Origin: a virus
Virus record (IMG/VR): IMGVR_UViG_3300042346_000326
Coordinates: 1 to 64,000 of that record
Length of the DNA: 64,000 bases
Direction: 5' to 3' (one strand)
Positions within the stretch are counted from its first letter, which is position 1, and the number at the start of each line of letters is the position of its first letter. Under the pieces are notes generated by a model. The model worked only from the letters and a program-made list of their open reading frames with translations, had not been told where the DNA came from and ran no database searches. A program made the position numbers and the translations under genes. Positions 1-64,000 of this stretch are shown piece after piece.

Positions 1-1
1 A

Positions 2-1285
2 GCCGTATCTACTGGTGCTCCTCTTATTGCTTTAGGGTTAAAAGATATGGCTAAATCATTAACCAGTCTTTTTCCAGGAATAGCAGGCGCAGGAATTGCT
101 ACTGGTCTTGCAACAGTTGCAGCAGGATTTGCTTCACTTACTGAAATTATGGATGACAAACCAAAAGGCGGAGGGTCATCAGGTTATGGTGCATCATTTA
201 ACGCACAAAGATTGGGTGGAAAAGGCGGCGGTCTATACGCAGCACCAAGTGGCATGGTTACTGCAATGTTTGGCGCCCAAGATAATTCATTATGGGCATC
301 TTCAGGAGGAAAACACACAGGCACAGATATTGCAATGCCAGTAGGAACTCCTGTAGAAGCAGCCATGGATGGCACAGTATCTAGCACAAATGCTGGAAAT
401 GAATACGGTACTTCCATAGTGCTTGACCATGGAAATGGTTATCAAACTGTTTATGGTCATTTAAGTGAACGCCTAGTAAACCTTGGAGATAAAGTTTCAA
501 AGGGACAGAAGATTGCAAAATCTGGAGATACAGGTAACTCAACAGGACCACACCTTCATTACGAAGTTAGATTTGGACAAAACAATCCAGTAGACCCATC
601 ATCTTTGAACACCGCATACACAGCCACTGGAGTTAGCCCAATAGTTATTGAAAAAATGGGAAACAAATTATCAGGTTACATGGGCGCGAGCGCGGGAGCA
701 TCTGGTAATTACACAGGAAAAATGGGAACAGGAAGTCAAACTAATTGGGCATCTAAACTTCTTGGAAGTCTTGGAGCACCTGTTACTGATGCAAACGTTG
801 CAGCGCTAACAACTTGGGCTAGATTTGAAGGTGGACATTGGAAAAATAGTGCAAGTTTTAACCCATTAAACACAACTTTAGATTTGGGTGGAAATAAATC
901 AATAAATAGCGTTGGAGTAAAGAAGTATGGGTCATGGGAAGAAGGTTTGACTGCAACAGTTAAAACACTTCTTGGAAATCGTTCCTCTGAAAGAGGATAC
1001 GCTGCAATTGTAGATGCGTTAAAAAATAACGCGGGAACTTCAGCCGTATTATCTGCTGTAAACCAATCTGCTTGGGTTCATGGAGAAGGTAAAGCAAGTA
1101 ACTACAACTTCCCACGTGGAGGTGGTGGTCCTGCAATGATGCAGGCTATGGATTCTGGAGCAAAAACGGTAAACATTACCGTTACATTTAATCAAGCAGA
1201 TGAAACCTCTGCAATGAAATTTGCTAAACAAGTGCAGTCATACCTTGATAGAGAAAATAATAACTCAATGATGGGGAGTAACTAA
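2..1285 (+). CDS. Tape measure protein C-terminus with M23 peptidase and lysozyme-like domains (5' truncated)
   Basis: The frame is open from base 2 with no start codon that need be used, so this is the 3' end of a longer gene cut by the window; the first in-window ATG is at 47. Counting from that ATG, residues 85-190 form a LytM/M23 zinc metallopeptidase: HTGTD supplies His90 and Asp94, GHL gives His138, and HLHYE gives His169 and His171. Residues about 225-355 look like a lysozyme or transglycosylase-type domain (NPLNTT, YGSWEEGL). Peptidoglycan-cutting domains at the end of tape-measure proteins are common in phages and help the tail cross the wall. The position directly before baseplate genes fits. 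The tape-measure identity is inferred, as the long helical part lies outside the window. Confidence 0.8.
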   Translation, partial: AVSTGAPLIALGLKDMAKSLTSLFPGIAGAGIATGLATVAAGFASLTEIMDDKPKGGGSSGYGASFNAQRLGGKGGGLYAAPSGMVTAMFGAQDNSLWASSGGKHTGTDIAMPVGTPVEAAMDGTVSSTNAGNEYGTSIVLDHGNGYQTVYGHLSERLVNLGDKVSKGQKIAKSGDTGNSTGPHLHYEVRFGQNNPVDPSSLNTAYTATGVSPIVIEKMGNKLSGYMGASAGASGNYTGKMGTGSQTNWASKLLGSLGAPVTDANVAALTTWARFEGGHWKNSASFNPLNTTLDLGGNKSINSVGVKKYGSWEEGLTATVKTLLGNRSSERGYAAIVDALKNNAGTSAVLSAVNQSAWVHGEGKASNYNFPRGGGGPAMMQAMDSGAKTVNITVTFNQADETSAMKFAKQVQSYLDRENNNSMMGSN

Positions 1286-2721
1286 TGCCAGGTCCTTCTT
1301 ATAATAATCCACAACTTGAATACACTCGAAATAAAAAGAATAATGAAACTGCTGCACAACGTTTAAAAACTGAACGTGAAAAGGCAAAAGTTGCCGCAGA
1401 CAATGCAAAAACTGCAGCGTCACTAAGAGACCAAATTTCTCAAAATAATAAAACTATTAATAATTTAAGTGCGATTATTAAAAGTGCTGAAATTACCAAA
1501 GCAGGGTATGTAACTCAGTACAATACTTTGACACGAGACTCTCTTAGTCCATCAAGTCCTGGGGGTGCAACCCAAACTTCAGGTGAGTTGGCAGCAATTG
1601 CATCTTATCAAACTCTGATAACTGGAAGAGAACAAGTAATTACCACATCAAAAAACAACATTAAAAATCTAAAGAACAAAAATGACGCTATTACAAAACA
1701 AATTAATTCAATTTATAATATTAAGGCTGTTGGTGATTATAATTTAAGCACTGGAAAAGTGACCACTACTTCAAGTAGTGGGGGCAACAAAAGCGGCGGC
1801 TCATCAGGTAACAAGAGAAAAGGAGAAGAACAAAAGCCAAAAGGACCATACAAATACAATCTTCCCTTAATTAAACCAGCCAGATTTTCTACGGGTTCTT
1901 CCGCACCTCTTACATCCTCATTAGGTGATGCATCTAATTTAATTAATACTCCAGGATTTAATACAACTGATGCTGAAAATTATTGGAAAGAAAGTCCAGG
2001 TAGGGGAGTTCTTAGAGTAAACCGCGAGTGGATGAAGGCTATTTTAAACAGTACAACTACTGAAAAAGGAAACGTTCAAAAAGGAAATCTTGATTTAGTT
2101 AACGGGGCATCCGTGCCTCAAAGAACTCCAGACAAACAACTTTATGGATTTAGGTTTTTATACAATCCAGAAAGAATACAGATGATTTATGACATAAACG
2201 CAGATTTACATCCTGGAATGATTGCTACTGGAAAAGACGTGTTTTTGCCTTTAACAAAATCAAGTAGTGCAGTTTCTTTAGATTTAGTTCTAAACCGCAT
2301 GGAAGACATGAAATACAGAACTAATCCTAGTTTAGCAATAAGAAGACAAGTTTATTTTGGTGGAGGAGAAACTGAAAGTCTTCTTCCAGATATAAAAGAA
2401 GTACATGAAAAGGGAACAATGTATGACATGGAGTATATGTTTAAAACAATGAATGCTCCACACGCTACTTTTAATTCTACGTATAATGGAAAAACTGCAG
2501 ATATGGGATTCATTCGTCCTACTATCCTTGAATTACATTTAGGAAATAGGCTGCGCTATCCAGTTCGAGTAATAAGCCTTGCAGTTGAACATAAGATATT
2601 TGACCCAAGAATGGTTCCCATCTTTTCAATTGTTAGAATTACATTTGGCAGATTTATTGAATTTGAAAATAAAAGAGAAACAGGTGGCAGCGGTGGCGGT
2701 GGAAGGCAGCAACTTAGATGA
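1285..2721 (+). CDS. Putative LysM-type tail/baseplate adaptor protein
   Basis: 478 residues, starting in a TAATG overlap with the tape-measure stop. The first 130 residues are Lys/Gln/Asn-rich and helical, likely coiled coil; a Gly/Ser/Lys linker follows near 165-190. The C-terminal half has the pattern FRFLYNPERI and a beta-rich region resembling the tail-tube to baseplate adaptor proteins of contractile systems (XkdP-like), which share an FxFNP-type motif. Its place between tape measure and the gp53-like gene supports a baseplate hub role. The family call rests on motif and order only. Confidence 0.5.
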   Translation: MPGPSYNNPQLEYTRNKKNNETAAQRLKTEREKAKVAADNAKTAASLRDQISQNNKTINNLSAIIKSAEITKAGYVTQYNTLTRDSLSPSSPGGATQTSGELAAIASYQTLITGREQVITTSKNNIKNLKNKNDAITKQINSIYNIKAVGDYNLSTGKVTTTSSSGGNKSGGSSGNKRKGEEQKPKGPYKYNLPLIKPARFSTGSSAPLTSSLGDASNLINTPGFNTTDAENYWKESPGRGVLRVNREWMKAILNSTTTEKGNVQKGNLDLVNGASVPQRTPDKQLYGFRFLYNPERIQMIYDINADLHPGMIATGKDVFLPLTKSSSAVSLDLVLNRMEDMKYRTNPSLAIRRQVYFGGGETESLLPDIKEVHEKGTMYDMEYMFKTMNAPHATFNSTYNGKTADMGFIRPTILELHLGNRLRYPVRVISLAVEHKIFDPRMVPIFSIVRITFGRFIEFENKRETGGSGGGGRQQLR

Positions 2722-2993
2722 TTTATTTAGATAGTCGTTATGCAGACGCTAGGCTGTATCGTGCATACGATTCAAGAACTGGTCAATATCCTGTAACGGT
2801 ACTACGTCAGTATCCAACTTATACAGTGTCTTTTTCCTATCATGAATGGACAGAAACAGACAGATTAGACGTTTTAGCGTTGAGATATTTAGGAAGTCCT
2901 TCTTTATGGTGGCAAATTATGGATGTAAATCCAGAAATAATTGACCCATTCAATATTCCTTATGGGACACAACTAAGGATTCCAAATGACTAA
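2718..2993 (+). CDS. Small baseplate protein, gp53/gpX LysM-like
   Basis: 91 residues, overlapping the preceding stop in ATGA. It carries the characteristic signature RYLGSPSLWWQI, then NPEIIDPFNI and GTQLRIP, the pattern of phage tail protein X and T4 gp53-like baseplate proteins (a LysM-like fold ending in G..LRIP). These small proteins link hub and wedge or the tube end. Tightly packed with the hub gene downstream (8-base overlap). Confidence 0.65.
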   Translation: MIYLDSRYADARLYRAYDSRTGQYPVTVLRQYPTYTVSFSYHEWTETDRLDVLALRYLGSPSLWWQIMDVNPEIIDPFNIPYGTQLRIPND

Positions 2994-4233
2994 TCAATAT
3001 GCATTTGATAACTCATTTAAAGTTACCTATCCTGATTTTCCTGGATTTGAAGAAATTCCAAGCACAATTAGATTAATTCAAAAATCAAGTCATCAGGATA
3101 TAGTAGAGATACAGTACTTTAATGTTTCGTCTTTTTATCAAAATGCATTAAAACCTGGTTCTTTATTAAAAATAAACTGGATGAGTTCCTCAGTAAGAGG
3201 ACAGTTTTTTGGACAAGTTGTAAGTGTACTTCCTACAAAAACTTTTGGACAAAATAACCCTACAATTATTAAGGCTATTGGAACTGGGTTATCTTTAAAA
3301 GAAAACACCCCTAAGATATGGTTAAACAAAACTGCTTCAGAAATTGTTCAAGAAATTGCTAAAAAATTTAAATTAAAACCAATAGTGTCTCCAACAAAAG
3401 TTAGGTTAACTCAAGAATCAATGGTTGGTCAAACCTATTGGCAAAAATTAAGAGAACTAGCAAACAAATCTGGGTACGTGTTTCATGTATTTGAAACAGA
3501 ACTCTATTTTGTTCCTTTTGATACTATGATAAATACTTTTATGGGAAGTATTCCTTTCCTATCTCTTGAAACAAACTATGGAGATGGGTATGACAATATT
3601 TATCAATCTAATCTTTTAGAATTTAAAACTGAAAGTTCTACAATCCCATCAGAGTCAAGGTATTCAAATAGAACAAAAAATATAATGGGAATCGACCCAT
3701 TTACTGGTAAAGTTTTTACTCATAAAACTTCTCCATCTGAGATTGGTAAAGCACTAAGAAAAAACACCACTACTCAAGTGTTTTCCGAACAGATGTTTGG
3801 AGTGACTGTGGGAAGCAAAGCGCTTGCAGAAAGTAGAGCAAAATCTGAGGCAATGGTCTCTTCGTTTAGTGAACACGCTAAAGGCACGGCTCAAGGTGAC
3901 CCAAGAATATCTCCATTTAAAACTATTCATATAGACGGAACAGGAACCTCTACAGATGGTTTTTGGATGGTAAAAGACGCTGAACATTTCATGACACATG
4001 ACGGCAGATACACGGTTGACTTTTCTTGTATGACTGATGGAACTGGTAATAACAAAACTTCATCATTTAGACAAACTCCAAGTAAAAGTGTCGCTGTAAG
4101 AAACGTTGCCTATGAACTAGCCTCTGGATTGCAGACAAAACCATCAGTAACTAAACTTAACTCAAATAGACTGTTAATAAAGCAGTCTGATAATGGTATA
4201 CAGTTAAAACAAAGAAAATGGATAGGTAAATAA
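2986..4233 (+). CDS. Baseplate hub protein, gpD/late control D-like
   Basis: 415 residues. The arrangement of a beta-rich N-terminus, a helical segment (TASEIVQEIAKKFKLKP, residues about 110-126) and TYWQKLRELANKSGYVF, with LYFVPFD after it, matches the gpD/gp27/XkdQ hub family, which forms a pseudo-hexameric ring below the tail tube and holds the spike. The hub call agrees with the surrounding gp53-like, gp25-like and J-like genes. Function is from family resemblance; no enzymatic domain is seen. Confidence 0.65.
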   Translation: MTNQYAFDNSFKVTYPDFPGFEEIPSTIRLIQKSSHQDIVEIQYFNVSSFYQNALKPGSLLKINWMSSSVRGQFFGQVVSVLPTKTFGQNNPTIIKAIGTGLSLKENTPKIWLNKTASEIVQEIAKKFKLKPIVSPTKVRLTQESMVGQTYWQKLRELANKSGYVFHVFETELYFVPFDTMINTFMGSIPFLSLETNYGDGYDNIYQSNLLEFKTESSTIPSESRYSNRTKNIMGIDPFTGKVFTHKTSPSEIGKALRKNTTTQVFSEQMFGVTVGSKALAESRAKSEAMVSSFSEHAKGTAQGDPRISPFKTIHIDGTGTSTDGFWMVKDAEHFMTHDGRYTVDFSCMTDGTGNNKTSSFRQTPSKSVAVRNVAYELASGLQTKPSVTKLNSNRLLIKQSDNGIQLKQRKWIGK

Positions 4234-4649
4234 TGGCTACAAGAGAAACCGCTATATCTCTTCCATTTTCCATAAACCCATATGGAAGAGTTGGAACAAC
4301 GATTGAACAGCCTAAAATTTGGCAAGATAGAGTCAGGTCTGTAATAGGCACCTATTTAGGTGAAAGGGTGATGCGCCCAAACTTCGGGGCTGATGTAGTT
4401 GATGCCGTTTTTGAAAACTCAGGAGAAGCCGAATTGATTGTACAAAACGAGACTAGGAAGGCGTTTGAAAGGTATTTACCAACCCTAAATTTAGTAGAAG
4501 TTATACCTCATTATGACGAAGAGACAGGCATATTAGAGGCAGAGATAGTCTACTCATTACCAGACGCACGCATTGAAGACGTAACAAGCACTACAATAGG
4601 CTTAGTAAGAATTGCAGGAAACTTACCCCCAATTCAGGAGAAACTATGA
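4233..4649 (+). CDS. Baseplate wedge protein, GPW/gp25 family
   Basis: 138 residues, start in a TAATG overlap. The pattern LPFSINPYGRVGTT, a run of charged helix (VRSVIGTYLGERVMRPNFG) and a C-terminal EVIPHYDEETGILEAEI is typical of the GPW/gp25 family, the small wedge protein that starts sheath assembly in contractile tails. The conserved GERVMRP.FG signature is clear. This is the best single argument in the window for a contractile tail, though gp25-like proteins also occur in other baseplates. Confidence 0.85.
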   Translation: MATRETAISLPFSINPYGRVGTTIEQPKIWQDRVRSVIGTYLGERVMRPNFGADVVDAVFENSGEAELIVQNETRKAFERYLPTLNLVEVIPHYDEETGILEAEIVYSLPDARIEDVTSTTIGLVRIAGNLPPIQEKL

Positions 4650-6205
4650 CAATAACGCCAGCCTCTAATATCCCTGTATCGGTTGATTACACCAGTAAGG
4701 ACTATTACTCAATTCGTGAAGAGTTGATTGAAAGAATTCAAGACAGAATTCCAGATTGGAAAGCAAGTGACCCAGCAGACTTTGGTGTTGCTCTTGTAGA
4801 AGCCTTTGCTTATGTTTCTGACATACTTTCATACTACATTGACAGAAACGCCAATGAAGCCTTTATAACTACAGCAAGTCAAAGAGATAGCGTTCTTAAC
4901 ATTGCTCGTAACTACGGGTACACCCCTGCTGGTTACAGACAGGCTTTAGTTGAACTTACTTTTACTAATACATCTGCAACTGAAGTTACTCTGCCTGAAG
5001 GCACAGTTGTTTCTGGAGATGTTGTAATAGATGACACAGTTAATACCATTTATTTCACAACCGTAGCAGACGCCGTAGTTGCAGAACAGATAGGGGCATC
5101 TCCAGGAGAAACAACCGTAACTGCTGCGCAAGGACGCTCAGTAATTCTTGTTTCAGACGATGCAACCACTAATGGAGAGTTGATAGGTACTTCTACAGGC
5201 CTTCCTGCCATGTCTTTTGAGTTTGGAGAAACACCAGTAGTAGAAGACTCTATAGAGGTGTATGTACAAGACGGTGTTCTGTTTGTAAAATGGACAGAGG
5301 TTCAACATCTTTCAGATTACGGCCCAAATGACCAAGTTTATGTAACTTCGCTTGATGAAGACGATATTGTAACTGTTAAATTTGGAGACGGAGTTTCTGG
5401 AGCAATACCAACTCTTTATTCAGAGATTAGAGCAAAGTACACAGTTGGTGGTGGAAACGCTGGAAACGTTGACGCCGACACAATAGACACGCTTGTATAC
5501 GTTCCTGGGTTATCTGAAGCACAGATTACAGCACTTCAAGCAGATATCTCAGTTGCTAATGGTGATGTTGCATTTGCTGGTGCAGACCCAGAGTCAACTG
5601 AACAAATAAGAACTGCTGCTCCACTAACTTTGCGTGCTAACAATAGAGCAGTAACATTAAACGATTTTGCAAACCTCGCTCTTTCAGTAACTGGAATTGG
5701 AAAAGCAAATGCAACTGCAACAGTTTGGACTTCAGTAACTGTCTATATAGCGCCAACAAGAACTGCAACAGATGTTGACTCTGCTCCAGGTTTAGATGAA
5801 CTGGGAAACCCAACAGCAGAGTTTGACAGATTAAAAACAGACTTAGAGACCTTTTACGAAGGTAAAACTTTAATCGGAACTTCAGTAACTATATCTCCTC
5901 CAGTATACGTAGATGTAAATGTAACTATTCAATACACCAAGTTGAACCAATACACAACAACAGAGATTGAAACTTCAATTAAAGAGAAGATGGTTACAGC
6001 CTTTGGTTATTCCAATGTATTTTTTGAAGAAACAATCAACTCTGGAGACCTTGAGTTTGAATTGCTTCAAATTCCTGGAATTCAAGTTGCTCGTGTAACT
6101 CAACTTTATAGAACTGGAAGCGGAGCCGCTCTTACAACGTTGCAAGGCGACCCAGATGAAATCTTCCGCTTTACAGAAGATAACTTAAGTATTGGTGAAA
6201 TCTAA
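4646..6205 (+). CDS. Baseplate J-like wedge protein (gpJ/gp6 family)
   Basis: 519 residues, ATGA overlap with gp25. The N-terminus (DYTSKDYYSIREELI, then DPADFGVALVEAFAYVSDIL) and the central APLTLRANNRAVTLNDFANLA are hallmarks of Baseplate_J proteins, which form the wedge ring. A beta-rich middle (residues 110-280) has several short Val/Asp-rich strands. The C-terminal region with VYVDVNVTIQY and a helix fits the family. Length is normal for J-like proteins of contractile systems. Confidence 0.85.
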   Translation: MTITPASNIPVSVDYTSKDYYSIREELIERIQDRIPDWKASDPADFGVALVEAFAYVSDILSYYIDRNANEAFITTASQRDSVLNIARNYGYTPAGYRQALVELTFTNTSATEVTLPEGTVVSGDVVIDDTVNTIYFTTVADAVVAEQIGASPGETTVTAAQGRSVILVSDDATTNGELIGTSTGLPAMSFEFGETPVVEDSIEVYVQDGVLFVKWTEVQHLSDYGPNDQVYVTSLDEDDIVTVKFGDGVSGAIPTLYSEIRAKYTVGGGNAGNVDADTIDTLVYVPGLSEAQITALQADISVANGDVAFAGADPESTEQIRTAAPLTLRANNRAVTLNDFANLALSVTGIGKANATATVWTSVTVYIAPTRTATDVDSAPGLDELGNPTAEFDRLKTDLETFYEGKTLIGTSVTISPPVYVDVNVTIQYTKLNQYTTTEIETSIKEKMVTAFGYSNVFFEETINSGDLEFELLQIPGIQVARVTQLYRTGSGAALTTLQGDPDEIFRFTEDNLSIGEI

Positions 6206-6207
6206 TA

Positions 6208-6900
6208 ATGGATTTTGAACGAACACTACCTGGAGTATATAGAGCAGTTGTTCACGATAACAGAGACCCTAAAAAATTACGTAGATTAAAAGTTAAGGTC
6301 ACTGCAACAGGTGAACAAATCACTAATTGGGTGTGGCCTGTAATCTCAACTAAACGTCCACCTGCTATTGGCACTGGCGTCTATGTCATGTATGTGGGAG
6401 GAGACCCCGAATATCCTGTATGGATAGGAGAGTTTGGAGAGGACCCTCAAGGTGTGTTTGCTTTTGGTTCTTGGTCTAGCACCAGTGATTTAACTGCCTC
6501 AATTAACACCCCAACAGCAGTAACCCTTAATACAACGTCTTTTGAAGAAGGAGTAAAACTACAAAGTTCTTCAAGATTAGTTGTTGAAGAAAGTGGAGTT
6601 TACAACATTCAGTTCTCTGCTCAATTTCACCACACAAGTGGCGGAGGCTCTGGAGAAACGGTGTTTGTGTGGTTTAGAAAGAACGGCACAAACATTCCAA
6701 ACTCAGCAACAACACTGCATATCTCTAGTAATACCTACGATGTAATGACCGTAAACTTATTTGAAAAGATGAAGCCAAATGACTATTTTCAGGTCTACTG
6801 GTCAACTACCAATGCCAATATTCGTCTAGAGCATCTTGCGGCAAACTCGGTTCACCCTGCAATACCCTCAATAATCGTAACGGTTAACCAGATAGCCTGA
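6208..6900 (+). CDS. Spike-like protein: gp5/gpV OB-fold fused to C1q/TNF-like jelly-roll domain
   Basis: 230 residues. Residues 1-80 resemble the OB-fold of T4 gp5, VgrG and gpV spikes (GVYRAVVHDNRDP, RLKVKV, VWPVI, GTGVYVMYVGGDPEYPVW). Instead of a beta-helix needle, residues 85-230 resemble a C1q/TNF-type jelly roll: VVEESGVYNIQFSAQF, a VFVWFRKNGTNIP strand and MKPNDYFQVYWS. Such trimeric jelly rolls occur in phage receptor-binding proteins. The gene sits 3 bases after the J-like gene. The domain combination is read from motifs and should be tested by structure prediction. Confidence 0.65.
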   Translation: MDFERTLPGVYRAVVHDNRDPKKLRRLKVKVTATGEQITNWVWPVISTKRPPAIGTGVYVMYVGGDPEYPVWIGEFGEDPQGVFAFGSWSSTSDLTASINTPTAVTLNTTSFEEGVKLQSSSRLVVEESGVYNIQFSAQFHHTSGGGSGETVFVWFRKNGTNIPNSATTLHISSNTYDVMTVNLFEKMKPNDYFQVYWSTTNANIRLEHLAANSVHPAIPSIIVTVNQIA

Positions 6901-6964
6901 GTTCAGCAGGTAATTAGAGGGCAAACCTAAGAAAATAGACCGATAGGTCTGAAAGGAAGTCAAC

Positions 6965-7501
6965 GTGACAGCAGCGTACCCCACATCGGTTAAGTCCTTT
7001 ACTACCAAAGTAGACTTTACCGACACCGTTCTTGCGGCACACGTAAATGACCTGCAAGAAGAAGTAAACTCCATTGAAGCCACTCTAGGCTCTAGTATTA
7101 AGACAGGCTCAGGATGGGTTGGGGCTGCAGACTTTATTACAACAAACTGGAACACAGTAAAAGACAGAATAACTAACCTAGAATACGTAACAAAGATTGC
7201 ATACGATGCTCGTAATCCTGTTGGAGGAACTACTGGTCAAGTTCTTGTAAAGAACTCTTCAACCAACTATGACTATTCATGGACAACGTTTACTGGACTT
7301 CCAACACAGACTGGTAACAACGGATACTTTTTAACTACAAATGGTTCATCAGCATCTTGGGCTGCTATCAGTCAGGTACCCTCTCAATCAACTCATGCAG
7401 GAAAGTTTTTGACAACAGACGGTTCTACTGCTTCATGGGCAACTGTCTCTACTCCAGAGACAGGTTCTGATAACTTTACGCTAATGTTAATGGGAGCATA
7501 A
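6965..7501 (+). CDS. Short tail fibre-like protein
   Basis: 178 residues from a GTG start, preceded by a good ribosome binding site (gaaaggaag, about 6 bases upstream). The N-terminus has a helix (VLAAHVNDLQEEVNSIEATLG) found in many tail fibre attachment regions. The C-terminus contains two copies of a fibre repeat: GYFLTTNGSSASWAAI and GKFLTTDGSTASWATV. These G.FLTT.G..ASW repeats are common in phage fibres. Likely part of host adsorption, next to the gpI-like adhesin gene. Confidence 0.65.
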   Translation: MTAAYPTSVKSFTTKVDFTDTVLAAHVNDLQEEVNSIEATLGSSIKTGSGWVGAADFITTNWNTVKDRITNLEYVTKIAYDARNPVGGTTGQVLVKNSSTNYDYSWTTFTGLPTQTGNNGYFLTTNGSSASWAAISQVPSQSTHAGKFLTTDGSTASWATVSTPETGSDNFTLMLMGA

Positions 7502-7516
7502 AAAGGAGCCACATAA

Positions 7517-9490
7517 GTGGGAGTTTACGGTAATTTTGTTTACGGTGGCGGCAAGTACGGAGCAACTCCAAAACTTGCTTACTCAGTTGAACCTATGTCT
7601 ATTACGGTTCTTGATTATGACCGAACTTTAGTTGAGTGGCAATCACCTACTGGCGACTTTACTCGTTGGAGATTGGTACGCAGTCAAACAGGCTATCCAG
7701 AAAATGAAGAAGATGGCGTTATTGTTTATGAAGAGTTTGCTACTGAAGGTAATGTAACAAGAGTTTCGTTTGTAGATAGCGATGATGCAGAAGAGCCAAT
7801 AATTGGCATTGACCCAGGTCGTCAAATTTATTATCGGTTCTTTTTATACATCGATACAGAGTATTGGATTGTTGCTGGACAAGTCACCGATACAGTTCCT
7901 TCAGACCATGATGCTCAAAAAAAACTTATGGACATTATTCCAAAAGTTTACACTAGTGAAGTCCAAAGTCCTTTAGGAGTTACTGATACCGAATCAGATT
8001 TATATAAGTTTATGAACGGCGTTTCATTTACGGTAGACCAACTATTAACACAGATTGACGTACTAAAACCCAACCACTCGTCAGAAAATACTCCTGCATC
8101 CCTGTTACCCATTGAACTATTGAACTCAGGATTTACAACAGAAAGTAATATTCCAGTTAAGTATCAGAAAAAACTAGCAAGAGATGCGTTCTTTCTTTAT
8201 TCTAATCGAGGACTACAGTCGGGTCTTGAAGCATATATAGAGGACCTAACAGGGTTTGCCCCAACAATTACAGTATCTCCAAATTTGCTTTTGACAATAC
8301 AAGACTCAACATTTTTAGAAACCATAGGTAACTGGCAAACATCAACCACAACTCTTACATCTGTAACAGAACAAGTTCCAGATATTAATTCATACACAAT
8401 TGATGAGGACTATACAGGCAAGGCTATTGCTGCATCTAGTGCTTCCTTTATAACCCTGGGTGCAAATGACCCAATAGGAAAAGGAATCCCAGTAACTGCA
8501 GAAACAGACTTTACCTTTGGATATAAATACAAGTCACCTTCAAGCGCAGGAAGCGTAAGACTAATAGTTAAATTCTATGACAAAGATGGAACAGACTTAG
8601 CAGCAGACTTTACTGGTACTTTAAATGCCGCCAATAACACGTGGCAAACATCTTGGGAAACAACTGAAACACCAGCCGATGCTGTTTATGCTTCTCTAAA
8701 GATAACTTTTAGTGCAGCAGGAACATACTATCTAGACCAGTTCTATGCCGAAAACGGTGAAAACTTAGATGACACATCATTCCAAGAGGCTCGTGCCGTA
8801 AACATATTCTTACTTCCTAGTAAAACAAACTTTATTCAAAATCCTTCATTTGAAGAGAATTCAAATACTTGGACAATAACGGCTGCGGCTAACGTAATAG
8901 AGGCCGAGACTCCTGACAGTGTGGGTGCAGGTGATGACTCTCTTAAATTAACCTTAACTACAGGAGCAACATTAGAGACAGACACGGGCGCTACTCCATC
9001 AACAGGCTTAGACAAGTATTACACACTTTCGTTTTACGCTAAAGCAAGTTCTGCAGTAGATGTAGACGTTACGCTAACACCAAACGATGATGGAACTCCT
9101 ACAACTGGAGAAGAGACTGAAACATTTACCTTGTCAACTAGTTGGGAACGTTACACAGTAACGGCATTCGTAGATAATGCAGACGTGTCAGGAGAACTAA
9201 CTTACACAGTAACTTTAGATTTTGACACGGCTTCTGGAGTCTACGCATGGGTAGATGCGTTCCAGTTAGAACAAAGTTTTAAAGCAACAGACTATTTTGA
9301 CGGTAGCCTTTCAAGTCAATTTGGAGTTGTGTGGGAAAGCACAGCCCACGAGTCAACCTCTCACGCTTATGTAAATAAGGCCATCAAGTTACCTCGTCTA
9401 TCTCAGACGCTAGATTCTTGGGTTCCTGCAAACTGCTACTGGAGACTGTCCACCTACGACGGAGTTGAGTACACCCGACTATCGGTATAG
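7517..9490 (+). CDS. Large tail protein: gpI-like N-terminal region plus carbohydrate-binding-like domains
   Basis: 657 residues, GTG start after aaaaggag. Residues 130-260 contain a P2 gpI-like segment (LYKFMNGVSFTVDQLLTQID, ARDAFFLYSNRGLQSGLEAYI), the part that attaches fibres to the baseplate. Two beta-sandwich domains follow at about 270-420 and 440-610; both end in the LDQFYAE / VDAFQLEQ pattern of CBM4/9-like carbohydrate-binding modules, and the second continues into ATDYFDGSL. The protein probably recognises surface sugars. The last 40 residues are aromatic-rich. Confidence 0.65.
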   Translation: MGVYGNFVYGGGKYGATPKLAYSVEPMSITVLDYDRTLVEWQSPTGDFTRWRLVRSQTGYPENEEDGVIVYEEFATEGNVTRVSFVDSDDAEEPIIGIDPGRQIYYRFFLYIDTEYWIVAGQVTDTVPSDHDAQKKLMDIIPKVYTSEVQSPLGVTDTESDLYKFMNGVSFTVDQLLTQIDVLKPNHSSENTPASLLPIELLNSGFTTESNIPVKYQKKLARDAFFLYSNRGLQSGLEAYIEDLTGFAPTITVSPNLLLTIQDSTFLETIGNWQTSTTTLTSVTEQVPDINSYTIDEDYTGKAIAASSASFITLGANDPIGKGIPVTAETDFTFGYKYKSPSSAGSVRLIVKFYDKDGTDLAADFTGTLNAANNTWQTSWETTETPADAVYASLKITFSAAGTYYLDQFYAENGENLDDTSFQEARAVNIFLLPSKTNFIQNPSFEENSNTWTITAAANVIEAETPDSVGAGDDSLKLTLTTGATLETDTGATPSTGLDKYYTLSFYAKASSAVDVDVTLTPNDDGTPTTGEETETFTLSTSWERYTVTAFVDNADVSGELTYTVTLDFDTASGVYAWVDAFQLEQSFKATDYFDGSLSSQFGVVWESTAHESTSHAYVNKAIKLPRLSQTLDSWVPANCYWRLSTYDGVEYTRLSV

Positions 9491-9499
9491 AGTTAGGTC

Positions 9500-9769
9500 A
9501 TGACCGACCTTTTGATTGCTACTCTATTAACAGGATTTGCCGTCACATATCTTCTTGAATTACTTGATTTAAGCATTCTTGGAGCATGGATAGGCAAGTC
9601 ATATATAAATGTTTTCTTTACTCTGCCATTAAGTTTTGGCGGTATGTATGTATTTTATGAATTGGATAAATCGCTATTAGTAACTGTTCCAGCAGCAACC
9701 TTCTTGTCATTGATGTTGGGTAAATACTTAAATAAACCAGCCGTTGTGCAACGACTACCACGACTATAG
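9500..9769 (+). CDS. Small membrane protein
   Basis: 89 residues, 9 bases after the adhesin stop. Three hydrophobic stretches are visible: residues 3-25, 35-55 and 60-75, with a basic tail (LNKPAVVQRLPRL). There is no signal cleavage site. It could be a holin-like or tail-associated membrane protein, but the lysis genes lie elsewhere (57-63 kb), so its role is unknown. Confidence 0.55.
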   Translation: MTDLLIATLLTGFAVTYLLELLDLSILGAWIGKSYINVFFTLPLSFGGMYVFYELDKSLLVTVPAATFLSLMLGKYLNKPAVVQRLPRL

Positions 9770-9776
9770 GAGAAAA

Positions 9777-10361
9777 ATGAAGAGAATCATCGTATTACCG
9801 TTTAAAGATGCAGATGTAACTGATGGTCTAAGACGGTTGCTTCAACTAAACTCCAATGTAACGGTTGTTCTGCCTGTAGTACCTTCATTTTCTAAGTTCA
9901 CTGAAACCTCACATCAAGTATTGACAGACAGCAAAGCCAAGTATCACTTGTTCTTTACAGATGGCGATGAGGGAATCGACAACCTAATTCTCAATGCTAA
10001 CGACATAACGATGTGCAGTAATCCGACCAAAGAGATTCTTCGAGAGGTGACATCTGAGGATGTTCTTGCAATGGTTTGGGACGAGTGTATTGAGGCTCAT
10101 CTGACCCTCCATGCCGTTGAAGACCTTGCAGTTGAGACATGGAATATCGAAGATGGGTTGGACGTCATTGAAGTCGACTTCGACGACGAAGATGATACAG
10201 ATATCCTCTATGAAGAGATGCAGGAGGCTCTGAGTAACTTTATTGAGTCATTTGCCACGTACATCACTGCTGGAGTCCTGGATGTTATAACTAAGACTAT
10301 TGAGGCTAAAATAAAAGAAGACGAAGGAAAGAAAGATATAAACCCGTTCAACAAGGAGTAA
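9777..10361 (+). CDS. Hypothetical acidic protein
   Basis: 194 residues from ATG 9777, chosen because ataggagaaaa lies directly upstream; an in-frame ATG at 9744 would overlap the previous gene and lacks such a site. The protein begins KRIIVLPFKDAD and has a very acidic stretch around residues 125-145 (VIEVDFDDEDDTDILYEE). I do not recognise it. It stands first in the replication block, two bases before the initiator-like gene. Confidence 0.7.
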   Translation: MKRIIVLPFKDADVTDGLRRLLQLNSNVTVVLPVVPSFSKFTETSHQVLTDSKAKYHLFFTDGDEGIDNLILNANDITMCSNPTKEILREVTSEDVLAMVWDECIEAHLTLHAVEDLAVETWNIEDGLDVIEVDFDDEDDTDILYEEMQEALSNFIESFATYITAGVLDVITKTIEAKIKEDEGKKDINPFNKE

Positions 10362-10362
10362 C

Positions 10363-11340
10363 GTGCACATTCCAGAGGGGGCGTTTTCGGCGCCATTAAC
10401 AGATTATCAGTTCCGACTACTGGTGGTTCTATGCCATTTAGCGGGCTCTGAGGGGGTCGTGAAGGCCTCAGTAGAGCGCCTCTGTAGTGAGACGGGTAAG
10501 GTCCATAACAAGACCGTCAGAAGGGCTCTGAAGGCTTTAGAAGGTCAGGGCTTTGTTTCTAGAATTAGGACTAAGAGGGCTAATGGGTATCGTGGAGTTG
10601 ATATATACCGACTCAACTCCTATAGGACTCTAGAGTTCCCTAACCCTAAAAACTTAGGGGACTCTAATGTCCACGCCTCACATGACTATAGGTCACGTAG
10701 CCAATCTACTATTAAGCCATTAGTACCTAATAGCCAAGATAGTAATAAATTAAAAGACTTTGTGACGCATACTGCGCCACTGAAGGAGATAAAGGTGCTT
10801 ATGAAAGGATTTGATGATGGAGAGGATTTGGCAGGCTTTGGACTTATTGAGCCAAGGGATGTCCCCAAGCAAAAACTCTCAAAGCGTGACCCCAAGACTC
10901 GTGGTAAGAGGCCAGAGCATGAGTGGACCGCAATGGATGTCGCTGCAGAGTTTTCTTATCGCGTTGGGCGCAAGTACCCCCTACTCCCAGGGACCGTCAA
11001 TGTCAAAGCACTATCAGGAGCCCTTGCAAAGTTTAGAAAGCAATACGGAACAACACCACTGATTGAACTTGAACTGCTCAGATTGTTTATGGCAGATGAA
11101 AGTAATTTTAAACAGATTGGTGATGAGGCTCCGCATCTTTACAAACTTTATTTAGCATCATTTGGCAAAAAGATGAACCAAGCACGAGAGAACCTCGGAC
11201 TTGGCAAAGTTGCGCCAATAAAAGAACCTATGGTTAAGATTGGGACACTCGTTGCTAGTGATGGTAGTGAGTTTCAAAATTCATTGTCTGGAAGAGCGCA
11301 ACTAGAACGCTATGAAAAGAAATTGAGGGGAGCCCAATAG
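10363..11340 (+). CDS. Winged-helix replication initiator-like protein
   Basis: 325 residues, GTG start with acaaggag upstream. Residues 10-90 form a helix-turn-helix domain of the winged type (YQFRLLVVLCHLAG, SVERLCSETGKVHNKTVRRALKALEGQGFV), close in style to phage replisome organisers and DnaD-like initiators. The rest is Lys/Arg-rich with a helical C-terminal region. The next gene is a DnaC-like loader, overlapping by one base, which is the usual initiator-loader pair. The origin it would bind is not established. Confidence 0.65.
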   Translation: MHIPEGAFSAPLTDYQFRLLVVLCHLAGSEGVVKASVERLCSETGKVHNKTVRRALKALEGQGFVSRIRTKRANGYRGVDIYRLNSYRTLEFPNPKNLGDSNVHASHDYRSRSQSTIKPLVPNSQDSNKLKDFVTHTAPLKEIKVLMKGFDDGEDLAGFGLIEPRDVPKQKLSKRDPKTRGKRPEHEWTAMDVAAEFSYRVGRKYPLLPGTVNVKALSGALAKFRKQYGTTPLIELELLRLFMADESNFKQIGDEAPHLYKLYLASFGKKMNQARENLGLGKVAPIKEPMVKIGTLVASDGSEFQNSLSGRAQLERYEKKLRGAQ

Positions 11341-12062
11341 TGTACGACGTGAACCAATTGTCGTCATTGAAAAAGCATTGGCTTTTGCGAACTTCGAATA
11401 TTCCACGTCGCTTTCTAGGTTTAGGCATACCTGATTTAGAAGAGCGTAGTGGAACTGTTCCGCAGCAGTACCTGCAGTGGATTGATGACGTTATAAACGG
11501 CGAAGTAATCAAGCAGATTGGCAACATCGGAATCAATGGTGTAGGTATGCTCTTTGATGGAGGGCCTGGCATAGGCAAAACAACTCACGCTGTTGTTGCC
11601 GCTATGGAGGTGGTCCGACGTCTCCCAGATGACGACGAGACTGCTCGTAAGATTTTGGGTATGAATGCGAGCGACTATGGGCTCAATGCTCGCCCCATTT
11701 ATTACATGACCTATCCTGAATTTCTTTCAAAGAAAAAATCGACATTTGATGCGGACCCCGAAGACAAAAAGCAAATGGTTTATGAAATCGATGGGCTTCA
11801 TGGTCGCTCTAAGTTTGACTTTTTAAACGTTCGGATTCTTGTTATTGACGACCTAGGAAAAGAATACGGTTCAAAGTACGACGACACCTCGTTCGATGAG
11901 ATACTACGGGCACGGTATGACAAGGCGTTACCAACGATAGTAACGACCAATGTCATGCTGGAGAACTGGGAAGCGCAGTACCGAGAGGCTATGGCAAGTT
12001 TTGCTAACGAAGCCTTTGTTCGTGTTCCTATTCTTGGTTCTGACCTTAGAGGAGCGCAATGA
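11340..12062 (+). CDS. DnaC-like AAA+ helicase loader
   Basis: 240 residues, GTG start overlapping the initiator gene. Walker A is GGPGIGKTTH (about residues 76-85), Walker B is VRILVIDDLGKEY, and a sensor-like TIVTTNVMLENW follows, the layout of DnaC/IstB loaders. It would load the DnaB-like helicase encoded 0.7 kb downstream. The preceding initiator-like gene supports this. Confidence 0.85.
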   Translation: MYDVNQLSSLKKHWLLRTSNIPRRFLGLGIPDLEERSGTVPQQYLQWIDDVINGEVIKQIGNIGINGVGMLFDGGPGIGKTTHAVVAAMEVVRRLPDDDETARKILGMNASDYGLNARPIYYMTYPEFLSKKKSTFDADPEDKKQMVYEIDGLHGRSKFDFLNVRILVIDDLGKEYGSKYDDTSFDEILRARYDKALPTIVTTNVMLENWEAQYREAMASFANEAFVRVPILGSDLRGAQ

Positions 12063-12367
12063 AAGAGAGCAGCATGAGGACTTCTTGGAGAACAGTTCAA
12101 CTGTTTATCTCTGCACAGGCTGCTGGAATTTTTGAAGTAGAAGTCGATACTGAAACAAAGAAACTACGTTGTAGTTGCCCTAAATGGAAAAAACAATTTA
12201 ATTGCAAACATACAAGATTTGTAGAAGACCGTATGTACATGAATGAAGGTCACTATTCCATTCTTGTTCCAGGAGAAGTCCCTGAAGAACTTGCGTTGGA
12301 GGCTAGTGATAACGCAGAGAAGTTTAGAGAGTTTGTTGTTAAATACGCTAAGATAGAAGTCTTATGA
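12059..12367 (+). CDS. Small SWIM-type zinc finger protein
   Basis: 102 residues, ATGA overlap with the loader. It contains CSCPKWKKQFNCKH, the CxCx(n)CxH pattern of SWIM zinc fingers (residues about 37-50), preceded by a strand pair (FEVEVDTETKKLR) as in SWIM domains. SWIM domains bind DNA or proteins and occur in SNF2 and recombination factors. Here it is a stand-alone module within the replication operon; its partner is unknown. Confidence 0.65.
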   Translation: MKESSMRTSWRTVQLFISAQAAGIFEVEVDTETKKLRCSCPKWKKQFNCKHTRFVEDRMYMNEGHYSILVPGEVPEELALEASDNAEKFREFVVKYAKIEVL

Positions 12368-12780
12368 AAAACGGAGACATATCAAACGTCTCCTCTCCGC
12401 AGGTAATTGCTACAACCGATGTAGTTATTAAACTAGTTGAAGAAGAAAGTCGTAGACTTTTAGGAAAGAAGATTTCTTATAAAGTTGGAGATGTGGATTT
12501 GCTTTCAGCCAACAAATTGTGGATACTTGCCAATAACTACGGCATTTCTTTAGAACTTGCTGGTTTTGAATCAGAGGGTTGGTCAGAAGAACTTCTTGAC
12601 AAAGCCTTTGAGAAGTTGGAACGCCGTGTAGTTAATCCATTTAACTACTGGCAGTTATACGAAGACATAGAGGAGTTAGTTGCAGCGCTTCCGTATCGAC
12701 CAAACCTAAAGGGAGTCATTGACAAACCCGAACGAGTTGCACGATATGGGTCAGCAGGAGTAGAACTAGCCAATCTTTAA
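12364..12780 (+). CDS. Hypothetical replication-block protein
   Basis: 138 residues, ATGA overlap. Mostly helical by composition, with a KLWILANNYGISLELAG segment. No recognised domain. Translational coupling to the loader and SWIM gene upstream and the helicase downstream suggests a replication role, which is inference only. Confidence 0.65.
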   Translation: MKNGDISNVSSPQVIATTDVVIKLVEEESRRLLGKKISYKVGDVDLLSANKLWILANNYGISLELAGFESEGWSEELLDKAFEKLERRVVNPFNYWQLYEDIEELVAALPYRPNLKGVIDKPERVARYGSAGVELANL

Positions 12781-12798
12781 GAGCCTAGAGGGGGCGAC

Positions 12799-14046
12799 AT
12801 GGCAGCAGACAATGAACACCGTCTGGTCAGTAAAGTAATACGTGACCGTGACATTGTTCCTGCACTTTCACGTGGCGTTCAAGACGCATGGTTCTTAGAT
12901 GACGACAATCGCAAAGTCTGGTCATTTGTTCGCAAGCACTACAGTGAATACCGCGAAGTACCTACAGCAACAACTGTAAAAGACCACTATCCAAATTATA
13001 AAGTTTTAGATGTTCAAGATAGCGTTGAGTATCTGCTTGACACGATGGTCGACTTCCGTCGTCGACTTCTCACTCGTCAAGGTCTTGAAAATGCTGTTGA
13101 ACTATTGCAAGACAACAATCACAATGCCGCGTTGCTTGCTATGGAGCAGGCAATTGCAAAAGTCAATGAGCAGGGTGTTCTCGGCACTCATGAAGTTGAC
13201 CTATCTAAGAACACAGAACAGCGCTATGAAGATTACAAAGCGTTACAGAGTAAGAAGTTTTTAGGGATTCCTACTGGTTTTGAAAAGATAGATGAAGCAA
13301 CTGCAGGACTACAGGGTGGTCAGTTGATAACCATCATTGCTCCACCAAAGACTGGTAAGTCACAAATTGCTCTACAGATAGCGATAAATGTTCACAAACT
13401 TGGTTATGTTCCAATGTTCCAGTCATTTGAGATGAACAACCATGAGCAACAACAGCGTCACGATGCTATGAGAGCAAATATATCCCATGGTCGTTTACGT
13501 CGCGGAAAGTTATTGCCAGCAGAAGAAAGCCGTTACATCGACATGCTCAACAATATGGAGAAGTTGCACCCATTTCACCTTGTTGATGCTGTAAATGGAA
13601 TTACCGTATCTGCCTTGTCAGCAAAAATTGAGCAGTGTAATCCTGATATCGTATTTGTAGATGGTGTTTATCTTATGCTTGATGAGATTACTGGCGAGAT
13701 GAACACTCCGCAAGCAATAACAAATATCACCCGTGCATTAAAGCGCCTTGCTCAAAAGATAAATAAACCAATTGTTATAACTACTCAGACTCTGTTATGG
13801 AAGATGCGTGCTGGAAAAGTAACCGCAGACTCTATTGGATACTCATCATCTTTCTTCCAAGATTCAGACGTCATCCTTGGTCTTGAGCCAGTTGAAGAAG
13901 ATGAAGAGATTCGCCTCTTAAAGATTGTTCAATCACGTAACTGCCCACCAAGTGAGACTGCTATTACATGGCGTTGGGAGACTGGTTGTTTCCACGATGA
14001 AGCAGTTATGACTAAGTGTTCTTACTGTATGAATTGGTCCAAGTAA
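12799..14046 (+). CDS. dnaB: Replicative DNA helicase, DnaB-like
   Basis: 415 residues with a gagggggcgac ribosome site. The N-terminal 110 residues are helical, like a DnaB N-domain. The RecA-like core starts at IPTGFEKIDEATAGLQGG, with Walker A APPKTGKS, then FQSFEMNN, Walker B PDIVFVDGVYLM, and PIVITTQTLLWK as a motif 4-like element. This hexameric helicase would unwind the phage fork with the loader (11340) and primase (14046). Somewhat short for DnaB, which is usual for phage versions. Confidence 0.85.
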   Translation: MAADNEHRLVSKVIRDRDIVPALSRGVQDAWFLDDDNRKVWSFVRKHYSEYREVPTATTVKDHYPNYKVLDVQDSVEYLLDTMVDFRRRLLTRQGLENAVELLQDNNHNAALLAMEQAIAKVNEQGVLGTHEVDLSKNTEQRYEDYKALQSKKFLGIPTGFEKIDEATAGLQGGQLITIIAPPKTGKSQIALQIAINVHKLGYVPMFQSFEMNNHEQQQRHDAMRANISHGRLRRGKLLPAEESRYIDMLNNMEKLHPFHLVDAVNGITVSALSAKIEQCNPDIVFVDGVYLMLDEITGEMNTPQAITNITRALKRLAQKINKPIVITTQTLLWKMRAGKVTADSIGYSSSFFQDSDVILGLEPVEEDEEIRLLKIVQSRNCPPSETAITWRWETGCFHDEAVMTKCSYCMNWSK

Positions 14047-14993
14047 TGGATGTAGAAAAAGTACTTCTTGCACTTGACTTACCACTTGCTGCACAACGTG
14101 GCAGTGAAGTTAATGGGTTGTGTCCAATGCACAAGAAGAGAACTGGAAAAGAAGACCATCATCCATCGTGGTGGATAAATATTGATACAGGTGCACATAT
14201 TTGTTTCTCTTGTGGTTACAAGGGAAACCTCTACACACTTGTTCGTGATTTAAAGTCAGTTGATTATCATGAAGCAAAAGAGTTCATTGATGGTCAAGCA
14301 GAACTTCCAATCGATGCTTTACTTAGTCGAATTAAAGACCTACCACAGTACATACAGCCCGAAGAAGAGCCAATAAGTATGTCTGAGGCTCGTCTTGCTG
14401 TGTACTCTGACCCTCCAGCATTTGAATTAAAAAAGCGATTCCTAACTGCAGAAGCAGCAAAGCACCACGGCGTACTTTGGGATGTAAATAACGTTGCATG
14501 GATTCTTCCTATCCGCCATTCCGAAACTTATGAACTTATGGGATGGCAAGAAAAGGGTGCTTCGGGTCGCTTTTTTCGCAATCAACCAGTGGGCGTTAAG
14601 AAATCAAAAACTATATTTGGCGTTGAAGTGATGGCTACCGATATTTTGGTTGTTGTTGAATCTCCTTTAGATGTCGTTCGTCTTCGTTGTGCAGGTGTTG
14701 AAGGAGCAGTGTCAACTTTTGGCGCCATTGTTAGTGAAGACCAAGCAAAGATTATGCGCAGAGCAGAAAAAGTTATTGCAGCGTTTGATAAAGACGAAGC
14801 AGGTCGCAAGGCTTGCGAATCTATGCGCCCATTTGCTCGCAAGTATGGGATTAACCTTTTCTTTTTTGATTACACGGATATCGATGTCAAAGACCCAGGA
14901 GATATGACCATCGATGAAATTCACAGGGGTATAGAGAACTCCAAAACATACATTCTTGGCAAGGAGGCATACAGTGTTTACGGGAACGCTTAA
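14046..14993 (+). CDS. DNA primase, zinc-ribbon plus Toprim
   Basis: 315 residues from ATG 14046 (TAATG overlap with the helicase); an in-frame GTG at 14016 would sit inside the helicase gene. The N-terminal zinc site is CPMH ... CFSC (a CHC2-type ribbon). Toprim motifs are VVVESPLDVVRL, carrying the catalytic Glu, and IAAFDKDEAG, carrying the Asp pair. This is the DnaG-type primase partner of the helicase directly upstream. No helicase-binding C-terminal domain is obvious. Confidence 0.85.
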   Translation: MDVEKVLLALDLPLAAQRGSEVNGLCPMHKKRTGKEDHHPSWWINIDTGAHICFSCGYKGNLYTLVRDLKSVDYHEAKEFIDGQAELPIDALLSRIKDLPQYIQPEEEPISMSEARLAVYSDPPAFELKKRFLTAEAAKHHGVLWDVNNVAWILPIRHSETYELMGWQEKGASGRFFRNQPVGVKKSKTIFGVEVMATDILVVVESPLDVVRLRCAGVEGAVSTFGAIVSEDQAKIMRRAEKVIAAFDKDEAGRKACESMRPFARKYGINLFFFDYTDIDVKDPGDMTIDEIHRGIENSKTYILGKEAYSVYGNA

Positions 14994-16542
14994 GCCATAT
15001 CAAGTCGAGGCTGTTAGCCGTATGGTTGGTGAAAAGAAAATGTTGGTTGCGTATGAGATGGGTCTAGGTAAAACCTGTATGACTATTGCGGCCTTAGAAA
15101 AATTGAACGATACAGGACAGATACAGAAAGGTCCTATTCTTGTAATAGCCCTCTCTAGCCTCAAGTATCAGTGGCAGAAAGAGATAGCCAAATTTACTAA
15201 AGGTGTAGAGACCACCGTTGTGGACGGTAACAAGCAACAGCGAACACAGCAGTACGAAGACGGACAAAAGAGCGATTACGTCATAACCAACTATGAGTCA
15301 ATAGTTAACGACTGGGAGACAGTTCGTAGATACTTTTGGGGAGCCGTCGTCTGCGATGAGGCTACTGCTATCAAAGGTTTTCGTTCCAAGCGTTCCAAAA
15401 AGGTAAAAGACTTGTCTAAAAATATATCCATCAGGTTTGCTCTTACTGGAACTCCTATTGAGAACGGTAAACCAGAAGAGTTATATAGCATTATGCAGTT
15501 CGTTAATCCCAATCTTTTAGGTCGTTTTGATTTGTTTGACCAAACCTTTATTGTGCGCAATCACTTTGGAGGTGTGCAGCGATATAGGAATCTACCTATA
15601 TTTCACGAGAAGATGAAAATTTCTTCTGTAAGAAAGATACAGACAGACCCAGATGTTGCTCCGTATCTTCCAAGCGTCATTTATCGTGAGCCAATACTTG
15701 TGCGGTTTGATTCTGCTGGTCAAAAGTTATACAACTTTATAGCCGAAGAATTACACAACGAATTAGTTGAAGCACAACAACTTCTTGGAGCAGGGTTTTC
15801 GTTAGCAGCACACTATGGAGAGGGGTATAAACCAGGAAGTCCTGCAGATATGATGCGTGGTTCAATCATGTCCAAGATAACCGCACTTCGTATGGTTTGT
15901 GATGACCCAATGATTCTTGCAAGCAGTGGTTCAAATTATGATGGTAAAACTGGAAGCGCTTATGCAAACTATTTGTGGACTAACGGTCATATAAAAGTTC
16001 GTGGAATGGGCAATCCAAAACTTGACACATTAAAACAATATGTAAACGACCATTTAGAGACTGACCCCGATGCAAAGGTTGTTGTGTTTACTTCTTACCT
16101 TGGAGCAGTGGCAGCCATTCACAGTGAACTTGGTGGAACTGTGTATACAGGAGAAATGAACTCTAAAGAAAAAGAAAAAAGCAAAGAAAAGTTTTTAAAT
16201 AACCCAGATTGCAGAATCTTTATTTCGTCCGATGCTGGTGGTTACGGAGTAGATTTACCTAATGCAAACCTTTTAATTAACTATGACTTGCCATGGAACG
16301 CTGGACTTGCGGTACAAAGAAACGGCCGAATTAAAAGAGCGTCCAGCCGTTGGCCTACCATTACTATTCAAGACATCCTAATGAAGGGTTCTATAGAAGA
16401 ACGCCAGTTCGACATGCTCCAACAGAAGAACGCCGTGGCTGACGCTGTAATGGACGGTCAGGGAATCAACTCTCGTGGTGGTGTAGACTTGACAGTAGGA
16501 AGTCTTTTGAACTTCATATCTCAGACCAAAGTAGGAGGGTAA
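14974..16542 (+). CDS. SNF2/SF2-type DNA helicase
   Basis: 522 residues. The start is GTG 14974, because aaggagg lies at 14961-14967 with ideal spacing; an in-frame TTG at 14956 precedes that site. Motif I is EMGLGKT (residues 28-34), motif II is CDEAT, motif III is LTGTPIENG, motifs V and VI are SDAGGYGVDLPNANLLI and QRNGRIKR. This matches phage SNF2-like translocases of the DNA replication region. Overlaps the primase 3' end by 20 bases. Confidence 0.9.
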   Translation: MFTGTLKPYQVEAVSRMVGEKKMLVAYEMGLGKTCMTIAALEKLNDTGQIQKGPILVIALSSLKYQWQKEIAKFTKGVETTVVDGNKQQRTQQYEDGQKSDYVITNYESIVNDWETVRRYFWGAVVCDEATAIKGFRSKRSKKVKDLSKNISIRFALTGTPIENGKPEELYSIMQFVNPNLLGRFDLFDQTFIVRNHFGGVQRYRNLPIFHEKMKISSVRKIQTDPDVAPYLPSVIYREPILVRFDSAGQKLYNFIAEELHNELVEAQQLLGAGFSLAAHYGEGYKPGSPADMMRGSIMSKITALRMVCDDPMILASSGSNYDGKTGSAYANYLWTNGHIKVRGMGNPKLDTLKQYVNDHLETDPDAKVVVFTSYLGAVAAIHSELGGTVYTGEMNSKEKEKSKEKFLNNPDCRIFISSDAGGYGVDLPNANLLINYDLPWNAGLAVQRNGRIKRASSRWPTITIQDILMKGSIEERQFDMLQQKNAVADAVMDGQGINSRGGVDLTVGSLLNFISQTKVGG

Positions 16543-16544
16543 TA

Positions 16545-16985
16545 ATGGCTCGCATCACTAAGCAAGACACAAGAGTAATTGATAAGGACGATGTCCTATC
16601 TCAAGCACAGCAATATGCTTTTTTTAAAAAGCAGGTTGAATATTTTCAAGAACAGATGAAATCTATTCGTGAAGAGTTGTTCACTCACATAGAAGAAAAT
16701 GGTGAGACCGATGACAAAGGAAATATTATTTTTGAATTACCTCAAGAGATTGAGGGGTTTACTTCAATCACTAAACAACGCCGTGTTACTCGAAAGATTG
16801 ATGAAGACATCGCATTCGATATCATTGATGAAAAAGGTCTTCGTGACAAACTAATCAAGGTTGTAGAAGTTATCGACGAAGATGCTCTTATGGCTGCTCT
16901 GTATAGTGATGAACTCACTGAAGAAGAGATTGATGAAATGTATCCACAGAATGTGGTCTGGGCATTGGTTATGAACAAGAGATAA
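16545..16985 (+). CDS. Hypothetical replication-block protein
   Basis: 146 residues, beginning 2 bases after the helicase stop. The first 60 residues look helical and coiled-coil prone (YAFFKKQVEYFQEQMKSIREELF). The rest is acidic with ITKQRRVTRKIDEDIAFDII, then an acidic helical end. No family recognised. Operon position suggests DNA metabolism. Confidence 0.65.
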   Translation: MARITKQDTRVIDKDDVLSQAQQYAFFKKQVEYFQEQMKSIREELFTHIEENGETDDKGNIIFELPQEIEGFTSITKQRRVTRKIDEDIAFDIIDEKGLRDKLIKVVEVIDEDALMAALYSDELTEEEIDEMYPQNVVWALVMNKR

Positions 16986-16987
16986 CT

Positions 16988-17479
16988 ATGGCAGGATTAC
17001 GTGGAGAAGATGAAATCATTGAGGCATTTAAAGACCTCGAATACATTCCTGGTTCAAAAAAGAAAAGAAGAGAACCAGACCCAAAGGTTTCTCGCCGTAA
17101 AAGCGGTGAGACTAATGGTTGGGATGAAAACCCAATCATTAAAACATTAGGTGGAAAGGAAACTGAAGTCTTTACAATCGGTGCATTGGCACAAGCATTG
17201 GAAAAGACAATTGTCACAGTTCGTTTATGGGAACGAAAGGGATATATCCCACGTGCCCCGTATCGACTTCGGTCTAAGACTTTAAAAGGTCAGAAGACTG
17301 GAGGAAATCGGGTTTATACCCGTTCTCTCATAGAGGCTGCTGTTGACGAGTTTGCCAAACGAAACCTTCTAGGTTCTGCTCGTGTAGAGTGGAACCAATA
17401 CGAAGACCTTACAGAGGCTTTACTAAAGCGCTGGAAGGACATCACATCCGCAGAGAGCCAAAGTGACAAGAGTCTGTAA
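16988..17479 (+). CDS. MerR-like DNA-binding protein
   Basis: 163 residues. Residues about 58-95 form a MerR-type helix-turn-helix: VFTIGALAQALEKTIVTVRL, then WERKGYIPRAPYR. The N-terminus is charged and probably disordered. No effector domain is visible, so it may act as an architectural or transcriptional switch protein. It lies just before the ssDNA-binding candidate. Confidence 0.6.
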   Translation: MAGLRGEDEIIEAFKDLEYIPGSKKKRREPDPKVSRRKSGETNGWDENPIIKTLGGKETEVFTIGALAQALEKTIVTVRLWERKGYIPRAPYRLRSKTLKGQKTGGNRVYTRSLIEAAVDEFAKRNLLGSARVEWNQYEDLTEALLKRWKDITSAESQSDKSL

Positions 17480-17519
17480 TACAGACGTCGCTAGGCCTCA
17501 CTACCAAAGAAAGAAACAA

Positions 17520-18167
17520 ATGCCAATTACAAAACCAGCAGTAAATGCTGACAACTATCTTGATGAAGATAGTGAAAACACCCAACCAAAGGTTGGAACA
17601 ACTGTGCAACAGGGCTGGGATGCCGTTGATGCACTTTTAAAGTCAGACTCAACTGAGTTTCCAACTGACTTTCGTTTCTCCGAAGAACCGCAACTTGTTA
17701 AGTTCCTCGAAAATTCCCCATTTGCAACATATGAACAGCATTGGATTGAACGCCCAAAGGGTAAGAAGTCCTTTGTATGTATTGGAGAAAATTGCCCACT
17801 ATGCGAAATCCTTGGAGATAAGCCTCGTGGCAAGTTTTCATTCAACGTGTTAGTTCTCAGTGGTGAACAGCAGGGCGTGCAAATTCTTACTGCTCCACCA
17901 TCATTGGCTCGTCAAATAAAGAAAGCGCATGATGACGAGCGCAAAGGACCTCTTTCAAAAGAGTTCTGGGAGATTTCTCGACTAGGAACAGGACCAACAA
18001 CGCAGTACACCCTCAACTTCGTTCGTGGTCGTGACCTTGCCGAGGAGTGGAAACTAAACGCTGATGCGGTAAATGAACTCGTAGCAGCCGCTGAACCTTA
18101 TACAGCCGAAGTAATTCGAGAGACCCCTCGCTCTGAACTACTGGAAGTTGCTCGTTCAATCGCTTAG
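17520..18167 (+). CDS. Putative single-stranded DNA-binding protein with zinc motif
   Basis: 215 residues from ATG 17520 (the upstream in-frame TTG/ATG extension from 17463 overlaps the MerR-like gene). The middle has FVCIGENCPLCEI and RGKFSFNVLVLSG, a Cys-containing OB-like segment similar to gp32-like and actinophage ssDNA-binding proteins. The end is helical and acidic-basic mixed. Placement before the DNA polymerase and RecA supports an SSB role; the fold is not proven. Confidence 0.45.
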   Translation: MPITKPAVNADNYLDEDSENTQPKVGTTVQQGWDAVDALLKSDSTEFPTDFRFSEEPQLVKFLENSPFATYEQHWIERPKGKKSFVCIGENCPLCEILGDKPRGKFSFNVLVLSGEQQGVQILTAPPSLARQIKKAHDDERKGPLSKEFWEISRLGTGPTTQYTLNFVRGRDLAEEWKLNADAVNELVAAAEPYTAEVIRETPRSELLEVARSIA

Positions 18168-18178
18168 TTCGTTTCCAC

Positions 18179-18216
18179 GTGGGAGAGCCTGTTACCTCCA
18201 TTTCAGGCTCTCCTAC
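18179..18216 (+). promoter_or_regulatory. Stem-loop before the DNA polymerase gene
   Basis: A 13-bp stem (18179-18191 with 18204-18216, one G.U pair) encloses a 12-base loop. The arms read gtgggagagcctg and caggctctcctac. No T-run follows, so it is not a textbook terminator; it may be an mRNA processing or attenuation element between the SSB candidate and polA. Confidence 0.55.
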
Positions 18217-18232
18217 TTAAAGAGAGGGTTTT

Positions 18233-20236
18233 ATGAATATCATTACAACACAAGAACAACTTAACGACTTAGTTAAGTACTACAGCAAACAGCCTGCATT
18301 TGCATTTGACATTGAGTCTGTTGGTGACGACCGTATACAGCCTGTAGTAAATGACGTGCTATGGATTTCTTTAGCGACAGATGGTCGCGTTGATGTTATA
18401 CCTATGGGACATCCTAATGGTGAGTTCTTAAACTGGGATAAAGAGTTGCTTCTTAGTGGTCAGCGCAAGTTAGCCGCTGGCAAAGACTTAAAAGACACGG
18501 ATTACTCAAAGAATCAAGCAAAGTGGAAACCAGTATTTGGTCCTGCTCCAGAACAACTTCTTCCTGGAGACGTATTCAAAGCATTACAGCCTCTGTTTTT
18601 TAGTGATAAGTTAAAGATTGGTCACAATATAAAGTTTGATTTAAAATCTATTGCAAAGTATTACCGTGGCAAAGTTCCTAACAAACCGTTCTTTGACACA
18701 ATGATGGCTTCATTTATTATTAACAACCGTCACCGTGGATTTCTTGGATTAGCAGACTGTGCAAAGAGAGAACTTGGTTTAGTAGTTGAAAAAGGTGTAG
18801 GAGCGCAAGTTGAGGTCCATTCGTTTAGCGATGTGGCTAAGTACTCAGGATTAGACGCAGATGCAACTTGGCAGTTATATAAGGTCTTAGAACCAAAACT
18901 GGAGGGCGACCTTAAGCGCGTTTGGATTTTAGAGATGGATGTTATTGCAGCGTTATGCGACATGGAATTAACAGGTGCAAACATAGACGTTGTAGAACTT
19001 ACAAGTTTGAAGAAGCGTCTTGAAAAAGACATTGATAATGCCAAAGCAAAGGCTTGGAAGTTAGTTGGAAAGCCCTTCGCCATGAACTCTGTTCAAGAGA
19101 AGCAGAAGTTGCTGTTCTCTCCTAAAAAAGATGGTGGACGAGGCATCAAACCAAACCTTCGTATCAAGGTTGCTCTTACAGCCAAAGGTCAAGAAATGGC
19201 GATGACTAACCCTATGAAGTTAGATATTCAGCACTACTCGGTATCTTCTGATGCTCTTGAGTTTTACAGAAGCAAAGATGAACTTGTAGATGCCATCCTT
19301 GAATATCAAGATTTGAATAAGTTAATGACAACTTATGTAATGCCATATCTTGGTGGCGAAGTTACCCACACGGTTATGGGCAAAACGAAGGTTACTGAAA
19401 AGAAATCTCTCTTAATAAATGGCAAAGTACACACTAACTTCAAACCACATGGAGCAGAGACAGGTCGTTTCTCTAGTAGCGACCCAAACCTACAGAATAT
19501 TCCTAGTGGTGGTGACTATGGAAAACTCATCCGTAATCTATTTATCGCTCCACCAGGTCATAAGTTAGTCGTAGCAGACTATTCTCAGATTGAGCCACGC
19601 ATCATTGCAGCCTTTTCTGGTGACCCAATTATGGTCAATAACTACCTTAAAGGTGGAGATATCTATACAACTATTGGTGACACGATGGGCGTAGACCGAA
19701 AGGCTGGAAAGGTTCTCGTGCTTTCTATCGCTTATGGTGTTGGTCCAGAAAAGATTGCTCAAAGCATTGGCTGTACGGTCAAAGATGCACGAGACTTACT
19801 AGACAGATTTGGAAAACAATTCAACGATATCTCCAAATATAGAGCACGAGTTATCCGTATGGCTGCTGCCCAGTCACCAACACCCTATGTGTCTACCTTG
19901 TTTGGACGACGTCGATATATACCTGACTTGAAAAGCCGTGACCAAGGTCTAAAGTCACGAGCAGAAAGACAAGCATTTAATACCGTAATTCAGGGCTCTG
20001 CTGCCGACATCATGAAATTGGCTATTGTCAGAGCACACTCCTGCTTTGTTGATGAGCCAGGCGCAAATGTCATTTTGACCGTGCACGACGAGTTAGTTAC
20101 AGTTGCTCGTGAAGATTTAGCGGACGATGTTGCGGAAGCAATCCGCGAGTCTATGGAGGGTATTCGCCTTCCTGAGATTACGTTTCCGCTTATTGCAGAT
20201 GTAAAAATAGTTGAGAAATGGGGTCAGGCCAAATGA
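18233..20236 (+). CDS. polA: DNA polymerase I (family A) with 3'-5' exonuclease
   Basis: 667 residues. The exonuclease domain shows FAFDIESVG (Exo I), GHNIKFDLKS (Exo II) and YSGLDADATW (Exo III). The polymerase domain has GRFSSSDPNLQNIP, motif A DYSQIEPR (Asp449), the O-helix RKAGKVLVLSIAYG and motif C VHDELV (Asp619). In the O-helix, the residue equivalent to E. coli Phe762 is Leu497. Motif A has Pro where E. coli has Leu. There is no 5' nuclease domain. It replicates the phage genome with the helicase-primase set upstream. Confidence 0.95.
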   Translation: MNIITTQEQLNDLVKYYSKQPAFAFDIESVGDDRIQPVVNDVLWISLATDGRVDVIPMGHPNGEFLNWDKELLLSGQRKLAAGKDLKDTDYSKNQAKWKPVFGPAPEQLLPGDVFKALQPLFFSDKLKIGHNIKFDLKSIAKYYRGKVPNKPFFDTMMASFIINNRHRGFLGLADCAKRELGLVVEKGVGAQVEVHSFSDVAKYSGLDADATWQLYKVLEPKLEGDLKRVWILEMDVIAALCDMELTGANIDVVELTSLKKRLEKDIDNAKAKAWKLVGKPFAMNSVQEKQKLLFSPKKDGGRGIKPNLRIKVALTAKGQEMAMTNPMKLDIQHYSVSSDALEFYRSKDELVDAILEYQDLNKLMTTYVMPYLGGEVTHTVMGKTKVTEKKSLLINGKVHTNFKPHGAETGRFSSSDPNLQNIPSGGDYGKLIRNLFIAPPGHKLVVADYSQIEPRIIAAFSGDPIMVNNYLKGGDIYTTIGDTMGVDRKAGKVLVLSIAYGVGPEKIAQSIGCTVKDARDLLDRFGKQFNDISKYRARVIRMAAAQSPTPYVSTLFGRRRYIPDLKSRDQGLKSRAERQAFNTVIQGSAADIMKLAIVRAHSCFVDEPGANVILTVHDELVTVAREDLADDVAEAIRESMEGIRLPEITFPLIADVKIVEKWGQAK

Positions 20237-20613
20237 GTAACGCAAACTGGTGGGCTAATAAATTAGGACAACAACCTGCGCAACAACAACGCCCAGCAAA
20301 TATGCCAACACCACCATCTCAACAACCAATGACTCCATATGTGCCCCCACAACCACAATCACACACCGCAGTATCTAAAGCACAGAGTGCTAATCAAACT
20401 CAACTATGTCCTGATTGCGGCTCTAATAATTACATGTCTGTTGCTAATGCAGCGCCTCGTTGTTACGACTGTGGCTATCCTCTTCAACAGGCTGGAAGCA
20501 AGTATGGTGCACTAACTGGTGCAAAAGTAGAAGGAAGTGCAAAGAATGCTCGCGGTAATGACACAGCAAATAATTTTAACCCACAACAAATTATTGGAAG
20601 GATTGATGGATGA
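20233..20613 (+). CDS. Zinc-ribbon protein with disordered Pro/Gln N-terminus
   Basis: 126 residues from ATG 20233, in an ATGA overlap with the polymerase stop; the in-frame ATG at 20218 would need a longer overlap. Residues 12-60 are Gln/Pro-rich and likely disordered. A zinc ribbon follows: CPDCGSNNY and CYDCGYPL. It is coupled to polA and recA, so it may bind a replication protein or nucleic acid. Function unknown. Confidence 0.65.
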   Translation: MSNANWWANKLGQQPAQQQRPANMPTPPSQQPMTPYVPPQPQSHTAVSKAQSANQTQLCPDCGSNNYMSVANAAPRCYDCGYPLQQAGSKYGALTGAKVEGSAKNARGNDTANNFNPQQIIGRIDG

Positions 20614-21656
20614 TAACTGATGAAGCCAAAAAAATCGTTGCCCAACTTAATAAAAAATTTGGTGATGGGGTTGTTGTATTTGCCAGTGATATTCGTGCTG
20701 ACCTTGTACCTAGGTTTACCAGTGGTTCTACAACTCTTGACTATGTTTTGGGTGGGGGTTTTCCTGGTAACCAGTGGAACGAATTAATTGGAGAACCATC
20801 TCACGGAAAAACAGCAGTTGCATTAAAAGCAATTGCTGCAAATCAATTAAAAGACCCTAACTTCACAACAGTCTGGGTTGCAGCAGAGGCTTGGGTTCCT
20901 GATTATGCAAAAATGTGTGGGGTAGATACCAGTAGAGTTATCGTTGTAGAAACCAGCGTTATGGAAGAGGCTTACGACGCCGTCATTGCATTTGCTGAGT
21001 CAAAGTCTGTTGACGCTATTGTTATAGACTCTCTTCCAGCCCTATCTCCTTCTCCTGAGTTAGAAAAAAATATGGATGAAATGACTGTTGGTAAGGGTGC
21101 TTTATTAACTAACAAATTTTTCCGTGTTGTTGGTACTGCAATGAAGCGCAGTCTTGTAGAAGCAGAACGTCCAGTTCTTGGAATCGTGATAAATCAATAC
21201 CGTATGAAGATTGGCGTGATGCACGGAGACCCACGCACAACTCCTGGTGGAGAGGGAAAGAATTATGCATTTTTCACTCGATGTGAAATCCGTAGAGATG
21301 AATGGATTGAACTTGGTTCGGGTAACAATAAAGTCAGAATTGGGCAAAGAATCAAGGTTAGGACTCTTAAAAATAAAACGGCGCCCCCACAGAGAGTCGC
21401 ATACTTTGACTTTTACTTCTCAGAAGGCGGCCCTTGCCTTCCTGGAGAATATGATTTCGCTAAAGAAATCGCGTCTCTCGCAGTAGTTAAGGGATTAATA
21501 GAACGAAAAGGTGGGTGGTATTACTATGGCGAAAGAAAGTGGCAGGGGATTGAACCCGTCATTGATAGCCTCCGTAGCGAGATTGACTTCAAGGAAGAAC
21601 TTGAAAAGGCTGTCCTTGAGTCAGCCGACTCCATTGTGGTAGGTGATGATGAGTAA
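20610..21656 (+). CDS. recA: RecA/UvsX-like recombinase
   Basis: 348 residues, ATGA overlap. The core has LDYVLGGGFPGNQWNELIG and Walker A GEPSHGKT (residues 61-68), Walker B VDAIVIDSLPALSP, and a VLGIVINQYRMKIG loop region before GGEGKNYAF, as in RecA L2. It would promote strand exchange and recombination-dependent replication. Two resolvase-like genes lie downstream at 21881 and 24938. Confidence 0.85.
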   Translation: MITDEAKKIVAQLNKKFGDGVVVFASDIRADLVPRFTSGSTTLDYVLGGGFPGNQWNELIGEPSHGKTAVALKAIAANQLKDPNFTTVWVAAEAWVPDYAKMCGVDTSRVIVVETSVMEEAYDAVIAFAESKSVDAIVIDSLPALSPSPELEKNMDEMTVGKGALLTNKFFRVVGTAMKRSLVEAERPVLGIVINQYRMKIGVMHGDPRTTPGGEGKNYAFFTRCEIRRDEWIELGSGNNKVRIGQRIKVRTLKNKTAPPQRVAYFDFYFSEGGPCLPGEYDFAKEIASLAVVKGLIERKGGWYYYGERKWQGIEPVIDSLRSEIDFKEELEKAVLESADSIVVGDDE

Positions 21657-21891
21657 CGGATTTGAAATTGTAGACCAACAATGGGCAGAAGATTTAGAGC
21701 GCGGTGTAGAGGCTTACACTGACATGCTTTTCGAAGCAATCTACGAAGGCACAGAAGAAGAGATTTCAGAAACAGTATCTGGTGAACCATTCTGTGGTTG
21801 CAACAGATGTTTCTGGAGAGAAACCTTGTTCTACATTGTTCCCAAGTTGCTAAAAGGATATGAGGAAGGCAAAATAGAACTTGAGGAGTAA
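21649..21891 (+). CDS. Small hypothetical protein with Cys pair
   Basis: 80 residues. Three in-frame starts are close together (GTG 21643, ATG 21646, ATG 21649); the last overlaps the recA stop and was chosen without strong evidence. Acidic, with FCGCNRCFW near the middle, a possible metal site. No family recognised. Overlaps the next gene by 11 bases. Confidence 0.6.
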   Translation: MSNGFEIVDQQWAEDLERGVEAYTDMLFEAIYEGTEEEISETVSGEPFCGCNRCFWRETLFYIVPKLLKGYEEGKIELEE

Positions 21892-22198
21892 AGGGCAAAA
21901 GGAGTCTCAGAAGCACGAAAAGCGTTTAGCCAAGAAGATTGGTGGAAAACGCAATGCTGCATCTGGGGCTCTTTGGGCACGTAAAGGCGATGTTCGGTCA
22001 TCCGACCTGTTGATTGAACATAAGTGGACTGGTAAAAAACAGTTCACTATAAAGTCTGACGTGCTTAAGAAAAATGTTAGAGAGGCAATCCTAGAAGGAC
22101 GAATGCCAGTTCTTGGTGTTCATCTCGATGGGGAAGATTATGTCATTCTGCTTGAGGATGACTTCATTGAGATGAGGGATAAAACAAAGGATGCCTAA
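21881..22198 (+). CDS. PD-(D/E)XK-type Holliday junction resolvase-like nuclease
   Basis: 105 residues from a TTG start with gaggaagg upstream. A basic N-terminal helix (KHEKRLAKKIGGKRN) leads to ASGALWARKGDVRSSDLLIE, then IEHKWT, giving Asp42 and Glu46-x-Lys48 of a PD-(D/E)XK active site. Small phage proteins of this form are usually assigned as resolvases. It lies directly after recA. Confidence 0.6.
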   Translation: MRSKGQKESQKHEKRLAKKIGGKRNAASGALWARKGDVRSSDLLIEHKWTGKKQFTIKSDVLKKNVREAILEGRMPVLGVHLDGEDYVILLEDDFIEMRDKTKDA

Positions 22199-22201
22199 CA
22201 A

Positions 22202-22519
22202 ATGGATGAACCAGAGTACGCTTGGCGATATCGAGCCCGATGCTCAGGAGAAGACACCGACATCTTCTACCCGCCAAGAGATAAGAATCAATACAAAATT
22301 ATCGCTAGTCAAGCGAAATCGTTTTGTTTTGGTGAAAGTGGAAAGAACCACTGTCCAGTTCGAGCAGAATGCTTATGGGACGCGGTATCACGAGACGAAC
22401 CACACGGAATTTGGGGAGGTCTCTCTCACAGAGAAAGAAACGCTTTGATGCGTAAGTGGCAAAAAAAGTACAAAAAGAAAATGACCCTAAAAGAATTTAT
22501 ATTCAGTAAGGAAATCTAA
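22202..22519 (+). CDS. WhiB-family regulator with atypical cysteine spacing
   Basis: 105 residues. Cys14, Cys42, Cys51 and Cys57 together with GIWGGLSHRER form a WhiB-type iron-sulfur protein, a family restricted to actinobacteria and their phages. The central spacing is C-x8-C-x5-C (CFGESGKNHCPVRAEC) instead of the canonical C-x2-C-x5-C. The Lys/Arg-rich tail (KWQKKYKKKM) could contact DNA. WhiB proteins modify transcription through the main sigma factor. Another WhiB with normal spacing is at 41613. Confidence 0.85.
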   Translation: MDEPEYAWRYRARCSGEDTDIFYPPRDKNQYKIIASQAKSFCFGESGKNHCPVRAECLWDAVSRDEPHGIWGGLSHRERNALMRKWQKKYKKKMTLKEFIFSKEI

Positions 22520-23367
22520 TGCCAGTTCAAAACTCGTGGGAACTAAAGCGATTCCTTGATGCCAAAAAGACTGAGACACGTCTTATGGGTGATGTTGAAC
22601 GTCATCTTATGCGCAGACCAGAATCAGACCGTCGAACAGATGTTCTACACCCTTCTGAAATAATTAAATCAGATTGGTGCCACAGGTATGCCTTCTATCT
22701 TTTAAAGGGAGGAAAGAAACAGCAAGAAAAGCCATCTCTACGACTTCAGAACATCTTTGACGAAGGTCACGCTATTCATGCAAAGTGGCAGACTCGATTT
22801 TACGAGATGGGCAATCTTTATGGAAAATTTAACTGTATCTATTGTAAAAATGTAACTTTTGGATTGTCTCCACAGGAGTGCGAAACCTGCGGCTGCGATG
22901 TATTGGAGTATGGAGAAGTATCTCTAAGAGATGAGCCTCTCCGTATTGCTGGTCATACAGATGGCTGGATAAAGAACCTTGGAGAAGATTGCCTTATAGA
23001 AATCAAGTCTATTGGTGCTGGAACCTTGAGGTATGAGGCTCCAGAACTTCTTATGGATGCAAACCACGATGTGACCAAGGCGTGGAAGAATATACGTAGA
23101 CCTTTTCGTGGACACCTAATGCAAGGGCAGATGTATTTGGAACTTGCCAAGCGTATGTATGGAGATGAAGCGCCTAATGAAATAGTTTTTATTTACGAAC
23201 TTAAGGCAGACCAGGATTACAAAGAATTCACGGTAAAAGCAAACTTTGAAATAGTTGAAAGAGTTTTTAATGCAGCCCAAAAGGTAGTGAATGCTGTAGC
23301 GGCTGATAAGATGCCTGAGTGCAATGTTTCAGAGGACGGGTGTAAGCAATGCGACTTGATTCCATAG
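22519..23367 (+). CDS. Cas4/RecB-like exonuclease with zinc-ribbon insertion
   Basis: 282 residues. PD-(D/E)XK motifs: GHTDGW (Asp148), LIEIKS (Glu161, Lys163) and GHLMQGQMYLEL (the QxxxY-type motif). Cys54 plus the C-terminal Cys268, Cys275 and Cys278 match the 4Fe-4S arrangement of Cas4/AddB nucleases. Between them, CIYC and CETCGC (Cys106-126) form an inserted zinc ribbon. No cas1 or cas2 is present, so a role in recombination end-processing with RecA is more likely than CRISPR adaptation. Confidence 0.8.
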   Translation: MPVQNSWELKRFLDAKKTETRLMGDVERHLMRRPESDRRTDVLHPSEIIKSDWCHRYAFYLLKGGKKQQEKPSLRLQNIFDEGHAIHAKWQTRFYEMGNLYGKFNCIYCKNVTFGLSPQECETCGCDVLEYGEVSLRDEPLRIAGHTDGWIKNLGEDCLIEIKSIGAGTLRYEAPELLMDANHDVTKAWKNIRRPFRGHLMQGQMYLELAKRMYGDEAPNEIVFIYELKADQDYKEFTVKANFEIVERVFNAAQKVVNAVAADKMPECNVSEDGCKQCDLIP

Positions 23368-23795
23368 ACCCATCAGCGTTAGTTACAAAACCAACTTACG
23401 CATTAACTCCACTGCCACCAGATATCACCTCATTGAGCAGTGAGCAACTGGCTGAGTTGTTTACGATTCTTACTGGATGGGCTGATTACACTGCATCACA
23501 ACTTGCAGAGGCTCAGTTAGATGAAAGAGCCGCTCAAAGAAAATTCGATTTAAAGGTTAATCGCCTTACGGTTGAGAAAATGGGCAATGCTACAAAAGGT
23601 GACAAAGTGACCCTTATCAAGGCTCAGATTGCCATTGATGACGAGGTTATACGATTGGAAGAAGAGTTTGAAGAGCGGTATGCTCGGAGAAAGATTCTAG
23701 AGATGATGCTCAATAATCAAGAACGAGACATCACGCTAGTTTCAAGAGAAATAACTCGTAGAACGGCTGGAGGGCCAAGGAGGGAATACGTATGA
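23349..23795 (+). CDS. Hypothetical coiled-coil protein
   Basis: 148 residues, overlapping the nuclease by 19 bases. A helical, charged region (residues 45-140) is probably coiled coil; no catalytic motif is visible. Its position suggests a recombination accessory protein, but this is only context. Confidence 0.6.
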   Translation: MRLDSIDPSALVTKPTYALTPLPPDITSLSSEQLAELFTILTGWADYTASQLAEAQLDERAAQRKFDLKVNRLTVEKMGNATKGDKVTLIKAQIAIDDEVIRLEEEFEERYARRKILEMMLNNQERDITLVSREITRRTAGGPRREYV

Positions 23796-24676
23796 AAAAG
23801 TTATTAGTAATCGTTTTATTGCTGGCAGGATTGTCTGCACCAGCACAAGCAAGCACACCAACAGTTGCAATTATTGATGTCGGGTTTAATACCTCGTTAT
23901 TTGCAAACAACGTTGTCTATGAAGTTTGTATCGTATCTGTAGCGGCATGTCCAAATGGAACACGCTTTCAGGAAGGTGCGGGAGCAGCCACTGTTGCTGC
24001 TAATTCATTGCCAGCATTTGCTCATGGAACTAACATGCTTTCAATTCTGACATCAGTAAACCCAGATGCAAAAGTTGTGTTGGTTCGTGTTCTTGGATTA
24101 AGTGCAAACGGCAGAGCAGGAACATATTCAATTGATGATGTAACTGCTGCGTTGAAGTGGGTTGTAAATAATTACTCTAAACTCAATATCAAAGCAGTAA
24201 GTATCTCTCAAGGAAAAGTCAATGGTGCTTGCAGAGCAACTTTTGATTTAGTTAACAGCGTTAAAACTTTGACTGCTGCTAATGTGGCGGTAATTGCATC
24301 TACTGGTAATGAAAAGAATCGAACTAATATGGCTGTTCCTGCTTGTATTGACGAAGCCATTTCTGTAGGTGCTACTGACAATCCTGAAGTTAGCAATACT
24401 GGCAAGGGTTGGGATGTATCGGCTTCACCAACAGTTGCTTTGTACAGCAATGGGAATGCATCAACAGATTTTTACACTAATGGTCGTTTCTTTTACACCG
24501 CTATGAATGGGACACGTCAGTTCTCTGTTGGAACTTCAAACGCAACAGCAGCCTTTGCGGGTTGGTGGATGGATAATTTGCGCCCAACAATTGCTGAGAC
24601 TTATTCTTTATTCTCAGCAACTGCTACCACTACATCTAATCAATGGTTAACAGGAAGGTATGTATTTATTCCATGA
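23792..24676 (+). CDS. Secreted subtilisin-like serine protease (S8)
   Basis: 294 residues, ATGA overlap. A clear signal peptide starts the protein (MKKLLVIVLLLAGLSAPAQA). The catalytic triad is visible: Asp in VAIIDVGFN, His in FAHGTNM, Ser in GTSNATAAFAG; the oxyanion Asn is in IASTGNEK. There is no propeptide longer than a few residues. The active site looks intact. Its target is unknown: possible roles are shedding of surface proteins during release, cleavage of competitors, or action in lysogens. An exported protease inside a replication operon is unusual. Confidence 0.85.
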   Translation: MKKLLVIVLLLAGLSAPAQASTPTVAIIDVGFNTSLFANNVVYEVCIVSVAACPNGTRFQEGAGAATVAANSLPAFAHGTNMLSILTSVNPDAKVVLVRVLGLSANGRAGTYSIDDVTAALKWVVNNYSKLNIKAVSISQGKVNGACRATFDLVNSVKTLTAANVAVIASTGNEKNRTNMAVPACIDEAISVGATDNPEVSNTGKGWDVSASPTVALYSNGNASTDFYTNGRFFYTAMNGTRQFSVGTSNATAAFAGWWMDNLRPTIAETYSLFSATATTTSNQWLTGRYVFIP

Positions 24677-24957
24677 GTGACCCAATTTTGCCCGAAGCAC
24701 ATCAACTCATTAACAATGATAGGAATGAGTCCTATGACCATCCCTTAGATAACTTCAACAGAATAAAAAAAGGATGGGAAGTTATCTTTGGTTTTAAAGT
24801 TAGTGAAGAGCAAGTTGGCCTTGCTATGGCATGGGTAAAGATTGCACGGGAAGCCTACAGACATAAGAGGGATAATCTGGTAGACGGCGCTGGTTATCTT
24901 GGAACTGTAGACATGGTCATTACTGAAAGAGAACGCCGTGCCAACAAAAACGTTTGA
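24673..24957 (+). CDS. Conserved phage protein, DUF6378-like
   Basis: 94 residues from ATG 24673, in an ATGA overlap with the protease gene (an earlier ATG at 24643 lies inside it). The pattern EAHQLINNDRNESYDHPLDN, then VGLAMAWVKIAREAYR and DNLVDGAGY, is a recurrent phage family that I recall as DUF6378, whose helices resemble all-alpha NTP pyrophosphohydrolases. No activity can be assigned. Confidence 0.6.
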   Translation: MSDPILPEAHQLINNDRNESYDHPLDNFNRIKKGWEVIFGFKVSEEQVGLAMAWVKIAREAYRHKRDNLVDGAGYLGTVDMVITERERRANKNV

Positions 24958-25516
24958 TGGCAATTTAAATGAGGGCGAACCAGTATCAATAGGGATTGAC
25001 CAATCTCTTACTGGTTTCGCCTTCACTGCTCTTGCAACACCTAACCCAAATCAATATCACACATGGGTATACAAATCTCCATATTTTGGAATAGAGCGTC
25101 TTGTAGATATACGGCAATTTTTATTTGACCATTTTGACTACATATCTGAAAAGCACGAAATTCAAGACATTGCAATGGAAGGCACAGTTCTTGCCAGTCA
25201 TTCCGCTCTTGTACTGGGTGAGTTATCTGCCCTTGTAAAACTTACTGTCTACGATTATTTTGACAATAACACTAGATTTCCCTTGATGGTTCCTCCTATG
25301 ACCTTGAAGAAATACGCAGCAGGTAAAGGAAACGCCAAAAAACAAGAGATGCTCCTACAGATGTACAAGAGATGGGGCATAGAGTTTAATGATGATAACG
25401 CTGCAGATTCATATGCTTTGGCTAGATTGGCAGCAGGCATCTACAAAGACAAGGTAGAGCAGGCTGTAGTTGAGCAAATAAAAGACCCTAAATACAGAGA
25501 CCAAGCAAGACTTTAG
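24938..25516 (+). CDS. RuvC-like Holliday junction resolvase
   Basis: 192 residues, GTG start. The RNase H-fold catalytic acids are present: Asp21 in IGIDQSLTG, Glu81 in IAMEGTV, and Asp151/Asp152/Asp156 in NDDNAADSYAL. A TLKKYAAGKGNAKK loop matches the RuvC DNA-binding segment. It would resolve recombination intermediates made by RecA. It is the last gene of the tightly packed replication block. Confidence 0.8.
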   Translation: MPTKTFDGNLNEGEPVSIGIDQSLTGFAFTALATPNPNQYHTWVYKSPYFGIERLVDIRQFLFDHFDYISEKHEIQDIAMEGTVLASHSALVLGELSALVKLTVYDYFDNNTRFPLMVPPMTLKKYAAGKGNAKKQEMLLQMYKRWGIEFNDDNAADSYALARLAAGIYKDKVEQAVVEQIKDPKYRDQARL

Positions 25517-25524
25517 TCTTACCA

Positions 25525-25567
25525 TTTAGTCCTAGGAGTGGCACCACATCGGAACCAAAGGACTAAA
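25525..25567 (+). promoter_or_regulatory. Hairpin covering the SpoVS ribosome binding site
   Basis: Arms tttagtcct (25525-25533) and aggactaaa (25559-25567) are perfectly complementary with a 25-base loop. The right arm contains most of the aaagga ribosome site (25557-25562) of the gene starting at 25572, so folding would hide it. Could be a translational control element. Confidence 0.5.
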
Positions 25568-25571
25568 AAAC

Positions 25572-25865
25572 GTGTCTACACAAGAACCAGTAATTACTGC
25601 TGAAGAACCATTTCTCCGCGTTAGTGCGGGCTCAAATCCTCAATCTGTTGCTTCAGCAATTGCCCATGCAATCTATGACAAACACGAGGTTAAACTTCGT
25701 GCCGTAGGTGCTGGTGCAGTAAATCAGGCAGTCAAGGCAATTGCAATCTCTCGTGGCTATGTCGCACCTCGTGGCATGGATTTAACCTGTAAACCAGGCT
25801 TTACCACGATTGAAAGCCGCGATGGAGAAATAAGCGCCATCGTATTCGCCATTACAGCGAACTAA
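25572..25865 (+). CDS. spoVS: Stage V sporulation protein S (SpoVS) homologue
   Basis: 97 residues, GTG start 9 bases after aaagga. LRVSAGSNPQSVASAIAHAI, then VGAGAVNQAVKAIAISRGYV and PRGMDLTCKPGF, are near-diagnostic for SpoVS, an Alba-like fold protein that affects sporulation and cell division in Firmicutes and is widespread in non-sporulating bacteria. Its function in a phage is not known; it may bind nucleic acid. Confidence 0.85.
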   Translation: MSTQEPVITAEEPFLRVSAGSNPQSVASAIAHAIYDKHEVKLRAVGAGAVNQAVKAIAISRGYVAPRGMDLTCKPGFTTIESRDGEISAIVFAITAN

Positions 25866-25870
25866 AACAG

Positions 25871-25889
25871 GCTTATCCTTGGGGTAAGC
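25871..25889 (+). promoter_or_regulatory. Small hairpin before gene 25904
   Basis: gcttatcc and gggtaagc form an 8-bp stem with one G.U pair and a 3-base loop, directly followed by the aagggag ribosome site. No T-run, so it is more likely an mRNA structure than a terminator. Confidence 0.4.
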
Positions 25890-25903
25890 AAGGGAGTTTT
25901 ACT

Positions 25904-26362
25904 ATGGCAAATTGGTCAGATATGGGATATGCAGTGCGTCGTCGCATGGGCATTCCTTCAAGCCACTCAGAATCGGCAGGTACTATGAAAAATCGCAATA
26001 TTGACACACCAGAAGAAGTTCTCGCATCTGCAGCACACTCTGCAAGTCCACGTCGTTATGTAGGCATGGATTATTCAGGTGTGACAAATGTTAGCGCAAA
26101 GCCTCTTAAAGGCACACTAATGCCTAAGAAAAATACACAGGCTGGCGACCCAATAACTGCAAACAAAGCAAACCGCAAGAATGTTCCTGCAGGTAATGCA
26201 GCACAGTCTGAGCGTATGGGTGCACGTTATACCATTGGTGCAAAGTTTCCAGCAGTTTATTCTGCGGAAGCATCTGCAACATTGGCTAACGCAAAAGTTG
26301 TGCCTTCAGTTGTTGGACGTCAATCTCCAGACTTTAACTACGGAGCAAAGAGCGGCTACTAA
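25904..26362 (+). CDS. Hypothetical protein
   Basis: 152 residues with an aagggag ribosome site. Rich in Ala, Ser, Asn and Lys with few hydrophobic clusters; RRRMGIPSSHSESAGTM near the start. No recognised domain. It opens a run of about 20 short genes separated by stop-start overlaps, which may be virion or host-interaction proteins. Confidence 0.65.
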   Translation: MANWSDMGYAVRRRMGIPSSHSESAGTMKNRNIDTPEEVLASAAHSASPRRYVGMDYSGVTNVSAKPLKGTLMPKKNTQAGDPITANKANRKNVPAGNAAQSERMGARYTIGAKFPAVYSAEASATLANAKVVPSVVGRQSPDFNYGAKSGY

Positions 26363-26363
26363 A

Positions 26364-26630
26364 ATGCCAAATTCTGTTGCACAATTTGGTGACGACGATT
26401 CTGGCTTTAACGCTTATAAATCTCCAAGGTTAGACATCGACTCACCTGTATCGTATGGTTCTGCAACTCGTGGAACATACGAATCACGTACTGCGTGGAA
26501 AACACGAGACATGAGTCGTGGAGGTCCTCTTCCTTATTCGAAGAGGAGTGCAGGTTCTGTATACAAATTTGATGATGACTCTTCTCCTAATCTTCCACGC
26601 TCAGACAAGGGTGTAGGAAGAAATGAGTAG
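26364..26630 (+). CDS. Hypothetical protein
   Basis: 88 residues from ATG 26364, just after the previous stop; a longer frame from 26181 overlaps the preceding gene and is rejected. Polar and low in hydrophobic residues, probably disordered (YGSATRGTYESRTAW, RSDKGVGRNE). Unknown function. Confidence 0.55.
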   Translation: MPNSVAQFGDDDSGFNAYKSPRLDIDSPVSYGSATRGTYESRTAWKTRDMSRGGPLPYSKRSAGSVYKFDDDSSPNLPRSDKGVGRNE

Positions 26631-27354
26631 AAATGAAGAATTTAGCGTTGGCAATAATGTCTCTGTTCCTTTAGCATCTGAAGGCGCTGCTCGTTATGCA
26701 AGAGAAGCAGGTCTTAACCGACCTAATCGTTTTGATAATGTAGTTGTTAATACACCTCAAGCAAGAAAAATTGCACAGGAATACCAAGAGGCTCCGTCTT
26801 TTGACCCTAAAGCCATTCCTCATTACAAAGCAATGGCAGAAGAAACAAAACGTCAATTTGATTTTATGACTCGTCCTAAAGCAAAAGGTGGACTTGGAGT
26901 TGATGTCCAAGTAACACAACATGACCCATATGCAAAAGCCGCTCATATGATGCAAGACGCTGGACAAGGAAGATTTAAAGTTTTTTCTTCAGCATCAACA
27001 GGTGGTCACCCATATTTTTCAAATGAAGAGAACGACATGTTTCGTGCAGTACATGACTTTTTTGGTCATGCTGCAACAGGAAGAGGATTTGACCCACATG
27101 GCGAAGAGGCTGCCTTTCGGAGTCACCACGCTATGTTTTCTCCTGTGGCTCGACCTGCCATGGCAACGGAAACTCGTGGACAAAACAGTCTTTTAAATTA
27201 TGGAGATAGAAAAGGCGAGTTCCCAGAGCAGAAGGTAGCCGTCCTAAAGTCGTCTGGACTAATAACTCCAATTGGTCGTCGTGCAGAGTTTCTTCGTTCT
27301 GCTGTTGAGGCTAAAGCAGCCCACGAAAAAATGTTACGAGGGTTCAAGTCATGA
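26623..27354 (+). CDS. Conserved phage protein with His-rich HDFFGH motif
   Basis: 243 residues, 8-base overlap with the previous gene. The core is FRAVHDFFGHAATGRGFDPH, then GEEAAFRSHHAMF and ATETRGQNSLLNYG. The regular His, Asp and Glu spacing (HDxxGH, GE, SHH) suggests a metal-binding site; I recall similar blocks in phage proteins of unknown function and in polyvalent phage proteins. It is not a classical HExxH protease. Confidence 0.6.
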   Translation: MSRNEEFSVGNNVSVPLASEGAARYAREAGLNRPNRFDNVVVNTPQARKIAQEYQEAPSFDPKAIPHYKAMAEETKRQFDFMTRPKAKGGLGVDVQVTQHDPYAKAAHMMQDAGQGRFKVFSSASTGGHPYFSNEENDMFRAVHDFFGHAATGRGFDPHGEEAAFRSHHAMFSPVARPAMATETRGQNSLLNYGDRKGEFPEQKVAVLKSSGLITPIGRRAEFLRSAVEAKAAHEKMLRGFKS

Positions 27355-27566
27355 CCGTAAAAGCAAAAGTTGATATTAAAACACTAGAATTTATGCTTGA
27401 TTTACCGCAATCTTTTGTAATAAAAGACATCTCTTTAGATAAAGATACTGCTACTTTAACTATAGATACCTCAGATGAAACTCCTCCTGAGTTTTCCCTT
27501 GTGTATGGTTCAGATGAGTACGGAAATGTTGCTTTAACAGGATTTGATGAGGTAACAAGTGATTAG
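27351..27566 (+). CDS. Hypothetical small protein
   Basis: 71 residues, ATGA overlap. Strand-rich and acidic (FVIKDISLDKDTATLTIDTS). Unrecognised. Overlaps the next gene by 8 bases, so it is translationally linked. Confidence 0.55.
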   Translation: MTVKAKVDIKTLEFMLDLPQSFVIKDISLDKDTATLTIDTSDETPPEFSLVYGSDEYGNVALTGFDEVTSD

Positions 27567-28170
27567 TCATGAAGAGTTTGCTAGAAGAGTAAATGAAGAC
27601 GAGGGTGCTTCTCGTACATTTCGTGGTAAAAAAGAAGTGAAAGGCCCTGGAGTTATGGTCTCTAAAGAGGGTGCAGAAGAAAAAAGCGCACCTCCTTTAA
27701 CCCCCTCTCAGGCTAGGTCATACTATAAGAAACATGCTCCTGGTGCAGACGCTGCAGAAGCCCATGGTGGTTGGAAACAAGGTGGAATTGTTTTTCAAGA
27801 TAGTAGTCGTAAATATGAGTCTTTAGAAGATGCACGAGATGCAGGCAGAGTAAACAGACAGATTGCTGGTTGGGATTTAGGAAAGGGCAACGAAGAGCAT
27901 GGTGTGGACATTCTTCATCCAGAAGGTGGAAATGTTTATTTTGCTAGAGAAATGCCTGGAATCAATTCTGATTGGAGATGGCGTCAGACTTCTAGAACAA
28001 CTAGCGAATATGAAAAGTTAGCGCCTAAACCAAAACGAGGAGACAGAGTAAATCTTGCACACGTAAATCGTGGTGCAACAAGAAAGACAAGGACAGGAAA
28101 GACTGTTCCTGTTACTTTAAATGAGGTAATGGCAACTATTTCTAAAAATAGAAGAAGGACAGGTATCTGA
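27559..28170 (+). CDS. Hypothetical protein
   Basis: 203 residues, GTG start inside the previous gene's end. N-terminal half polar; centre has KYESLEDARDAGRVNRQIAG, the end is Arg/Lys-rich (RGATRKTRTGKTVPV, SKNRRRTGI). No domain recognised. Confidence 0.55.
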   Translation: MISHEEFARRVNEDEGASRTFRGKKEVKGPGVMVSKEGAEEKSAPPLTPSQARSYYKKHAPGADAAEAHGGWKQGGIVFQDSSRKYESLEDARDAGRVNRQIAGWDLGKGNEEHGVDILHPEGGNVYFAREMPGINSDWRWRQTSRTTSEYEKLAPKPKRGDRVNLAHVNRGATRKTRTGKTVPVTLNEVMATISKNRRRTGI

Positions 28171-28703
28171 TGCCAACAGGTGCTAATAATTTTTCTGCTA
28201 GTCAGAACTGGCAATCACTTGGTGCTGGTGGTTTTTATGGGTACAACAACCAGGGTGGTGCAGGAACTCCTGTAGCCCATGACACTATGGACGCTCTGCG
28301 TATTGGTGTCGGTCGTGTTCCTTCTGCAGAATATCCAGACGGATATCTAGGAACGATTCGTTCACGTCGTGATGACAGGTTACTTGATAGTGTAAAGTCT
28401 CGCGTTAATCAAAAGGCTTATCAACGCGGTGTTCACAAAGGTGAGCGTATCGAGCCATCGATGTACTTTTGGCCTCAAGAATTTACTTCTGACATGGGAA
28501 TTATGCGTCAGATGCGTGCAGTACCTGATGCAAGTTCAGGTGCAACTGTTTACCGTGCACCACGCTTTGCACCACAAACACAGTTAACACCTGCGCCACA
28601 TCTTGTAAACGATGGTAAATCAAATTTGGTTTCTGATGCTCCTGGTCAAATTGATGTTCGTCGCCAAAATATGTTGGCTTATCTGAAACCTGCGTGGCGA
28701 TAA
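28170..28703 (+). CDS. Hypothetical protein
   Basis: 177 residues, TGATG overlap. Gly/Asn-rich start (GAGGFYGYNNQGGAGTP), then RIGVGRVPSAEYPDGYLGTI and many Arg residues. Composition is like a small virion or DNA-associated protein, but nothing specific can be assigned. Confidence 0.6.
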   Translation: MPTGANNFSASQNWQSLGAGGFYGYNNQGGAGTPVAHDTMDALRIGVGRVPSAEYPDGYLGTIRSRRDDRLLDSVKSRVNQKAYQRGVHKGERIEPSMYFWPQEFTSDMGIMRQMRAVPDASSGATVYRAPRFAPQTQLTPAPHLVNDGKSNLVSDAPGQIDVRRQNMLAYLKPAWR

Positions 28704-29356
28704 TGGCATATTTTGGAGTTAATGAACATGGTCGTTGGGACAAAAATTTAGCACAAGCACAGTTCCACACTCACGTGCAGAACATACTTGATAAGTATCA
28801 CACAGCCAGCCCTGAATTAATTAAGGGTGGCTCTGCATGGTATGAACGTGCACATGAGGAAGCAAAAAAGATTGGTGGTGGTGACGTTCGCAAAGGTGCA
28901 GGAATTATTGCTGCATTATCTCCTTTAAATGATTGGGATAGAAACGTTGCTGAAGCACATGAATTGCGCAAAACAGGGGGCGTATCAGGCGCTCTTCTTC
29001 CACAGAATGTAGAAAAAGCCAGACGCATTCACAGTGGAGAAGACCCTCACGATGTACTAGGTGGACATAAAGTTCGTAGTTTTTTTGAAAACATTCACGA
29101 CCCAAGCAACAAAGAGCCAGTGACTATTGACCGTCATGCTTATGACATTGCTATGGGACATCCGTTTGTAGGAACGGGAAGAAAGACAACACAACGTGGT
29201 GGTGGAGGAAAGATGTCTCCAGATGTTGGGCTCTCTGCTATGGGACGTTACCAGCATTTTGTTCACGCTTACAAGAAGGCCTCCGAAAATCTTGGTGTAG
29301 AAATTCCTAACAGAGCACAAGCAGTTTCTTGGGTTGCACATAGAGGTGCGCTATGA
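28703..29356 (+). CDS. Conserved phage protein, DUF7178-like, HhH-glycosylase-like pattern
   Basis: 217 residues from ATG 28703 (TAATG); a GTG at 28694 is the alternative. WYERAHEEAKKIGGG, GAGIIAALSPLNDWDRNV, KVRSFFENI and VTIDRHAYDIAMG form the pattern of a widespread phage family that I recall as DUF7178. The helical layout with a final catalytic-like Asp in TIDRHA is reminiscent of helix-hairpin-helix DNA glycosylases. That resemblance is an inference. Confidence 0.55.
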   Translation: MAYFGVNEHGRWDKNLAQAQFHTHVQNILDKYHTASPELIKGGSAWYERAHEEAKKIGGGDVRKGAGIIAALSPLNDWDRNVAEAHELRKTGGVSGALLPQNVEKARRIHSGEDPHDVLGGHKVRSFFENIHDPSNKEPVTIDRHAYDIAMGHPFVGTGRKTTQRGGGGKMSPDVGLSAMGRYQHFVHAYKKASENLGVEIPNRAQAVSWVAHRGAL

Positions 29357-29712
29357 CACAGAAATATGATGGAGTTTACGATTACACAAAACCATGGCGT
29401 GCACCTGTTCAACCTGACCAAGTAGCAAAGCGTTGGCAATACAACGGCCCATGGTCAAGCAATATGGAGCGTTTGACATCGCAGGCTCTTATGGTTGCAA
29501 CAATTCCTGCTGCTGAAATTTCACAGATGGTTCGTCCACCATTGCCACAGATTCGTCTATTTCCAGACCGTTATGGATATGACCGTCGTGCTGTAGGCAT
29601 AGATGACGTTGTTACTGTTGATAGAAATTATGTTGAGCCTCGCATTTCCTGGTACTCAGGAAGCCCTGCGGGATACACTGGTGCAAGTAGAAACACGTTA
29701 GGAAGCGAATAA
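29353..29712 (+). CDS. Hypothetical protein
   Basis: 119 residues, ATGA overlap. Aromatic and Pro-rich (YDYTKPWRAPVQ, RWQYNGPWSS), with MVRPPLPQIRLFPDRYGYD in the middle. No recognised family. Confidence 0.55.
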   Translation: MTQKYDGVYDYTKPWRAPVQPDQVAKRWQYNGPWSSNMERLTSQALMVATIPAAEISQMVRPPLPQIRLFPDRYGYDRRAVGIDDVVTVDRNYVEPRISWYSGSPAGYTGASRNTLGSE

Positions 29713-30011
29713 TGCCAATCATAGGTCCAGTAATAGGTGTGTTAGCACGTGCTGCTGCTTCAAAAGTGGCACAACGTGGCGCAACCGCTGCTGCAGGTCG
29801 TGCTGCAAGTTCAGCACAGTTTGCACGTGGAGCATCTACTCTTGCTAGATTTGGAAAAACAGCAACAACAGTTGGACGAGGCGCACTGTTAATGTCTACG
29901 TTTATGGGAAGTGGGTCTTCAGGTTCTCAAGCAGCGCCTGCTCAAATGCCAACTGAATCAGGACCAACAAAGAAACAGGGTCTTGATACATACGGAGATG
30001 GAATTTACTAA
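29712..30011 (+). CDS. Ala-rich hypothetical protein
   Basis: 99 residues, TAATG overlap. First 70 residues are Ala, Arg, Gly and Thr-rich and weakly hydrophobic, suggesting amphipathic helix or membrane association; the end is Pro/Gln-rich and polar. Function unknown. Confidence 0.5.
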   Translation: MPIIGPVIGVLARAAASKVAQRGATAAAGRAASSAQFARGASTLARFGKTATTVGRGALLMSTFMGSGSSGSQAAPAQMPTESGPTKKQGLDTYGDGIY

Positions 30012-30217
30012 TGGATAAAGATTTCCTATCAGAAGGAGGAATGACTCCTGCAGAACAGCATGGAGCAGTGATGCGAGCATCTGCAGTTCCTGTTTCTGAA
30101 ATGGAAGGGTATTATCCTTACTACAAGACTTCTGGTAAAAGTGCAGACATGCTTTCTAAAGTCTTGTTTGAGTCTCGAATGAGACGAGAAATGCCAGAGA
30201 TGAAAGGAGATGCGTAA
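30011..30217 (+). CDS. Hypothetical small protein
   Basis: 68 residues, TAATG overlap with the neighbour. Acidic and Met-rich (10 Met); EQHGAVMRASAVPVSEMEGY in the centre. Unrecognised. Confidence 0.5.
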   Translation: MDKDFLSEGGMTPAEQHGAVMRASAVPVSEMEGYYPYYKTSGKSADMLSKVLFESRMRREMPEMKGDA

Positions 30218-30420
30218 TGGCTGATGACGGCGATGGCGCTTTAACAATGGAACTTCAGGCTCGAAAGATAGCCGAAAATGCCACCCTTTATAATGGTTCT
30301 TCCGCATGTCCGACCTGTGGAATGATAATCAACCCTGTAGAATTTCTAGCAAATCAAGGGCACTGCACTGGCTGTGTAACAGTCAAGCGTCAGAAGAGAG
30401 CAAAGGAACTAATGCAATGA
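30217..30420 (+). CDS. Small zinc-ribbon protein
   Basis: 67 residues. CPTCGMI and CTGC, 17 residues apart, form a four-cysteine zinc site, followed by a basic KRQKRAKELM tail. Likely binds nucleic acid or a protein; otherwise unknown. Confidence 0.6.
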   Translation: MADDGDGALTMELQARKIAENATLYNGSSACPTCGMIINPVEFLANQGHCTGCVTVKRQKRAKELMQ

Positions 30421-30719
30421 TGTTCAATGACCGTAGAAAGTCTAGTCTTCCCAGTACTGATTCTTTAGCAAACACATATGGCACAAACCTTCCTGGTGCT
30501 ACAGGAAAGAAGCGCACTGCAGCGCAGTGGGAAGCAAGAGCATCTGTTTTGGCTGCGGGTCGTTCAGGCGCCATTAAAGCCACACCAAAACCTAAAAAAG
30601 AACCATCAAAGTTAAGCAAAAAAATTGGTGGAATGATTATGGGCACTGGGTCTAGTAATAGAAAGACCGTAAAAGAAAACCGTGCTGCTATTAATGCAGA
30701 ACTAAAGAAAGGCAAATAA
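30417..30719 (+). CDS. Basic hypothetical protein
   Basis: 100 residues from ATG 30417 (ATGA overlap; ATG 30420 is equally possible). A longer frame from 30306 lies over the zinc-ribbon gene and is rejected. Lys-rich end (KPKKEPSKLSKKIGGMIMG, ELKKGK), with a central GKKRTAAQWEARASVLAAG. Unknown function. Confidence 0.5.
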   Translation: MMFNDRRKSSLPSTDSLANTYGTNLPGATGKKRTAAQWEARASVLAAGRSGAIKATPKPKKEPSKLSKKIGGMIMGTGSSNRKTVKENRAAINAELKKGK

Positions 30720-30923
30720 ATGGCAGTCAACTCATCTCGTTCAATGAACAAGTCTCTTAATGATGGAGCGACAGACGGTAAATACCGTAAAGTTCGCCCA
30801 GATACAGAAGAGAATGCAATGAATACCTCAGCAACTGAGGCTAATCGTCAATCTCTACATCCATTCTATGGATATGGGTTTACTACAACTGAATATCCAA
30901 ACAAGGTAAATCCAGGAAAGTAG
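30720..30923 (+). CDS. Hypothetical small protein
   Basis: 67 residues starting at the base after the previous stop. Polar (SRSMNKSLNDGATDGKY) with HPFYGYGFTTTEYPNK at the end. No recognisable domain. Confidence 0.45.
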   Translation: MAVNSSRSMNKSLNDGATDGKYRKVRPDTEENAMNTSATEANRQSLHPFYGYGFTTTEYPNKVNPGK

Positions 30924-30925
30924 TC

Positions 30926-31108
30926 ATGGCAAAAATCTCTCCTAAACAATTTGGTGCTTCTCCTGAATGTGAAGTTTGTTACGCAAAATTGCATGAGACA
31001 CCTCTTTATCGTCATGGAGGAAGTGTTTACTGCGAACAAGACTTAGATAGGGCCATAAATGAAAAATGGCATCCTGGTTCTAAAAAAATTACAGAAATAA
31101 AAAGGTAA
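30926..31108 (+). CDS. Small zinc-finger-like protein
   Basis: 60 residues. CEVCYAKL then YRHGGSVYCEQDL resembles half of a LIM or treble-clef zinc finger (Cys, Cys, His, Cys). It sits in a run of tiny genes, several of them with metal-binding motifs. Confidence 0.5.
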   Translation: MAKISPKQFGASPECEVCYAKLHETPLYRHGGSVYCEQDLDRAINEKWHPGSKKITEIKR

Positions 31109-31112
31109 TACA

Positions 31113-31436
31113 ATGGCTAAAAAAGTTACTCATAAGAATCTTGGTGAAGCAGTTATTGCAAGAGAGTCTTTTGTAGGACCAAGCAGCCGTGGCGGTTCTA
31201 TTGCTGAAGTTGGTACCGAAACAGGAATGTTGCCATCTCATCTTGCCGAAGCAATGCGTTCACACAATCCAACTTATGTAGTTAAATCTTATAACACCCC
31301 TGTTGCATGGCATGGAGATAAGGGATGGGTAGTTCCTGATGTTAATTACAGTAAAACTACATCTCGTTTACAGGGCGGAATTCGTCGTTCAATCAATGCG
31401 CATTTTGCCGATGCGCATAACAGCGCAAGGAGTTAA
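31113..31436 (+). CDS. Conserved small phage protein, DUF8033-like end
   Basis: 107 residues. The end VVKSYNTPVAWHGD, then WVVPDVNYSKTTSRLQ resembles a short phage family (SY.TP.A ... YS.TTS.HQ), recalled as DUF8033. Function unknown. Confidence 0.5.
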   Translation: MAKKVTHKNLGEAVIARESFVGPSSRGGSIAEVGTETGMLPSHLAEAMRSHNPTYVVKSYNTPVAWHGDKGWVVPDVNYSKTTSRLQGGIRRSINAHFADAHNSARS

Positions 31437-31438
31437 CT

Positions 31439-31711
31439 GTGGGTAGCATGCACGCTGAAGAATACGCTTCAATGAAGGGCAAAAATAAAGACATTGGATT
31501 GCTTGCTCATCTCCGAAGCAATTTATACCCACCAGTTCCTTCTTCAATGCTTGGACCATCAAAGCGTGCAATCAATGCCGTTAATCGTGGAAAGCATGAT
31601 TCAAAGATTAAACTCCCAGATGGCATTACTTGGCGTGGACAGAAGCACGCTCCAGCACACGCTATTGTTGAAGGTCATCGTCTTGATGCCTGGATTAATC
31701 CTGTAGACTAA
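31439..31711 (+). CDS. Hypothetical small protein
   Basis: 90 residues, GTG start with caaggag upstream. Basic, with PVPSSMLGPSKRAINAVNRG and a His-rich end (KHAPAHAIVEGHRLDAW). Unrecognised. Confidence 0.5.
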   Translation: MGSMHAEEYASMKGKNKDIGLLAHLRSNLYPPVPSSMLGPSKRAINAVNRGKHDSKIKLPDGITWRGQKHAPAHAIVEGHRLDAWINPVD

Positions 31712-31715
31712 TTCC

Positions 31716-31904
31716 ATGGCTAAAGGAAGAGGCGGGAAACCTGCTGTATCAAAAGTTATGACCAATGATGGTCGTAAGAACGGCAAAGCACGTAAAAAAC
31801 ACCCAAAGACCAACCGTAAAACGGGTAAGTCTTGCTGTGGCTATTCCATTAAAAGAACTGATAGATTAGGACATGACCAAGGTCATACAAAAGTAGCAGC
31901 ATAA
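31716..31904 (+). CDS. Very basic small protein
   Basis: 62 residues with about 18 Lys/Arg (RKNGKARKKHPKTNRKTGKS), then CCGYSIKRTDRLGHDQGH. Strongly basic, likely binds nucleic acid or the ribosome; the Cys/His at the end might bind metal. No family known to me. Confidence 0.5.
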   Translation: MAKGRGGKPAVSKVMTNDGRKNGKARKKHPKTNRKTGKSCCGYSIKRTDRLGHDQGHTKVAA

Positions 31905-31912
31905 GGAGCATT

Positions 31913-32461
31913 ATGTCTAACGTACCACTCATCGGTTCTAAGAAGGTTGAAAAGAAAGAGACCTTTCGTCTTCTACATTGCTGGGTTTGTGACACTCTAG
32001 AAGAGTTGCCACCATTTGAAGGTCCAGCAGACCAAGACTATCTTCTTGCTGTTGCCTGTGAAAGACACGTATTTGATTCTGGAGAACCACATAAAGGAAA
32101 TTTATTTGTTGATATTCCTGTAAAGGCATGGCAAGACGCAGAGACACGCAAAGATACCATTCGTCAAATACGACAAGGTGGTTCAAAAGGCCTTGCTGAA
32201 ATTGATGACACCTTTTATGACACTCGCTCTACCTTTATGGAAGATGCGATGAAGTGTTATCAAGCACACAATAAACCAAAAGATGGCTGCAATGATTGGC
32301 ACCACTCTGACAAGATGTTGATTCCTAATACAATAAAAGAGCGTCGCAAAGAGGGTCTTGAAAGTTATGAAAACGCATCAGGAGTAAAGACCTATCTTTG
32401 TGATTTTTGTCCTGTAGCGATAGGTGTAGCACAACGTAAACAGAAATTGATGGGACTATAA
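31913..32461 (+). CDS. Hypothetical protein with two Cys clusters
   Basis: 182 residues, with an ataaggag ribosome site. HCWVCDTLEELPP followed by CERHV may form one zinc site, and CDFCP near the end a second; the centre is helical (MEDAMKCYQAHNKPKDGCNDW). Similar Cys-rich proteins occur in actinophages without known function. Confidence 0.6.
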   Translation: MSNVPLIGSKKVEKKETFRLLHCWVCDTLEELPPFEGPADQDYLLAVACERHVFDSGEPHKGNLFVDIPVKAWQDAETRKDTIRQIRQGGSKGLAEIDDTFYDTRSTFMEDAMKCYQAHNKPKDGCNDWHHSDKMLIPNTIKERRKEGLESYENASGVKTYLCDFCPVAIGVAQRKQKLMGL

Positions 32462-32463
32462 TA

Positions 32464-32829
32464 ATGGACGAAATAAAACAAGTAACTGACCCTGTAGAGA
32501 CTGAAAAGGCTTGGGAAGACTTAGGAAGACCAAATGAATCCACTCCTAATGCTGTGTTTAGATTTACGATAACTTCTTTAACCGATGGGTCTTTAACGAC
32601 TTCTGTAGAACCCGCAGATGAGATAAATAGGCTTGTTAGAACGGCTTCTACTTTTGATATATACCAATCATGCAAAGAGATTAGTCAAGATATAGAGAGC
32701 ATGATGCTGGCTGACCGTGTGGCAAAGGCTGTTGTGGCTAATATCCAACCAGCAGATAGCGCCAAAGAATTACGAGATAAACTCCTCTCTGCATTGAGCG
32801 ATAGAGGCATAGAGACACCGAAAGCCTAA
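32464..32829 (+). CDS. Hypothetical protein
   Basis: 121 residues, 2 bases after the previous stop. Acidic; strand region FRFTITSLTDGSLTTSVEPA then helices (ISQDIESMMLADRVAKAV). Not recognised. Confidence 0.5.
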   Translation: MDEIKQVTDPVETEKAWEDLGRPNESTPNAVFRFTITSLTDGSLTTSVEPADEINRLVRTASTFDIYQSCKEISQDIESMMLADRVAKAVVANIQPADSAKELRDKLLSALSDRGIETPKA

Positions 32830-32848
32830 AGAGACATAGACTAGGCGT

Positions 32849-33778
32849 ATGGAACGCCAGTTAGGTCTAGATGAGCCTGTTGAGATTCAACGTGGCTCTA
32901 CTTCCTATTTCTCACAGCCTGAAGAAGAGTTAGACCCTCAACTCTTTACTGGCACAGTTCTCAAAGGCTGGGTGCGTAACGGCATTCTTCATCTTTTATT
33001 TGATTTTTTGAATGAAACTTACCGACACCCAGACCTTTGGGCTCACGCTTGGATTGCAGGTTCTGCAGTTTCTTTTCAGTGGGCAGCACATCGTGACCCA
33101 GGAGATTTAGACGTTCTTATTGGTGTTGACTATGTGCAATTCCGCAAAGCGCATCCTGAGTACATTGGCTTATCTGATACGGAAATTAGCAAGATGCTCA
33201 ACGAAGATTTTCGTGAGCAGTTGCAACCAGAGACAACTAACTGGCATGGCTTTGAAGTTACTTTTTATGTAAATCCTGGTGCTACGGATATTCGCACAAT
33301 CAATCCTTATGCTGCATACGATTTAAAGTACAACGAGTGGACAGTCTTTCCACGTCGTACTTCTGCACCCCGTAATGCTGCATGGGAGAAGGCTGCACAA
33401 CGTGACAAGACTATGGCTTCAGACATCGTTACTCGTTACTCTAGGGCGTTAACAGAAATGCAGTCTGCTCCTAACGATGCTGCACGTCGTAATGCTGAAT
33501 TTAAGTTAGAGCAGGCTCTTGAACATGGTTCGATGTTATTTGAAGACATTCATCGTTCTCGAAAACTTGCTTTTACAGAATTTGGTAGGGGATACGATGA
33601 CTTTTATAACTACCGTTGGCAAGCAGGAAAGAAATACGGAACTGTACCCGCATTACGCAAGATGCATGACTATCTCAAAGCACGTCAAGAAGAACAGGCC
33701 GTTGAAACTTATGGCGTAGAGTTACCAGATACACAGACGCTCATAAGGAGAGCAGCAACTTATAGAGTAAAGGAATAA
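32849..33778 (+). CDS. Nucleotidyltransferase-superfamily protein
   Basis: 309 residues. AWIAGSAVSFQWAAHRDPGD then LDVLIG gives the GS motif (Gly71-Ser72) and DxD (Asp86, Asp88) of the polymerase-beta-like nucleotidyltransferases; a third acid could be Glu in GFEVTFYV. Such enzymes modify RNA, antibiotics or proteins (AMPylation-type toxins). A helical second half follows. It sits just before a HAD-like and a TIM-barrel-like gene. Confidence 0.6.
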   Translation: MERQLGLDEPVEIQRGSTSYFSQPEEELDPQLFTGTVLKGWVRNGILHLLFDFLNETYRHPDLWAHAWIAGSAVSFQWAAHRDPGDLDVLIGVDYVQFRKAHPEYIGLSDTEISKMLNEDFREQLQPETTNWHGFEVTFYVNPGATDIRTINPYAAYDLKYNEWTVFPRRTSAPRNAAWEKAAQRDKTMASDIVTRYSRALTEMQSAPNDAARRNAEFKLEQALEHGSMLFEDIHRSRKLAFTEFGRGYDDFYNYRWQAGKKYGTVPALRKMHDYLKARQEEQAVETYGVELPDTQTLIRRAATYRVKE

Positions 33779-33779
33779 C

Positions 33780-34268
33780 TTGAACATACTTCTATCACTA
33801 AACGGGGTACTACGGGCGGAATCTGGAGAACCAAACAGAGCAGGGGTAATCCTGTACTACGCTCTTAATGCTGCACACCGTGTTGCCATCATTACAAAAG
33901 ATGATAAAGACAATGCAAAACATTGGTTACAGTCTCACGGCATAATCGGCTACGATGATTTGCTGGATAACTCTGTTGATTTAGCGGGCGAAGACTTAAA
34001 GAAGCGTCAGTTTCTTCTCAGCAGAGGAAAATCTCCTGTTGAAATGTACATTGACTCTGACCCAGAGATGTGTGCGTGGGTATTTGAGCACCAGAATGTT
34101 CCTACTCTCCTGGTCAGTCATCCAAGTTACTTGCCAGTAGAACATCGACCAGATGCTCCTCGCAAGGTTCGTGCATGGAATGAGATTGAAGAGGCTGTTA
34201 CAAGAGTTAACATTGCTAAATCAAAGTTTGCATCACAACCAAAAGATGTAACTCTGTGGGATGACTGA
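33780..34268 (+). CDS. HAD-like protein lacking the catalytic Asp pair
   Basis: 162 residues, TTG start with aaggaataac. The layout matches small phage HAD hydrolases: motif I region ILLSLNGVL, motif II region VAIITKD, and motif IV region MYIDSDPEMC. The usual DxDG of motif I reads SLNG, so both nucleophile and acid Asp are absent. It is probably not an active phosphatase. It overlaps the next gene by one base. Confidence 0.6.
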   Translation: MNILLSLNGVLRAESGEPNRAGVILYYALNAAHRVAIITKDDKDNAKHWLQSHGIIGYDDLLDNSVDLAGEDLKKRQFLLSRGKSPVEMYIDSDPEMCAWVFEHQNVPTLLVSHPSYLPVEHRPDAPRKVRAWNEIEEAVTRVNIAKSKFASQPKDVTLWDD

Positions 34269-35770
34269 TGATTATTTTCTCAGGTACAGAGGTTGGCAGT
34301 AATCGCACCCTTCTAGAGGGTATGAAGGTCGAGTCGATGGGGCTCAACTATTGGGGTTTGCGTAAACGGGGACTACCAAAAACAAAGACATGGTTGATAT
34401 CTGAACATTTTGATGACAATACAAAAGTTTACATTGAATCAGGTGCATCACAAGCGGACAAGTCTGGTCTGTCCAAAACAGAGTTAGAAGACCTTGCCGC
34501 TGACTACCAGGAGTTTCTGGTTAACAACGCTGACAGGGCCGCAGCCTTCTTAGAGTTTGACTCACAGACTCTGGGCAAAGAATGGGTCGCCCAACAACGT
34601 TCCTTTTTCAGTAATGACCCTAAGTTATGGGTAATCTGGCATCAAGAGTACGGGATACAGAACCTCAAAGAACTATCAGAGCAATTCCAAAATGTTGCAA
34701 TACCCAATGAAGAGATTGAATCGGTAACTAACCTTGCAGGTATTGTGAGGTCATACCAGAGACAGTATGGAACCCATTATCATGGCATTGGATGTGCCAA
34801 GCCAGACAACTTGAGACAGATACCATTTGCCACAGCCAGCACATTGTCATGGATATCGCCTATGAGACGAGGCGAAACAATCATCTGGGATGGAACAAAG
34901 TTAGTTAGATATCCCAAGAAGATGAAGGACCAAGCCAGACCTCGCTATAAGGCGATTGTAGAGAAAGCAGGACTGGACTATTTAGAGTTTGTCAACGATA
35001 GTACCCTTGAAGCCACTAAGGTAGCGGTGTGGTCATACCTACGATTGGAAGAGTCAATGGATAAGAAGAGACCCGATTTACACATCATTGATGGTGGAAA
35101 AAAAGAAGAAGTATCTGATAACAGCGATACGCCCCTTATGTCGGGTTTGATGGAATTAGGGGGGTACCTTTCTGATAACAGTGGAGCAGAAGGGAGGAAA
35201 GTGGAGCGAAGTGAAGTGGTTCCACGAGCCCCTGAAGAGATGCAGAATTTACCTGTCTTTGGCTTTAAAACAAAAACTGTAGTAGAAACAGATGAAGATG
35301 GAAAGGACATTCTTAAAGATGTACCCGTCATTCAAACGCAGAGTAGTTCAATTCGTCAGTGCAACACTTGCTTTGTCGCTGCTAATTGCCCTGCTTTCAA
35401 GCCTGATAATTCTTGTGCCTTCAATCTTCCAGTAGAAGTTAAGACCAAGGAACAACTAAAAGCCCTGCTCACAGCCATAATTGAGATGCAAGGACAGCGT
35501 GTAGCGTTCATGCGTTTTGCCGAAGAAGTGAACGGTGGGTATGCAGACCCTAACGTTTCACAAGAGATAGACCGACTATTTAAGTTAGTCAATCAGGTCA
35601 AGGAGATGGAATCTAACAAGGAGTTTATACAGATTACAGCCCAACGCCAGAGCGCTGGTGGCGTTCTTTCAGCCATCTTTGGAGACCGTGCTCAAGCATT
35701 ACGTGAGTTGCCAGAAACGCTAAAAGAAGATACGGTTACAAAAATAATCACAGAATCTATTGAAGAGTGA
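34268..35770 (+). CDS. Large conserved protein, possible TIM-barrel (TGT/DpdA-like)
   Basis: 500 residues. The N-terminal 230 residues have VYIESGASQADKSG, LWVIWHQEYGIQNLKEL and HYHGIGCAKPDNLRQIPFAT, then SWISPMRRGE. This HGxG...PF..S.SW order reminds me of phage tRNA-guanine transglycosylase/DpdA-like barrels. The C-terminal half has a Cys cluster CNTCFVAANCPAF...C and an IDRLFKLVNQVKEM helix. No 7-deazaguanine synthesis genes are seen. The call is tentative; it could be an unrelated actinophage family. Confidence 0.35.
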   Translation: MIIFSGTEVGSNRTLLEGMKVESMGLNYWGLRKRGLPKTKTWLISEHFDDNTKVYIESGASQADKSGLSKTELEDLAADYQEFLVNNADRAAAFLEFDSQTLGKEWVAQQRSFFSNDPKLWVIWHQEYGIQNLKELSEQFQNVAIPNEEIESVTNLAGIVRSYQRQYGTHYHGIGCAKPDNLRQIPFATASTLSWISPMRRGETIIWDGTKLVRYPKKMKDQARPRYKAIVEKAGLDYLEFVNDSTLEATKVAVWSYLRLEESMDKKRPDLHIIDGGKKEEVSDNSDTPLMSGLMELGGYLSDNSGAEGRKVERSEVVPRAPEEMQNLPVFGFKTKTVVETDEDGKDILKDVPVIQTQSSSIRQCNTCFVAANCPAFKPDNSCAFNLPVEVKTKEQLKALLTAIIEMQGQRVAFMRFAEEVNGGYADPNVSQEIDRLFKLVNQVKEMESNKEFIQITAQRQSAGGVLSAIFGDRAQALRELPETLKEDTVTKIITESIEE

Positions 35771-35788
35771 TATCTGATAACAGGTAAA

Positions 35789-36517
35789 ATGGGGAGTAAA
35801 ATCATTAAGATTTTAAAGTTTATACCAGATTTAAAAACTACTTCTATAGAAATCTCTTCTCCAGTCCCTGCCATCACGACCATACCAAATTGGTACAGGA
35901 CTATACCTCAGTTTATGAATGGTGAAAAGAAACTTAAAGTAATTCCTGGTGAAAGAAGCGTAAATACTACTGTAAAACGTTGCACCCCCTTTTTGGATGG
36001 AATGACCATAGGTTATATGCTGGTTTTGTCAGACGATATTCAAGTTGTAATAGATACTCAAACAGGTTTTCAAGGTCTTTGGTGGAGAACTTCTTCTACA
36101 TTAGTTACTGAACATGCTTCAGAACAACATCCAAATCTTTACATTTCAGAAGAATATTCAAATAAAGTTTTTAAATGGGCAAATGAATGGCAGTTACAAA
36201 CTCCTCCAGGTTACAGTCTCTATTGTTCTCATCCTTCTAACAGGCTAGACCTTCCCTTTCATACTTTTACAGGAGTTGTTGATTCAGACCTTTACCCGTT
36301 GTCTACTCAATTTCCTTTTGTGATTAAAAAAGACTTTGAAGGTATTATTGAACGAGGAACGCCTGTTGCTCAACTAATCCCAATAAAGAGAGATTTATGG
36401 AAGTCTCAAGTTGAACTTTACGATGAAACAAGTCACCCACGAAGAATGCGTCAATTTTTTGGAAAAATAGACAGGGCATACAAAAACAACTTTTGGTCTA
36501 AAAAGGTTTATCAATAG
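35789..36517 (+). CDS. DUF6065-like phage protein
   Basis: 242 residues. IPNWYRTIPQFM, TVKRCTPFLDGMTIGYMLVL, PPGYSLYCSHPSNRLDLPF and GTPVAQLIPIKRDLW form a pattern recalled as the DUF6065 family, frequent in phages. The strand-rich fold resembles cupin or dUTPase-like proteins, but no active site is assigned. It is the last gene before the promoter region of the reductase. Confidence 0.6.
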   Translation: MGSKIIKILKFIPDLKTTSIEISSPVPAITTIPNWYRTIPQFMNGEKKLKVIPGERSVNTTVKRCTPFLDGMTIGYMLVLSDDIQVVIDTQTGFQGLWWRTSSTLVTEHASEQHPNLYISEEYSNKVFKWANEWQLQTPPGYSLYCSHPSNRLDLPFHTFTGVVDSDLYPLSTQFPFVIKKDFEGIIERGTPVAQLIPIKRDLWKSQVELYDETSHPRRMRQFFGKIDRAYKNNFWSKKVYQ

Positions 36518-36627
36518 TTTAACAACCTGCATTAACTTTTGAACTTTTTGCTATTGATAGGTGCATGATAGGATTTTGAACATAACAATGTTCCTCCCTT
36601 TTTAGGGGTATTTAACAATTATATGAA
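36518..36627 (+). promoter_or_regulatory. Intergenic control region of the ribonucleotide reductase gene, with palindrome
   Basis: 110 AT-rich bases. A perfect inverted repeat GAACAT-AACA-ATGTTC lies at 36578-36593, and ttttgaac occurs twice (36535 and 36574 region). A TAGGAT box near 36567 could be a -10. The spacing does not match the actinobacterial SOS box. Likely holds the promoter and an operator of the reductase gene. Confidence 0.45.
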
Positions 36628-38652
36628 ATGGTAGGGGATATGAATTATTTTTCTTTTAAGTTGGCTGAAGACTTTGTTACTCAATACAAAGGCAAGAAGT
36701 CACCTTTTGGTTATCAAGACGCTGGCGGGAATTCTGTAGGAGAGATTACCTTTCTTCGTACCTATTCTCGTCTAAAGGAAGATGGTCGCAAAGAGACGTG
36801 GGTTGATGTATGTGAGCGGGTTATCAATGGCATGTACTCTCTACAGAAGGACCACGCTAAGAGTCAACGTCTTCCATGGTCTGATGCCAAAGCAGCAGCC
36901 TCCGCTAAGGAAGCATTTGACCGCCTCTTCAATCTAAAGTGGACACCACCTGGACGTGGTCTGTGGGTCATGGGCACGCCTCTTGTGAATGTCCAACGAA
37001 ACTCCGCAGCATTACAAAACTGTGCATTCGTCTCGACTGGTTCCATGACAAAGACAGACCCAGCAAAACCATTTGCTTTCTTAATGGAAGCATCGATGCT
37101 GGGAGTTGGTGTTGGTTTTGATGACAAGGGCGCAGACAAAGACTTCACTATCTATGCACCACAAGGAGAACTCGATTATGAAATCCCTGATACAAGAGAA
37201 GGCTGGGTTGAATCAACTGCATCACTTATTAATGCCTACCTACGACCAGACTCTAAGGCTCCAAAGTTTGATTATTCAAAGGTTCGCCCAGCAGGAGAAC
37301 CAATTAAGATATTTGGTGGAACAGCAGCAGGACCAGACCCGTTAATTAAACTTCACGACTTGATTCGTGGAATGTTCGATAGTCGTGCAGGTCAGAAATT
37401 AACTCGCAGAGACATCGCAGACATCGGCAACATGATTGGTGTCTGTGTTGTATCTGGAAATGTTCGTCGTTCTGCTGAGTTGCTTATGGGCAGACTTGAT
37501 GATGAAGAGTTTCTAAACCTTAAGAACTACGACAAACACCCAGAGCGCCTTGCTCATGGCTGGATGTCAAACAACTCTGTTGAGGTATCTGTTGGTCAAG
37601 ACCTATCGCCAATCATTGATGGTATTGCTCGCAACGGTGAGCCAGGAGTTATCTGGATGGATGTCACTCGCAAGTATGGTCGCCTTGCTGACCCTGAGAA
37701 CAACAAGGATTGGCGTGCTGTTGGCTACAACCCATGCGCTGAACAGTCACTTGAATCCTACGAATGCTGCACACTAGTTGAGACCTACCTCAATCGCCAC
37801 GAGAACCTAGAAGACTTTTTGCGCACCCTAAAGTTTGCATATCTTTATGCAAAGACTGTAACGCTTCTTCCTACTCACTGGGAAGAGACCAACGCCATCA
37901 TGCAGCGCAATCGTCGTATTGGAACTTCTATATCTGGCGTTGCAAACTTTGCAGATAACAGGGGCTTGCCAACTCTTCGTGAGTGGATGGATAAAGGCTA
38001 TTCAGTAATTCAAAGTTATGACAAGAACTACTCTGAGTGGCTAGGTATCCGTGAGTCAATCAAGACTACAACTGTTAAGCCAAGCGGAACAGTCTCTATC
38101 CTTGCTGGTGAATCTCCTGGAGTTCACTGGTCTGTTGGTGGCAAATACTTTATGCGTGCTATTCGTTTTGCAAACAATGACCCAATGCTTCCATTGTTTA
38201 AGATGGCGAATTACAGAGTAGAACCCGCCAATGAATCTCCTGATACGACTTCTGTTGTCTTCTTCCCTGTAAAGTCAGATGCTATACGTTCTGAGAAGGA
38301 TGTAAGTATCTACGAGAAGATGGCACTTGCTGCTACTGCACAAAGATATTGGTCAGATAACTCTGTAAGTGTGACTATCTCATTTGACCCTGAAAAAGAG
38401 TCTTCGGCTATTGGAACTGTGCTTCACATGTATGACGGACAGTTAAAGACAGTCTCATTCTTACCAAGTGGTAACCATATCTATCCTCAAATGCCTTACA
38501 CACAGATAGGTGAAGAGTTCTACAACGATGCAACTATGGAAATCTTCCCGATTGATTTTAGTGGCGTTTATGCTGGAATGGCAGCCGATGCAATTGGTGA
38601 AGCGTATTGCACAACTGATGCGTGTGAGATAAAGTTAATCTCAAACACATAA
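36628..38652 (+). CDS. nrdJ: Adenosylcobalamin-dependent ribonucleotide reductase, class II
   Basis: 674 residues. Key motifs: NSAALQNCAFVST (the redox Cys), GNVRRSAE, NPCAEQSLESYECC with the catalytic Asn-Cys-Glu, and TVKPSGTVSILAGESPGVH. This matches the monomeric class II (NrdJ/RTPR-like) enzymes, which need vitamin B12 and no oxygen or tyrosyl radical. It supplies deoxynucleotides for phage replication. ATG 36640 is an alternative start; its aggggat site is very close. A strong terminator follows. Confidence 0.9.
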   Translation: MVGDMNYFSFKLAEDFVTQYKGKKSPFGYQDAGGNSVGEITFLRTYSRLKEDGRKETWVDVCERVINGMYSLQKDHAKSQRLPWSDAKAAASAKEAFDRLFNLKWTPPGRGLWVMGTPLVNVQRNSAALQNCAFVSTGSMTKTDPAKPFAFLMEASMLGVGVGFDDKGADKDFTIYAPQGELDYEIPDTREGWVESTASLINAYLRPDSKAPKFDYSKVRPAGEPIKIFGGTAAGPDPLIKLHDLIRGMFDSRAGQKLTRRDIADIGNMIGVCVVSGNVRRSAELLMGRLDDEEFLNLKNYDKHPERLAHGWMSNNSVEVSVGQDLSPIIDGIARNGEPGVIWMDVTRKYGRLADPENNKDWRAVGYNPCAEQSLESYECCTLVETYLNRHENLEDFLRTLKFAYLYAKTVTLLPTHWEETNAIMQRNRRIGTSISGVANFADNRGLPTLREWMDKGYSVIQSYDKNYSEWLGIRESIKTTTVKPSGTVSILAGESPGVHWSVGGKYFMRAIRFANNDPMLPLFKMANYRVEPANESPDTTSVVFFPVKSDAIRSEKDVSIYEKMALAATAQRYWSDNSVSVTISFDPEKESSAIGTVLHMYDGQLKTVSFLPSGNHIYPQMPYTQIGEEFYNDATMEIFPIDFSGVYAGMAADAIGEAYCTTDACEIKLISNT

Positions 38653-38656
38653 GGAA

Positions 38657-38690
38657 AAAGCCCCTCGTAATTGAGGGGCTTTCTCTTTTG
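38657..38690 (+). terminator. Strong intrinsic terminator, probably bidirectional
   Basis: A perfect 10-bp stem (aaagcccctc with gaggggcttt) and 6-base loop, followed by tctctttt. On the other strand the stem is followed by ttttcc. It lies between the converging reductase and lysozyme genes and can end both transcripts. Confidence 0.85.
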
Positions 38691-38696
38691 GTATTG

Positions 38697-38715
38697 CTTT
38701 TGGTATGACTTTGCT
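38697..38715 (+). repeat. 19-bp direct repeat, copy A (intergenic)
   Basis: CTTTTGGTATGACTTTGCT, identical to copies at 39606 and 39782 inside the integrase gene. A partial copy (first 10 bases) precedes it at 38685. Confidence 0.8.
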
Positions 38716-38745
38716 TTTTAAGCCTTTACCTATTGCTTTACCTAT

Positions 38746-39321
38746 TTAGTTCTTGCCTTTGCCTTTTGCTATTGCTTTGGCTTTTGGCTTGGTATCAGGG
38801 AACTTTGCTATCCATTCTTGGGTTCTAGCGGTCATTCCCTTCCACGCACTCCAATTCTCGCCCCCATTGCTCATGTGATAAGCAATCTGAGCGTTTACCA
38901 CAGGGTTTAGCAGTTCGGCATTGGAATCCAATCCAAACTTCGCTCTTCTGTCTGCACCCAACTCTCCTAGCATGTTTATCTGAAACAAGCCGTATGAGTT
39001 GTCGCCTGTTGAGGCGTTCCCATTATGTGCGAGCGGTCTACCCGATGATTCTTTCTTCGCAACTGCCCATGCTTCTCGTAGGTCTTGCCCTTCGAACCCA
39101 ACTGCTTTCAGTAGGGCTACTAGTTCTAGGTCACTCAACTTGTGAGAGTTCTCGAACTTGGCAAGCAACTTGTCGCTGGACTCTTGCTCGACTTGGGCTT
39201 CCAACGCCTCTGCCTTTGTGGGGCTAAACGCTGGAGTGATTCTCCCTACTCCGAATGTTCCTGAAAGGAACGCGGTAGTTAGAATCAACACTACAAGCCG
39301 ATTTTGTGTTTCTAGTTTCAT
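38746..39321 (-). CDS. Membrane-anchored lysozyme/transglycosylase-like protein
   Basis: 191 residues with ggagaactg before ATG. An N-terminal signal anchor (LVVLILTTAFLSGTFGVG) is followed by a helical linker. The domain at about residues 75-165 has AVAKKESSGRPLAHNG, with the catalytic-type Glu, and SYGLFQINML, as in SLT and Rpf-like lytic enzymes. The end is Lys/Ala-rich (KAKAIAKGKGKN). It lies downstream of int, so it may be expressed in lysogens, perhaps as a surface or exclusion factor, rather than as the main endolysin (57683). Confidence 0.7.
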   Translation of the reverse strand: MKLETQNRLVVLILTTAFLSGTFGVGRITPAFSPTKAEALEAQVEQESSDKLLAKFENSHKLSDLELVALLKAVGFEGQDLREAWAVAKKESSGRPLAHNGNASTGDNSYGLFQINMLGELGADRRAKFGLDSNAELLNPVVNAQIAYHMSNGGENWSAWKGMTARTQEWIAKFPDTKPKAKAIAKGKGKN

Positions 39322-39329
39322 CAGTTCTC

Positions 39330-40607
39330 CTAACCCAGAAAGTCATTGACAATTTCACTCGCCTTTGATTTCTGGTGTCGAACGCGGTGTAAGTAGCGTT
39401 CGGTAGTTTTTATGGATTGATGACCCAATCGCTCTTTTACTTCATGGACATCAACGCCGTTTTTAAGTAACTGCGTTGCGTTCGCATGTCGTAAGTCGTG
39501 AGTTCTTGGACTCCAACCCATGCCTGATTTGGCTATTGCTTTGTTCCAAATGGTTCTCCATGTATCTCGTGGCAGGTGACTCGGTTCGTCAAGTATGACT
39601 TCACCCTTTTGGTATGACTTTGCTCTTTGCGACCTTCGATACTCTCGAACTATCGCTTTACAATCGTCACACCTACAAGACCCACTTGCGTAAGCCCTGA
39701 GCGTGCCATGTTGGAACAGTTTTCCGTCTTTCACGAATGGTCGTAAAGACTTTGCTGTGCCACGAGAATCTTTAATTTTACCTTTTGGTATGACTTTGCT
39801 TCTCTCAAAGACTAACTCTTCTTTTGCTATTCGATTTGCCCTGACAAACGCCTTTATCTCTAGTAACAGGGCTTCGGGCAATACAACTGAACGCTTGTAA
39901 CCTGACTTAGTGGCATCTACGACTAAGAATCTACTTCCGTTATTGCGTGCTTTGCCTAACTCACTCACTCGCCTCTGTATAAAAACTTCTTTTGTATTGA
40001 AATTAAAATCTTTTAATCGAATCTCTGTGGCTTCTCCGAAGCGTGCGCCCGAAGCAACAAGGAACTTCGCAAACAACTTCGCACCCTCTGTCGGTAAGTG
40101 ACTAACAATCTTCTTGAACTCGTCAGGCTCGACCACATTGGAAATGTCCGATTTGCCTACTTTGACCTTTATGCCACGAGTCGGGTTGGTTTGGGCTATT
40201 TGCCCCTCTTGTAACCATTTGTAGAGAGAGCCTAGACACGCCTTGATTTGAGCCAGCGTTGCGCCACCGACCCCCTGAGCCTTCAATTCGCCCAAGAGTT
40301 CTCGGACTTCAAGCGTGGATACCTCAGAAACGCGTTTAGAGCCGATTTGAGGGGCTAGATACCTGCCCCAAAGGGATTCATACCCCTTCTTCGTGATAGG
40401 CAGTAATTCGGCGGTTCTAAGCCATTTTTCGGCATACTCAGAAAGGGTCAAATTAGCCCTTGAAGGGCTCTCTGAGCCCCCATTCTCCATGCGTAGGGCT
40501 TGATACCGAGCCTCACTCTCGGAAGCCCAAGTGCCAGCAGACAGGCGTTTAGAGCCCTGCCTGTAATAGCCTGTGAAGCGTGAGCCACGCCTGACCACAT
40601 ACGCCAC
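39330..40607 (-). CDS. int: Tyrosine-type integrase with inserted Cys-rich module
   Basis: 425 residues, GTG start with gaggggg upstream. An N-terminal arm-binding-like domain (YVVRRGSRFTGYYRQGSKR), a core-binding domain (50-150) and the catalytic domain: Arg189 in SGARFGEA, Lys234, His370 and Arg373 in HDLRHANAT, His396 in LGHQS, Tyr405 in TTERYLH. Between the Lys and His-x-x-Arg motifs there is an extra segment of about 65 residues (270-335) with a Cys-rich core HGTLRAYASGSCRCDDC. That module is bracketed by two 19-bp repeats. The active site is complete. Confidence 0.95.
   Translation of the reverse strand: MAYVVRRGSRFTGYYRQGSKRLSAGTWASESEARYQALRMENGGSESPSRANLTLSEYAEKWLRTAELLPITKKGYESLWGRYLAPQIGSKRVSEVSTLEVRELLGELKAQGVGGATLAQIKACLGSLYKWLQEGQIAQTNPTRGIKVKVGKSDISNVVEPDEFKKIVSHLPTEGAKLFAKFLVASGARFGEATEIRLKDFNFNTKEVFIQRRVSELGKARNNGSRFLVVDATKSGYKRSVVLPEALLLEIKAFVRANRIAKEELVFERSKVIPKGKIKDSRGTAKSLRPFVKDGKLFQHGTLRAYASGSCRCDDCKAIVREYRRSQRAKSYQKGEVILDEPSHLPRDTWRTIWNKAIAKSGMGWSPRTHDLRHANATQLLKNGVDVHEVKERLGHQSIKTTERYLHRVRHQKSKASEIVNDFLG
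39606..39624 (+). repeat. 19-bp direct repeat, copy B (in integrase)
   Basis: Identical to the copy at 38697. On the coding strand it begins at the third codon position and encodes the end of the inserted module (RAKSYQKG). Confidence 0.8.
39782..39800 (+). repeat. 19-bp direct repeat, copy C (in integrase)
   Basis: Identical to copy B, 176 bases away, but read in another frame: it starts on a codon boundary and encodes SKVIPK at the beginning of the inserted module. Confidence 0.8.
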
Positions 40608-40610
40608 GAA

Positions 40611-40704
40611 AGCCCCCTCTACTCGTGAGTAACATTACTGATGAGTAAGTTACTGACGAGTAACATCTAGGTCAAATCCGAAGCCCCCTCTACTGATGAG
40701 TAAC
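40611..40704. repeat. attP-like repeat cluster upstream of int
   Basis: Four copies of a 14-bp motif, consensus TACTGATGAGTAAC, occur at 40620, 40636, 40651 and 40691 in one orientation. Two of them are part of a larger repeat, AGCCCCCTCTACT...GAGTAAC (40611-40633 and 40682-40704), the first copy of which includes the int ribosome site. Repeats like these between int and xis are typical of integrase arm sites, excisionase sites or attP. The crossover core was not identified. Confidence 0.6.
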
Positions 40705-40712
40705 TTATGGGC

Positions 40713-40750
40713 ATAAAAAAGACCCCCATTCCTGATACGGAATGAGGGTC
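40713..40750 (-). terminator. Intrinsic terminator of the leftward operon
   Basis: On the minus strand, gaccctcattcc and ggaatgggggtc form a 12-bp stem with one mismatch and a 6-base loop, followed by ttttttat. It ends the operon running from 49.3 kb to the excisionase gene, upstream of int. Confidence 0.8.
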
Positions 40751-40793
40751 GGTCACATAATGACTAAGTGCTTAGACGAGTTGAGTTATTCGC

Positions 40794-41009
40794 TTATGTG
40801 TTTTCGGATTCAGAAACTACTTCAAGTTCTGATTCTTTTCGATTCTGATTCCATTCTTCGATTGTTTTCTTTTTCCATACAGGAGTTCTTCCTATGTATG
40901 TATCGGGTTCGGGAAGGGTGTTTCTTCTTCGATAAGTGTAAAGAGTTGAATACTTTAATCCTAACAACTCGCTTACTTGGTCGTTCGTTAGCCATTCGTT
41001 CTCACTCAC
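40794..41009 (-). CDS. xis: Excisionase/AlpA-like helix-turn-helix protein
   Basis: 71 residues, GTG start with aaggaaac. The sequence LTNDQVSELLGLKYSTLYTY, then GRTPVWKKKTIEEW is the HTH_17/excisionase pattern. Small size, basic wing and place next to attP-like repeats and int support a role in excision or in int control. Overlaps the upstream gene by four bases. Confidence 0.7.
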   Translation of the reverse strand: MSENEWLTNDQVSELLGLKYSTLYTYRRRNTLPEPDTYIGRTPVWKKKTIEEWNQNRKESELEVVSESENT

Positions 41010-41449
41010 TTTGTTTCCTTTACATAAAGTTGTTGTGATTCATTGTTGAACCACAAGTAAGGTAAATCATTTTCAATGTTGAAGTGATAGTAAGTTGAAT
41101 CTTTGCGATTCAGATTACTCTGATGTGAATTGTGAAAGTTTGGATTGCCAAACCACTTTGGTAATTCACAATCAGGATACATTGAATGAAGTGCTACAAA
41201 CTTTTCACGCATTGTGTCTTTGTAACCACGAACAATCCATTCATCACAGATTGCGATTCCGTATTCACAAAGTAACTTCTCGTGACCGCGCCACAGATTC
41301 GTAGCAGGGTGATTGCGCCAACCTTTTGTTTCGCCACGAAGCGCACGAAGTATCTGCCACGCTTCTACGCGTTGCTTACCTAGTCGCTTGTAATCGAGAG
41401 CCTGAGCCGACTTAACAAAGTCGGGATAAGGCAGGAATGTATTAACCAT
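41006..41449 (-). CDS. MSMEG_6728/pyrimidine-dimer glycosylase-like protein
   Basis: 147 residues. VNTFLPYPDFVKSAQALDYK, then RLGKQRVEAWQILRAL and WRNHPATNLWRGHEKLLCEY match a family (MSMEG_6728-like) related to T4 endonuclease V-type pyrimidine-dimer glycosylases. Possibly DNA repair of phage or prophage; activity in this branch is not established. Confidence 0.65.
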   Translation of the reverse strand: MVNTFLPYPDFVKSAQALDYKRLGKQRVEAWQILRALRGETKGWRNHPATNLWRGHEKLLCEYGIAICDEWIVRGYKDTMREKFVALHSMYPDCELPKWFGNPNFHNSHQSNLNRKDSTYYHFNIENDLPYLWFNNESQQLYVKETK

Positions 41450-41616
41450 TAGAATCCGTCACTTTCTAAAGTAGAAACAGTTATAGAAGTTTTTATTGCG
41501 CTATCGTCTGAGTATTCAGCACTCTCTAACGCTTCATACGCTTCCTCTTCTGAGGTCGCATAAGCAACAACTGAATGTGTAGTTACAACTTCCACAATCG
41601 CTTTGTATCTAATCAT
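41449..41616 (-). CDS. Small hypothetical protein
   Basis: 55 residues, ATG 41616 with aaaggag 9 bases upstream. Begins MIRYKAIVEVVTTHSVVAYA, then an acidic helix (TSEEEAYEALES). Start overlaps the WhiB stop and its stop overlaps the next start, so it is a proper operon member. Unknown function. Confidence 0.65.
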   Translation of the reverse strand: MIRYKAIVEVVTTHSVVAYATSEEEAYEALESAEYSDDSAIKTSITVSTLESDGF

Positions 41617-41942
41617 TGGGATTTACTCCTTTCGGCTTTGCGGATTAGTTTGTGTCGTTCTGACTCAGTAGTGCCACCCCAAATCCCATAACGAATCCGA
41701 TTCGTTACCGCAAAGGAAAGACACTTAGTTGTTTCGTGGCATTGAGAACATAAAGATTTCGCCATTGAAATCTTTTCAATGTCTTCGGGGATTGTTTGGC
41801 CACTAGGAAACCAAATCTCAGGGTCGTTCTGTTGGCAGGGTGTCTTGTCATAGTCACGAGCCATTGGCACTTTGAGATTGAAAACAGGATTGTTAGTCGC
41901 TCTCTTTGGTTGTGCCGAAGGTAATCGTTTGATGTAAGTCAT
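41613..41942 (-). CDS. WhiB-family transcriptional regulator (canonical)
   Basis: 109 residues. CQQNDPEIWFPSG, then LCSQCHETTKC (C-x2-C-x5-C) and YGIWGGTTESERHKLIR with a basic tail: a canonical WhiB with four cluster Cys and the GIWGG turn. May redirect host transcription or control the lysogenic arm. Unlike the WhiB at 22202, cysteine spacing is normal. Confidence 0.9.
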   Translation of the reverse strand: MTYIKRLPSAQPKRATNNPVFNLKVPMARDYDKTPCQQNDPEIWFPSGQTIPEDIEKISMAKSLCSQCHETTKCLSFAVTNRIRYGIWGGTTESERHKLIRKAERSKSQ

Positions 41943-42595
41943 GCGTTTATCTCCTTTCGTTGCTCTTTGTTAGTGAATTGGGGAAGTTCATTATTGTTTT
42001 GGTGGTCGTTGTCGTTACAATCTGAACAGATTGTCTGTTGCGTAGTCTGCTCACAACCACATTCGCAATCACAACTTCCACAATCTTCACAACCTTCATA
42101 ACATTCTCCCCATTTCTGTATGCGCCATTCACAATTCATCTCGCCTTCTTCTCGTGAAACTAACTTTCCTTTTTCGTATTCAAGTTCTCCGTAATAACCC
42201 ATTCCCTCTTCTTGGTATTTAAGAGTTATAGAAGTGAATGGATACTTCTCCGCAATCGCTTCAACGATAGGAGTTGGCGGTGACCATGCGGTATTAAATG
42301 AGATTGAAACTTCTGTTGGAGATTCAATTCGCAATTCAACATCACAGGCGTTCCACTTAGTTCCCCACTTGGCGCAACGAAAGTTATACCAATCCTCGTA
42401 TCCGTATTTATCTTTCATCTCTTGTGGGTTAGTTCTATTTGGCGAACTTGAATCAAGAAGTTCTTGTGGAGTAGGAATAATCCGATTGAAGTCGAATGGT
42501 TGGTCTGAATCGTTTGTAATGCCCTGAATCAACTTTGTAAATTGTTTTGGGGTCTTTGTTGTAATAGTTAAATCGTTAGAACACCAATTTGGCAT
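41939..42595 (-). CDS. YubB/DUF1281-like protein with Cys-rich tail
   Basis: 218 residues from ATG 42595, which has gaaaggag upstream; the frame is open back to 42769 but lacks such a site. The start MPNWCSNDLTI and FNRIIPTPQEL, KWGTKWNACDVEL, SISFNTAWSPP are typical of the DUF1281/YubB ferredoxin-like family of phages and plasmids. The end is unusual: CYEGCEDCGSCDCECGCEQT and a later CSDC, a dense metal-binding cluster. Function unknown. Confidence 0.7.
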   Translation of the reverse strand: MPNWCSNDLTITTKTPKQFTKLIQGITNDSDQPFDFNRIIPTPQELLDSSSPNRTNPQEMKDKYGYEDWYNFRCAKWGTKWNACDVELRIESPTEVSISFNTAWSPPTPIVEAIAEKYPFTSITLKYQEEGMGYYGELEYEKGKLVSREEGEMNCEWRIQKWGECYEGCEDCGSCDCECGCEQTTQQTICSDCNDNDHQNNNELPQFTNKEQRKEINA

Positions 42596-42769
42596 AACTA
42601 ACTCCTTTCTTTGTAATAGGAATCGAATGAGGGCAGATACAACTCGCAACGCGTGGTCGAAAGGAGTTCTGTAAGCCCCACGAGTGGTCATGGTTGCTCT
42701 TAGCGTTGATAGGTCGTAGGGAATGAAAGAACCTACAAGGTCAATCGCTTTGACCCTCACTCGATACAT

Positions 42770-43321
42770 TTATTTAGTTAATTGTTTGTGAGCGTGGTAT
42801 CTCCAATTACGAGAACGCTTCACAGTAATAATGTCGTGGCAATTATGACAACGCACTACACACTTTTGTATTTCTTTTTTAATCTTGTGTAATGGTTGTA
42901 TGTCACGAATCATGTCAGCGATTGTGTGTTCCTTTTCGCCCCTTGTATGTAGGTGGTCAAAGGTAAGTGAGCGAATGTCGGAATCTAAAGTCTTTATCAC
43001 TTGGTTAATTGTCGAAGTTGGAACTTTGCCAGCAAGTAACTTCTTAATGCGAAGTTTCTTTTTGGCGCAATCAACGCAGGTGTGTTTAGCAAAGTAATTC
43101 GCCAAGAACTTATGAATCTCTTTCTTACGGATTCTTCGGTTCTTATACATTCTTTGTAATTGAGCCTTAGTGTTCTTTCGATAGTAAGCCTTCTGTCGCT
43201 CGCTTTGGCAGGGTCGGCAATAGGGTTGTGTATTGCCGACAACGCCACGAGTCGAACGCTTACGATTGAAAGCGGTAAGTGATTTACGAGTTTTACAATG
43301 ACTACAAACTTTTGTTTTCAT
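42770..43321 (-). CDS. HNH endonuclease with N-terminal zinc ribbon
   Basis: 183 residues. N-terminal CSHCKTRKSL ... YCRPCQ is a zinc ribbon, then a very basic helix. The HNH part has CVDC, LTFDHLHTRGEK and CVVRCHNCHDII, giving the His and structural Cys pairs. May be a homing-type or packaging-type nuclease; distance from head genes makes the latter less likely. Confidence 0.75.
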   Translation of the reverse strand: MKTKVCSHCKTRKSLTAFNRKRSTRGVVGNTQPYCRPCQSERQKAYYRKNTKAQLQRMYKNRRIRKKEIHKFLANYFAKHTCVDCAKKKLRIKKLLAGKVPTSTINQVIKTLDSDIRSLTFDHLHTRGEKEHTIADMIRDIQPLHKIKKEIQKCVVRCHNCHDIITVKRSRNWRYHAHKQLTK

Positions 43322-43334
43322 TTATTAACCTTTC

Positions 43335-43448
43335 TCAATCTAAAGTTCCACCTTTGTCTAGCCATTCAGCGAAACAAATTGGGCAACCTAAACTGATTGC
43401 TTTTTCTGCTGGATACTCGTGACCTCTAAAACATTTTTTATTAGTCAT
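43335..43448 (-). CDS. Tiny zinc-binding protein
   Basis: 37 residues, ATG 43448 with ttaggagag upstream. KCFRGHEYP then CPICFAEW form a Cys/His/Cys/Cys site. Below usual length limits but with a good ribosome site and operon placement. Confidence 0.55.
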   Translation of the reverse strand: MTNKKCFRGHEYPAEKAISLGCPICFAEWLDKGGTLD

Positions 43449-43455
43449 AACTCTC

Positions 43456-43617
43456 CTAACTAAGAACTTTCTGAACGCAGTTAAAGCAGAACCATAAAAC
43501 AGATTCGTTATACGAATCCTTTATGTCTTTGCCTGATGTAGTCAATCCTTCCTGATTACAAGAATCGCAAAGCGATAATTGGTCAGGTGTAACTCTGATT
43601 ATTTCTACATAACCCAC
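43456..43617 (-). CDS. Small zinc-binding protein
   Basis: 53 residues, GTG 43617 with ggagaggggg upstream. CDSCNQEG and CFNCVQK give a four-Cys site. Unknown function. Confidence 0.55.
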   Translation of the reverse strand: MGYVEIIRVTPDQLSLCDSCNQEGLTTSGKDIKDSYNESVLWFCFNCVQKVLS

Positions 43618-43619
43618 AG

Positions 43620-43712
43620 TTATTCCCCCTCTCCTTCAATCATTGAGAATGAAGTTCCAATAGCGACCCCGATAAGAGTCGCTATTGTTACTAATACAAA
43701 GAATGTAATCAC
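43620..43712 (-). CDS. Tiny single-span membrane protein
   Basis: 30 residues, GTG 43712, overlapping the previous stop. One hydrophobic span (FFVLVTIATLIGVAIGTSF) and an acidic end. Possible micro-protein. Confidence 0.4.
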   Translation of the reverse strand: MITFFVLVTIATLIGVAIGTSFSMIEGEGE

Positions 43713-43888
43713 TTTGTCACCTCATCTATCATCTTTTGGCATGAGCCATAGCCCAAGAAGTTTGCGTAGGGTTTATCGCCCACATAACAAACATCACGAG
43801 TTATGTATGACATAAAGATAAGTAGAAGAGTGGCAGGAATTATTACAAGAACAATCCAACCTCTTCTAGTTAGTTTTGTTCCACTCAT
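43709..43888 (-). CDS. Small membrane protein
   Basis: 59 residues, ATG 43888 with gaggtaacgcc. Basic start (TKLTRRGW), one transmembrane span (IVLVIIPATLLLIFMSYI), then an outside segment with two Cys (DVCYVGDKPY, GYGSCQKM) that could form a disulfide. Overlaps both neighbours by four bases. Confidence 0.6.
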   Translation of the reverse strand: MSGTKLTRRGWIVLVIIPATLLLIFMSYITRDVCYVGDKPYANFLGYGSCQKMIDEVTK

Positions 43889-44526
43889 GGCGTTACCTCT
43901 TTCGGATACAAGTTAGTCAATGGCAAAGTTTTGTAATGAACATCATTAGCGTTGCTAGGAGTCATGTAAGAAACAATGAATCTGCTTCCTGTCGTTGCGA
44001 CAATCTTGCCTAGTCGTGTTCTACCAAAGGCACGAATCGCAACAACATCACCAATACCAGCATTGAATACATGACTATCATCATGGCGAATACTTTGACG
44101 ATAAGTGATTGCCAACGCTCGCAATTCATCTTTGATTGAATACATAGAAGCAAGTAAGTCAATCTTCTTACGAACTTTCTTTAGAGCAATTTCAAGATTG
44201 TGTGAGCCCCAACCTGTTGTAACGCACCCCTGAGAAAGCCAAGCGAGATTGTATAAATGGTCAAAGAAACCGCCGACTTCCCAAACGAATGATTCGTATT
44301 TAGAAGTTGTGACTCCGTTTGTTGGAGTTGAGAAGTCACGCTTCCACACAACGATTGCGAATCCTTTATAGATTTCACAATGGTAATCAGAATCAACGAG
44401 CCGACCATGATTCAACCAATTTCCGTCAATTATCTTTCTCTTGAATCTCTCTAAATAAAAAGATTCATCATTTGGAATTGGCGTTGCGGTAACAACGCCA
44501 TTCTCTTCTGTAATTGTGTGTGCCAT
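43885..44526 (-). CDS. Hypothetical protein with C-terminal SH3-like segment
   Basis: 213 residues. The centre has FVWEVGGFFDHLYNLAWLSQ and a helix; the end (GDVVAIRAFGRTRLGKIVAT, FIVSYMTPS) resembles a KOW/SH3-like barrel. No family recognised. Confidence 0.6.
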   Translation of the reverse strand: MAHTITEENGVVTATPIPNDESFYLERFKRKIIDGNWLNHGRLVDSDYHCEIYKGFAIVVWKRDFSTPTNGVTTSKYESFVWEVGGFFDHLYNLAWLSQGCVTTGWGSHNLEIALKKVRKKIDLLASMYSIKDELRALAITYRQSIRHDDSHVFNAGIGDVVAIRAFGRTRLGKIVATTGSRFIVSYMTPSNANDVHYKTLPLTNLYPKEVTP

Positions 44527-45134
44527 TACGCCACCAAGTCCTTTGCTTCGAGAACCTTCTCGATAAGAGTTTCCATTAGGGAGAGTTCAACTTGAACAAC
44601 CGCAAGAGTTTTGTATTCATTATTAACTCTTACATTATTTGTATCGAATTGAACTGATTGTGGAGTTACACGATTGCCAAGAATCCCTGTCAATGTGTCA
44701 CGCAAAGAAGTTTCCATACGCTCTTTGTTTGCCTGAGCAATTCGGCGTTCCTCTTCACGCTTTAATTGTTCCTGCTCTGCTTTCTTGCGTTCTTCTTCCT
44801 CTTGGCGTTTCTCTTCATTCCAGCGTGGTTCAAGAGTTGCCCACAACGCAACAATGTCTTGTGGTCGTGCGAGCCAATACATGTCTTGATTGTTTTCCTT
44901 AGCAACAACAAGATAGCCAACTGCTCGCTCTCCCTGTTTTGCTTTAACGAATCCTGAATCATCAGGTTGATGTGACCTAAAAACTTTGTATTCATACTTT
45001 GTTAATGACACAAGGTTTGCTTTTACAACATCATTCTTACGAACTCTGTCGGGGTCTTTCTTATCGCGTGATGAGTATTGCCATGACGGAATGATTGCGT
45101 AGTCATGTCCAGCAATTAAATCGGAGAACTTCAT
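44526..45134 (-). CDS. Hypothetical protein with coiled coil
   Basis: 202 residues from ATG 45134; an in-frame codon at 45224 has no ribosome site and lies in a palindrome-rich spacer. The N-terminal 95 residues look globular (YEYKVFRSHQPDDSGFV); residues 105-145 are a charged coiled coil (EEKRQEEEERKKAEQEQLKR); a small domain ends it. Downstream of the VWA/AAA pair, so it may be a partner. Confidence 0.6.
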   Translation of the reverse strand: MKFSDLIAGHDYAIIPSWQYSSRDKKDPDRVRKNDVVKANLVSLTKYEYKVFRSHQPDDSGFVKAKQGERAVGYLVVAKENNQDMYWLARPQDIVALWATLEPRWNEEKRQEEEERKKAEQEQLKREEERRIAQANKERMETSLRDTLTGILGNRVTPQSVQFDTNNVRVNNEYKTLAVVQVELSLMETLIEKVLEAKDLVA

Positions 45135-45181
45135 TTGTATTACTCTCTTTCTTATTTGTATTTGTTTATTTGTATTTGGAA

Positions 45182-45237
45182 TGTGGGGCGTATAAATCTC
45201 GTAGATACGCCCCACACTTGTCACCTAGAGAGTGACA
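45182..45237. promoter_or_regulatory. Stem-loop and operator-like repeat before gene 45134
   Basis: A perfect 12-bp inverted repeat (tgtggggcgtat, 45182-45193; atacgccccaca, 45205-45216) is adjacent to a second one, TGTCAC-N7-GTGACA (45219-45237). The second shares TTGTCACC with sites near 49.3 and 50.7 kb. The spacer may hold a promoter or processing signal between the VWA gene and the genes beyond. Confidence 0.5.
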
Positions 45238-45241
45238 TTTG

Positions 45242-47170
45242 TTAGTTGGATACAACTCTTCTGCCAATCGCATTACGAACGATTGTGCGAGCCATACCAA
45301 CAAGGTCGAATGGATTACGAATCACCGCACCAACTTCGCAGAAGTGAGCCTTCTCGTGAGTTAGTTCAACTGATTCGTGTTGGTCAGGAATGTATGCGAA
45401 CGCAGTTAATACGCCAGCATTATTCATCTTCTTGATTTCAGGGTCACACAAGTTTGTGTCACTCCATTCTCCGTCAGTAATTGCGAAGAAAAGTTTGACA
45501 GGCTTTTGTGACTCAGCAAGAAGTTTCGTTGAGTATTTGACCGCATACTCAGCAAGAGTGCCACCTGTTGTTCCACAATCTCTAACAGAATTGTTCGCCC
45601 TATCAGAAGCGCGATACAAAGTTGTTGTATGAGAATTGAAAACAATTACAGAGCAGTTAGCACCGATTCTGTCGAGTGCGAACTTAATCGCATACATGGC
45701 GCGATAAGCGTTGCTCGCTTTATCGCCACTCATAGAACCTGAATTGTCGAGAGCGATTACACATTCAATCTCTGTAACATCTTCTCTGCCCTCACTCCAT
45801 TGGTCGAATACTGTGTCTAAATCATCACCACGCATAAAGCGTGAAGCGTTTAATTTGCCACGAGATTCGTATTTATCCCAAGCAGGGTCGAACTTTGCTT
45901 TCAATCTCTCTAACTCACGAGCGAATGAAAGTGAAGCCGATTGTGTTTTGGAATCAGGAAGAACAGAACGATAGCGAGCGAGTTCAGGCTCTTCTAGTTT
46001 GTTAGTAGATAATGCTGATTGACCATTAACAATACGAATCGTGTTCTCAATCTCCTGACGAACAGAATCCTTATCAAGAATGTCTGTAATAGCAGTATTA
46101 AGAATTGCGATTGTTTTGGTTGTGTCATTACCAGCACTATTACTAGGTGAATCAGATTGCGATTGAGATTGCGATTGAGATTGTGAATCAGATTTAGATT
46201 GCGATTTAGTTTCGTCAATCGTGGTCTTATCTAATTGTTTAGCGCGTTCGCTATCGCGTGTCTGTTGCTTGGCAGGTTGTGGGCGCGAGTTGATAGAAGA
46301 CTCAATGCCTTCTGTTGGTCGCTCACCATGACCCATTGGGCAATTAAGAATGATGTCACCTTTGCCATTTGGATTATTGCTAGGTGTTGATTCACCTAAC
46401 AATTCTTTTTCCCAATCAGCAAGGTCAGAGTAATCACGAACATTCTGTTCGCCACTCTCACCTTGTTCGCCACCATTACCGCCTTCACCATGTCCTGACT
46501 TTGGAAGTAAGTTGTAGAAGCGTTCAATAAGTTTCTTACCGAGTTCTGTATCGCGTGGATAAATAAGTGTTCTGTATTCATCAACGATTTCAGTTATCTC
46601 AGCAACTAATTCCTGATAAGGAAATAGTCGTAGCGATTCTTCACGAATCTCTAGCGGTAAGTATTTGCGCCCACGAAGTAATGGATAAGAACTCTTAAAT
46701 GCGTTCTCATCATTAACAAAGTAAGTCGCAATAGTTACTACGAACCAATCAACAGTTGAAGGGAATCGTGAAGTAAATAAGGTTTCAATACGCTGGTCTT
46801 CTAACGCATTAAACGCCTTGAAGTAATCATTCTCTTTGACCCAAGTAACAATCTCTGAGCCTTGTCGTGGAGTATAAAGAATGTGTGACAACTCGTGGAA
46901 ATTAAGACCACGAAGATTCGCAACACTTACGCCATTGTTAAGGTCGTTGATTAAACGAGAGTTAAGAGTGATGTCACTCGCACCTGACCAAGCAGGTGCT
47001 TCAAGTGAAGCGTGTTCTACTTTGACAGTAATCGGTCTGAAAGTCAGAGCCGAATTAACGCGAGCAAAGTAACGAGTCAATCGCTCAACGCGTTGGCGAT
47101 TGCGCTCATCTTCTTCCTCTTGGATTTTGCGAGCCCGACTAGCGAACTCTTCAATGAATGGAAGTGTCAT
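45242..47170 (-). CDS. CobT-like protein: HExxH region plus VWA domain
   Basis: 642 residues, aggaaacc before ATG. N-terminal part has NFHELSHILYT (His92-Glu93-x-x-His96), a zinc-metallopeptidase-like motif, and FNALEDQRIETLF, as in CobT-type and peptidase-like VWA partners. A low-complexity acidic, then Ser/Gln-rich linker follows (270-350). The VWA domain begins near residue 470 with VIALDNSGSMSG, the MIDAS metal site. Works most likely with the AAA+ ATPase 6 bases upstream. Confidence 0.8.
   Translation of the reverse strand: MTLPFIEEFASRARKIQEEEDERNRQRVERLTRYFARVNSALTFRPITVKVEHASLEAPAWSGASDITLNSRLINDLNNGVSVANLRGLNFHELSHILYTPRQGSEIVTWVKENDYFKAFNALEDQRIETLFTSRFPSTVDWFVVTIATYFVNDENAFKSSYPLLRGRKYLPLEIREESLRLFPYQELVAEITEIVDEYRTLIYPRDTELGKKLIERFYNLLPKSGHGEGGNGGEQGESGEQNVRDYSDLADWEKELLGESTPSNNPNGKGDIILNCPMGHGERPTEGIESSINSRPQPAKQQTRDSERAKQLDKTTIDETKSQSKSDSQSQSQSQSQSDSPSNSAGNDTTKTIAILNTAITDILDKDSVRQEIENTIRIVNGQSALSTNKLEEPELARYRSVLPDSKTQSASLSFARELERLKAKFDPAWDKYESRGKLNASRFMRGDDLDTVFDQWSEGREDVTEIECVIALDNSGSMSGDKASNAYRAMYAIKFALDRIGANCSVIVFNSHTTTLYRASDRANNSVRDCGTTGGTLAEYAVKYSTKLLAESQKPVKLFFAITDGEWSDTNLCDPEIKKMNNAGVLTAFAYIPDQHESVELTHEKAHFCEVGAVIRNPFDLVGMARTIVRNAIGRRVVSN
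46155..46190. repeat. Short tandem repeat in the VWA gene linker
   Basis: 12-bp unit GATTGCGATTGA in two exact copies plus a degenerate third, encoding Ser-Gln repeats in the linker. Likely to vary in length between relatives. Confidence 0.6.
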
Positions 47171-47176
47171 GGTTTC

Positions 47177-48538
47177 CTAACCAATTAGTGATTCGTTATT
47201 AACAACATTTGTAATGCCTAAATCTTCTTTTAGATTGTAAGCATTTGCTTCTAACAACATACGAACCGCAGGGCGTTCGTTTTGGTCGAAGTTATTAACA
47301 AAGACTTCGCAAGCGAAATCAAAGTTAAGACCTGTCGCTAACTTCTCAAAGGTTTTGAGAATACGAGTTGAAACAGGTGTATCGAAGATTGTGTTGCTAT
47401 CAGTAATAGCAATTTCGTCAGCACCACGAGAGCGTGACCTCATGCCATAAGCAAGTTCGAGTAATGATTCTGATTTAAGAATCTTCTTCTCAATGCTCTT
47501 GTCGTAGTTGTAGTTCAACTTAATCTCGAAGCGGTCTTTCCATGCTTCGTTAAGTAATGAAGTGCCACGATAATTTGGATTCATGTCAGCGATAATCAAC
47601 AAGTTGTCATTTGCTTTTACAACTTCGTTGCCATTCTCCATGATTGTAATTGAACGCCGATAATCAAGTAGTGGCATTAGGAATTGCTGAACATTCTTAG
47701 CGAGTGTATTTACTTCACCGATAAGAAGAACACCACCATTACGAACCAATCGTGTAACCGCGCCATCAACCCACGATAAAGAACCATTAGCGTTTGGAAC
47801 ATAACCGCCAACAATTTGTGTGTAATCAAGAGCAGAGTTAGAAGGAATCGCAAAGTATTGAACGCCAAGTAATGAAGCAATCCACATTGAAGATGAAGTC
47901 TTACCTGTTCCAGCGTCACCATAAAGAAGAACATTTAGTTTGTTCTTCAATGCGAACTGATACATAGTGAGTTCATCAACATCACCAGCGAATGTGCGTT
48001 GAATGTAGTGCGAGAACTCTTCAATCTTTGGAATGAATAGCGAACGCTCTTCAATCGCAACCGATTGAGCAACCTGTGTAGTAACAGGTTGAATACGGAT
48101 AACTGAATCGTGAGATACAACAGAGCCTTTAGTAGCGCGTTGCCCACGATTGTCGGTGTAGAACTTTCCTAACTCAGAAGGATTGTTCTTTACAGTATCG
48201 AATAGTGAATCAGCGACAACGATTGCTTCATCACCGAGTGTTTGGTCTGAGAGTGAGTGCTTACGAATTAGTTTCTGTATTAGCACTCTTGGAAAACCAT
48301 TGTCATTGAAATCTTCAATGTCATTAGGTGAAACAGGAATTGCGACAGGCTCGCCAATTAGTTGCTCGCCACTATCGAATTGAAACGCGCCCTCTTGCCA
48401 CGCGTTCTGTTTGCCTTGCTTACCATTTGTGAATCTCCAACGAGTAACAACAGAGTCGTTGAAGTTTGCGATAAATACCTGACGAGTAACTGATACATCA
48501 GCAGGTTGTGACACGATAAGTGTTCCGTAGTTTGTCAT
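47177..48538 (-). CDS. CobS/MoxR-like AAA+ ATPase
   Basis: 453 residues. The N-terminal 170 residues are a separate strand-rich domain. The AAA+ core has Walker A GDAGTGKT (207-214), IVGGYVPNANGSLSWVDGAV, Walker B-like GGVLLIGEVNTL, sensor 1 LLIIADMNPNYRGT and an Arg finger region EAWKDRFEIKL. The Walker B Asp is Gly while the catalytic Glu remains. MoxR/CobS ATPases act with VWA proteins in metal insertion or complex remodelling. Encoded directly before the VWA gene. Confidence 0.85.
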   Translation of the reverse strand: MTNYGTLIVSQPADVSVTRQVFIANFNDSVVTRWRFTNGKQGKQNAWQEGAFQFDSGEQLIGEPVAIPVSPNDIEDFNDNGFPRVLIQKLIRKHSLSDQTLGDEAIVVADSLFDTVKNNPSELGKFYTDNRGQRATKGSVVSHDSVIRIQPVTTQVAQSVAIEERSLFIPKIEEFSHYIQRTFAGDVDELTMYQFALKNKLNVLLYGDAGTGKTSSSMWIASLLGVQYFAIPSNSALDYTQIVGGYVPNANGSLSWVDGAVTRLVRNGGVLLIGEVNTLAKNVQQFLMPLLDYRRSITIMENGNEVVKANDNLLIIADMNPNYRGTSLLNEAWKDRFEIKLNYNYDKSIEKKILKSESLLELAYGMRSRSRGADEIAITDSNTIFDTPVSTRILKTFEKLATGLNFDFACEVFVNNFDQNERPAVRMLLEANAYNLKEDLGITNVVNNESLIG

Positions 48539-48567
48539 TTCTTTTCTTTCTCTAGGTGATTGGTTTG

Positions 48568-48852
48568 TTAGTTGTATTCGTTGATAGGTGTATCGGGATT
48601 GCTGATTACTGATTGAGATTTATTTTCTACATCAGTAAGTGTTTCAATGAGTGACTCGAATTGTTCTTCATTAACAATTCTTAGTCTGATTACTTCATTC
48701 ATCTTTTCGATAACAGATTCGAGAGTTTCAATAAAGCCGACAGGTGGCTCGCTTCCATTCTCTACTACTTCTTTTGTTGATTGTGCGATTCCCATTAGCC
48801 CCATTTGTAAGAAGCCAAGTTCATCTTTTGTGAAGTCGTATAACGGATTCAT
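48568..48852 (-). CDS. Hypothetical helical protein
   Basis: 94 residues, mainly helical and acidic (LGFLQMGLMGIAQSTKEVVE, IEKMNEVIRLRIVNEEQFES). First larger gene ahead of the AAA+ gene. Unrecognised. Confidence 0.55.
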   Translation of the reverse strand: MNPLYDFTKDELGFLQMGLMGIAQSTKEVVENGSEPPVGFIETLESVIEKMNEVIRLRIVNEEQFESLIETLTDVENKSQSVISNPDTPINEYN

Positions 48853-48941
48853 TTGTTTTCCTTTCGTGGTTCTAACTCATTGTGAATCAAGCAGAACCAT
48901 GACTCTTTGTCGTATGCGACAAGTGTGTGTTCAGTATTCAT
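48849..48941 (-). CDS. Tiny hypothetical protein
   Basis: 30 residues, overlapping both neighbours in ATGA fashion (start 48941, stop over the next start). Sequence includes SWFCLIHNELEP. Coupling suggests it is translated. Confidence 0.4.
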   Translation of the reverse strand: MNTEHTLVAYDKESWFCLIHNELEPRKENK

Positions 48942-49060
48942 TTAACGAGCCTTTCTTTGTGGTCTTTACGGACATGATTGGTAAGAGTTTCAGAAGCGAA
49001 ACCGCTACGAACCTCTAGTTCTTTGTCGCATACAGGGCATTGAACAATTCTTTGCGCCAT
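48938..49060 (-). CDS. Small C2H2-like zinc finger protein
   Basis: 40 residues, ATG 49060 with aaaaggag upstream. CPVCDKELEV and TLTNHVRKDH give a Cys2-His2 arrangement. A single finger could bind DNA or protein. Confidence 0.6.
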   Translation of the reverse strand: MAQRIVQCPVCDKELEVRSGFASETLTNHVRKDHKERLVK

Positions 49061-49117
49061 GTAAGTAACTCCTTTTCTCTGTAATGGGTATTCGGTATTA
49101 AGTTGTTTATTCAGTTG

Positions 49118-49291
49118 TTATTTAGTTGTATCTCGATAAGGAGTCCATGTAGTCCAGCGAGATTCGCCTTCTACATTTATCCGTAACTTAACTAGGTCGT
49201 TGCGAACAGGAACTATCTCTTCAATGATTCCTGTAATGCGTGACTTAGTAGAAGTGAATAAGTCACCGATTGCGTATTTATCTTTTTCCAT
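49118..49291 (-). CDS. Small hypothetical protein, first gene of the leftward operon
   Basis: 57 residues, ATG 49291 with aaggaaagagg. Strand-rich, KSRITGIIEEIVPVRNDLV then RWTTWTPYRD, like a small SH3-type barrel. Function unknown. Confidence 0.6.
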   Translation of the reverse strand: MEKDKYAIGDLFTSTKSRITGIIEEIVPVRNDLVKLRINVEGESRWTTWTPYRDTTK

Positions 49292-49322
49292 TGTGTTGCC
49301 TCTTTCCTTATGTAACCACCGC

Positions 49323-49367
49323 GATTGTCACCGAATCTCATTCACAGAATCGGTATCGGTGACAATC
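49323..49367. promoter_or_regulatory. Operator-like 12-bp inverted repeat
   Basis: GATTGTCACCGA (49323-49334) and TCGGTGACAATC (49356-49367) are perfectly complementary. It lies 32 bases upstream of the first leftward gene, in a suitable place for promoter control. Shares TTGTCACC with other sites. Confidence 0.55.
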
Positions 49368-49613
49368 ACAGAAAACACATAAGCGAAATTACTAAGTATG
49401 AATAACTCGTTTATTCAATTACTGTCATTGTTCTTGGAACAGATTGGTTACTGTCGGCACTAACTATTGTTAGCAATCCATAGGTAATGAATAACTGAGT
49501 TACACAACTTTCCGTAACTCGTCTAAGCCTTCTGCTATTCACAATAACTTTCGTTAATGTTGATTACGATTTATTAGGAGTGCGCTCTGCTCGCTTGTAA
49601 CTTTTGTCGCTCG

Positions 49614-49648
49614 TAATTCGATACGCGGTAAGTTTGAGTATCGAATTA
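49614..49648. repeat. 11-bp inverted repeat
   Basis: TAATTCGATAC (49614-49624) and GTATCGAATTA (49638-49648), perfect, with a 13-base spacer. No T-run. Confidence 0.55.
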
Positions 49649-50333
49649 GTTATCGCGGATACAAGGTCTTCGCATAGAAGTCACTTCGTGCGTTCCGTTA
49701 TTCGTAATTTAATTTAGTCGCGTAATGCGTAAATCATTTTGCCAATTTAATTTTGAGTATCACTCGCGGTCTTATGACCTATTAAGTAAATTGAATAACT
49801 GCCGATAGTAAATTGGGATAATCACAATTACTAAATCGTCATAACAGTTTTTGCGTAATGAATCTAAATCGCAGATTCTTAGTCACTATGTAATTTTCTA
49901 AGTTCGAGTGGGTTCTTTGGAGAGCCTCTCGGCTCTACCTCTGACCACGCCCCAAGTATGCCATAGATTGACCGACTCAGTTTGCCACCCCTATTAAGAG
50001 CGTGTTTATGGGGCTTTTAGCCCCTAGAGCCCCTGCCCCCCAAGTAACCCACCTGCTATCACCACCGCTTCAGAAGAGTTAGTTAGTGAATGAGCGTGAG
50101 CCCCCACATAACTAATCGCGCCAAAGAGTTTTTCTTTTCAGTAATGACTAATACAAAGATAGTAATAGATAGATAGAAGTTAATAATAGAGATAGATAAA
50201 TACCCACATAAGTAACTCGGTAACTACACTCAATTAGTCAATAATCAAATAAACACATAACAAAGTTTGTAATAGCAAATAATTAAGTAACTTCTGACCT
50301 TCTGCTGTCGTATCTAAGCGTAGAAGAGTAAAA

Positions 50334-50373
50334 AGTAAGTAACTCCGCCGTTTAATTCTGGAAGTTACTTACT
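50334..50373. repeat. 11-bp inverted repeat with AAGTAACT motifs
   Basis: AGTAAGTAACT (50334-50344) and AGTTACTTACT (50363-50373), perfect. The core AAGTAACT is repeated at 50210 and 50285. Confidence 0.55.
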
Positions 50374-50662
50374 GACTAACTCAGATAGCCCGTAACTAAC
50401 TAGCCACCACCACCGCCATAACCGCCACCTGATACATCTTGTCGTTACAAGGAGAAGTGACTCATCTACCTACTAGGGAATAACTGAGTTAGTCATAGTG
50501 ATAGAAGATAATTGAAACAATTAGTAATAGATACATAACAACACATAACTAATAACGCGTTGCGTTACTAATGCGTGATTATGTGATAACAACTGACTAG
50601 GTGACTCGTTGGCTTGGTGGTATCCGCACAGACCATGTTGCTAAATAAACAGTAGCCGAAGT

Positions 50663-50685
50663 GTTGTCACCAAAGTTGTCACCAA
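50663..50685. promoter_or_regulatory. Tandem TTGTCACCAA sites
   Basis: GTTGTCACCAA twice with 12-base spacing (one helical turn plus), matching the half-site of the 49323 inverted repeat. Likely binding sites for the same regulator. Confidence 0.5.
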
Positions 50686-50727
50686 GTTATTTGTTACACC
50701 TGATAACAACGCATGAGTTGAACAACA

Positions 50728-50752
50728 ACCACCTGATTAGTAGTCAGGTGGT
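50728..50752. terminator. Hairpin, possible weak terminator for the minus-strand gene at 50872
   Basis: ACCACCTGA and TCAGGTGGT form a perfect 9-bp stem; on the minus strand it is followed by ttgttgttc, a T-rich but interrupted run. It lies 120 bases past the stop of gene 50872. Confidence 0.35.
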
Positions 50753-50843
50753 AGGTGTTCTCATGTGTAACTAACAACAACCCCCCCACCATTAAACGGA
50801 AAACGCCAAATGAACAGCCAGGTGAGACACATGGTTGAGGGGT

Positions 50844-50862
50844 TGGGGCCAGGGCAGTAGCC
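50844..50862. repeat. 19-bp direct repeat flanking gene 50872, copy 1
   Basis: TGGGGCCAGGGCAGTAGCC, one mismatch to the copy at 51161-51179. A shorter form (GGCAGTAGCC) recurs at 52039. Confidence 0.65.
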
Positions 50863-50871
50863 AAAAGACGG

Positions 50872-51141
50872 CTAGTGGCCCTCGTCAATGGTCCACGCCT
50901 TATGGGTAGGAGAGTCCTTTATCATCTTTACGGTCTTATAGCCTGTAAGCCATTTAAGGGCATCCTTTAACGCCTGGTCTGATGTCTTAGATTGCCCTTT
51001 CATATACGTATAAGGCTGCTGTATCTCTGGATTAGTGGGGTATTCATGCCAACAGTCAGTTCTGATTCCCCAATGCCACACAGATTTACGGTTTGTAACG
51101 AGGATTGTAAATTGGCCATTCACACATTTAGTGTAGTACAT
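50872..51141 (-). CDS. Hypothetical protein
   Basis: 89 residues from ATG 51141; the frame continues to 51264 but that would run into the opposite gene. CVNGQFTILVTNRKSVWHWG, then TSDQALKDALKWLTGY and AWTIDEGH look like a real small protein. Bracketed by 19-bp direct repeats and transcribed against its neighbours. Unrecognised. Confidence 0.5.
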   Translation of the reverse strand: MYYTKCVNGQFTILVTNRKSVWHWGIRTDCWHEYPTNPEIQQPYTYMKGQSKTSDQALKDALKWLTGYKTVKMIKDSPTHKAWTIDEGH

Positions 51142-51160
51142 GCTAGTGCGGTTGACGATG

Positions 51161-51179
51161 TGGGGCCAAGGCAGTAGCC
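51161..51179. repeat. 19-bp direct repeat flanking gene 50872, copy 2
   Basis: TGGGGCCAAGGCAGTAGCC, just upstream of the GNAT gene at 51193 and of the divergent gene 51141. Confidence 0.65.
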
Positions 51180-51192
51180 GTAAACTAGCCAC

Positions 51193-51498
51193 ATGGCAGA
51201 CTTTCTTAGCAGAGTGCAGTTCAAAAATCACTCTACTCCCTATGAGGACAAGATTGGGGCCCATTTAGGCAAGCAGCAGGTTGGATGGCTAGACCTTGAT
51301 AAAGATACGGGTGTAGTTAATGAGGTATATGTTAAGGAGCAGCACCAGGGTAAGGGTATCGCCACAGGCATGTGGAAGCACGCCCAGGAGTCTGGCTTAA
51401 ATCCAAGACATTCTGATACTCGTTCCGAGTCTGGAGATGCTTGGGCGCAATCTCTTTATCAAAAGGGACTGGCTCCAGAACCAGAGAGTATGGAATAA
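51193..51498 (+). CDS. GNAT-like acetyltransferase, short
   Basis: 101 residues. EVYVKEQHQGKGIATGMWKH holds the acetyl-CoA pyrophosphate motif (Q-x-x-G-K-G-I-A) after a beta-4 strand. The end HSDTRSESGDAWAQSLYQKG is shared in form with the GNAT-like gene at 52706. At 101 residues it is shorter than typical GNATs, so it may be a minimal form. Target unknown. Confidence 0.65.
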   Translation: MADFLSRVQFKNHSTPYEDKIGAHLGKQQVGWLDLDKDTGVVNEVYVKEQHQGKGIATGMWKHAQESGLNPRHSDTRSESGDAWAQSLYQKGLAPEPESME

Positions 51499-51824
51499 TG
51501 AGCAATCTAGGCCCTCAATTCGACCCCTTACAAGAGGCTAGGAGTATCAAGAACAATAAGAGCCGCCTAACTAGGACCCTAAAGGCCGTAGGACTAGAGC
51601 CACGGAGACGATTTAAGTCAAGAAGCGGAAAGGTATCGATGCAATCTGCAGGATTGGTATACACCGCTACAGATAGCAACAGTACAACGGTCCACTACGC
51701 CACTGGTAGTCCTGGAGATAACAACGTGGAACCATATCATCAGCGGATACTAAAGGCCCTTATCGATGCCGACTACAACGCTTCAATGAAGGATGGCAAA
51801 ATTCACGTACAGCACTCTATGTGA
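51498..51824 (+). CDS. Hypothetical basic protein
   Basis: 108 residues from ATG 51498 (TAATG overlap; the upstream in-frame start at 51441 lies in the previous gene). Basic (RRRFKSRSGK), and its start MSNLGPQFDP is like that of the papain-like gene at 53101 (MSNLGRQWKQDP), suggesting a shared tag. Function unknown. Confidence 0.55.
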   Translation: MSNLGPQFDPLQEARSIKNNKSRLTRTLKAVGLEPRRRFKSRSGKVSMQSAGLVYTATDSNSTTVHYATGSPGDNNVEPYHQRILKALIDADYNASMKDGKIHVQHSM

Positions 51825-51836
51825 TAGGCTCTGTCT

Positions 51837-51998
51837 ATGAGCATCGAGAAGCGAATCGGCAAGGTATGGATATATTTTGGTTGGAACTTTAGAAGAGTTG
51901 CATTTGGAATCTCAGTAGACCGCTTTGAGATAGCGTTTGATTTTCTATTCTGGTACTTCACAATTGAATTTTGGCCAATATTTTCCAGTAACGACTAG
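51837..51998 (+). CDS. Small aromatic-rich protein, possibly membrane-associated
   Basis: 53 residues, ATG 51837. Many Phe/Trp (VWIYFGWNFRRVAFGI, FDFLFWYFTIEFWPIF). Weak ribosome site. Might associate with the membrane. Confidence 0.45.
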   Translation: MSIEKRIGKVWIYFGWNFRRVAFGISVDRFEIAFDFLFWYFTIEFWPIFSSND

Positions 51999-52011
51999 TA
52001 CCTCCCCTAGC

Positions 52012-52036
52012 AGATAAGATTTCACGCTATCTTTTT
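52012..52036 (+). terminator. Weak terminator-like hairpin
   Basis: agata and tatct form a short 5-bp stem with an 11-base loop followed by six T. Weak, between gene 51837 and gene 52063. Confidence 0.3.
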
Positions 52037-52062
52037 TAGGCAGTAGCCTCATAATACTCTTT

Positions 52063-52179
52063 ATGAGTAGCCTGTCTGCAAACCAATTCGTAATGCCTAA
52101 AGAGCAGTATGTAAATGTCGCCATGCAGATGATGCCTCCATCAGGGGCCACTAACACAGCAAGTAGCACCAAGGCATGA
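52063..52179 (+). CDS. Tiny hypothetical protein
   Basis: 38 residues, Met- and Ser-rich (MSSLSANQFVMPKEQYVNVA). Its stop overlaps the next start in ATGA. A CTCATAA/TTATGAG stem overlaps the start region. Could be a leader or coupling peptide. Confidence 0.4.
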   Translation: MSSLSANQFVMPKEQYVNVAMQMMPPSGATNTASSTKA

Positions 52180-52709
52180 GCAGATACGCAGAGTTCAGTG
52201 ATTCAGCAGGTCGCCACTATGTAGAAGGCGAGATGCCCGAACAAGTCAAATATCGTCACAAGTTATCTAACTTTGGAGAACCTAGGCGCATCTCGGTCTA
52301 TGACCCTAGTGACTCAACGCCACGTCGTGCTAGTGAACAGGGCCATATAGAAGAACATCCAAAAGGTGAACCTGGTCTTGTGGGATATGCAGATATCTAT
52401 CGTGAAAAAGGCGGCGAACAATTCGGCACTCTAACAAATGCAGAGGGAAAGAAAGAGCCACTCATTAGTAAGGCCCATACCAATATCGGCTTTGTAACAG
52501 TAGAACCCAAACATCGTGGTGGCGGCATATCAAAACAACTAATTAACTATGTAGATAAGACCACACCAAAAGATGCCCAAGTAAATTTTGGTGAGATTGC
52601 ACACATCGGCATGGCCAAGATTGCTTCAAAGATGCAGGCAGAAAACCCAAGTCGTATTCATGCAAAAGACTTGTGGTACTACAAAGACAAACTTAAGGAA
52701 GGCCAATGA
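52176..52709 (+). CDS. GNAT-like acetyltransferase
   Basis: 177 residues, ATGA overlap. Strand IGFVTVEPKHRGGGISKQLI contains the acetyl-CoA loop R-G-G-G-I-S. The N-terminal 70 residues are polar with YAEFSDSAGRHYVEG. Second of three GNAT-like genes in 2 kb. Substrate unknown. Confidence 0.6.
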   Translation: MSRYAEFSDSAGRHYVEGEMPEQVKYRHKLSNFGEPRRISVYDPSDSTPRRASEQGHIEEHPKGEPGLVGYADIYREKGGEQFGTLTNAEGKKEPLISKAHTNIGFVTVEPKHRGGGISKQLINYVDKTTPKDAQVNFGEIAHIGMAKIASKMQAENPSRIHAKDLWYYKDKLKEGQ

Positions 52710-53101
52710 AGAAGACGCCTCCTCCTAAAAATCCTAATGACAGAAGAAACCTGTCGGGGGTTCAGTTTAGATACTTTCCACCTGAAGATAAGTACTCATT
52801 TCATGAACTACATGCCATCTCTCCAGATGCTTATAACAAGAACAGCAGAACAGGAAAAGGATTAGTCGTCGGGCGGTTGCAGTGGCATCCAAAGTCTGGT
52901 GAGGTCAATTGGGTGCGCACACACGAGAACTATCGAGGCCTAGGTGTCGCATCTACGTTATGGGAAAAGGCTAATAAGTTATCTGCCGATACTGGAATAA
53001 GAGCACCCAAACATTCTAAGCACCGCACTGACCAGGGCGATGCGTGGGCAAAATCTGTCGGGGGCGTTACGCCATCACGAGCCAACTATGAGGAGTGGTG
53101 A
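52706..53101 (+). CDS. GNAT-like acetyltransferase
   Basis: 131 residues, ATGA overlap. VGRLQWHPKSGEVNWVRTHE then NYRGLGVASTLWEKA holds the R-G-L-G-V-A acetyl-CoA motif. The end (HRTDQGDAWAKSVGG) resembles the 51193 gene, so these may be paralogues. Confidence 0.65.
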   Translation: MKKTPPPKNPNDRRNLSGVQFRYFPPEDKYSFHELHAISPDAYNKNSRTGKGLVVGRLQWHPKSGEVNWVRTHENYRGLGVASTLWEKANKLSADTGIRAPKHSKHRTDQGDAWAKSVGGVTPSRANYEEW

Positions 53102-53604
53102 TGAGTAACCTAGGTCGCCAGTGGAAACAGGACCCACTCATCATGACGCCAAAAGAATTAGAAGGCCATGTTCAAGATACTCTAAAGTCAAATCCATTTA
53201 AAACAACTACAGAGAGAATTACAGATAACCCACATGGCGCTTGCTATGACGCTTCCTGTTTAATTCATGGCTATCTGCCACATGGCTCACACGTCGCTGT
53301 CTATGGTGGAAAGCACCACGACCCAAAGTCTACAAATCCAGGAGACTGGTACAGCAATCACTTTGTACATCACGTACCTACTACAGAGGGTATGCACGCT
53401 GTTGATTTGACGCATCGTCAATTTGATTCATCAGAGAAGACTCCCCTAGTAGAGCCACTACAGAAGTTTCAAGATAGAAACGTAATGAAGGGCTTTAGAA
53501 CTCTGCGCACTGATGCAGAGCACGCAAAGTTATACACAGAGGGTAGAAAGACCAAGCCTCTAGGTAAGAAGATGGCTAGAGAATTGCGCAGGGATGTCAC
53601 ATGA
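53101..53604 (+). CDS. Papain-like/transglutaminase-like cysteine protein
   Basis: 167 residues, ATG 53101 with gaggag (two GTG codons just upstream are alternatives). HGACYDASCLIHGYLPHG gives a nucleophile-like Cys48, WYSNHFVHHV His87, and HAVDLTHRQFD Asp102, in the C-H-D order of papain-like deamidases, proteases and transglutaminases. Such folds are frequent in effectors. Not proven active. Confidence 0.55.
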   Translation: MSNLGRQWKQDPLIMTPKELEGHVQDTLKSNPFKTTTERITDNPHGACYDASCLIHGYLPHGSHVAVYGGKHHDPKSTNPGDWYSNHFVHHVPTTEGMHAVDLTHRQFDSSEKTPLVEPLQKFQDRNVMKGFRTLRTDAEHAKLYTEGRKTKPLGKKMARELRRDVT

Positions 53605-53882
53605 GTGCATCAGATAACCTATCAAGCCAATTGTTTCATGGAACAAGGGCAAAGATAAAGGGACAGATAATTAACCCAGGTCCATCTGGATTTGCGTATG
53701 CAACAACTGACAGAGGTTCTGCAGAATTATTCGGCAAAACAAAGATGCCAGAAGGTGAACTAGGAGATAACAAGGTCTATCGCGTTATGTCATTAGGAGA
53801 AACGACTACCAAGCCAGGTAACTTTAAGGGTGAGACTCACCACATCTCCGACACTGGCTTCTTGATATTAGGTGAAGCATGA
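53601..53882 (+). CDS. ADP-ribosyltransferase-like protein (Arr type)
   Basis: 93 residues, ATGA overlap. LFHGTRAKIKGQIINPG, then FAYATTDRGSAELFG and KVYRVM match the short Arr (rifampin ADP-ribosyltransferase) type: His13 in HGT, Tyr33 in AYATT, and Asp84 as possible third residue. NAD-binding of this fold would modify a host target. Shorter than Arr (about 140). Confidence 0.55.
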   Translation: MSASDNLSSQLFHGTRAKIKGQIINPGPSGFAYATTDRGSAELFGKTKMPEGELGDNKVYRVMSLGETTTKPGNFKGETHHISDTGFLILGEA

Positions 53883-54307
53883 GCGCCCTATCTAACGAGT
53901 TATTTTTTGAAGCACATCGCGGACTTCGTCTAAAGGGCAAAGAAAAAGTTAATAAAGACGAATTAGGTATGCACTGGTCTGCAGATAGAGATAAAGCAGA
54001 TGAGTTTGCAACAAAGCACATAAATTGGCCTGAGTGGGAACATGGCAAGACTTATCATGCCCAGATACCTGTATCTGCTGTAGAGACTGGATTCACTCGT
54101 CTACGTGACAGTGGCTTCGCTAACTTTGCTGGTAAAGACCCATTAGGTGAAAAGGAAGTGCCAGTAAAAGAGGGCGCTACAGTAAAGGTCACAGGCGTTA
54201 CTAGCCATCGTAGAACATACCTAGGACCTAACAAGACCGTTAATCAGGGAACGGCATTGAAGTCACGTACCCGTCGTTACAACCCACCAAGAGAGATGAA
54301 GGCATGA
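53879..54307 (+). CDS. ADP-ribosyltransferase-like protein (R-S-E type)
   Basis: 142 residues, ATGA overlap. Arg14 in AHRGLR, Ser34 in MHWSADRDKADEFA and the pair Glu91-Lys-Glu93 before VKEGATVKVTGVT reproduce the R-S-ExE signature of arginine-specific ADP-ribosyltransferases. Phages use such enzymes to modify RNA polymerase or ribosomes (T4 Alt/Mod, ModB). Target here unknown. Confidence 0.65.
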   Translation: MSALSNELFFEAHRGLRLKGKEKVNKDELGMHWSADRDKADEFATKHINWPEWEHGKTYHAQIPVSAVETGFTRLRDSGFANFAGKDPLGEKEVPVKEGATVKVTGVTSHRRTYLGPNKTVNQGTALKSRTRRYNPPREMKA

Positions 54308-54489
54308 CTTGTCGTCATGTCTATGAATATGTTGGGGCGGCAATATGTCCCGCGTGCGGGCGCGATACGCACGAACCAGACACCGAACTTCATAACAAGT
54401 TGTTCAAAGAGCATTACGAGCAGGGCCGTCATCTGGTATACAAGTGTCCTGTAGAGGGCGGCACTATACGAGGTTGGTGGAGCATATGA
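54304..54489 (+). CDS. Small zinc-binding protein
   Basis: 61 residues, ATGA overlap. CRHVYEYVGAAICPACGRD, and a later Cys in YKCPVEGG; four Cys plus His could bind zinc. A similar short CRH..C..C protein is at 58278 on the other strand. Confidence 0.6.
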   Translation: MTCRHVYEYVGAAICPACGRDTHEPDTELHNKLFKEHYEQGRHLVYKCPVEGGTIRGWWSI

Positions 54490-54917
54490 GTGCACCTTTA
54501 TCTGAACCGTTGTTTCATGGTTCAAGCCATCCCTTTAACAAGGGCGACATTATTAAGCCTATGGAGATGGACCACGCACATGCCACAACAGATAAGGCAT
54601 ATGCCAATAACTACTCGACATTAGATGCAGAACGAGATTACAGTAGAGACCCAAAGTCTTTATTTACATATACCTACAAAGTCAGTCCTGTAGATGAAAA
54701 AGAGATGCACTCAGAGACAGAACCGTGGAGAACTGACCCAGTTAAAAAGAACCTACGTCTTGCTAAAGACATTCCTAATATCTATGTGTCCAAAAAAGGA
54801 TTTAAAGTAGAGGGCATCGAGTCAATGAGGGCGCACCCACAGATAGTTACAGATAACAAGGTTCTAGAGAACGCTCTGAGCGCTTGGAGACGAAAACGTG
54901 ACAGAGAAGAGTCCTAA
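54486..54917 (+). CDS. ADP-ribosyltransferase-like protein (Arr-like, degenerate)
   Basis: 143 residues from ATG 54486. LFHGSSHPFNKGDIIKPMEM, then HAHATTDKAYANNYS and FTYTYKVSP follow the order seen in the 53601 protein; the AYATT Tyr is replaced by His (HAHATT). Either a divergent Arr-type enzyme or an inactive relative. Confidence 0.5.
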   Translation: MSAPLSEPLFHGSSHPFNKGDIIKPMEMDHAHATTDKAYANNYSTLDAERDYSRDPKSLFTYTYKVSPVDEKEMHSETEPWRTDPVKKNLRLAKDIPNIYVSKKGFKVEGIESMRAHPQIVTDNKVLENALSAWRRKRDREES

Positions 54918-55041
54918 TCCTGCTAGGGTCAAGAAGGTCCAGGAATTAAGGCGCTCTAACGCTGCTACCCCTGTCCCCTCTAAAAAGGTCTATACAAGGA
55001 AGAAAAAGCATTCAAAGGGCGCAAATCGGGCATCTCTTTAG
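54898..55041 (+). CDS. Small very basic protein
   Basis: 47 residues, GTG 54898 within the end of the previous gene. Begins MTEKSPNPARVKKVQELRRS, with KKVYTRKKKHSKGANR. About one third Lys/Arg; may bind nucleic acid. Confidence 0.5.
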   Translation: MTEKSPNPARVKKVQELRRSNAATPVPSKKVYTRKKKHSKGANRASL

Positions 55042-55099
55042 GCTCAAACCCAAGTTGACCCCTTTGGTATCCTTGGGTACTGGAGGCGAAGGGGAGACC

Positions 55100-55651
55100 A
55101 TGACAACAATCATTGGAGTTCAGTACGAAGACCACTGCCTATTTATGGCAGATAATCAAGTTACATTAGATGGTGGTCGTCGTTACAAACACCCCGATAT
55201 GAAAAAGATTAGCAAGGTAGGCGAATACCTTGTTGCAGGTTCTGGCGAAGTTGCACCATGCGATATTGCGCAACATCTATGGACGCCACCTGCTATGTCT
55301 GCCAAAGACAGAAAAGATACTTATCACTTTGTTATTGCTAAGTTGATGCCATCGCTACGCAAATGTCTTGAAGACAATGGCTACGATTTCGATGAAGGCA
55401 AATCTGACGGCAAGTCAGGTGAATCACGATTCAATCTGCTTGTTGCCGCTAATGGTCAGATATTCGACATTGCCGATGATATGTCGGTCTGTATGTCAGA
55501 TGCTGGCTTCTATGGCGTTGGCTCTGGCTCTCCATATGCATTAGGTGCTCTCTATGGTGGTGTTAAGCCAGAAAAGGCTATGGCTGTTGCTGAGAAGATA
55601 GATGTCAATACTTCTGGGCCGTTTCAGAAAGAAGTTCAGTACAAGAAGTAA
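55100..55651 (+). CDS. Proteasome-beta/HslV-like Ntn hydrolase
   Basis: 183 residues from ATG 55100, with ggggagacc upstream; the longer frame from 55055 would bury the key Thr. The start MTTIIGVQYEDHCLFMADNQ places Thr2 first after Met removal, with Asp17 and a Lys (KK at 34-35, mature numbering) as in proteasome beta subunits. VAGSGEV and GSGSPYALGALYGG are further proteasome/HslV-type elements. Actinobacteria have proteasomes, so this may form its own barrel or join the host's. Confidence 0.75.
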   Translation: MTTIIGVQYEDHCLFMADNQVTLDGGRRYKHPDMKKISKVGEYLVAGSGEVAPCDIAQHLWTPPAMSAKDRKDTYHFVIAKLMPSLRKCLEDNGYDFDEGKSDGKSGESRFNLLVAANGQIFDIADDMSVCMSDAGFYGVGSGSPYALGALYGGVKPEKAMAVAEKIDVNTSGPFQKEVQYKK

Positions 55652-55654
55652 CTT

Positions 55655-55683
55655 TTGTGAAATAAATCACACTCTGATATAGT
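55655..55683 (+). promoter_or_regulatory. Promoter of the HSP20 gene
   Basis: TTGTGA (55655-55660), exactly 17 bases, then TATAGT (55678-55683): a good sigma-70/SigA-type promoter 59 bases ahead of the HSP20 start. Confidence 0.7.
55656..55671. promoter_or_regulatory. CRP/GlxR-type operator over the -35 box
   Basis: TGTGA-AATAAA-TCACA exactly matches the consensus TGTGA-N6-TCACA of CRP-family regulators, including actinobacterial Crp/GlxR. It covers the -35 box, a position expected to repress. Confidence 0.6.
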
Positions 55684-55741
55684 TACATATACGGCTTGCC
55701 ATTCGGGAGCCATTAAACCTAGTCTCGTCTAAGGAGAGATT

Positions 55742-56227
55742 ATGACACCCTATGAAGTTATGAAAAAGAAATCTACGTATCCTGATTACGCACATAAAAT
55801 GGAAACCCCAAAGGACCCCTTTACAACACTTGAACCCTTTTTAAATTCATGGACTATCGGTTTTGACCGACACTTCCAACTACTTGAGGAGTTGCGCAAT
55901 GCATCAAAGTCAACCTATCCCCCATACAACATCGTACAAGTTGATGACGGAGAGACCTACATCATCGAGATTGCAGCGGCTGGCTTCACCAAAGAGGATA
56001 TCGAAGTCTCTTTTAGAGAGAACCAACTTATCGTCACTGGAAAGATGGAAGATGATTCAGCCCAGTATCTCCACAAAGGCATAGCATCACGGGACTTCGA
56101 ACAGTCCTTTGCCCTTGCCGATGATGTAAGGGTAGTAGACGCATCTATGCAGGATGGAATTCTGTCCATTCGTCTAGAGCGAGAAATTCCTGAACATAAG
56201 AAACCACGAACAATTACTATCAAGTAA
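55742..56227 (+). CDS. hsp20: HSP20 small heat shock protein
   Basis: 161 residues with aaggagag. The alpha-crystallin domain spans about residues 60-155: YNIVQVDDGETYIIEIAAAG, FTKEDIEVSFRENQLIVTG, YLHKGIASRDFEQSFALAD, and GILSIRLER. IbpA-type. It holds unfolded proteins, and phage versions are known from cyanophages. Located next to the proteasome-like gene, with its own promoter. Confidence 0.9.
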   Translation: MTPYEVMKKKSTYPDYAHKMETPKDPFTTLEPFLNSWTIGFDRHFQLLEELRNASKSTYPPYNIVQVDDGETYIIEIAAAGFTKEDIEVSFRENQLIVTGKMEDDSAQYLHKGIASRDFEQSFALADDVRVVDASMQDGILSIRLEREIPEHKKPRTITIK

Positions 56228-56306
56228 TATACGTCACACAATTTAATACGAGGCTCCTGGGCATGAGCACGCAAAAACTGCCCATTCAATCTGCTAGGCT
56301 TTTCGT

Positions 56307-56813
56307 ATGATTGTTAGCCTTAGTAAAGAAGAAGTCCGTGCATGTGCGGACATTGCGTTAAATCGTTGGATGATGAAGTGGGGCTCTATTGACCGCCCTA
56401 ATTATGCTGGCGATAATAAAGCAAAACTAGAACCAGAAATTGCAGCCAACGTTAGAACTATCGTTGCAGAATACGCTGTGGCAAAACTTTATAAAATGCC
56501 ACTAACATTTCCGTTCTATCCAAATGAAGAACATCCATTTAGACAGCACATTCCTGATGTTGGCTCTAATGTTGAGGTTAAGAGTGTTAGAACACGAGAT
56601 GAGATTCCAGTCTTTCCTAAAGACATTAAACCTGGTCGCCTTCTCGTGGGCGCACGCGTACTCGACCGCGACTACTACTCAGAGGTAGAGGTATACGGTT
56701 GGCTACGAATGGAAGATGTGCAACGAGATGAATGGAAATACGTACCAGAGGGTTCATGGCGTATTCCATTGACTGAGTTCAACGACTCAATACCAGAGGT
56801 CGTGTATGTCTAA
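56307..56813 (+). CDS. PD-(D/E)XK nuclease-like protein
   Basis: 168 residues. An N-terminal helix ends in VAEYAVAKLY, then IPDVGSNVEVKSVR gives Asp84 and Glu90-Val-Lys92, and VGARVLDRDY gives the third strand. This is the EVK-type active site layout of restriction-like nucleases. May be a stand-alone nuclease or a decayed restriction-like protein. Confidence 0.55.
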   Translation: MIVSLSKEEVRACADIALNRWMMKWGSIDRPNYAGDNKAKLEPEIAANVRTIVAEYAVAKLYKMPLTFPFYPNEEHPFRQHIPDVGSNVEVKSVRTRDEIPVFPKDIKPGRLLVGARVLDRDYYSEVEVYGWLRMEDVQRDEWKYVPEGSWRIPLTEFNDSIPEVVYV

Positions 56814-57069
56814 GACACAGGATAAGAGAAAGCAGAAAAAAATAGAACACGCAGAATTTATATGGAGGCAAGCGCAACTAAAGGCTGCCCTTGCCAAAAC
56901 AGAGTTAGACCTAGCCATAGAGACGTTTAAGGAATTTACAGGAGAAATGACAGAAGAACAGATAAAACAGACCGAAGAGAAGACCCAAGAGCAGTACAAG
57001 CGCATCGAGGAGTACCTCATGAGCGAAAAAGAATTGTATTTAGAACGTATGGGTATCCAACACGACTGA
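56806..57069 (+). CDS. Coiled-coil protein
   Basis: 87 residues, 8-base overlap. Almost all charged helix (KRKQKKIEHAEFIWRQAQLK, EQIKQTEEKTQEQYKRIEEY). No other domain. Possibly structural or a partner of the upstream nuclease-like protein. Confidence 0.6.
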   Translation: MSKTQDKRKQKKIEHAEFIWRQAQLKAALAKTELDLAIETFKEFTGEMTEEQIKQTEEKTQEQYKRIEEYLMSEKELYLERMGIQHD

Positions 57070-57079
57070 TAATTGTCCT

Positions 57080-57280
57080 GTGCTAAAACTTACTCTTGCT
57101 CTAGTGACCTCTGCAGCACTTTTGACTGGCTGCGGGTATGACGGTCACTTTAGATACCCTTGCCAAGACCCTACAAATTGGGAAACAGCAGAATGCAAGC
57201 CACCTATCTGTACTGCTTCAGGAACCTGTCCTGTAGACTTAGTAAAGACCCCTCAACCAAAAGGCCCACCAAATGAGTAA
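57080..57280 (+). CDS. Small lipoprotein
   Basis: 66 residues, GTG start. Signal with lipobox LLTGC: MLKLTLALVTSAALLTGCGY. The mature part has four further Cys (YPCQDP, ECKPPICTASGTCP), probably disulfide-bonded. Before the lysis genes; might act like a spanin-type or superinfection exclusion lipoprotein. Confidence 0.7.
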   Translation: MLKLTLALVTSAALLTGCGYDGHFRYPCQDPTNWETAECKPPICTASGTCPVDLVKTPQPKGPPNE

Positions 57281-57683
57281 AGAACGCTTATCACCACAAG
57301 ACCTAGACGCTAGATTAAAGTTTATTTTAGGAATCACACTAGGAACAATTCTTCTATGCACATCATTAGGCATTCTTTACGGCCTCCTATTTGTGACACA
57401 GCCAATAGGTGCTCAGTCTGAGAACGACAAGATGTTCTTTAACGTTCTAGGAAGCGTAGCAACGTTTATCACAGGTACCCTGGCTGGTCTTCTTATTGGT
57501 CAGAGCGGTGCCAAAGATGTCATGAAAGCAGTTCAAGACAATAAAGAAATTGATGCCAAGAATACAAGAGAAGACAAGAAATTAGAAGCAGAGATTGATG
57601 CTACAGCAGCACGTCTAGCAGCAAAGCCAGATGGCGCAATGCCAGAGGAACAGCCTGTTGATACAGATTGGGACAAAGACTAA
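57273..57683 (+). CDS. Two-span membrane protein, holin candidate
   Basis: 136 residues. Two spans (FILGITLGTILLCTSLGILY; FNVLGSVATFITGTLAGLLI) and a charged C-terminal helix (ARLAAKPDGAMPEEQP). Directly before the endolysin in a TAATG overlap, so it is a candidate holin, although the sequence is not family-specific. Confidence 0.6.
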   Translation: MSKERLSPQDLDARLKFILGITLGTILLCTSLGILYGLLFVTQPIGAQSENDKMFFNVLGSVATFITGTLAGLLIGQSGAKDVMKAVQDNKEIDAKNTREDKKLEAEIDATAARLAAKPDGAMPEEQPVDTDWDKD

Positions 57684-58234
57684 TGGCAGACCAAGGAACA
57701 GCAGCACGCCTTATTGAAGTTGCTAAAGCAGAAATTGGCGTTATCGAAGGACCAAAAGATAATGAGACTAAGTACGGTGCTTATACTAAAGCCAACTTCC
57801 AACCATGGTGTGGTTCTTTTGTTATGTGGTGTGGCAACGAGGCTGGAGTAAAGATTCCTAACACTGTATACACACCAAGTGGAGCAGCGGCATTTAAGAA
57901 GGCTGGTGCATGGATTGACGGAGATGTTGCAGACCCAGAACCAGGAGATATAGCCTATTTTGATTTCCCATCAGATGGCGTCGATAGGATTTCTCACGTA
58001 GGTATTGTTATTAAAGACAATGAAGATGGCACTGTTTGGTGTATCGAAGGCAACACATCTTCTAAGAAGTCTGGAAGTCAAAGAAATGGTGGAGAGGTCT
58101 GCAAACAACTTCGGGCCTATAAGAAGAACAAGGCTAACGTAATGATTTCAATTGTTGGTTTTGGTCGTCCAAAGTTTAAAAAGACAGCAGAAAAAACTGA
58201 ATCTTCTACCAAGTGTCCTACTTGCGGTAAGTAA
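57683..58234 (+). CDS. CHAP-domain endolysin
   Basis: 183 residues from ATG 57683 (TTG 57668 is an alternative). LIEVAKAEIGVIEGPKDN, FQPWCGSFVMWCGNEAGV with the Cys nucleophile, ISHVGIVIKD with the His, and IEGNTSSKKSGSQRNGG form a CHAP amidase/endopeptidase. The tail ends KCPTCGK, a possible zinc knuckle. It would cut peptidoglycan at lysis. No signal peptide, so a holin is needed. Confidence 0.85.
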   Translation: MADQGTAARLIEVAKAEIGVIEGPKDNETKYGAYTKANFQPWCGSFVMWCGNEAGVKIPNTVYTPSGAAAFKKAGAWIDGDVADPEPGDIAYFDFPSDGVDRISHVGIVIKDNEDGTVWCIEGNTSSKKSGSQRNGGEVCKQLRAYKKNKANVMISIVGFGRPKFKKTAEKTESSTKCPTCGK

Positions 58235-58277
58235 CAATGACTCTTCCTACCAAGAAGAAAAAAATAATAGCCCGTAT

Positions 58278-58409
58278 TTAAGGTTTAGTTGCCGCTAACC
58301 GTTTTCCACACGAAGCACACATTGTGTAGGTATATCCTGTAAATGGACAGGCTATGGCTTCTTTAACTCTGTGTCTACAAAAAGTCTGTTTTATAAGTTG
58401 TTTGAACAT
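58278..58409 (-). CDS. Tiny zinc-ribbon protein (minus strand)
   Basis: 43 residues, ATG 58409. KQTFCRHRVKEAIACPF, then CASCGKRL gives Cys/His pairs similar in form to the 54304 protein. Divergent from the gene at 58454, with TTGCCC-N17-TATGGT upstream on this strand. Weak ribosome site, so it may be leaderless. Confidence 0.45.
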   Translation of the reverse strand: MFKQLIKQTFCRHRVKEAIACPFTGYTYTMCASCGKRLAATKP

Positions 58410-58412
58410 GGG

Positions 58413-58440
58413 TTGACCATAACATACTCGTTTTTATAGG
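58413..58440 (+). promoter_or_regulatory. Promoter before gene 58454
   Basis: TTGACC (58413-58418), 16 bases, TATAGG (58435-58440). Starts about 10 bases from the GTG of 58454. Overlaps the divergent promoter region. Confidence 0.5.
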
Positions 58441-58453
58441 GCAAACTAGTAGG

Positions 58454-58657
58454 GTGACTGTTACAAGTGCTAAGGTAAGCCTAAAAGTAAACGACCGTTG
58501 TGACAAATGCGGTGCTCAGGCAATGATTCGTGCTACTTTACTTACTGGAGAGTTGTACTTCTGTGGGCACCACGCTCGTCAGATTGCAACTCCTCTTGTA
58601 CTTAAATCAATTGAAGTCTATGACCCACAAGGTGTGTTTAATTATGGAAAACAATAG
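58454..58657 (+). CDS. DUF7455-like zinc protein
   Basis: 67 residues, GTG start. CDKCGAQAMIRATLLTGELY then FCGHHARQI is the signature of the actinobacterial DUF7455 family, a small zinc-binding protein of unknown role, often seen in actinobacterial genomes. Confidence 0.75.
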   Translation: MTVTSAKVSLKVNDRCDKCGAQAMIRATLLTGELYFCGHHARQIATPLVLKSIEVYDPQGVFNYGKQ

Positions 58658-59000
58658 ATATGTGCTTGGTCAGGGGATTTTTGGAGGAATTAAGGGAAGT
58701 TATGGTAGATATAGCGTGGGACCTCGTGTGAACAGTCTTTCAACACAGTTTAATGATTACATGGATACTGTAGAAGAAAGTAAACGTCGTCGTTTCAAGA
58801 GAAAAAAAGAATCAGGTTATTCAGGCGCAGGTTTCTGGTTTGGTCTTTACCCAAACATGGTTGCAGGTATGGGCTCAGGAACAGGTGTGATGAATCCTGA
58901 CCAAGTCCCTGCAGATGCTGGTTCTGGACAAACTGCTGCAACAACAGATGGTATGGGAATGGGTGGAACATCTTTTAATGGCGCTGGTGGTGTTAGTTAA
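58644..59000 (+). CDS. Hypothetical protein, Gly/Met-rich end
   Basis: 118 residues from ATG 58644, 14-base overlap with the previous gene; the frame from 58530 is rejected. RRRFKRKKESGYSGAGFWFG in the middle, then Gly/Ala/Met-rich end. Resembles the small proteins around 28-31 kb in composition. Unknown. Confidence 0.55.
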   Translation: MENNRYVLGQGIFGGIKGSYGRYSVGPRVNSLSTQFNDYMDTVEESKRRRFKRKKESGYSGAGFWFGLYPNMVAGMGSGTGVMNPDQVPADAGSGQTAATTDGMGMGGTSFNGAGGVS

Positions 59001-59233
59001 TGGATGAAGTATTTGGTTCTCCTAAAATGCAACGACAAACATTACGTGTTAATCAACGTCGTGGAATTAAACAACACTTTGGGTACAACACTAATTTAGG
59101 TTACAAATCAAAAGCAGAACCAAGTGTTGTTTCTTGGAACAATCGTGGTCGTGGTGTACAGGGTGAATCTGTTAACTCACACAATCCTGCTGCGTCTAAA
59201 TTTATAGTGCGAAGAAATTGGAAACCAGTATAA
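59000..59233 (+). CDS. Hypothetical basic protein
   Basis: 77 residues, TAATG overlap. Arg/Asn/Gln-rich (RQTLRVNQRRGIKQHFGY, VRRNWKPV), likely nucleic-acid or capsid binding. No family. Confidence 0.55.
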   Translation: MDEVFGSPKMQRQTLRVNQRRGIKQHFGYNTNLGYKSKAEPSVVSWNNRGRGVQGESVNSHNPAASKFIVRRNWKPV

Positions 59234-59277
59234 TTTAAGTCTTGAGGGGTACAAGATAAAAGATTCCGAGGGGTTTC

Positions 59278-61947
59278 TTGAAATTGCTGCGTGCATCCGC
59301 AGAACAATATGGTTTCTTTAGTCGTTTAAACTTTTTACTAGGAGCAGGATTTATTTATCTGCTTCTTTCGATTCTTCCTGCTTATGCAGAGGAAACAACT
59401 TCTGCACCACCTGCGCCACAAGAAACAACAGCGCCAACCCCAGAGCCCACACAAAGTCCAACGTCATCTACTTCTTCTCCTGAACCTTCTCCAACGCCAA
59501 CAGCCGAACCTTCACCGAGCGAAGCATCACCTTCACCAACACAAAGTCCAGAGCCAAGCCCAACCCCAACCCCAACAGAAACCACAGCGCCTGAGACATC
59601 TCCTACTCCTTCCACATCCACTTCGACTGAGCCCGCTCCAAGTCCAACTCCAACGCCAGAATCTTCGCCTGCTTCCACTTCAACTCCGACTCCAACTCCT
59701 GAACCTTCTCCAACTCCAACCGCGACCTCGACTCCAGCGCCAACACCCGCTCCATCTTCTGAGCCGAGTCCAACTCAATCACCGACTCCAGAGCCTTCAC
59801 CTTCCGCTTCAGTGGCTCCGACGCCCATATCCAGCCCAGAACAATCCCCGTCCCCAAGCAATACAACACAAACGCCGACTGCCACCACACCTGAAACACC
59901 TACAGTCACCTCCGTACAAGCAAAAATTGAGACGGCAACTGTAACGCTAAATGCTGCAATTGAATCGTCAACTGTCACACAACAAGCGGCTGCTGCTACT
60001 CAAATAACTGAGGCTCAAACTGCTATCACTGTGGCAGAGAGCGCCACGGTCACTGCTGTTGCTGCGCAGGCTACTGTTAATGCTCTTTTAGATGCGCCAG
60101 AAAACACAAAAGTGTACACAACTGATGGTTATGTGGCTCCCGTTGCTCCGCAAACACCCACAGTTACAACAACAACTTTGCCTGTGATGTACGACGCATC
60201 AACTAAAATTCAAACTCCTTTTGATATAAAAATGGGTGATGTGGTATACAACGGTCAGGGTGCAGATAGCCAAATTTATGTAACTTCAAAGGCAACTATT
60301 ACCTTTGGCACTGGAAACCATATCTGGTGGGATTTCCCTGCTGGACCAAGCATTTCAGTATTTGCCAGCGACTATATGAATGCTGGTCAAGGCACATCTA
60401 CTGTAGTAACTACCACAGATACAACTTTAGAAGTTGATTGGAACCTTAAAAAGTTTGGTGACAACAACAGCCCTATAACTAACATTAATTGGAAAATGAC
60501 TGTCAACCCTACAACTGGGGAATGGACTGGTATAGGAACTGTTGCTGGCAATACTACTAATCTTTGGTATCCGCAACGCACTGGTGTTAGAGAAACTGCA
60601 GGCGAGCCTATAAAACCAATGACAAATGTAACTAATGAGACCATTGCTGCGGCTCAAGAAACAGCGGCAACAAAACTTGCTACCGCAAATGCTTTAGCAA
60701 ATACTGCAGTAGAAAAAGTAGAAACCGCTGTTACAGTTCTTCAAACTCCGATTCCTCAAACTCCGCCGACTCCAACACCTGAGCCAACTCCCGCACCGCA
60801 GCCAGAGCCAACACCACAACCACAGCCAGAGACGCAACCACAGCCAACACCACAACCCGAACCTTCACCTGAACCTCCTACAAATCCGTCAACCGACCCT
60901 GCGCCAACCAATCCAACTCCTGAGCCCACGGTTCCAGGACCTCAACCTGAGCCTCAACCTCAACCAGAGCCTGTTGTACCGCAACCCGAACCAGAGCCTG
61001 AGCCTCCTGTGACGGAAGAGGATGACCCTGAAGAACCTGAAGTTGCTCCAGAGAATCCTGAAGAGTCTTCTGAAGAGGAAACAGAAAGTCAGGAAGAGGC
61101 TCCAGAGGATTCTCCTGAAGATGACACTCCCGAAGACACTCAAGACGATTCAGAGAGTCCTCAAGACACTCCTGAATCTTCCGATAATCAACAGCCAGAC
61201 TCATCAGAAGACCCTACAGACTCAGAAACAGAACCGACCCCAACAGAAGAAGAGACACAGCCCATATCGCCTGAAGAAGGCGACGAAACTGACGAGTCTT
61301 CTGTCGAACCCCAACCTGAAGAATCAGAAGAGCCAGAAACAGACAACCAAGAGCAATATAATCAGTCGGAAGAAACACAAGATACTCCTATCGTTGAACC
61401 AAGTAACCCAGAGCCTACACCAGAAACAGTTATCTCCGACGCACTTTCTGACGGTCAATTAACAACCGAAGAAAAAGAAGTCATAGTTACTGCTTTGGTC
61501 GCTAGTCTAGCACCAGGTGAGGCTATCTCTAGCGAAACTTTAATAGAGGCTGGAATTACTTATGAAGACTTACCTCCACAAACACCTGTTGACGTTAGAA
61601 CCGATGAGAACGGTAATGCAGTTATTATTACTGCAGAAGTTGCAGCCGCCCTTGAACTAATCGAAAATCCATCTGAATTAATTGGCGAATTATTTACTGA
61701 CCCAGGTCAAGTTCTTCTTGCACTGGGAAGTATCGGTGCAGATATGTCAGAAGAAGAACGAGAAGAAGCAACAAAGATGGTCGTAGCAACTGTAGTCGCT
61801 GCAGGTGCTGCTATTAATGCTGCAACAACCGCAGCAGCCGCAGCAGCCGCTGCTGCAACAACAACGGGAGGGTCAACTGGAGGCAGTAGTTCAGGTGGCG
61901 GAGCGCCAACTGGAGATAGCAAGGCAGTTAGGAGACGCCGCAAATGA
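59278..61947 (+). CDS. Large exported Pro/Thr/Ser- and Glu-rich protein
   Basis: 889 residues, TTG start 12 bases after gagggg. Signal peptide about 1-40 (FIYLLLSILPAYA). Then a 170-residue PTSE repeat region (PTPEPSPTP-type), an Ala/Thr helix (210-270), a folded strand-rich domain about 300-440 (FGTGNHIWWDFPAGP, WKMTVNPTTGEWTGIGTVAG), a second Pro/Gln/Glu-rich region, a very acidic stretch (580-720), a helical domain (LTTEEKEVIVTALVASLAPG) and a Gly/Ser end with RRRRK. Looks like a wall-spanning surface protein of the host or a lysogenic conversion factor. Confidence 0.7.
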   Translation: MKLLRASAEQYGFFSRLNFLLGAGFIYLLLSILPAYAEETTSAPPAPQETTAPTPEPTQSPTSSTSSPEPSPTPTAEPSPSEASPSPTQSPEPSPTPTPTETTAPETSPTPSTSTSTEPAPSPTPTPESSPASTSTPTPTPEPSPTPTATSTPAPTPAPSSEPSPTQSPTPEPSPSASVAPTPISSPEQSPSPSNTTQTPTATTPETPTVTSVQAKIETATVTLNAAIESSTVTQQAAAATQITEAQTAITVAESATVTAVAAQATVNALLDAPENTKVYTTDGYVAPVAPQTPTVTTTTLPVMYDASTKIQTPFDIKMGDVVYNGQGADSQIYVTSKATITFGTGNHIWWDFPAGPSISVFASDYMNAGQGTSTVVTTTDTTLEVDWNLKKFGDNNSPITNINWKMTVNPTTGEWTGIGTVAGNTTNLWYPQRTGVRETAGEPIKPMTNVTNETIAAAQETAATKLATANALANTAVEKVETAVTVLQTPIPQTPPTPTPEPTPAPQPEPTPQPQPETQPQPTPQPEPSPEPPTNPSTDPAPTNPTPEPTVPGPQPEPQPQPEPVVPQPEPEPEPPVTEEDDPEEPEVAPENPEESSEEETESQEEAPEDSPEDDTPEDTQDDSESPQDTPESSDNQQPDSSEDPTDSETEPTPTEEETQPISPEEGDETDESSVEPQPEESEEPETDNQEQYNQSEETQDTPIVEPSNPEPTPETVISDALSDGQLTTEEKEVIVTALVASLAPGEAISSETLIEAGITYEDLPPQTPVDVRTDENGNAVIITAEVAAALELIENPSELIGELFTDPGQVLLALGSIGADMSEEEREEATKMVVATVVAAGAAINAATTAAAAAAAAATTTGGSTGGSSSGGGAPTGDSKAVRRRRK

Positions 61948-62111
61948 TAAAGTTCCTTAAAGATATGCTAGACCAACTTTGGACACTTTTGGGTATGTTT
62001 ATTGCTTGGATTGTGCTCGATGGAAGTGCAAAAGACGTGGTTGGTTGGGCAACAATCGGAACTCTCGTTGCATGGATTGCAACGTATCCCCTGCGCAACC
62101 GCGAAGATTAA
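61944..62111 (+). CDS. Small two-span membrane protein
   Basis: 55 residues, ATGA overlap with the exported protein. Two spans (LLGMFIAWIVLDG; WATIGTLVAWIATYPL) with charged ends. Its size and place before 62154 suggest a holin-type protein. Confidence 0.6.
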   Translation: MIKFLKDMLDQLWTLLGMFIAWIVLDGSAKDVVGWATIGTLVAWIATYPLRNRED

Positions 62112-62153
62112 GAGATTATTTACCTTGAGAAGGGCATCTCATTTAGGAGATAT

Positions 62154-62348
62154 ATGGATAAGAAAGCACTAGAAGCAGCAGCAGCCACGTACTTACGTGC
62201 CGCTGCAGCAGCAGTTGCCGCTCTGTACATGAGCGGTATCACAGACCCAAAGACTTTGCTCAATGCATTTATTGCAGGTCTTCTCGGCCCATTGGCTAAA
62301 GCACTAAATCCAAAAGACCCGTCATACGGGTTCGGCAAGAAGAAATAA
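62154..62348 (+). CDS. Holin-like small protein
   Basis: 64 residues with ttaggag. Ala-rich helix (AAAATYLRAAAAAVAALYMS), NAFIAGLLGPLAKAL helix, and a Lys-rich end (FGKKK). I recall similar actinophage proteins annotated as holins. Confidence 0.5.
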   Translation: MDKKALEAAAATYLRAAAAAVAALYMSGITDPKTLLNAFIAGLLGPLAKALNPKDPSYGFGKKK

Positions 62349-62363
62349 CACTGAGGTAGATAG

Positions 62364-62747
62364 ATGGCGCTTGAGGCAATTGCTGGTGTAGTAATTCTTT
62401 TTGCATCAGTCTTTACAGCCTTGGGCGTCATCTTTCGCCCAGGCTACATAAGGATTAAAGAATTAGGAGAATGGTTCGACCATTTTAAGAGAGATTGGAT
62501 GGGCGAAGAAGAGGCTCCTGGTAGAGACGCTGTTCCTGGGGTTATGGAGAGGCTAAATAAACTCGATGGCGAATTAAGCCAGAATAGTGGGAAGTCTACA
62601 AAAGACGTAGTCAACAAAATGCTCTATAAACAAGAAAAGATGGAAGAGAAGGTCGACATAATGCTTGAGGCCTTCGTAGAGATGGGCGAGCGTCTTATCA
62701 AGATTGAAGACCACGTAGCCAAAAGCCATCCTGAAGATACCAAATAA
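62364..62747 (+). CDS. Membrane-anchored coiled-coil protein, DUF2746-like
   Basis: 127 residues. One N-terminal span (EAIAGVVILFASVFTALGVI), then FRPGYIRIKELGEWFDHFKR and a coiled coil (MLYKQEKMEEKVDIMLEAFV). Like the DUF2746 proteins of mycobacteriophages near lysis genes. Could regulate holin or link to the wall. Confidence 0.6.
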   Translation: MALEAIAGVVILFASVFTALGVIFRPGYIRIKELGEWFDHFKRDWMGEEEAPGRDAVPGVMERLNKLDGELSQNSGKSTKDVVNKMLYKQEKMEEKVDIMLEAFVEMGERLIKIEDHVAKSHPEDTK

Positions 62748-62776
62748 ACTATCTAACTTTACGAGAAGATTAGGTC

Positions 62777-63187
62777 ATGGTAGATATTCCTTCACGTGAT
62801 TGGAATCCCTTTCTTTGGGCTGGAAGTAAGTTAAGAACACCAACAAAGCCTGTAAAGAAGACTAACGAAACTGCAGGATTGCGCTCTCAACAAAGTTCAG
62901 AGACTCAATCAACTGCAAGTAAGGCTGGTGGAGTTCTTGATGTTCATTTTCAAGGAACATTAACTGCTCCATCTCAAAAGGGTGCGGGACACAAGGCATG
63001 GCTTGGACCTGTTGTTCCTCCAAAACCAAAAAGTTTAGAAGGAGTTCCATCTGTACGCAGAGGAAAGAGTGGACTTGAGGCAAACCCTGAATATCGAGAA
63101 GTTAAACGTAAGATTCAGCACTTCGAAGAAGCAGTAAACGCTGCAAAGGGTAACCCTCATCGTATTGAATTTACGGGTGGAATATAA
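62777..63187 (+). CDS. Hypothetical protein
   Basis: 136 residues, starting with a membrane-free polar region (SRDWNPFLWAGSKLRTPT), then VLDVHFQGTLTAPSQKGAGH and a basic helical end (YREVKRKIQHFEEAVNAAKG). Unrecognised. Confidence 0.6.
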   Translation: MVDIPSRDWNPFLWAGSKLRTPTKPVKKTNETAGLRSQQSSETQSTASKAGGVLDVHFQGTLTAPSQKGAGHKAWLGPVVPPKPKSLEGVPSVRRGKSGLEANPEYREVKRKIQHFEEAVNAAKGNPHRIEFTGGI

Positions 63188-63522
63188 TGCCAGCCTTCTT
63201 AAATAAAGACGATATGTCATACGAACACTTTAATATTGGTTCTGACTCTCAAGTTTCTCCTTTAACAGAAAAGGACAGAGATATCATTCGGTTTTCTGCT
63301 CGTAAATTTAAGAGCGTAATCGACAGAGACACCGCTATTAATACAAAGTTTGGATTAAGTTCTGTAGACTACTTTAGAAAGTTAGAGGCGGTTAAAGACC
63401 ATCCACATTTGAGTAAACGAGTACGTGGAAGAGTCGGAGAACTATTCTCTACTCCTGGTCCCATGACTGGAGGCACTCCTATCATGGACAGCAAACAATT
63501 CTCACATGGAGTGAACTGGTAA
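63187..63522 (+). CDS. Hypothetical protein
   Basis: 111 residues, TAATG overlap. Helical with DIIRFSARKFKSVIDRD and FGLSSVDYFRKLEAVKDHPH, a small helix-turn-helix-like run. No family recognised. Confidence 0.6.
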   Translation: MPAFLNKDDMSYEHFNIGSDSQVSPLTEKDRDIIRFSARKFKSVIDRDTAINTKFGLSSVDYFRKLEAVKDHPHLSKRVRGRVGELFSTPGPMTGGTPIMDSKQFSHGVNW

Positions 63523-63800
63523 TGGCAAAAAAAGTGGAAGCATGGCAACGTAAAGAAGGTAAGAACCCTAAAGGTGGCCTCAATGAAAAGGGCCGTAAGT
63601 CATACGAACGAGCAAACCCTGGTTCTGACCTCAAACCTCCTGTAAAGCGTGAACAGGCAAAGAAGTCCAAGAAGTCTGCTGCGCGACGTAAATCATTCTG
63701 CGCTAGGATGGAAGGCATGAAGAGAAAGAACACCTCTTCAAAGACTGCTAGAGACCCTAACAGTCGGATTAATAAATCACTACGAGCATGGGACTGTTAA
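63522..63800 (+). CDS. DUF6321-like basic protein
   Basis: 92 residues. WQRKEGKNPKGGLNEKGRKS, RRKSFCARMEGMKRK and DPNSRINKSLRAWDC form a pattern recalled as DUF6321, a strongly basic phage family. Probably DNA- or RNA-binding. Confidence 0.75.
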   Translation: MAKKVEAWQRKEGKNPKGGLNEKGRKSYERANPGSDLKPPVKREQAKKSKKSAARRKSFCARMEGMKRKNTSSKTARDPNSRINKSLRAWDC

Positions 63801-63977
63801 ATGTTTACAAAACTACTTATTAAACTTGGCTTAAAGAAAGACCCAAAAGCAATTGTTGCAAATCTATTGAAAGAACTTGATGCAATAGAATCTGTAAAGG
63901 TAATTCCAGCAAAAAAGAAGGCTACAGCAAAGAAGACGGCTCCTGCCAAAAAGAAGACGGCAAAGAAGGCTAAATAA
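63801..63977 (+). CDS. Lys/Ala-rich histone H1-like small protein
   Basis: 58 residues. N-terminal helix (MFTKLLIKLGLKKDPKAIV) then an H1-like tail of Lys, Ala, Pro repeats (KKATAKKTAPAKKKTAKKAK). Likely DNA-binding. Confidence 0.65.
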   Translation: MFTKLLIKLGLKKDPKAIVANLLKELDAIESVKVIPAKKKATAKKTAPAKKKTAKKAK

Positions 63978-64000
63978 TGAAATGCGCTAACTGCGATTCT
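63977..64000 (+). CDS. Start of a gene cut by the window, zinc-ribbon-like
   Basis: ATG 63977 in a TAATG overlap; the visible MKCANCDS contains a CxxC. The rest lies outside the window. Confidence 0.4.

Follow-up and report, generated by a model that had tools for sequence, protein, structure and literature searches.

The gene studied here lies within a window of 64,000 nucleotides, the whole stretch of DNA that was analysed, which forms part of a 97,380-base IMG/VR virus record; the remaining 33 kb of this record was searched for the subtilase only. A replication and recombination region in the window encodes DNA polymerase A, a RecA/UvsX recombinase, a Holliday-junction resolvase (HJR), a WhiB-like regulator and a Cas4-like exonuclease (Table 1). 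The presence of the WhiB-like gene indicates that the virus is an actinophage. Within this region, the subtilase gene is preceded by the exonuclease gene and G148 and followed by DUF6378 and a RuvC-like resolvase gene, in agreement with a preliminary description that placed the protease in the replication operon. DUF6378 alternates with a dNMP kinase in the next slot of otherwise syntenic phages, suggesting a role for DUF6378 in nucleotide metabolism. Ribonucleotide reductase and a queuine tRNA-ribosyltransferase-like protein are encoded elsewhere in the window, as is a tyrosine integrase, and hence the phage may be temperate. Beside the integrase gene, a minus-strand gene (38746-39321) combines a signal-like N terminus with a lysozyme-like SLT_3 domain (4.2e-18). 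A second peptidase of the phage, an HslV/proteasome-like Ntn hydrolase, was detected at 55055-55651 (phrog_1040, 3.6e-27), and the region at 53601-54917 contains tandem open reading frames (ORFs) with similar starts (LFHGTRAK, LFFEAHRG and LFHGSSHP) that were judged alike by eye and had no Pfam or PHROG family match.

Table 1. Features of the subtilase locus, the surrounding phage genome and related contigs (window positions unless a contig is named)
Feature	Position	Strand	Evidence or remark
DNA polymerase A	18233..20236	+	PF00476, 2e-86
RecA/UvsX recombinase	20610..21656	+	PF00154, 1.8e-48
WhiB-like regulator (actinophage marker)	22202..22519	+	PF02467, 3.9e-18
Cas4-like exonuclease	22519..23367	+	phrog_2506, 4e-35
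G148, upstream neighbour, 148 aa	23349..23795	+	Function unassigned
Shine-Dalgarno sequence AAGGAGGG	23777..23784	+	Within 3' end of upstream gene; aligned in relatives
ATGA stop-start overlap with upstream gene	23792..23795	+	Left slot edge
S8 subtilase, predicted exported, prodomain-less, 294 aa	23792..24676	+	PF00082, 3.9e-12; AlphaFold2 pLDDT 90.9, pTM 0.89; Foldseek to subtilisins, 2.3e-14
Predicted signal peptide, aa 1-20 (KK n-region, LLVIVLLLAGL core, AQA then S)	23792..23851	+	Heuristic scan; conserved features; low pLDDT over aa 1-20
Catalytic Asp29 (IIDVG)	23876..23878	+	In all copies covering the site
Catalytic His78 (HGT)	24023..24025	+	In all copies covering the site
Oxyanion-hole Asn173 (TGN)	24308..24310	+	In all copies covering the site
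Nucleophile Ser249 (GTSNATA)	24536..24538	+	In all copies except the L027/L107 contig (in-frame deletion)
ATGA overlap with DUF6378 gene	24673..24676	+	Right slot edge
DUF6378, downstream neighbour	24673..24957	+	PF19905, 1.2e-18; dNMP kinase instead in many relatives (PF21448, 1.7e-15; L057:1043-1585)
RuvC-like resolvase	24938..25516	+	phrog_159, 6e-24
Tyrosine integrase	39330-40607		PF00589, 1.5e-23
Endolysin-like gene (lysis region)	57668-58234		
SecB, signal-peptide protein in slot	L078:3036-3731, L079:1577-2224, L080:1707-2366, L106:1938-2624, L124:4305-4943, L152:3150-3785		
SecC, P/T/Q-rich signal-peptide protein in slot	L101:4329-5000, L113:2901-3461		
TPR-type protein gene, near and upstream of host subtilases	L156:7529-8401, L158:15841-16749, L159:11497-12513, L160:2284-3159, L161:2915-3847		L161 by eye

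The product was matched to Peptidase_S8 with a score of 46.5 bits, above the curated Pfam cut-off of 21.8, and its ribosome-binding site was graded good/strong on sequence. A profile constructed from 31 homologues detected subtilisin-like structures in the PDB at 1e-13. The alignment of these homologues also served as input for an AlphaFold model, which was predicted to adopt the subtilisin alpha/beta fold of the S8 family and whose best Foldseek matches were subtilisins. The ordered Asp, His and Ser of the catalytic triad, the HGT and GTS motifs and the oxyanion-hole Asn were all present, and the catalytic residues aligned with those of S8 structures, bearing out the complete triad reported previously. 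One phage copy (L027:5001-5723) has lost Ser249 through an in-frame deletion, due either to natural inactivation or to an assembly error. The median dN/dS of the subtilase was 0.096, as compared to 0.090 for G148 and a lower value of 0.055 for RuvC, these ratios being approximate because dS was near saturation. The gene is, therefore, under purifying selection (dN/dS of ∼0.1), and its presence on many independent contigs together with this ratio indicates that it is not a chance ORF. With an intact catalytic site, the enzyme is a putative protease.

The N terminus, MKKLLVIVLLLAGLSAPAQA followed by S, resembles a Sec/signal peptidase I-type signal in a simple heuristic scan, consistent with the signal peptide noted in the preliminary description. 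Signal-like N termini were detected by this heuristic in only 5 of the 96 ORFs of the window, and among these the subtilase had the strongest hydrophobic core. The AxA motif and the charged start were retained in the homologues, and the protein is probably exported. Four cysteines (Cys 46, 53, 147 and 185) were conserved in phage and host copies, with a single substitution in a broken host fragment; this conservation would suit an extracellular protein or oxidising surroundings. Prodomains are usually needed for the folding of secreted subtilisins. No I9 prodomain was detected in the subtilase, PF00082 being the only Pfam match and the catalytic domain directly following the signal. As the first strand of the catalytic domain starts at residue 24 in the predicted model, there is no room for a classical prodomain, and assignment to the classical secreted subtilisins (S8A with an I9 prodomain) was rejected.

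Subtilisin BPN' and Savinase resemble the window enzyme in fold (Foldseek, 2e-14; TM, ∼0.65 to 0.74), triad, oxyanion-hole Asn and GTS motif but share only ∼22% identity with it and differ in possessing an I9 prodomain and lacking the four conserved cysteines; once cleaved as predicted, the chain of the window enzyme, unlike that of classical subtilisins, would have only ∼8 residues ahead of the catalytic Asp. The mycosin MycP is also an exported actinobacterial S8 protease, but identity as a mycosin of a type VII secretion system was rejected on a TIGR03921 score of 33.2 bits against an equivalog cut-off of 278.75. Matches to the QhpE and cyanobactin (PatA) proteases were weak and far under the cut-offs, and a known anti-phage defence protein was also rejected, there being no match of the window protein to a PADLOC-DB profile.

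S8 domains are encoded by other phages (PHROG 3677 'protease', BFVD A0A6J5NRV7, Bacillus phage vB_BcoS-136 and Lactococcus phage AM4), and hence the enzyme class is not new. These proteins, compared by sequence, are remote from the window subtilase (25% identity in the best BFVD match), and PHROG 3677 was matched by 19 of the 31 aligned members, the window copy not being among them. The nearest isolated relatives of the window exonuclease and polymerase were Streptomyces phages of the BRock/LuckySocke type (Borockvirus and kin), which share the HJR-WhiB-Cas4 exonuclease order of the window but lack a subtilase at that place; LuckySocke has SSB- and ThyX-annotated genes after the exonuclease. 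No close copy was found in isolated phages, where only remote matches from Acinetobacter and faecal phages were detected. The earlier statement that such a protease is rare in phage genomes thus holds for isolated phages but not for related uncultivated freshwater actinophages, in which the gene is common: it was present on ∼43 of 80 contigs, counted by hand, that were retrieved by a scan with the Cas4-like exonuclease.

The Nanopelagicales (acI) rank with the most abundant bacteria of fresh waters. Subtilase homologues were found in 20 of 296 Nanopelagicales genomes (1e-20). A class-wide sample of 395 genomes produced two matches, both from Nanopelagicales, so that in the bacteria sampled the family was found only in this order. 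The chromosomal proteins (L009/VERG01000012.1, L033 to L039 and L051) are similar to the phage copies in length, signal peptide, motifs and cysteines, with 38 to 82% identity, but differ in their chromosomal location and, in several cases, in lying near a gene for a TPR protein. None of the phage copies was seen to adjoin such a gene, which is a possible operon or island partner of the subtilase in the host. The closest host copy, L009, had 82% amino acid and 77% nucleotide identity to the window gene and was located among chromosomal genes on a contig of a Ca. Nanopelagicaceae metagenome-assembled genome. Misbinning of a phage contig was rejected, as pyrroline-5-carboxylate reductase-like, helicase-like and phosphatase-like chromosomal genes were recognised by eye on this contig, and no recognisable prophage was seen around the L009 copy. 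Other host copies were also among chromosomal genes, one of them on a 1.43-Mb contig. These homologues imply that the subtilase has a function outside phage biology too.

The phylogeny with bacterial subtilases proposed in the preliminary description was performed on 57 sequences. Phage and host copies were interleaved; parsimony required six changes, of which no fewer than four were forced by supported branches, and L009 was nested in the phage clade of the window gene (support, 100/97). A single phage clade was rejected by the AU test (p = 8.7e-7), as was a single phage clade with L009 counted among the phages (p = 1.7e-5), indicating that more than one phage-host transfer has occurred. Only for L009 does a direction stand out, this copy being most simply read as phage derived. 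On this phylogeny, the gene has been exchanged repeatedly between related viruses and their bacterial hosts, a history suggesting that the exterior of infected cells is altered by the virus.

In order to define the genomic setting, IMG/VR was scanned with the subtilase and with its neighbour genes as queries. Relatives were confirmed on 165 contigs in the family-wide scan, and 80 of these were retained. The usual location was between G148 on one side and DUF6378 or the dNMP kinase on the other. The left junction was a −4-nt overlap in 125 of 129 occupied loci, a set that includes repeat fetches of the same contigs, and the empty slot keeps the same ATGA junction. The slot was resolved for 90 distinct G148 alleles, of which 59 were followed by the subtilase and 22 by an empty slot; as the subtilase was itself the query in some scans, it is over-represented in this count. 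The remaining slots contained proteins designated SecB (n = 4) or SecC (n = 2), SecB directly before the subtilase (n = 2) or a 51-aa ORF (n = 1). Neither SecB nor SecC is related to the subtilase, but both begin with signal peptides; SecB matched a domain of larger exported Nanopelagicales proteins (L166 to L170). A tentative possibility is that freshwater Nanopelagicales actinophages reserve an ATGA-framed slot in the replication operon for export cargo. Exported proteins of host type, namely a protease, a low-complexity protein and a domain of surface proteins, would replace one another there, so that the infected cell is given a remodelled surface and competitors are kept out.

Phages that infect Nanopelagicales were not reported until 2023, when the first two were described (PMC10202952). 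The subtilase gene was not described in the literature searched, and the main texts consulted on Nanopelagicales and actinophages and on single-cell viruses do not mention a protease or subtilase. What appears to be new is the prodomain-less family common to Nanopelagicales and phages, the passage of its genes between phages and hosts, and a slot for exported proteins that is framed by ATGA overlaps.

The subtilase was also detected at ∼7 other positions in related contigs, including after polymerase A, between homologues of window 14016-14993 and 14956-16542, adjoining ribonucleotide reductase and adjoining an HNH endonuclease homologue. None of the positions found was beside structural or lysis genes. 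No more than one copy was present in any of 25 large related records, and 10 of the 25, which may be incomplete, had none. A single copy and absence from such records are expected of an accessory fitness gene.

The explanation that we prefer, with confidence falling just short of even, is that the subtilase is an accessory export-cargo protease of an integrase-encoding actinophage of Nanopelagicales, which shaves the surface of the infected cell and likely blocks superinfection or re-adsorption. We infer timing, export, activity, substrate and benefit as follows. Translational coupling to replication and recombination genes would result in production early to mid infection; the product would be exported by the Sec pathway with removal of the 20-residue signal peptide, and the mature enzyme would fold without a prodomain. 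At the envelope of the infected cell, which has a single membrane, or beyond it, the enzyme would then work as a subtilisin-type endopeptidase, most likely shaving surface proteins of that cell, phage receptors among them. Other phages would be unable to superinfect, and released virions would not stick to producing cells or debris. Surface action is the most likely role for an intact, selected, accessory and predicted exported protease that is encoded in a replication operon, within a slot that takes other exported proteins; protection from superinfection is one of several functions that fit. Points against this explanation are the prediction of export by a heuristic, the missing prodomain, the possible silence in a lysogen of a gene that belongs to a lytic-type operon, and the host homologues, which imply a function beyond phages.

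Nutrient scavenging would make the subtilase an exported auxiliary metabolic gene: protein outside the cell or in its wall would be digested by the exported protease, and the streamlined host would take up the peptides to supply phage synthesis with carbon, nitrogen and amino acids. Nanopelagicales use peptides, free-living members carry chromosomal homologues, and both the accessory distribution and the location with nucleotide and replication genes are in keeping with such a role. We consider it unlikely, however, as diffusible products in dilute lake water over one infection cycle would be of small benefit and as it leaves unexplained why the slot accepts other, unrelated exported proteins. 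Service to the lysogen, through a change of surface, competition or resistance to grazing or phages, would be compatible with the integrase, with the host-type nature of the gene and with the nesting of a host copy within a phage clade. Such lysogenic conversion is quite improbable, since the ATGA overlaps embed the subtilase among the replication genes, an operon that prophages normally keep switched off, and the nested host copy lies outside any recognisable prophage.

Predicted export and a strong ribosome-binding site would also suit an aid to release, whether by making the envelope weaker at a late stage of infection or by detaching virions from surface proteins, but the gene is outside the lysis region, was not seen beside genes for lysis or structure at any position detected and is missing from many relatives, making this very unlikely. 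Virion processing, raised in the preliminary description, is disfavoured by the same lack of association and by a product addressed out of the cytoplasm, and a cytoplasmic maturation protease or virion component is extremely improbable despite S8-like matches in baseplate or tail fibre proteins of some phages (BFVD, Synechococcus phages), as the homologues are stand-alone domains in a replication region with signal peptides throughout and many relatives of the same gene order have no subtilase.

Surface shaving by the subtilase is open to examination, as the gene is a testable one with natural pairs of presence and absence and one copy without the catalytic serine. That a widespread group of phages carries an exported and repeatedly exchanged protease points to remodelling of the cell surface as a battleground.

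Follow-up and report, generated by a model that had tools for sequence, protein, structure and literature searches.

Why should a phage encode, in one tight row, small enzymes of unrelated folds, and do these genes work as one system? We addressed this question in a 64,000-nt window, which is part of a phage record of 97,380 bases. The preliminary description of the window had read the region from 51193 to 56813 as a multi-enzyme cassette for protein modification or host takeover. The genes were found at the positions it gave, and their tight coupling is real, with ATGA overlaps at six junctions and one-base overlaps at two. The genes discussed here, all on the plus strand, are as follows; "tag" denotes a short N-terminal motif described below.

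51193 to 51498 (+): g1, GNAT (Pfam Acetyltransf_7, 2e-6); tag ADF-LSRVQF (51205 to 51222, by direct reading)
51498 to 51824 (+): g2, 108 aa, no assigned function; tag MSN-LGPQF (51507 to 51521)
51837 to 51998 (+): g3, 53-aa ORF, untagged
52063 to 52179 (+): g3b, 38-aa peptide MSS-LSANQF-VMPKEQYVNVAMQM...NTASSTKA; tag at 52072 to 52089
52176 to 52709 (+): g4, weak GNAT (Pfam, 0.002); second tag type, MSRYAEF
52706 to 53101 (+): g5, GNAT (Pfam Acetyltransf_1, 1.4e-4); tag RRN-LSGVQF (52751 to 52768)
53101 to 53604 (+): g6, putative papain-like or deamidase-like protein with Cys48-His87-Asp102 (invariant residues, model, fold search); tag MSN-LGRQW (53110 to 53124)
53601 to 53882 (+): g7, Arr-like ADP-ribosyltransferase (ART); tag ASDN-LSSQLF (53619 to 53636)
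53879 to 54307 (+): g8, R-S-ExE ART; tag MSA-LSNELF (53888 to 53905)
54304 to 54489 (+): g9, small Cys-rich protein, zinc-ribbon-like by sequence, no Pfam match; untagged
54486 to 54917 (+): g10, Arr-like ART (AlphaFold, Foldseek, Arr-ms family); tag SAP-LSEPLF (54498 to 54515)
55100 to 55651 (+): HslV-like Ntn peptidase (phrog_1040, 1.6e-26), untagged neighbour
55742 to 56227 (+): HSP20 small heat shock protein (Pfam HSP20, 1.6e-17), untagged neighbour
56307 to 56813 (+): candidate PD-(D/E)XK nuclease (PD..EVK residues only), untagged neighbour
58728 to 59000 (+): small protein, NSLSTQF close to the N-terminus; homologue of a conserved family encoded between the endolysin and the head genes
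26623 to 27354 (+): protein of 243 aa bearing MSRNEEFSVG, a tag of the second type; in a different gene cluster of the same phage

Enzymes of the cassette and their neighbours

The two WhiB genes of the phage suggest an actinobacterial host, probably of the freshwater type; among freshwater actinobacteria, 'Ca. Nanopelagicales' have already yielded phage isolates (PMC10202952). Its terminase shares 54% identity with the one of BRock-type Streptomyces myoviruses; no DNA-level similarity to known phages was found for the window. Because the cassette lies upstream of the lysis and head genes, beside a divergent intergenic region, its early expression is also possible. A promoter scan returned fewer promoter-like sites than shuffled sequences did.

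Each cassette gene encodes a single small domain. The proposed count of three GNAT-like genes holds, with g1 and g5 clearly above the Pfam cutoffs and g4 weaker, below the cutoff. Three ART-like genes were likewise recovered, two Arr-like (g7 and g10) and one of the R-S-ExE type (g8). In the family that contains g7 and g10, 14 of 48 members matched Pfam Arr-ms (best 2.8e-12), g7 and g10 themselves giving no match; the His of [YF]HG is invariant, and other residues vary. The best Foldseek matches of the AlphaFold model of g10 were Arr structures (9iaf, 9iba and 2hw2; probability 1.00, E values of 1-3e-3, TM scores of 0.44-0.51). Judged from the model and the family profile, g7 and g10 are of the Arr fold and family. 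They share with Arr, the rifampin ADP-ribosyltransferase, the fold and the Pfam family of their relatives, but in phages these proteins are short, tagged and highly diverged, with rifampin as just one candidate substrate. The complete R14/S34/E91xE93 signature reported for g8 is present; across 26 relatives R14, G15, H32, E91 and E93 are invariant, and position 34 is mostly S or T. Sequence and profile searches of Pfam and the PDB gave nothing significant for this family. On its sequence, g8 has the Arg, S/T and ExE triad of an R-S-E class ART.

The Cys-His-Asp protein of the preliminary description is g6, in which C48, H87 and D102 are invariant in 11 relatives. Its model (pLDDT 65) places these residues in a papain-like order, and the best matches were weak (SseI and a protein-glutaminase, with E values of 0.02-0.3).

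Two of the three downstream assignments were borne out. The Ntn hydrolase belongs to the PHROG HslV family by profile and starts with MTTIIGVQY, with a Thr after the Met corresponding to the N-terminal Thr of HslV, and the small heat shock protein is an HSP20. The PD-(D/E)XK nuclease was not confirmed: its gene product matched nothing in Pfam or the PDB and gave a weak match to phrog_18407, a family without assigned function. Because all three genes are untagged and their order is constant among relatives, we regard them as neighbours and not as members of the set; the HslV-like and HSP20 genes are better seen as ordinary phage genes outside the tag pattern. The reading as a protein-modifying multi-enzyme cassette is supported by the ART, GNAT and papain-like folds, with host takeover as a possible role. 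In relatives, cassettes are longer and shuffled, and ParB-like nucleases are added.

Two N-terminal motifs on unrelated proteins

The preliminary description had passed over the 38-aa ORF g3b and two short motifs. The first, (N)L[S/G/N]xx[Q/L][F/W], is located near the N-terminus of 8 of the 11 cassette ORFs; the second, MSRxxEF, is on a ninth (g4), leaving only g3 and g9 with neither. Among 1812 called genes from 68 related loci, the first motif begins within the first 15 residues in 243 of 286 matches (222 within the first 10) and beyond residue 50 in 13. It is carried by about 25 unrelated families; 29 clusters bear it once the motif itself is trimmed off, two of them being spurious reverse ORFs. 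In loci found via the Cys-His gene, and with the Cys-His genes themselves removed before counting, there were 31 N-terminal matches versus 3 elsewhere, and shuffles led us to expect 0.34 (maximum of 3 in 200 runs). A domain-blind scan of 2.9 million viral contigs for MSN-L-[S/T/C/R/W]-PxQF yielded 38 loci, about 34 of which were such cassettes.

The tags vary and can be exchanged. Orthologues of the g6 Cys-His protein bear NLGRQW, NLSKGQW or MSRGQEFSHGVW, and a relative of g4, which has the MSRxxEF type, carries the first type instead (AADNLGQQW; BLASTP, L027:13-588, 6e-36). The g3b family comprises conserved peptides of 38-60 aa in about 40 loci; peptides of 38-57 aa are little more than the tag. 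The strongest sign that the cassette genes form a single working system is the shared tag, which also hints at their mode of delivery.

Queries with the ARTs (tblastn) and GNATs against 50,697 phage records returned no tagged homologue, and direct tblastn with the ARTs of the cassette gave no match in cultured phages. The tag was absent from the 100 kb examined of LuckySocke, a BRock-type Streptomyces phage, and from the stretches examined of Arthrobacter phages Bumble and Hirko and Brevibacterium phage Cantare. A literature search for the motif strings gave no relevant paper. Two sets of candidates were discarded: a cultured-phage match to the ART of locus L022 was an ordinary arr gene on a contig with transposases and resistance genes that is labelled phage, and 22 pattern matches in bacterial genomes were all out of context and attributable to chance.

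Loci of distant phages retrieved by their tail sheath alone (GC of 0.60, 0.67 and 0.47) have tagged ARTs directly upstream of the sheath and tube genes. In L022, which was selected by the motif, tagged ParB-like, Cys-type and ART genes likewise lie directly upstream of these genes. In L022 and L117-L119, effector genes directly accompany virion genes.

Possible functions of the tags

We propose that the cassette would encode small enzymes that modify the host, in a set that varies: ARTs, GNATs and a papain-like or deamidase-like enzyme, to which relatives add ParB-like nucleases. The enzymes would be made as separate proteins, each with an N-terminal address tag of the first type or the alternative MSRxxEF type. 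The tag would bind one phage component at assembly (the inner capsid, the scaffold or the tail lumen), and the tagged enzymes would therefore be loaded into the virion and then injected with the DNA, much as with the capsid-targeting sequence (CTS) of T4. We think it rather probable that the tag is a virion-loading signal on a disaggregated "polyvalent" effector set. Packaging, injection, and the activities and targets of the enzymes are parts that we infer. Counting against this reading, no receptor for the tag was identified, portal, scaffold and major capsid protein lack the motif, the phage records gave no tagged homologue, LuckySocke is untagged in the 100 kb examined, neither a prohead protease nor a cleavage site beside the tag was found, and the cassette may be expressed early. 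On the wider proposition, that the myoviruses of actinobacteria share a general code for loading cargo, with two interchangeable short N-terminal tags by which each phage would fill its virion with 5-15 separate enzymes to be injected, we are evenly divided.

Other explanations of the tag keep the enzymes in the infected cell. It might dock the enzymes onto a complex of the host or the phage, such as RNA polymerase, the ribosome, the membrane or the replication machinery. One complex could then be the target of all tagged enzymes; the cassette opens a transcription unit that faces a divergent gene block, and the head proteins (portal, scaffold and major capsid protein of the same phage) lack the motif. 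However, peptides that are little more than a tag have no evident need of docking, tagged genes stay in the head-tail region of distant phages, and the tag sequence is stable though hosts differ (GC of 0.40-0.67), and we consider docking unlikely. A signal for proteolysis or chaperoning that sets effector lifetime, for example through the adjacent HslV-like peptidase or HSP20, would suit both the presence of these genes downstream of the cassette in close relatives and the disorder of the tag region in the g6 model (residues 1-10, pLDDT of about 39). We give this less credence still: no HslU-type unfoldase was seen, and an informal look at the stretches of the distant phages L022 and L117-L119, whose proteins include tagged ones, noticed no HslV-like gene.

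Two further readings deny the tag a delivery role, and both seem very improbable. The cassette could consist of ordinary accessory morons for superinfection exclusion, toxin-antitoxin functions or anti-defence that are expressed in the cell rather than injected. Its variable content and the existence of Arr-like ARTs and GNATs as stand-alone resistance or toxin proteins agree with this, but it leaves unexplained both one N-terminal tag over many folds and the placement in structural operons of distant relatives. Marginally less credible, and disfavoured, is a functionless motif, spread as gene starts were duplicated or exchanged with their ribosome-binding sites during the shuffling that cassettes have clearly undergone. 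Against this, the residues are fixed while the motif codons are fully diversified (all six Leu, all six Ser and both Gln codons are used), the DNA sequences of the eight tags in the window phage differ, and the motif is still conserved between phages that share only 51-60% identity in their tail sheaths. With every Leu and every Ser codon in use, the conserved unit is the protein, and a DNA-level origin of the motif through ribosome binding or recombination is disfavoured by the codon diversity.

Relation to known delivery systems

The proposed virion-loading signal would work like that of T4, in which ten N-terminal residues suffice for head targeting (PMC9026906). As in the T4 CTS of internal proteins IPI-III and Alt, a short N-terminal peptide is common to otherwise unrelated small proteins, and T4 is a contractile-tailed phage that packages an ART (Alt), the enzyme class also encoded here. 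The motif nevertheless appears different and covers about 25 families with many more tagged genes per phage, and its role in packaging is a predicted one. Unlike in T4, no cleavage site was found beside the tag, and no prohead protease was identified in reading the ORFs between the portal and major capsid genes; the LuckySocke annotation lists portal, scaffold and capsid, and not a protease. In the extracellular contractile injection system PVC, effectors of many kinds are guided into a contractile particle by a peptide at their N-terminus (PMC11495950). That system uses a tail-like particle and an AAA ATPase for loading; a counterpart of this ATPase was not identified here, and we do not claim that the motifs are related.

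Polyvalent proteins (Iyer et al. 2017, PMC5512222) combine ART, GNAT and ParB domains, and their entry into the host together with the DNA has been predicted. The repertoire of ART, GNAT, ParB and peptidase domains is present here, but those are multidomain polypeptides, whereas our phages have one small gene per domain and a shared short tag. For ARTs, predicted packaging is most frequent in myoviruses, and MuF-ART fusion toxins and myovirus virion ARTs are effectors for which carriage in the head is predicted, as for the ARTs here (PMC9503650). MuF-ART delivery occurs via fusion to a structural protein, whereas a free short tag is proposed here. Such a tag was not met in the portions available of either source (PMC5512222, PMC9503650). 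Bixzunavirus (mycobacteriophage cluster C) has homologous GNAT (tblastn, 7e-4) and R-S-ExE ART domains (hhalign, 6e-7 and 6e-8), fused in one protein of 680-751 aa encoded just upstream of the portal, whereas here they are in separate genes. The NLSxxQF tag is absent from this multidomain protein, in which [RK]TA[GS]-like stretches lie between the domains and recur in a neighbouring long protein.

To our knowledge, T4-like phages, jumbo phages and a few others are the main cases in which the route of effectors into virions is understood. If injected effectors could be recognised by a short tag in the sequence, those of uncultured phages that infect abundant aquatic actinobacteria would come to light, dozens of orphan small genes would gain a function together, and the tag could be used to bring reporter proteins into actinobacteria. 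If the wider proposition of a cargo-loading code is true, the tagged set would correspond, as free proteins, to the polyvalent polyproteins, and would be a modular delivery platform made by nature, with a swappable arsenal.

A motif shared by cassette genes of diverse fold

The virus record containing the window is 97,380 bases long, and its large terminase is 53-54% identical to those of BRock-type Streptomyces myoviruses. Two WhiB genes in this phage (5e-18 and 4e-18) suggest an actinobacterial host. The 5.6-kb gene run of the preliminary description was recovered at the coordinates given there, with all ORFs on one strand; neighboring ORFs overlap by ATGA six times and by a single base twice. 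Of the 11 ORFs at 51193-54917 (g1 to g10, including g3b), 8 open with one motif, (N)L[S/G/N]xx[Q/L][F/W] (the first tag), in the forms ADFLSRVQF, MSNLGPQF, MSSLSANQF, RRNLSGVQF, MSNLGRQW, SDNLSSQLF, MSALSNELF, and SAPLSEPLF. One carrier, g3b, is only 38 aa long, and g4 starts with a second motif, MSRYAEF. In relatives at two other viral loci (L002 and L004), the first motif opens the cassette genes despite members gained, lost, or swapped.

The following features were observed elsewhere in the window.

48852-51192: ORF-poor stretch (~2 kb) with several inverted repeats, preceding the cassette and separating divergent gene blocks
28694-29356: DUF7178 protein (4e-44); NLAQAQF, close to its start, is a possible tag variant
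30926-31108: 60-aa Cys-rich protein whose start, MAKISPKQFG, resembles the tag
58728-59000: possible virion protein from a conserved family (relatives in L025, L033, and L013) whose genes lie between those for endolysin and head; NLSxQF occurs ~32-37 residues into the sequence
59278-61947: 889-aa protein rich in Pro, Thr, and Ser, with numerous PTPEPSP-type repeats; conserved alongside the head genes of relatives

Most of the enzyme classes previously proposed for the gene run were borne out. The HslV-type proteasome-like and HSP20 genes were both confirmed, and g1 and g5 are GNATs (Pfam), with a weaker match for g4, the third proposed GNAT; the supposed nuclease could not be substantiated by profile search. 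The ADP-ribosyltransferase (ART) assignments held. Family A1 comprises 48 sequences, including g7 and g10, and 14 of them match Arr-ms (best, 2.8e-12); searched singly against Pfam, neither g7 nor g10 matches Arr-ms. Three Arr structures rank first in a fold search with the predicted g10 model (pLDDT 80). In a second ART family, A2, R14, G15, H32, E91, and E93 of g8 are invariant (26 relatives), and hhalign shows g8 to be homologous to an ART domain within multidomain proteins of cluster C mycobacteriophages (5.9e-7 and 5.8e-8). For g6, described as papain-like, C48, H87, and D102 are invariant; its model is papain-like in order but of low confidence, and the best fold matches, SseI and protein-glutaminase, are both weak.

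Distribution of the motif and controls for ascertainment

Viral contigs were scanned with DNA patterns for the motif plus an ART start and for a small peptide family. The richest of the sampled loci hold roughly a dozen tagged genes. Across 68 loci (1812 called genes), 243 of 286 motif matches began within residues 1-15 and 222 within residues 1-10; 13 lay past residue 50. With the motif trimmed, the tagged proteins sorted into 29 clusters, of which two are spurious reverse ORFs. Represented are GNATs, several families of ARTs, nucleases resembling ParB (from PHROG matches), the Cys-His family of g6, and zinc-binding proteins, as well as two peptides of 43 and 57 aa, the longer one encoded between endolysin and head genes. 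Asn precedes the motif in 75 of 87 distinct examples. All six Leu, all six Ser, and both Gln codons are in use at the motif; from this codon diversity, its conserved unit is protein, not DNA.

Because the pattern was drawn up after inspection of the first eight examples, controls for ascertainment bias matter. In loci fetched by Cys-His genes, with those genes excluded, 31 matches were N-terminal and 3 were elsewhere; the expectation from shuffled N-termini was 0.34. Phage loci retrieved through tail sheath alone (GC, 0.60, 0.67, and 0.47) carry tagged ARTs immediately upstream of the sheath gene, starting HPALSPDQFGTLLHGT, SASDYLQPRQFYHGT, and MNQNLQPLQFSELYHAT; the strict pattern gave three matches versus 0.12 expected. 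In a motif-selected locus (L022), the stretch just upstream of the sheath gene likewise holds an ART together with one Cys-type and two ParB-like genes, the sheath and tube identities being confirmed with PHROGs. In a domain-blind scan for the start MSN-L-[S/T/C/R/W]-PxQF, these cassettes accounted for about 34 of 38 matches, and the bacterial genomes scanned yielded chance matches only. A record labelled Acinetobacter phage MD-2021a (CAKLQF020000042.1) was rejected: this contig bears transposase genes along with sul, cmlA, and arr, and its annotation lists no phage gene.

A second, interchangeable tag

MS[RK]xxEF opens no fewer than five additional families. Among their members are g4 and a 243-aa protein without a Pfam match (26623-27354; start, MSRNEEFSVG), which lies in another cluster of small genes (25.9-32 kb). 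Cys-His orthologues bear NLGRQW, NLSKGQW, or MSRGQEFSHGVW, and a g4 relative in L027 bears AADNLGQQW where g4 has the second tag. The replacement of one tag by the other at the same position suggests that both do the same job.

A proposed address for virion loading

Effector domains, virion packaging of ARTs, and N-terminal packaging tags (in T4) are already known ideas; we found no description of the motif pair or of the disaggregated many-gene organization in the open-access literature searched.

In two cluster C mycobacteriophage records, RTAG/RTAS-like stretches lie between the effector domains of one long protein and occur again in the long protein beside it.

L009: 7509-9764 and 10530-13817
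L010: 6885-8924 and 9494-12979

In Tonenili and Kashi_SSH1, [RK]TA[GS]-like stretches separate the domains of a long effector protein, recur in an adjoining protein of 1095-1161 aa, and seldom occur in most other nearby genes; they may be processing sites, possibly for a prohead protease.

A short, mostly flexible N-terminal peptide common to many folds would serve as an address. We favor the virion (head or tail lumen) because distant relatives keep tagged genes in the head-tail region, because cluster C mycobacteriophages fuse homologous domains in a long protein beside the portal, and because the same enzyme classes are predicted to be virion packaged in contractile-tailed phages (PMC9503650, PMC5512222). 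The tagged enzymes would be packaged and then injected, with a putative receptor for the tag and presumptive targets for the enzymes. N-terminal signals load eCIS effectors into a tube (PMC11495950). The ten-residue N-terminal capsid-targeting sequence of T4 is a precedent for such a packaging tag (PMC9026906); here, we infer that the tags would likewise load small enzymes into the virion for injection.
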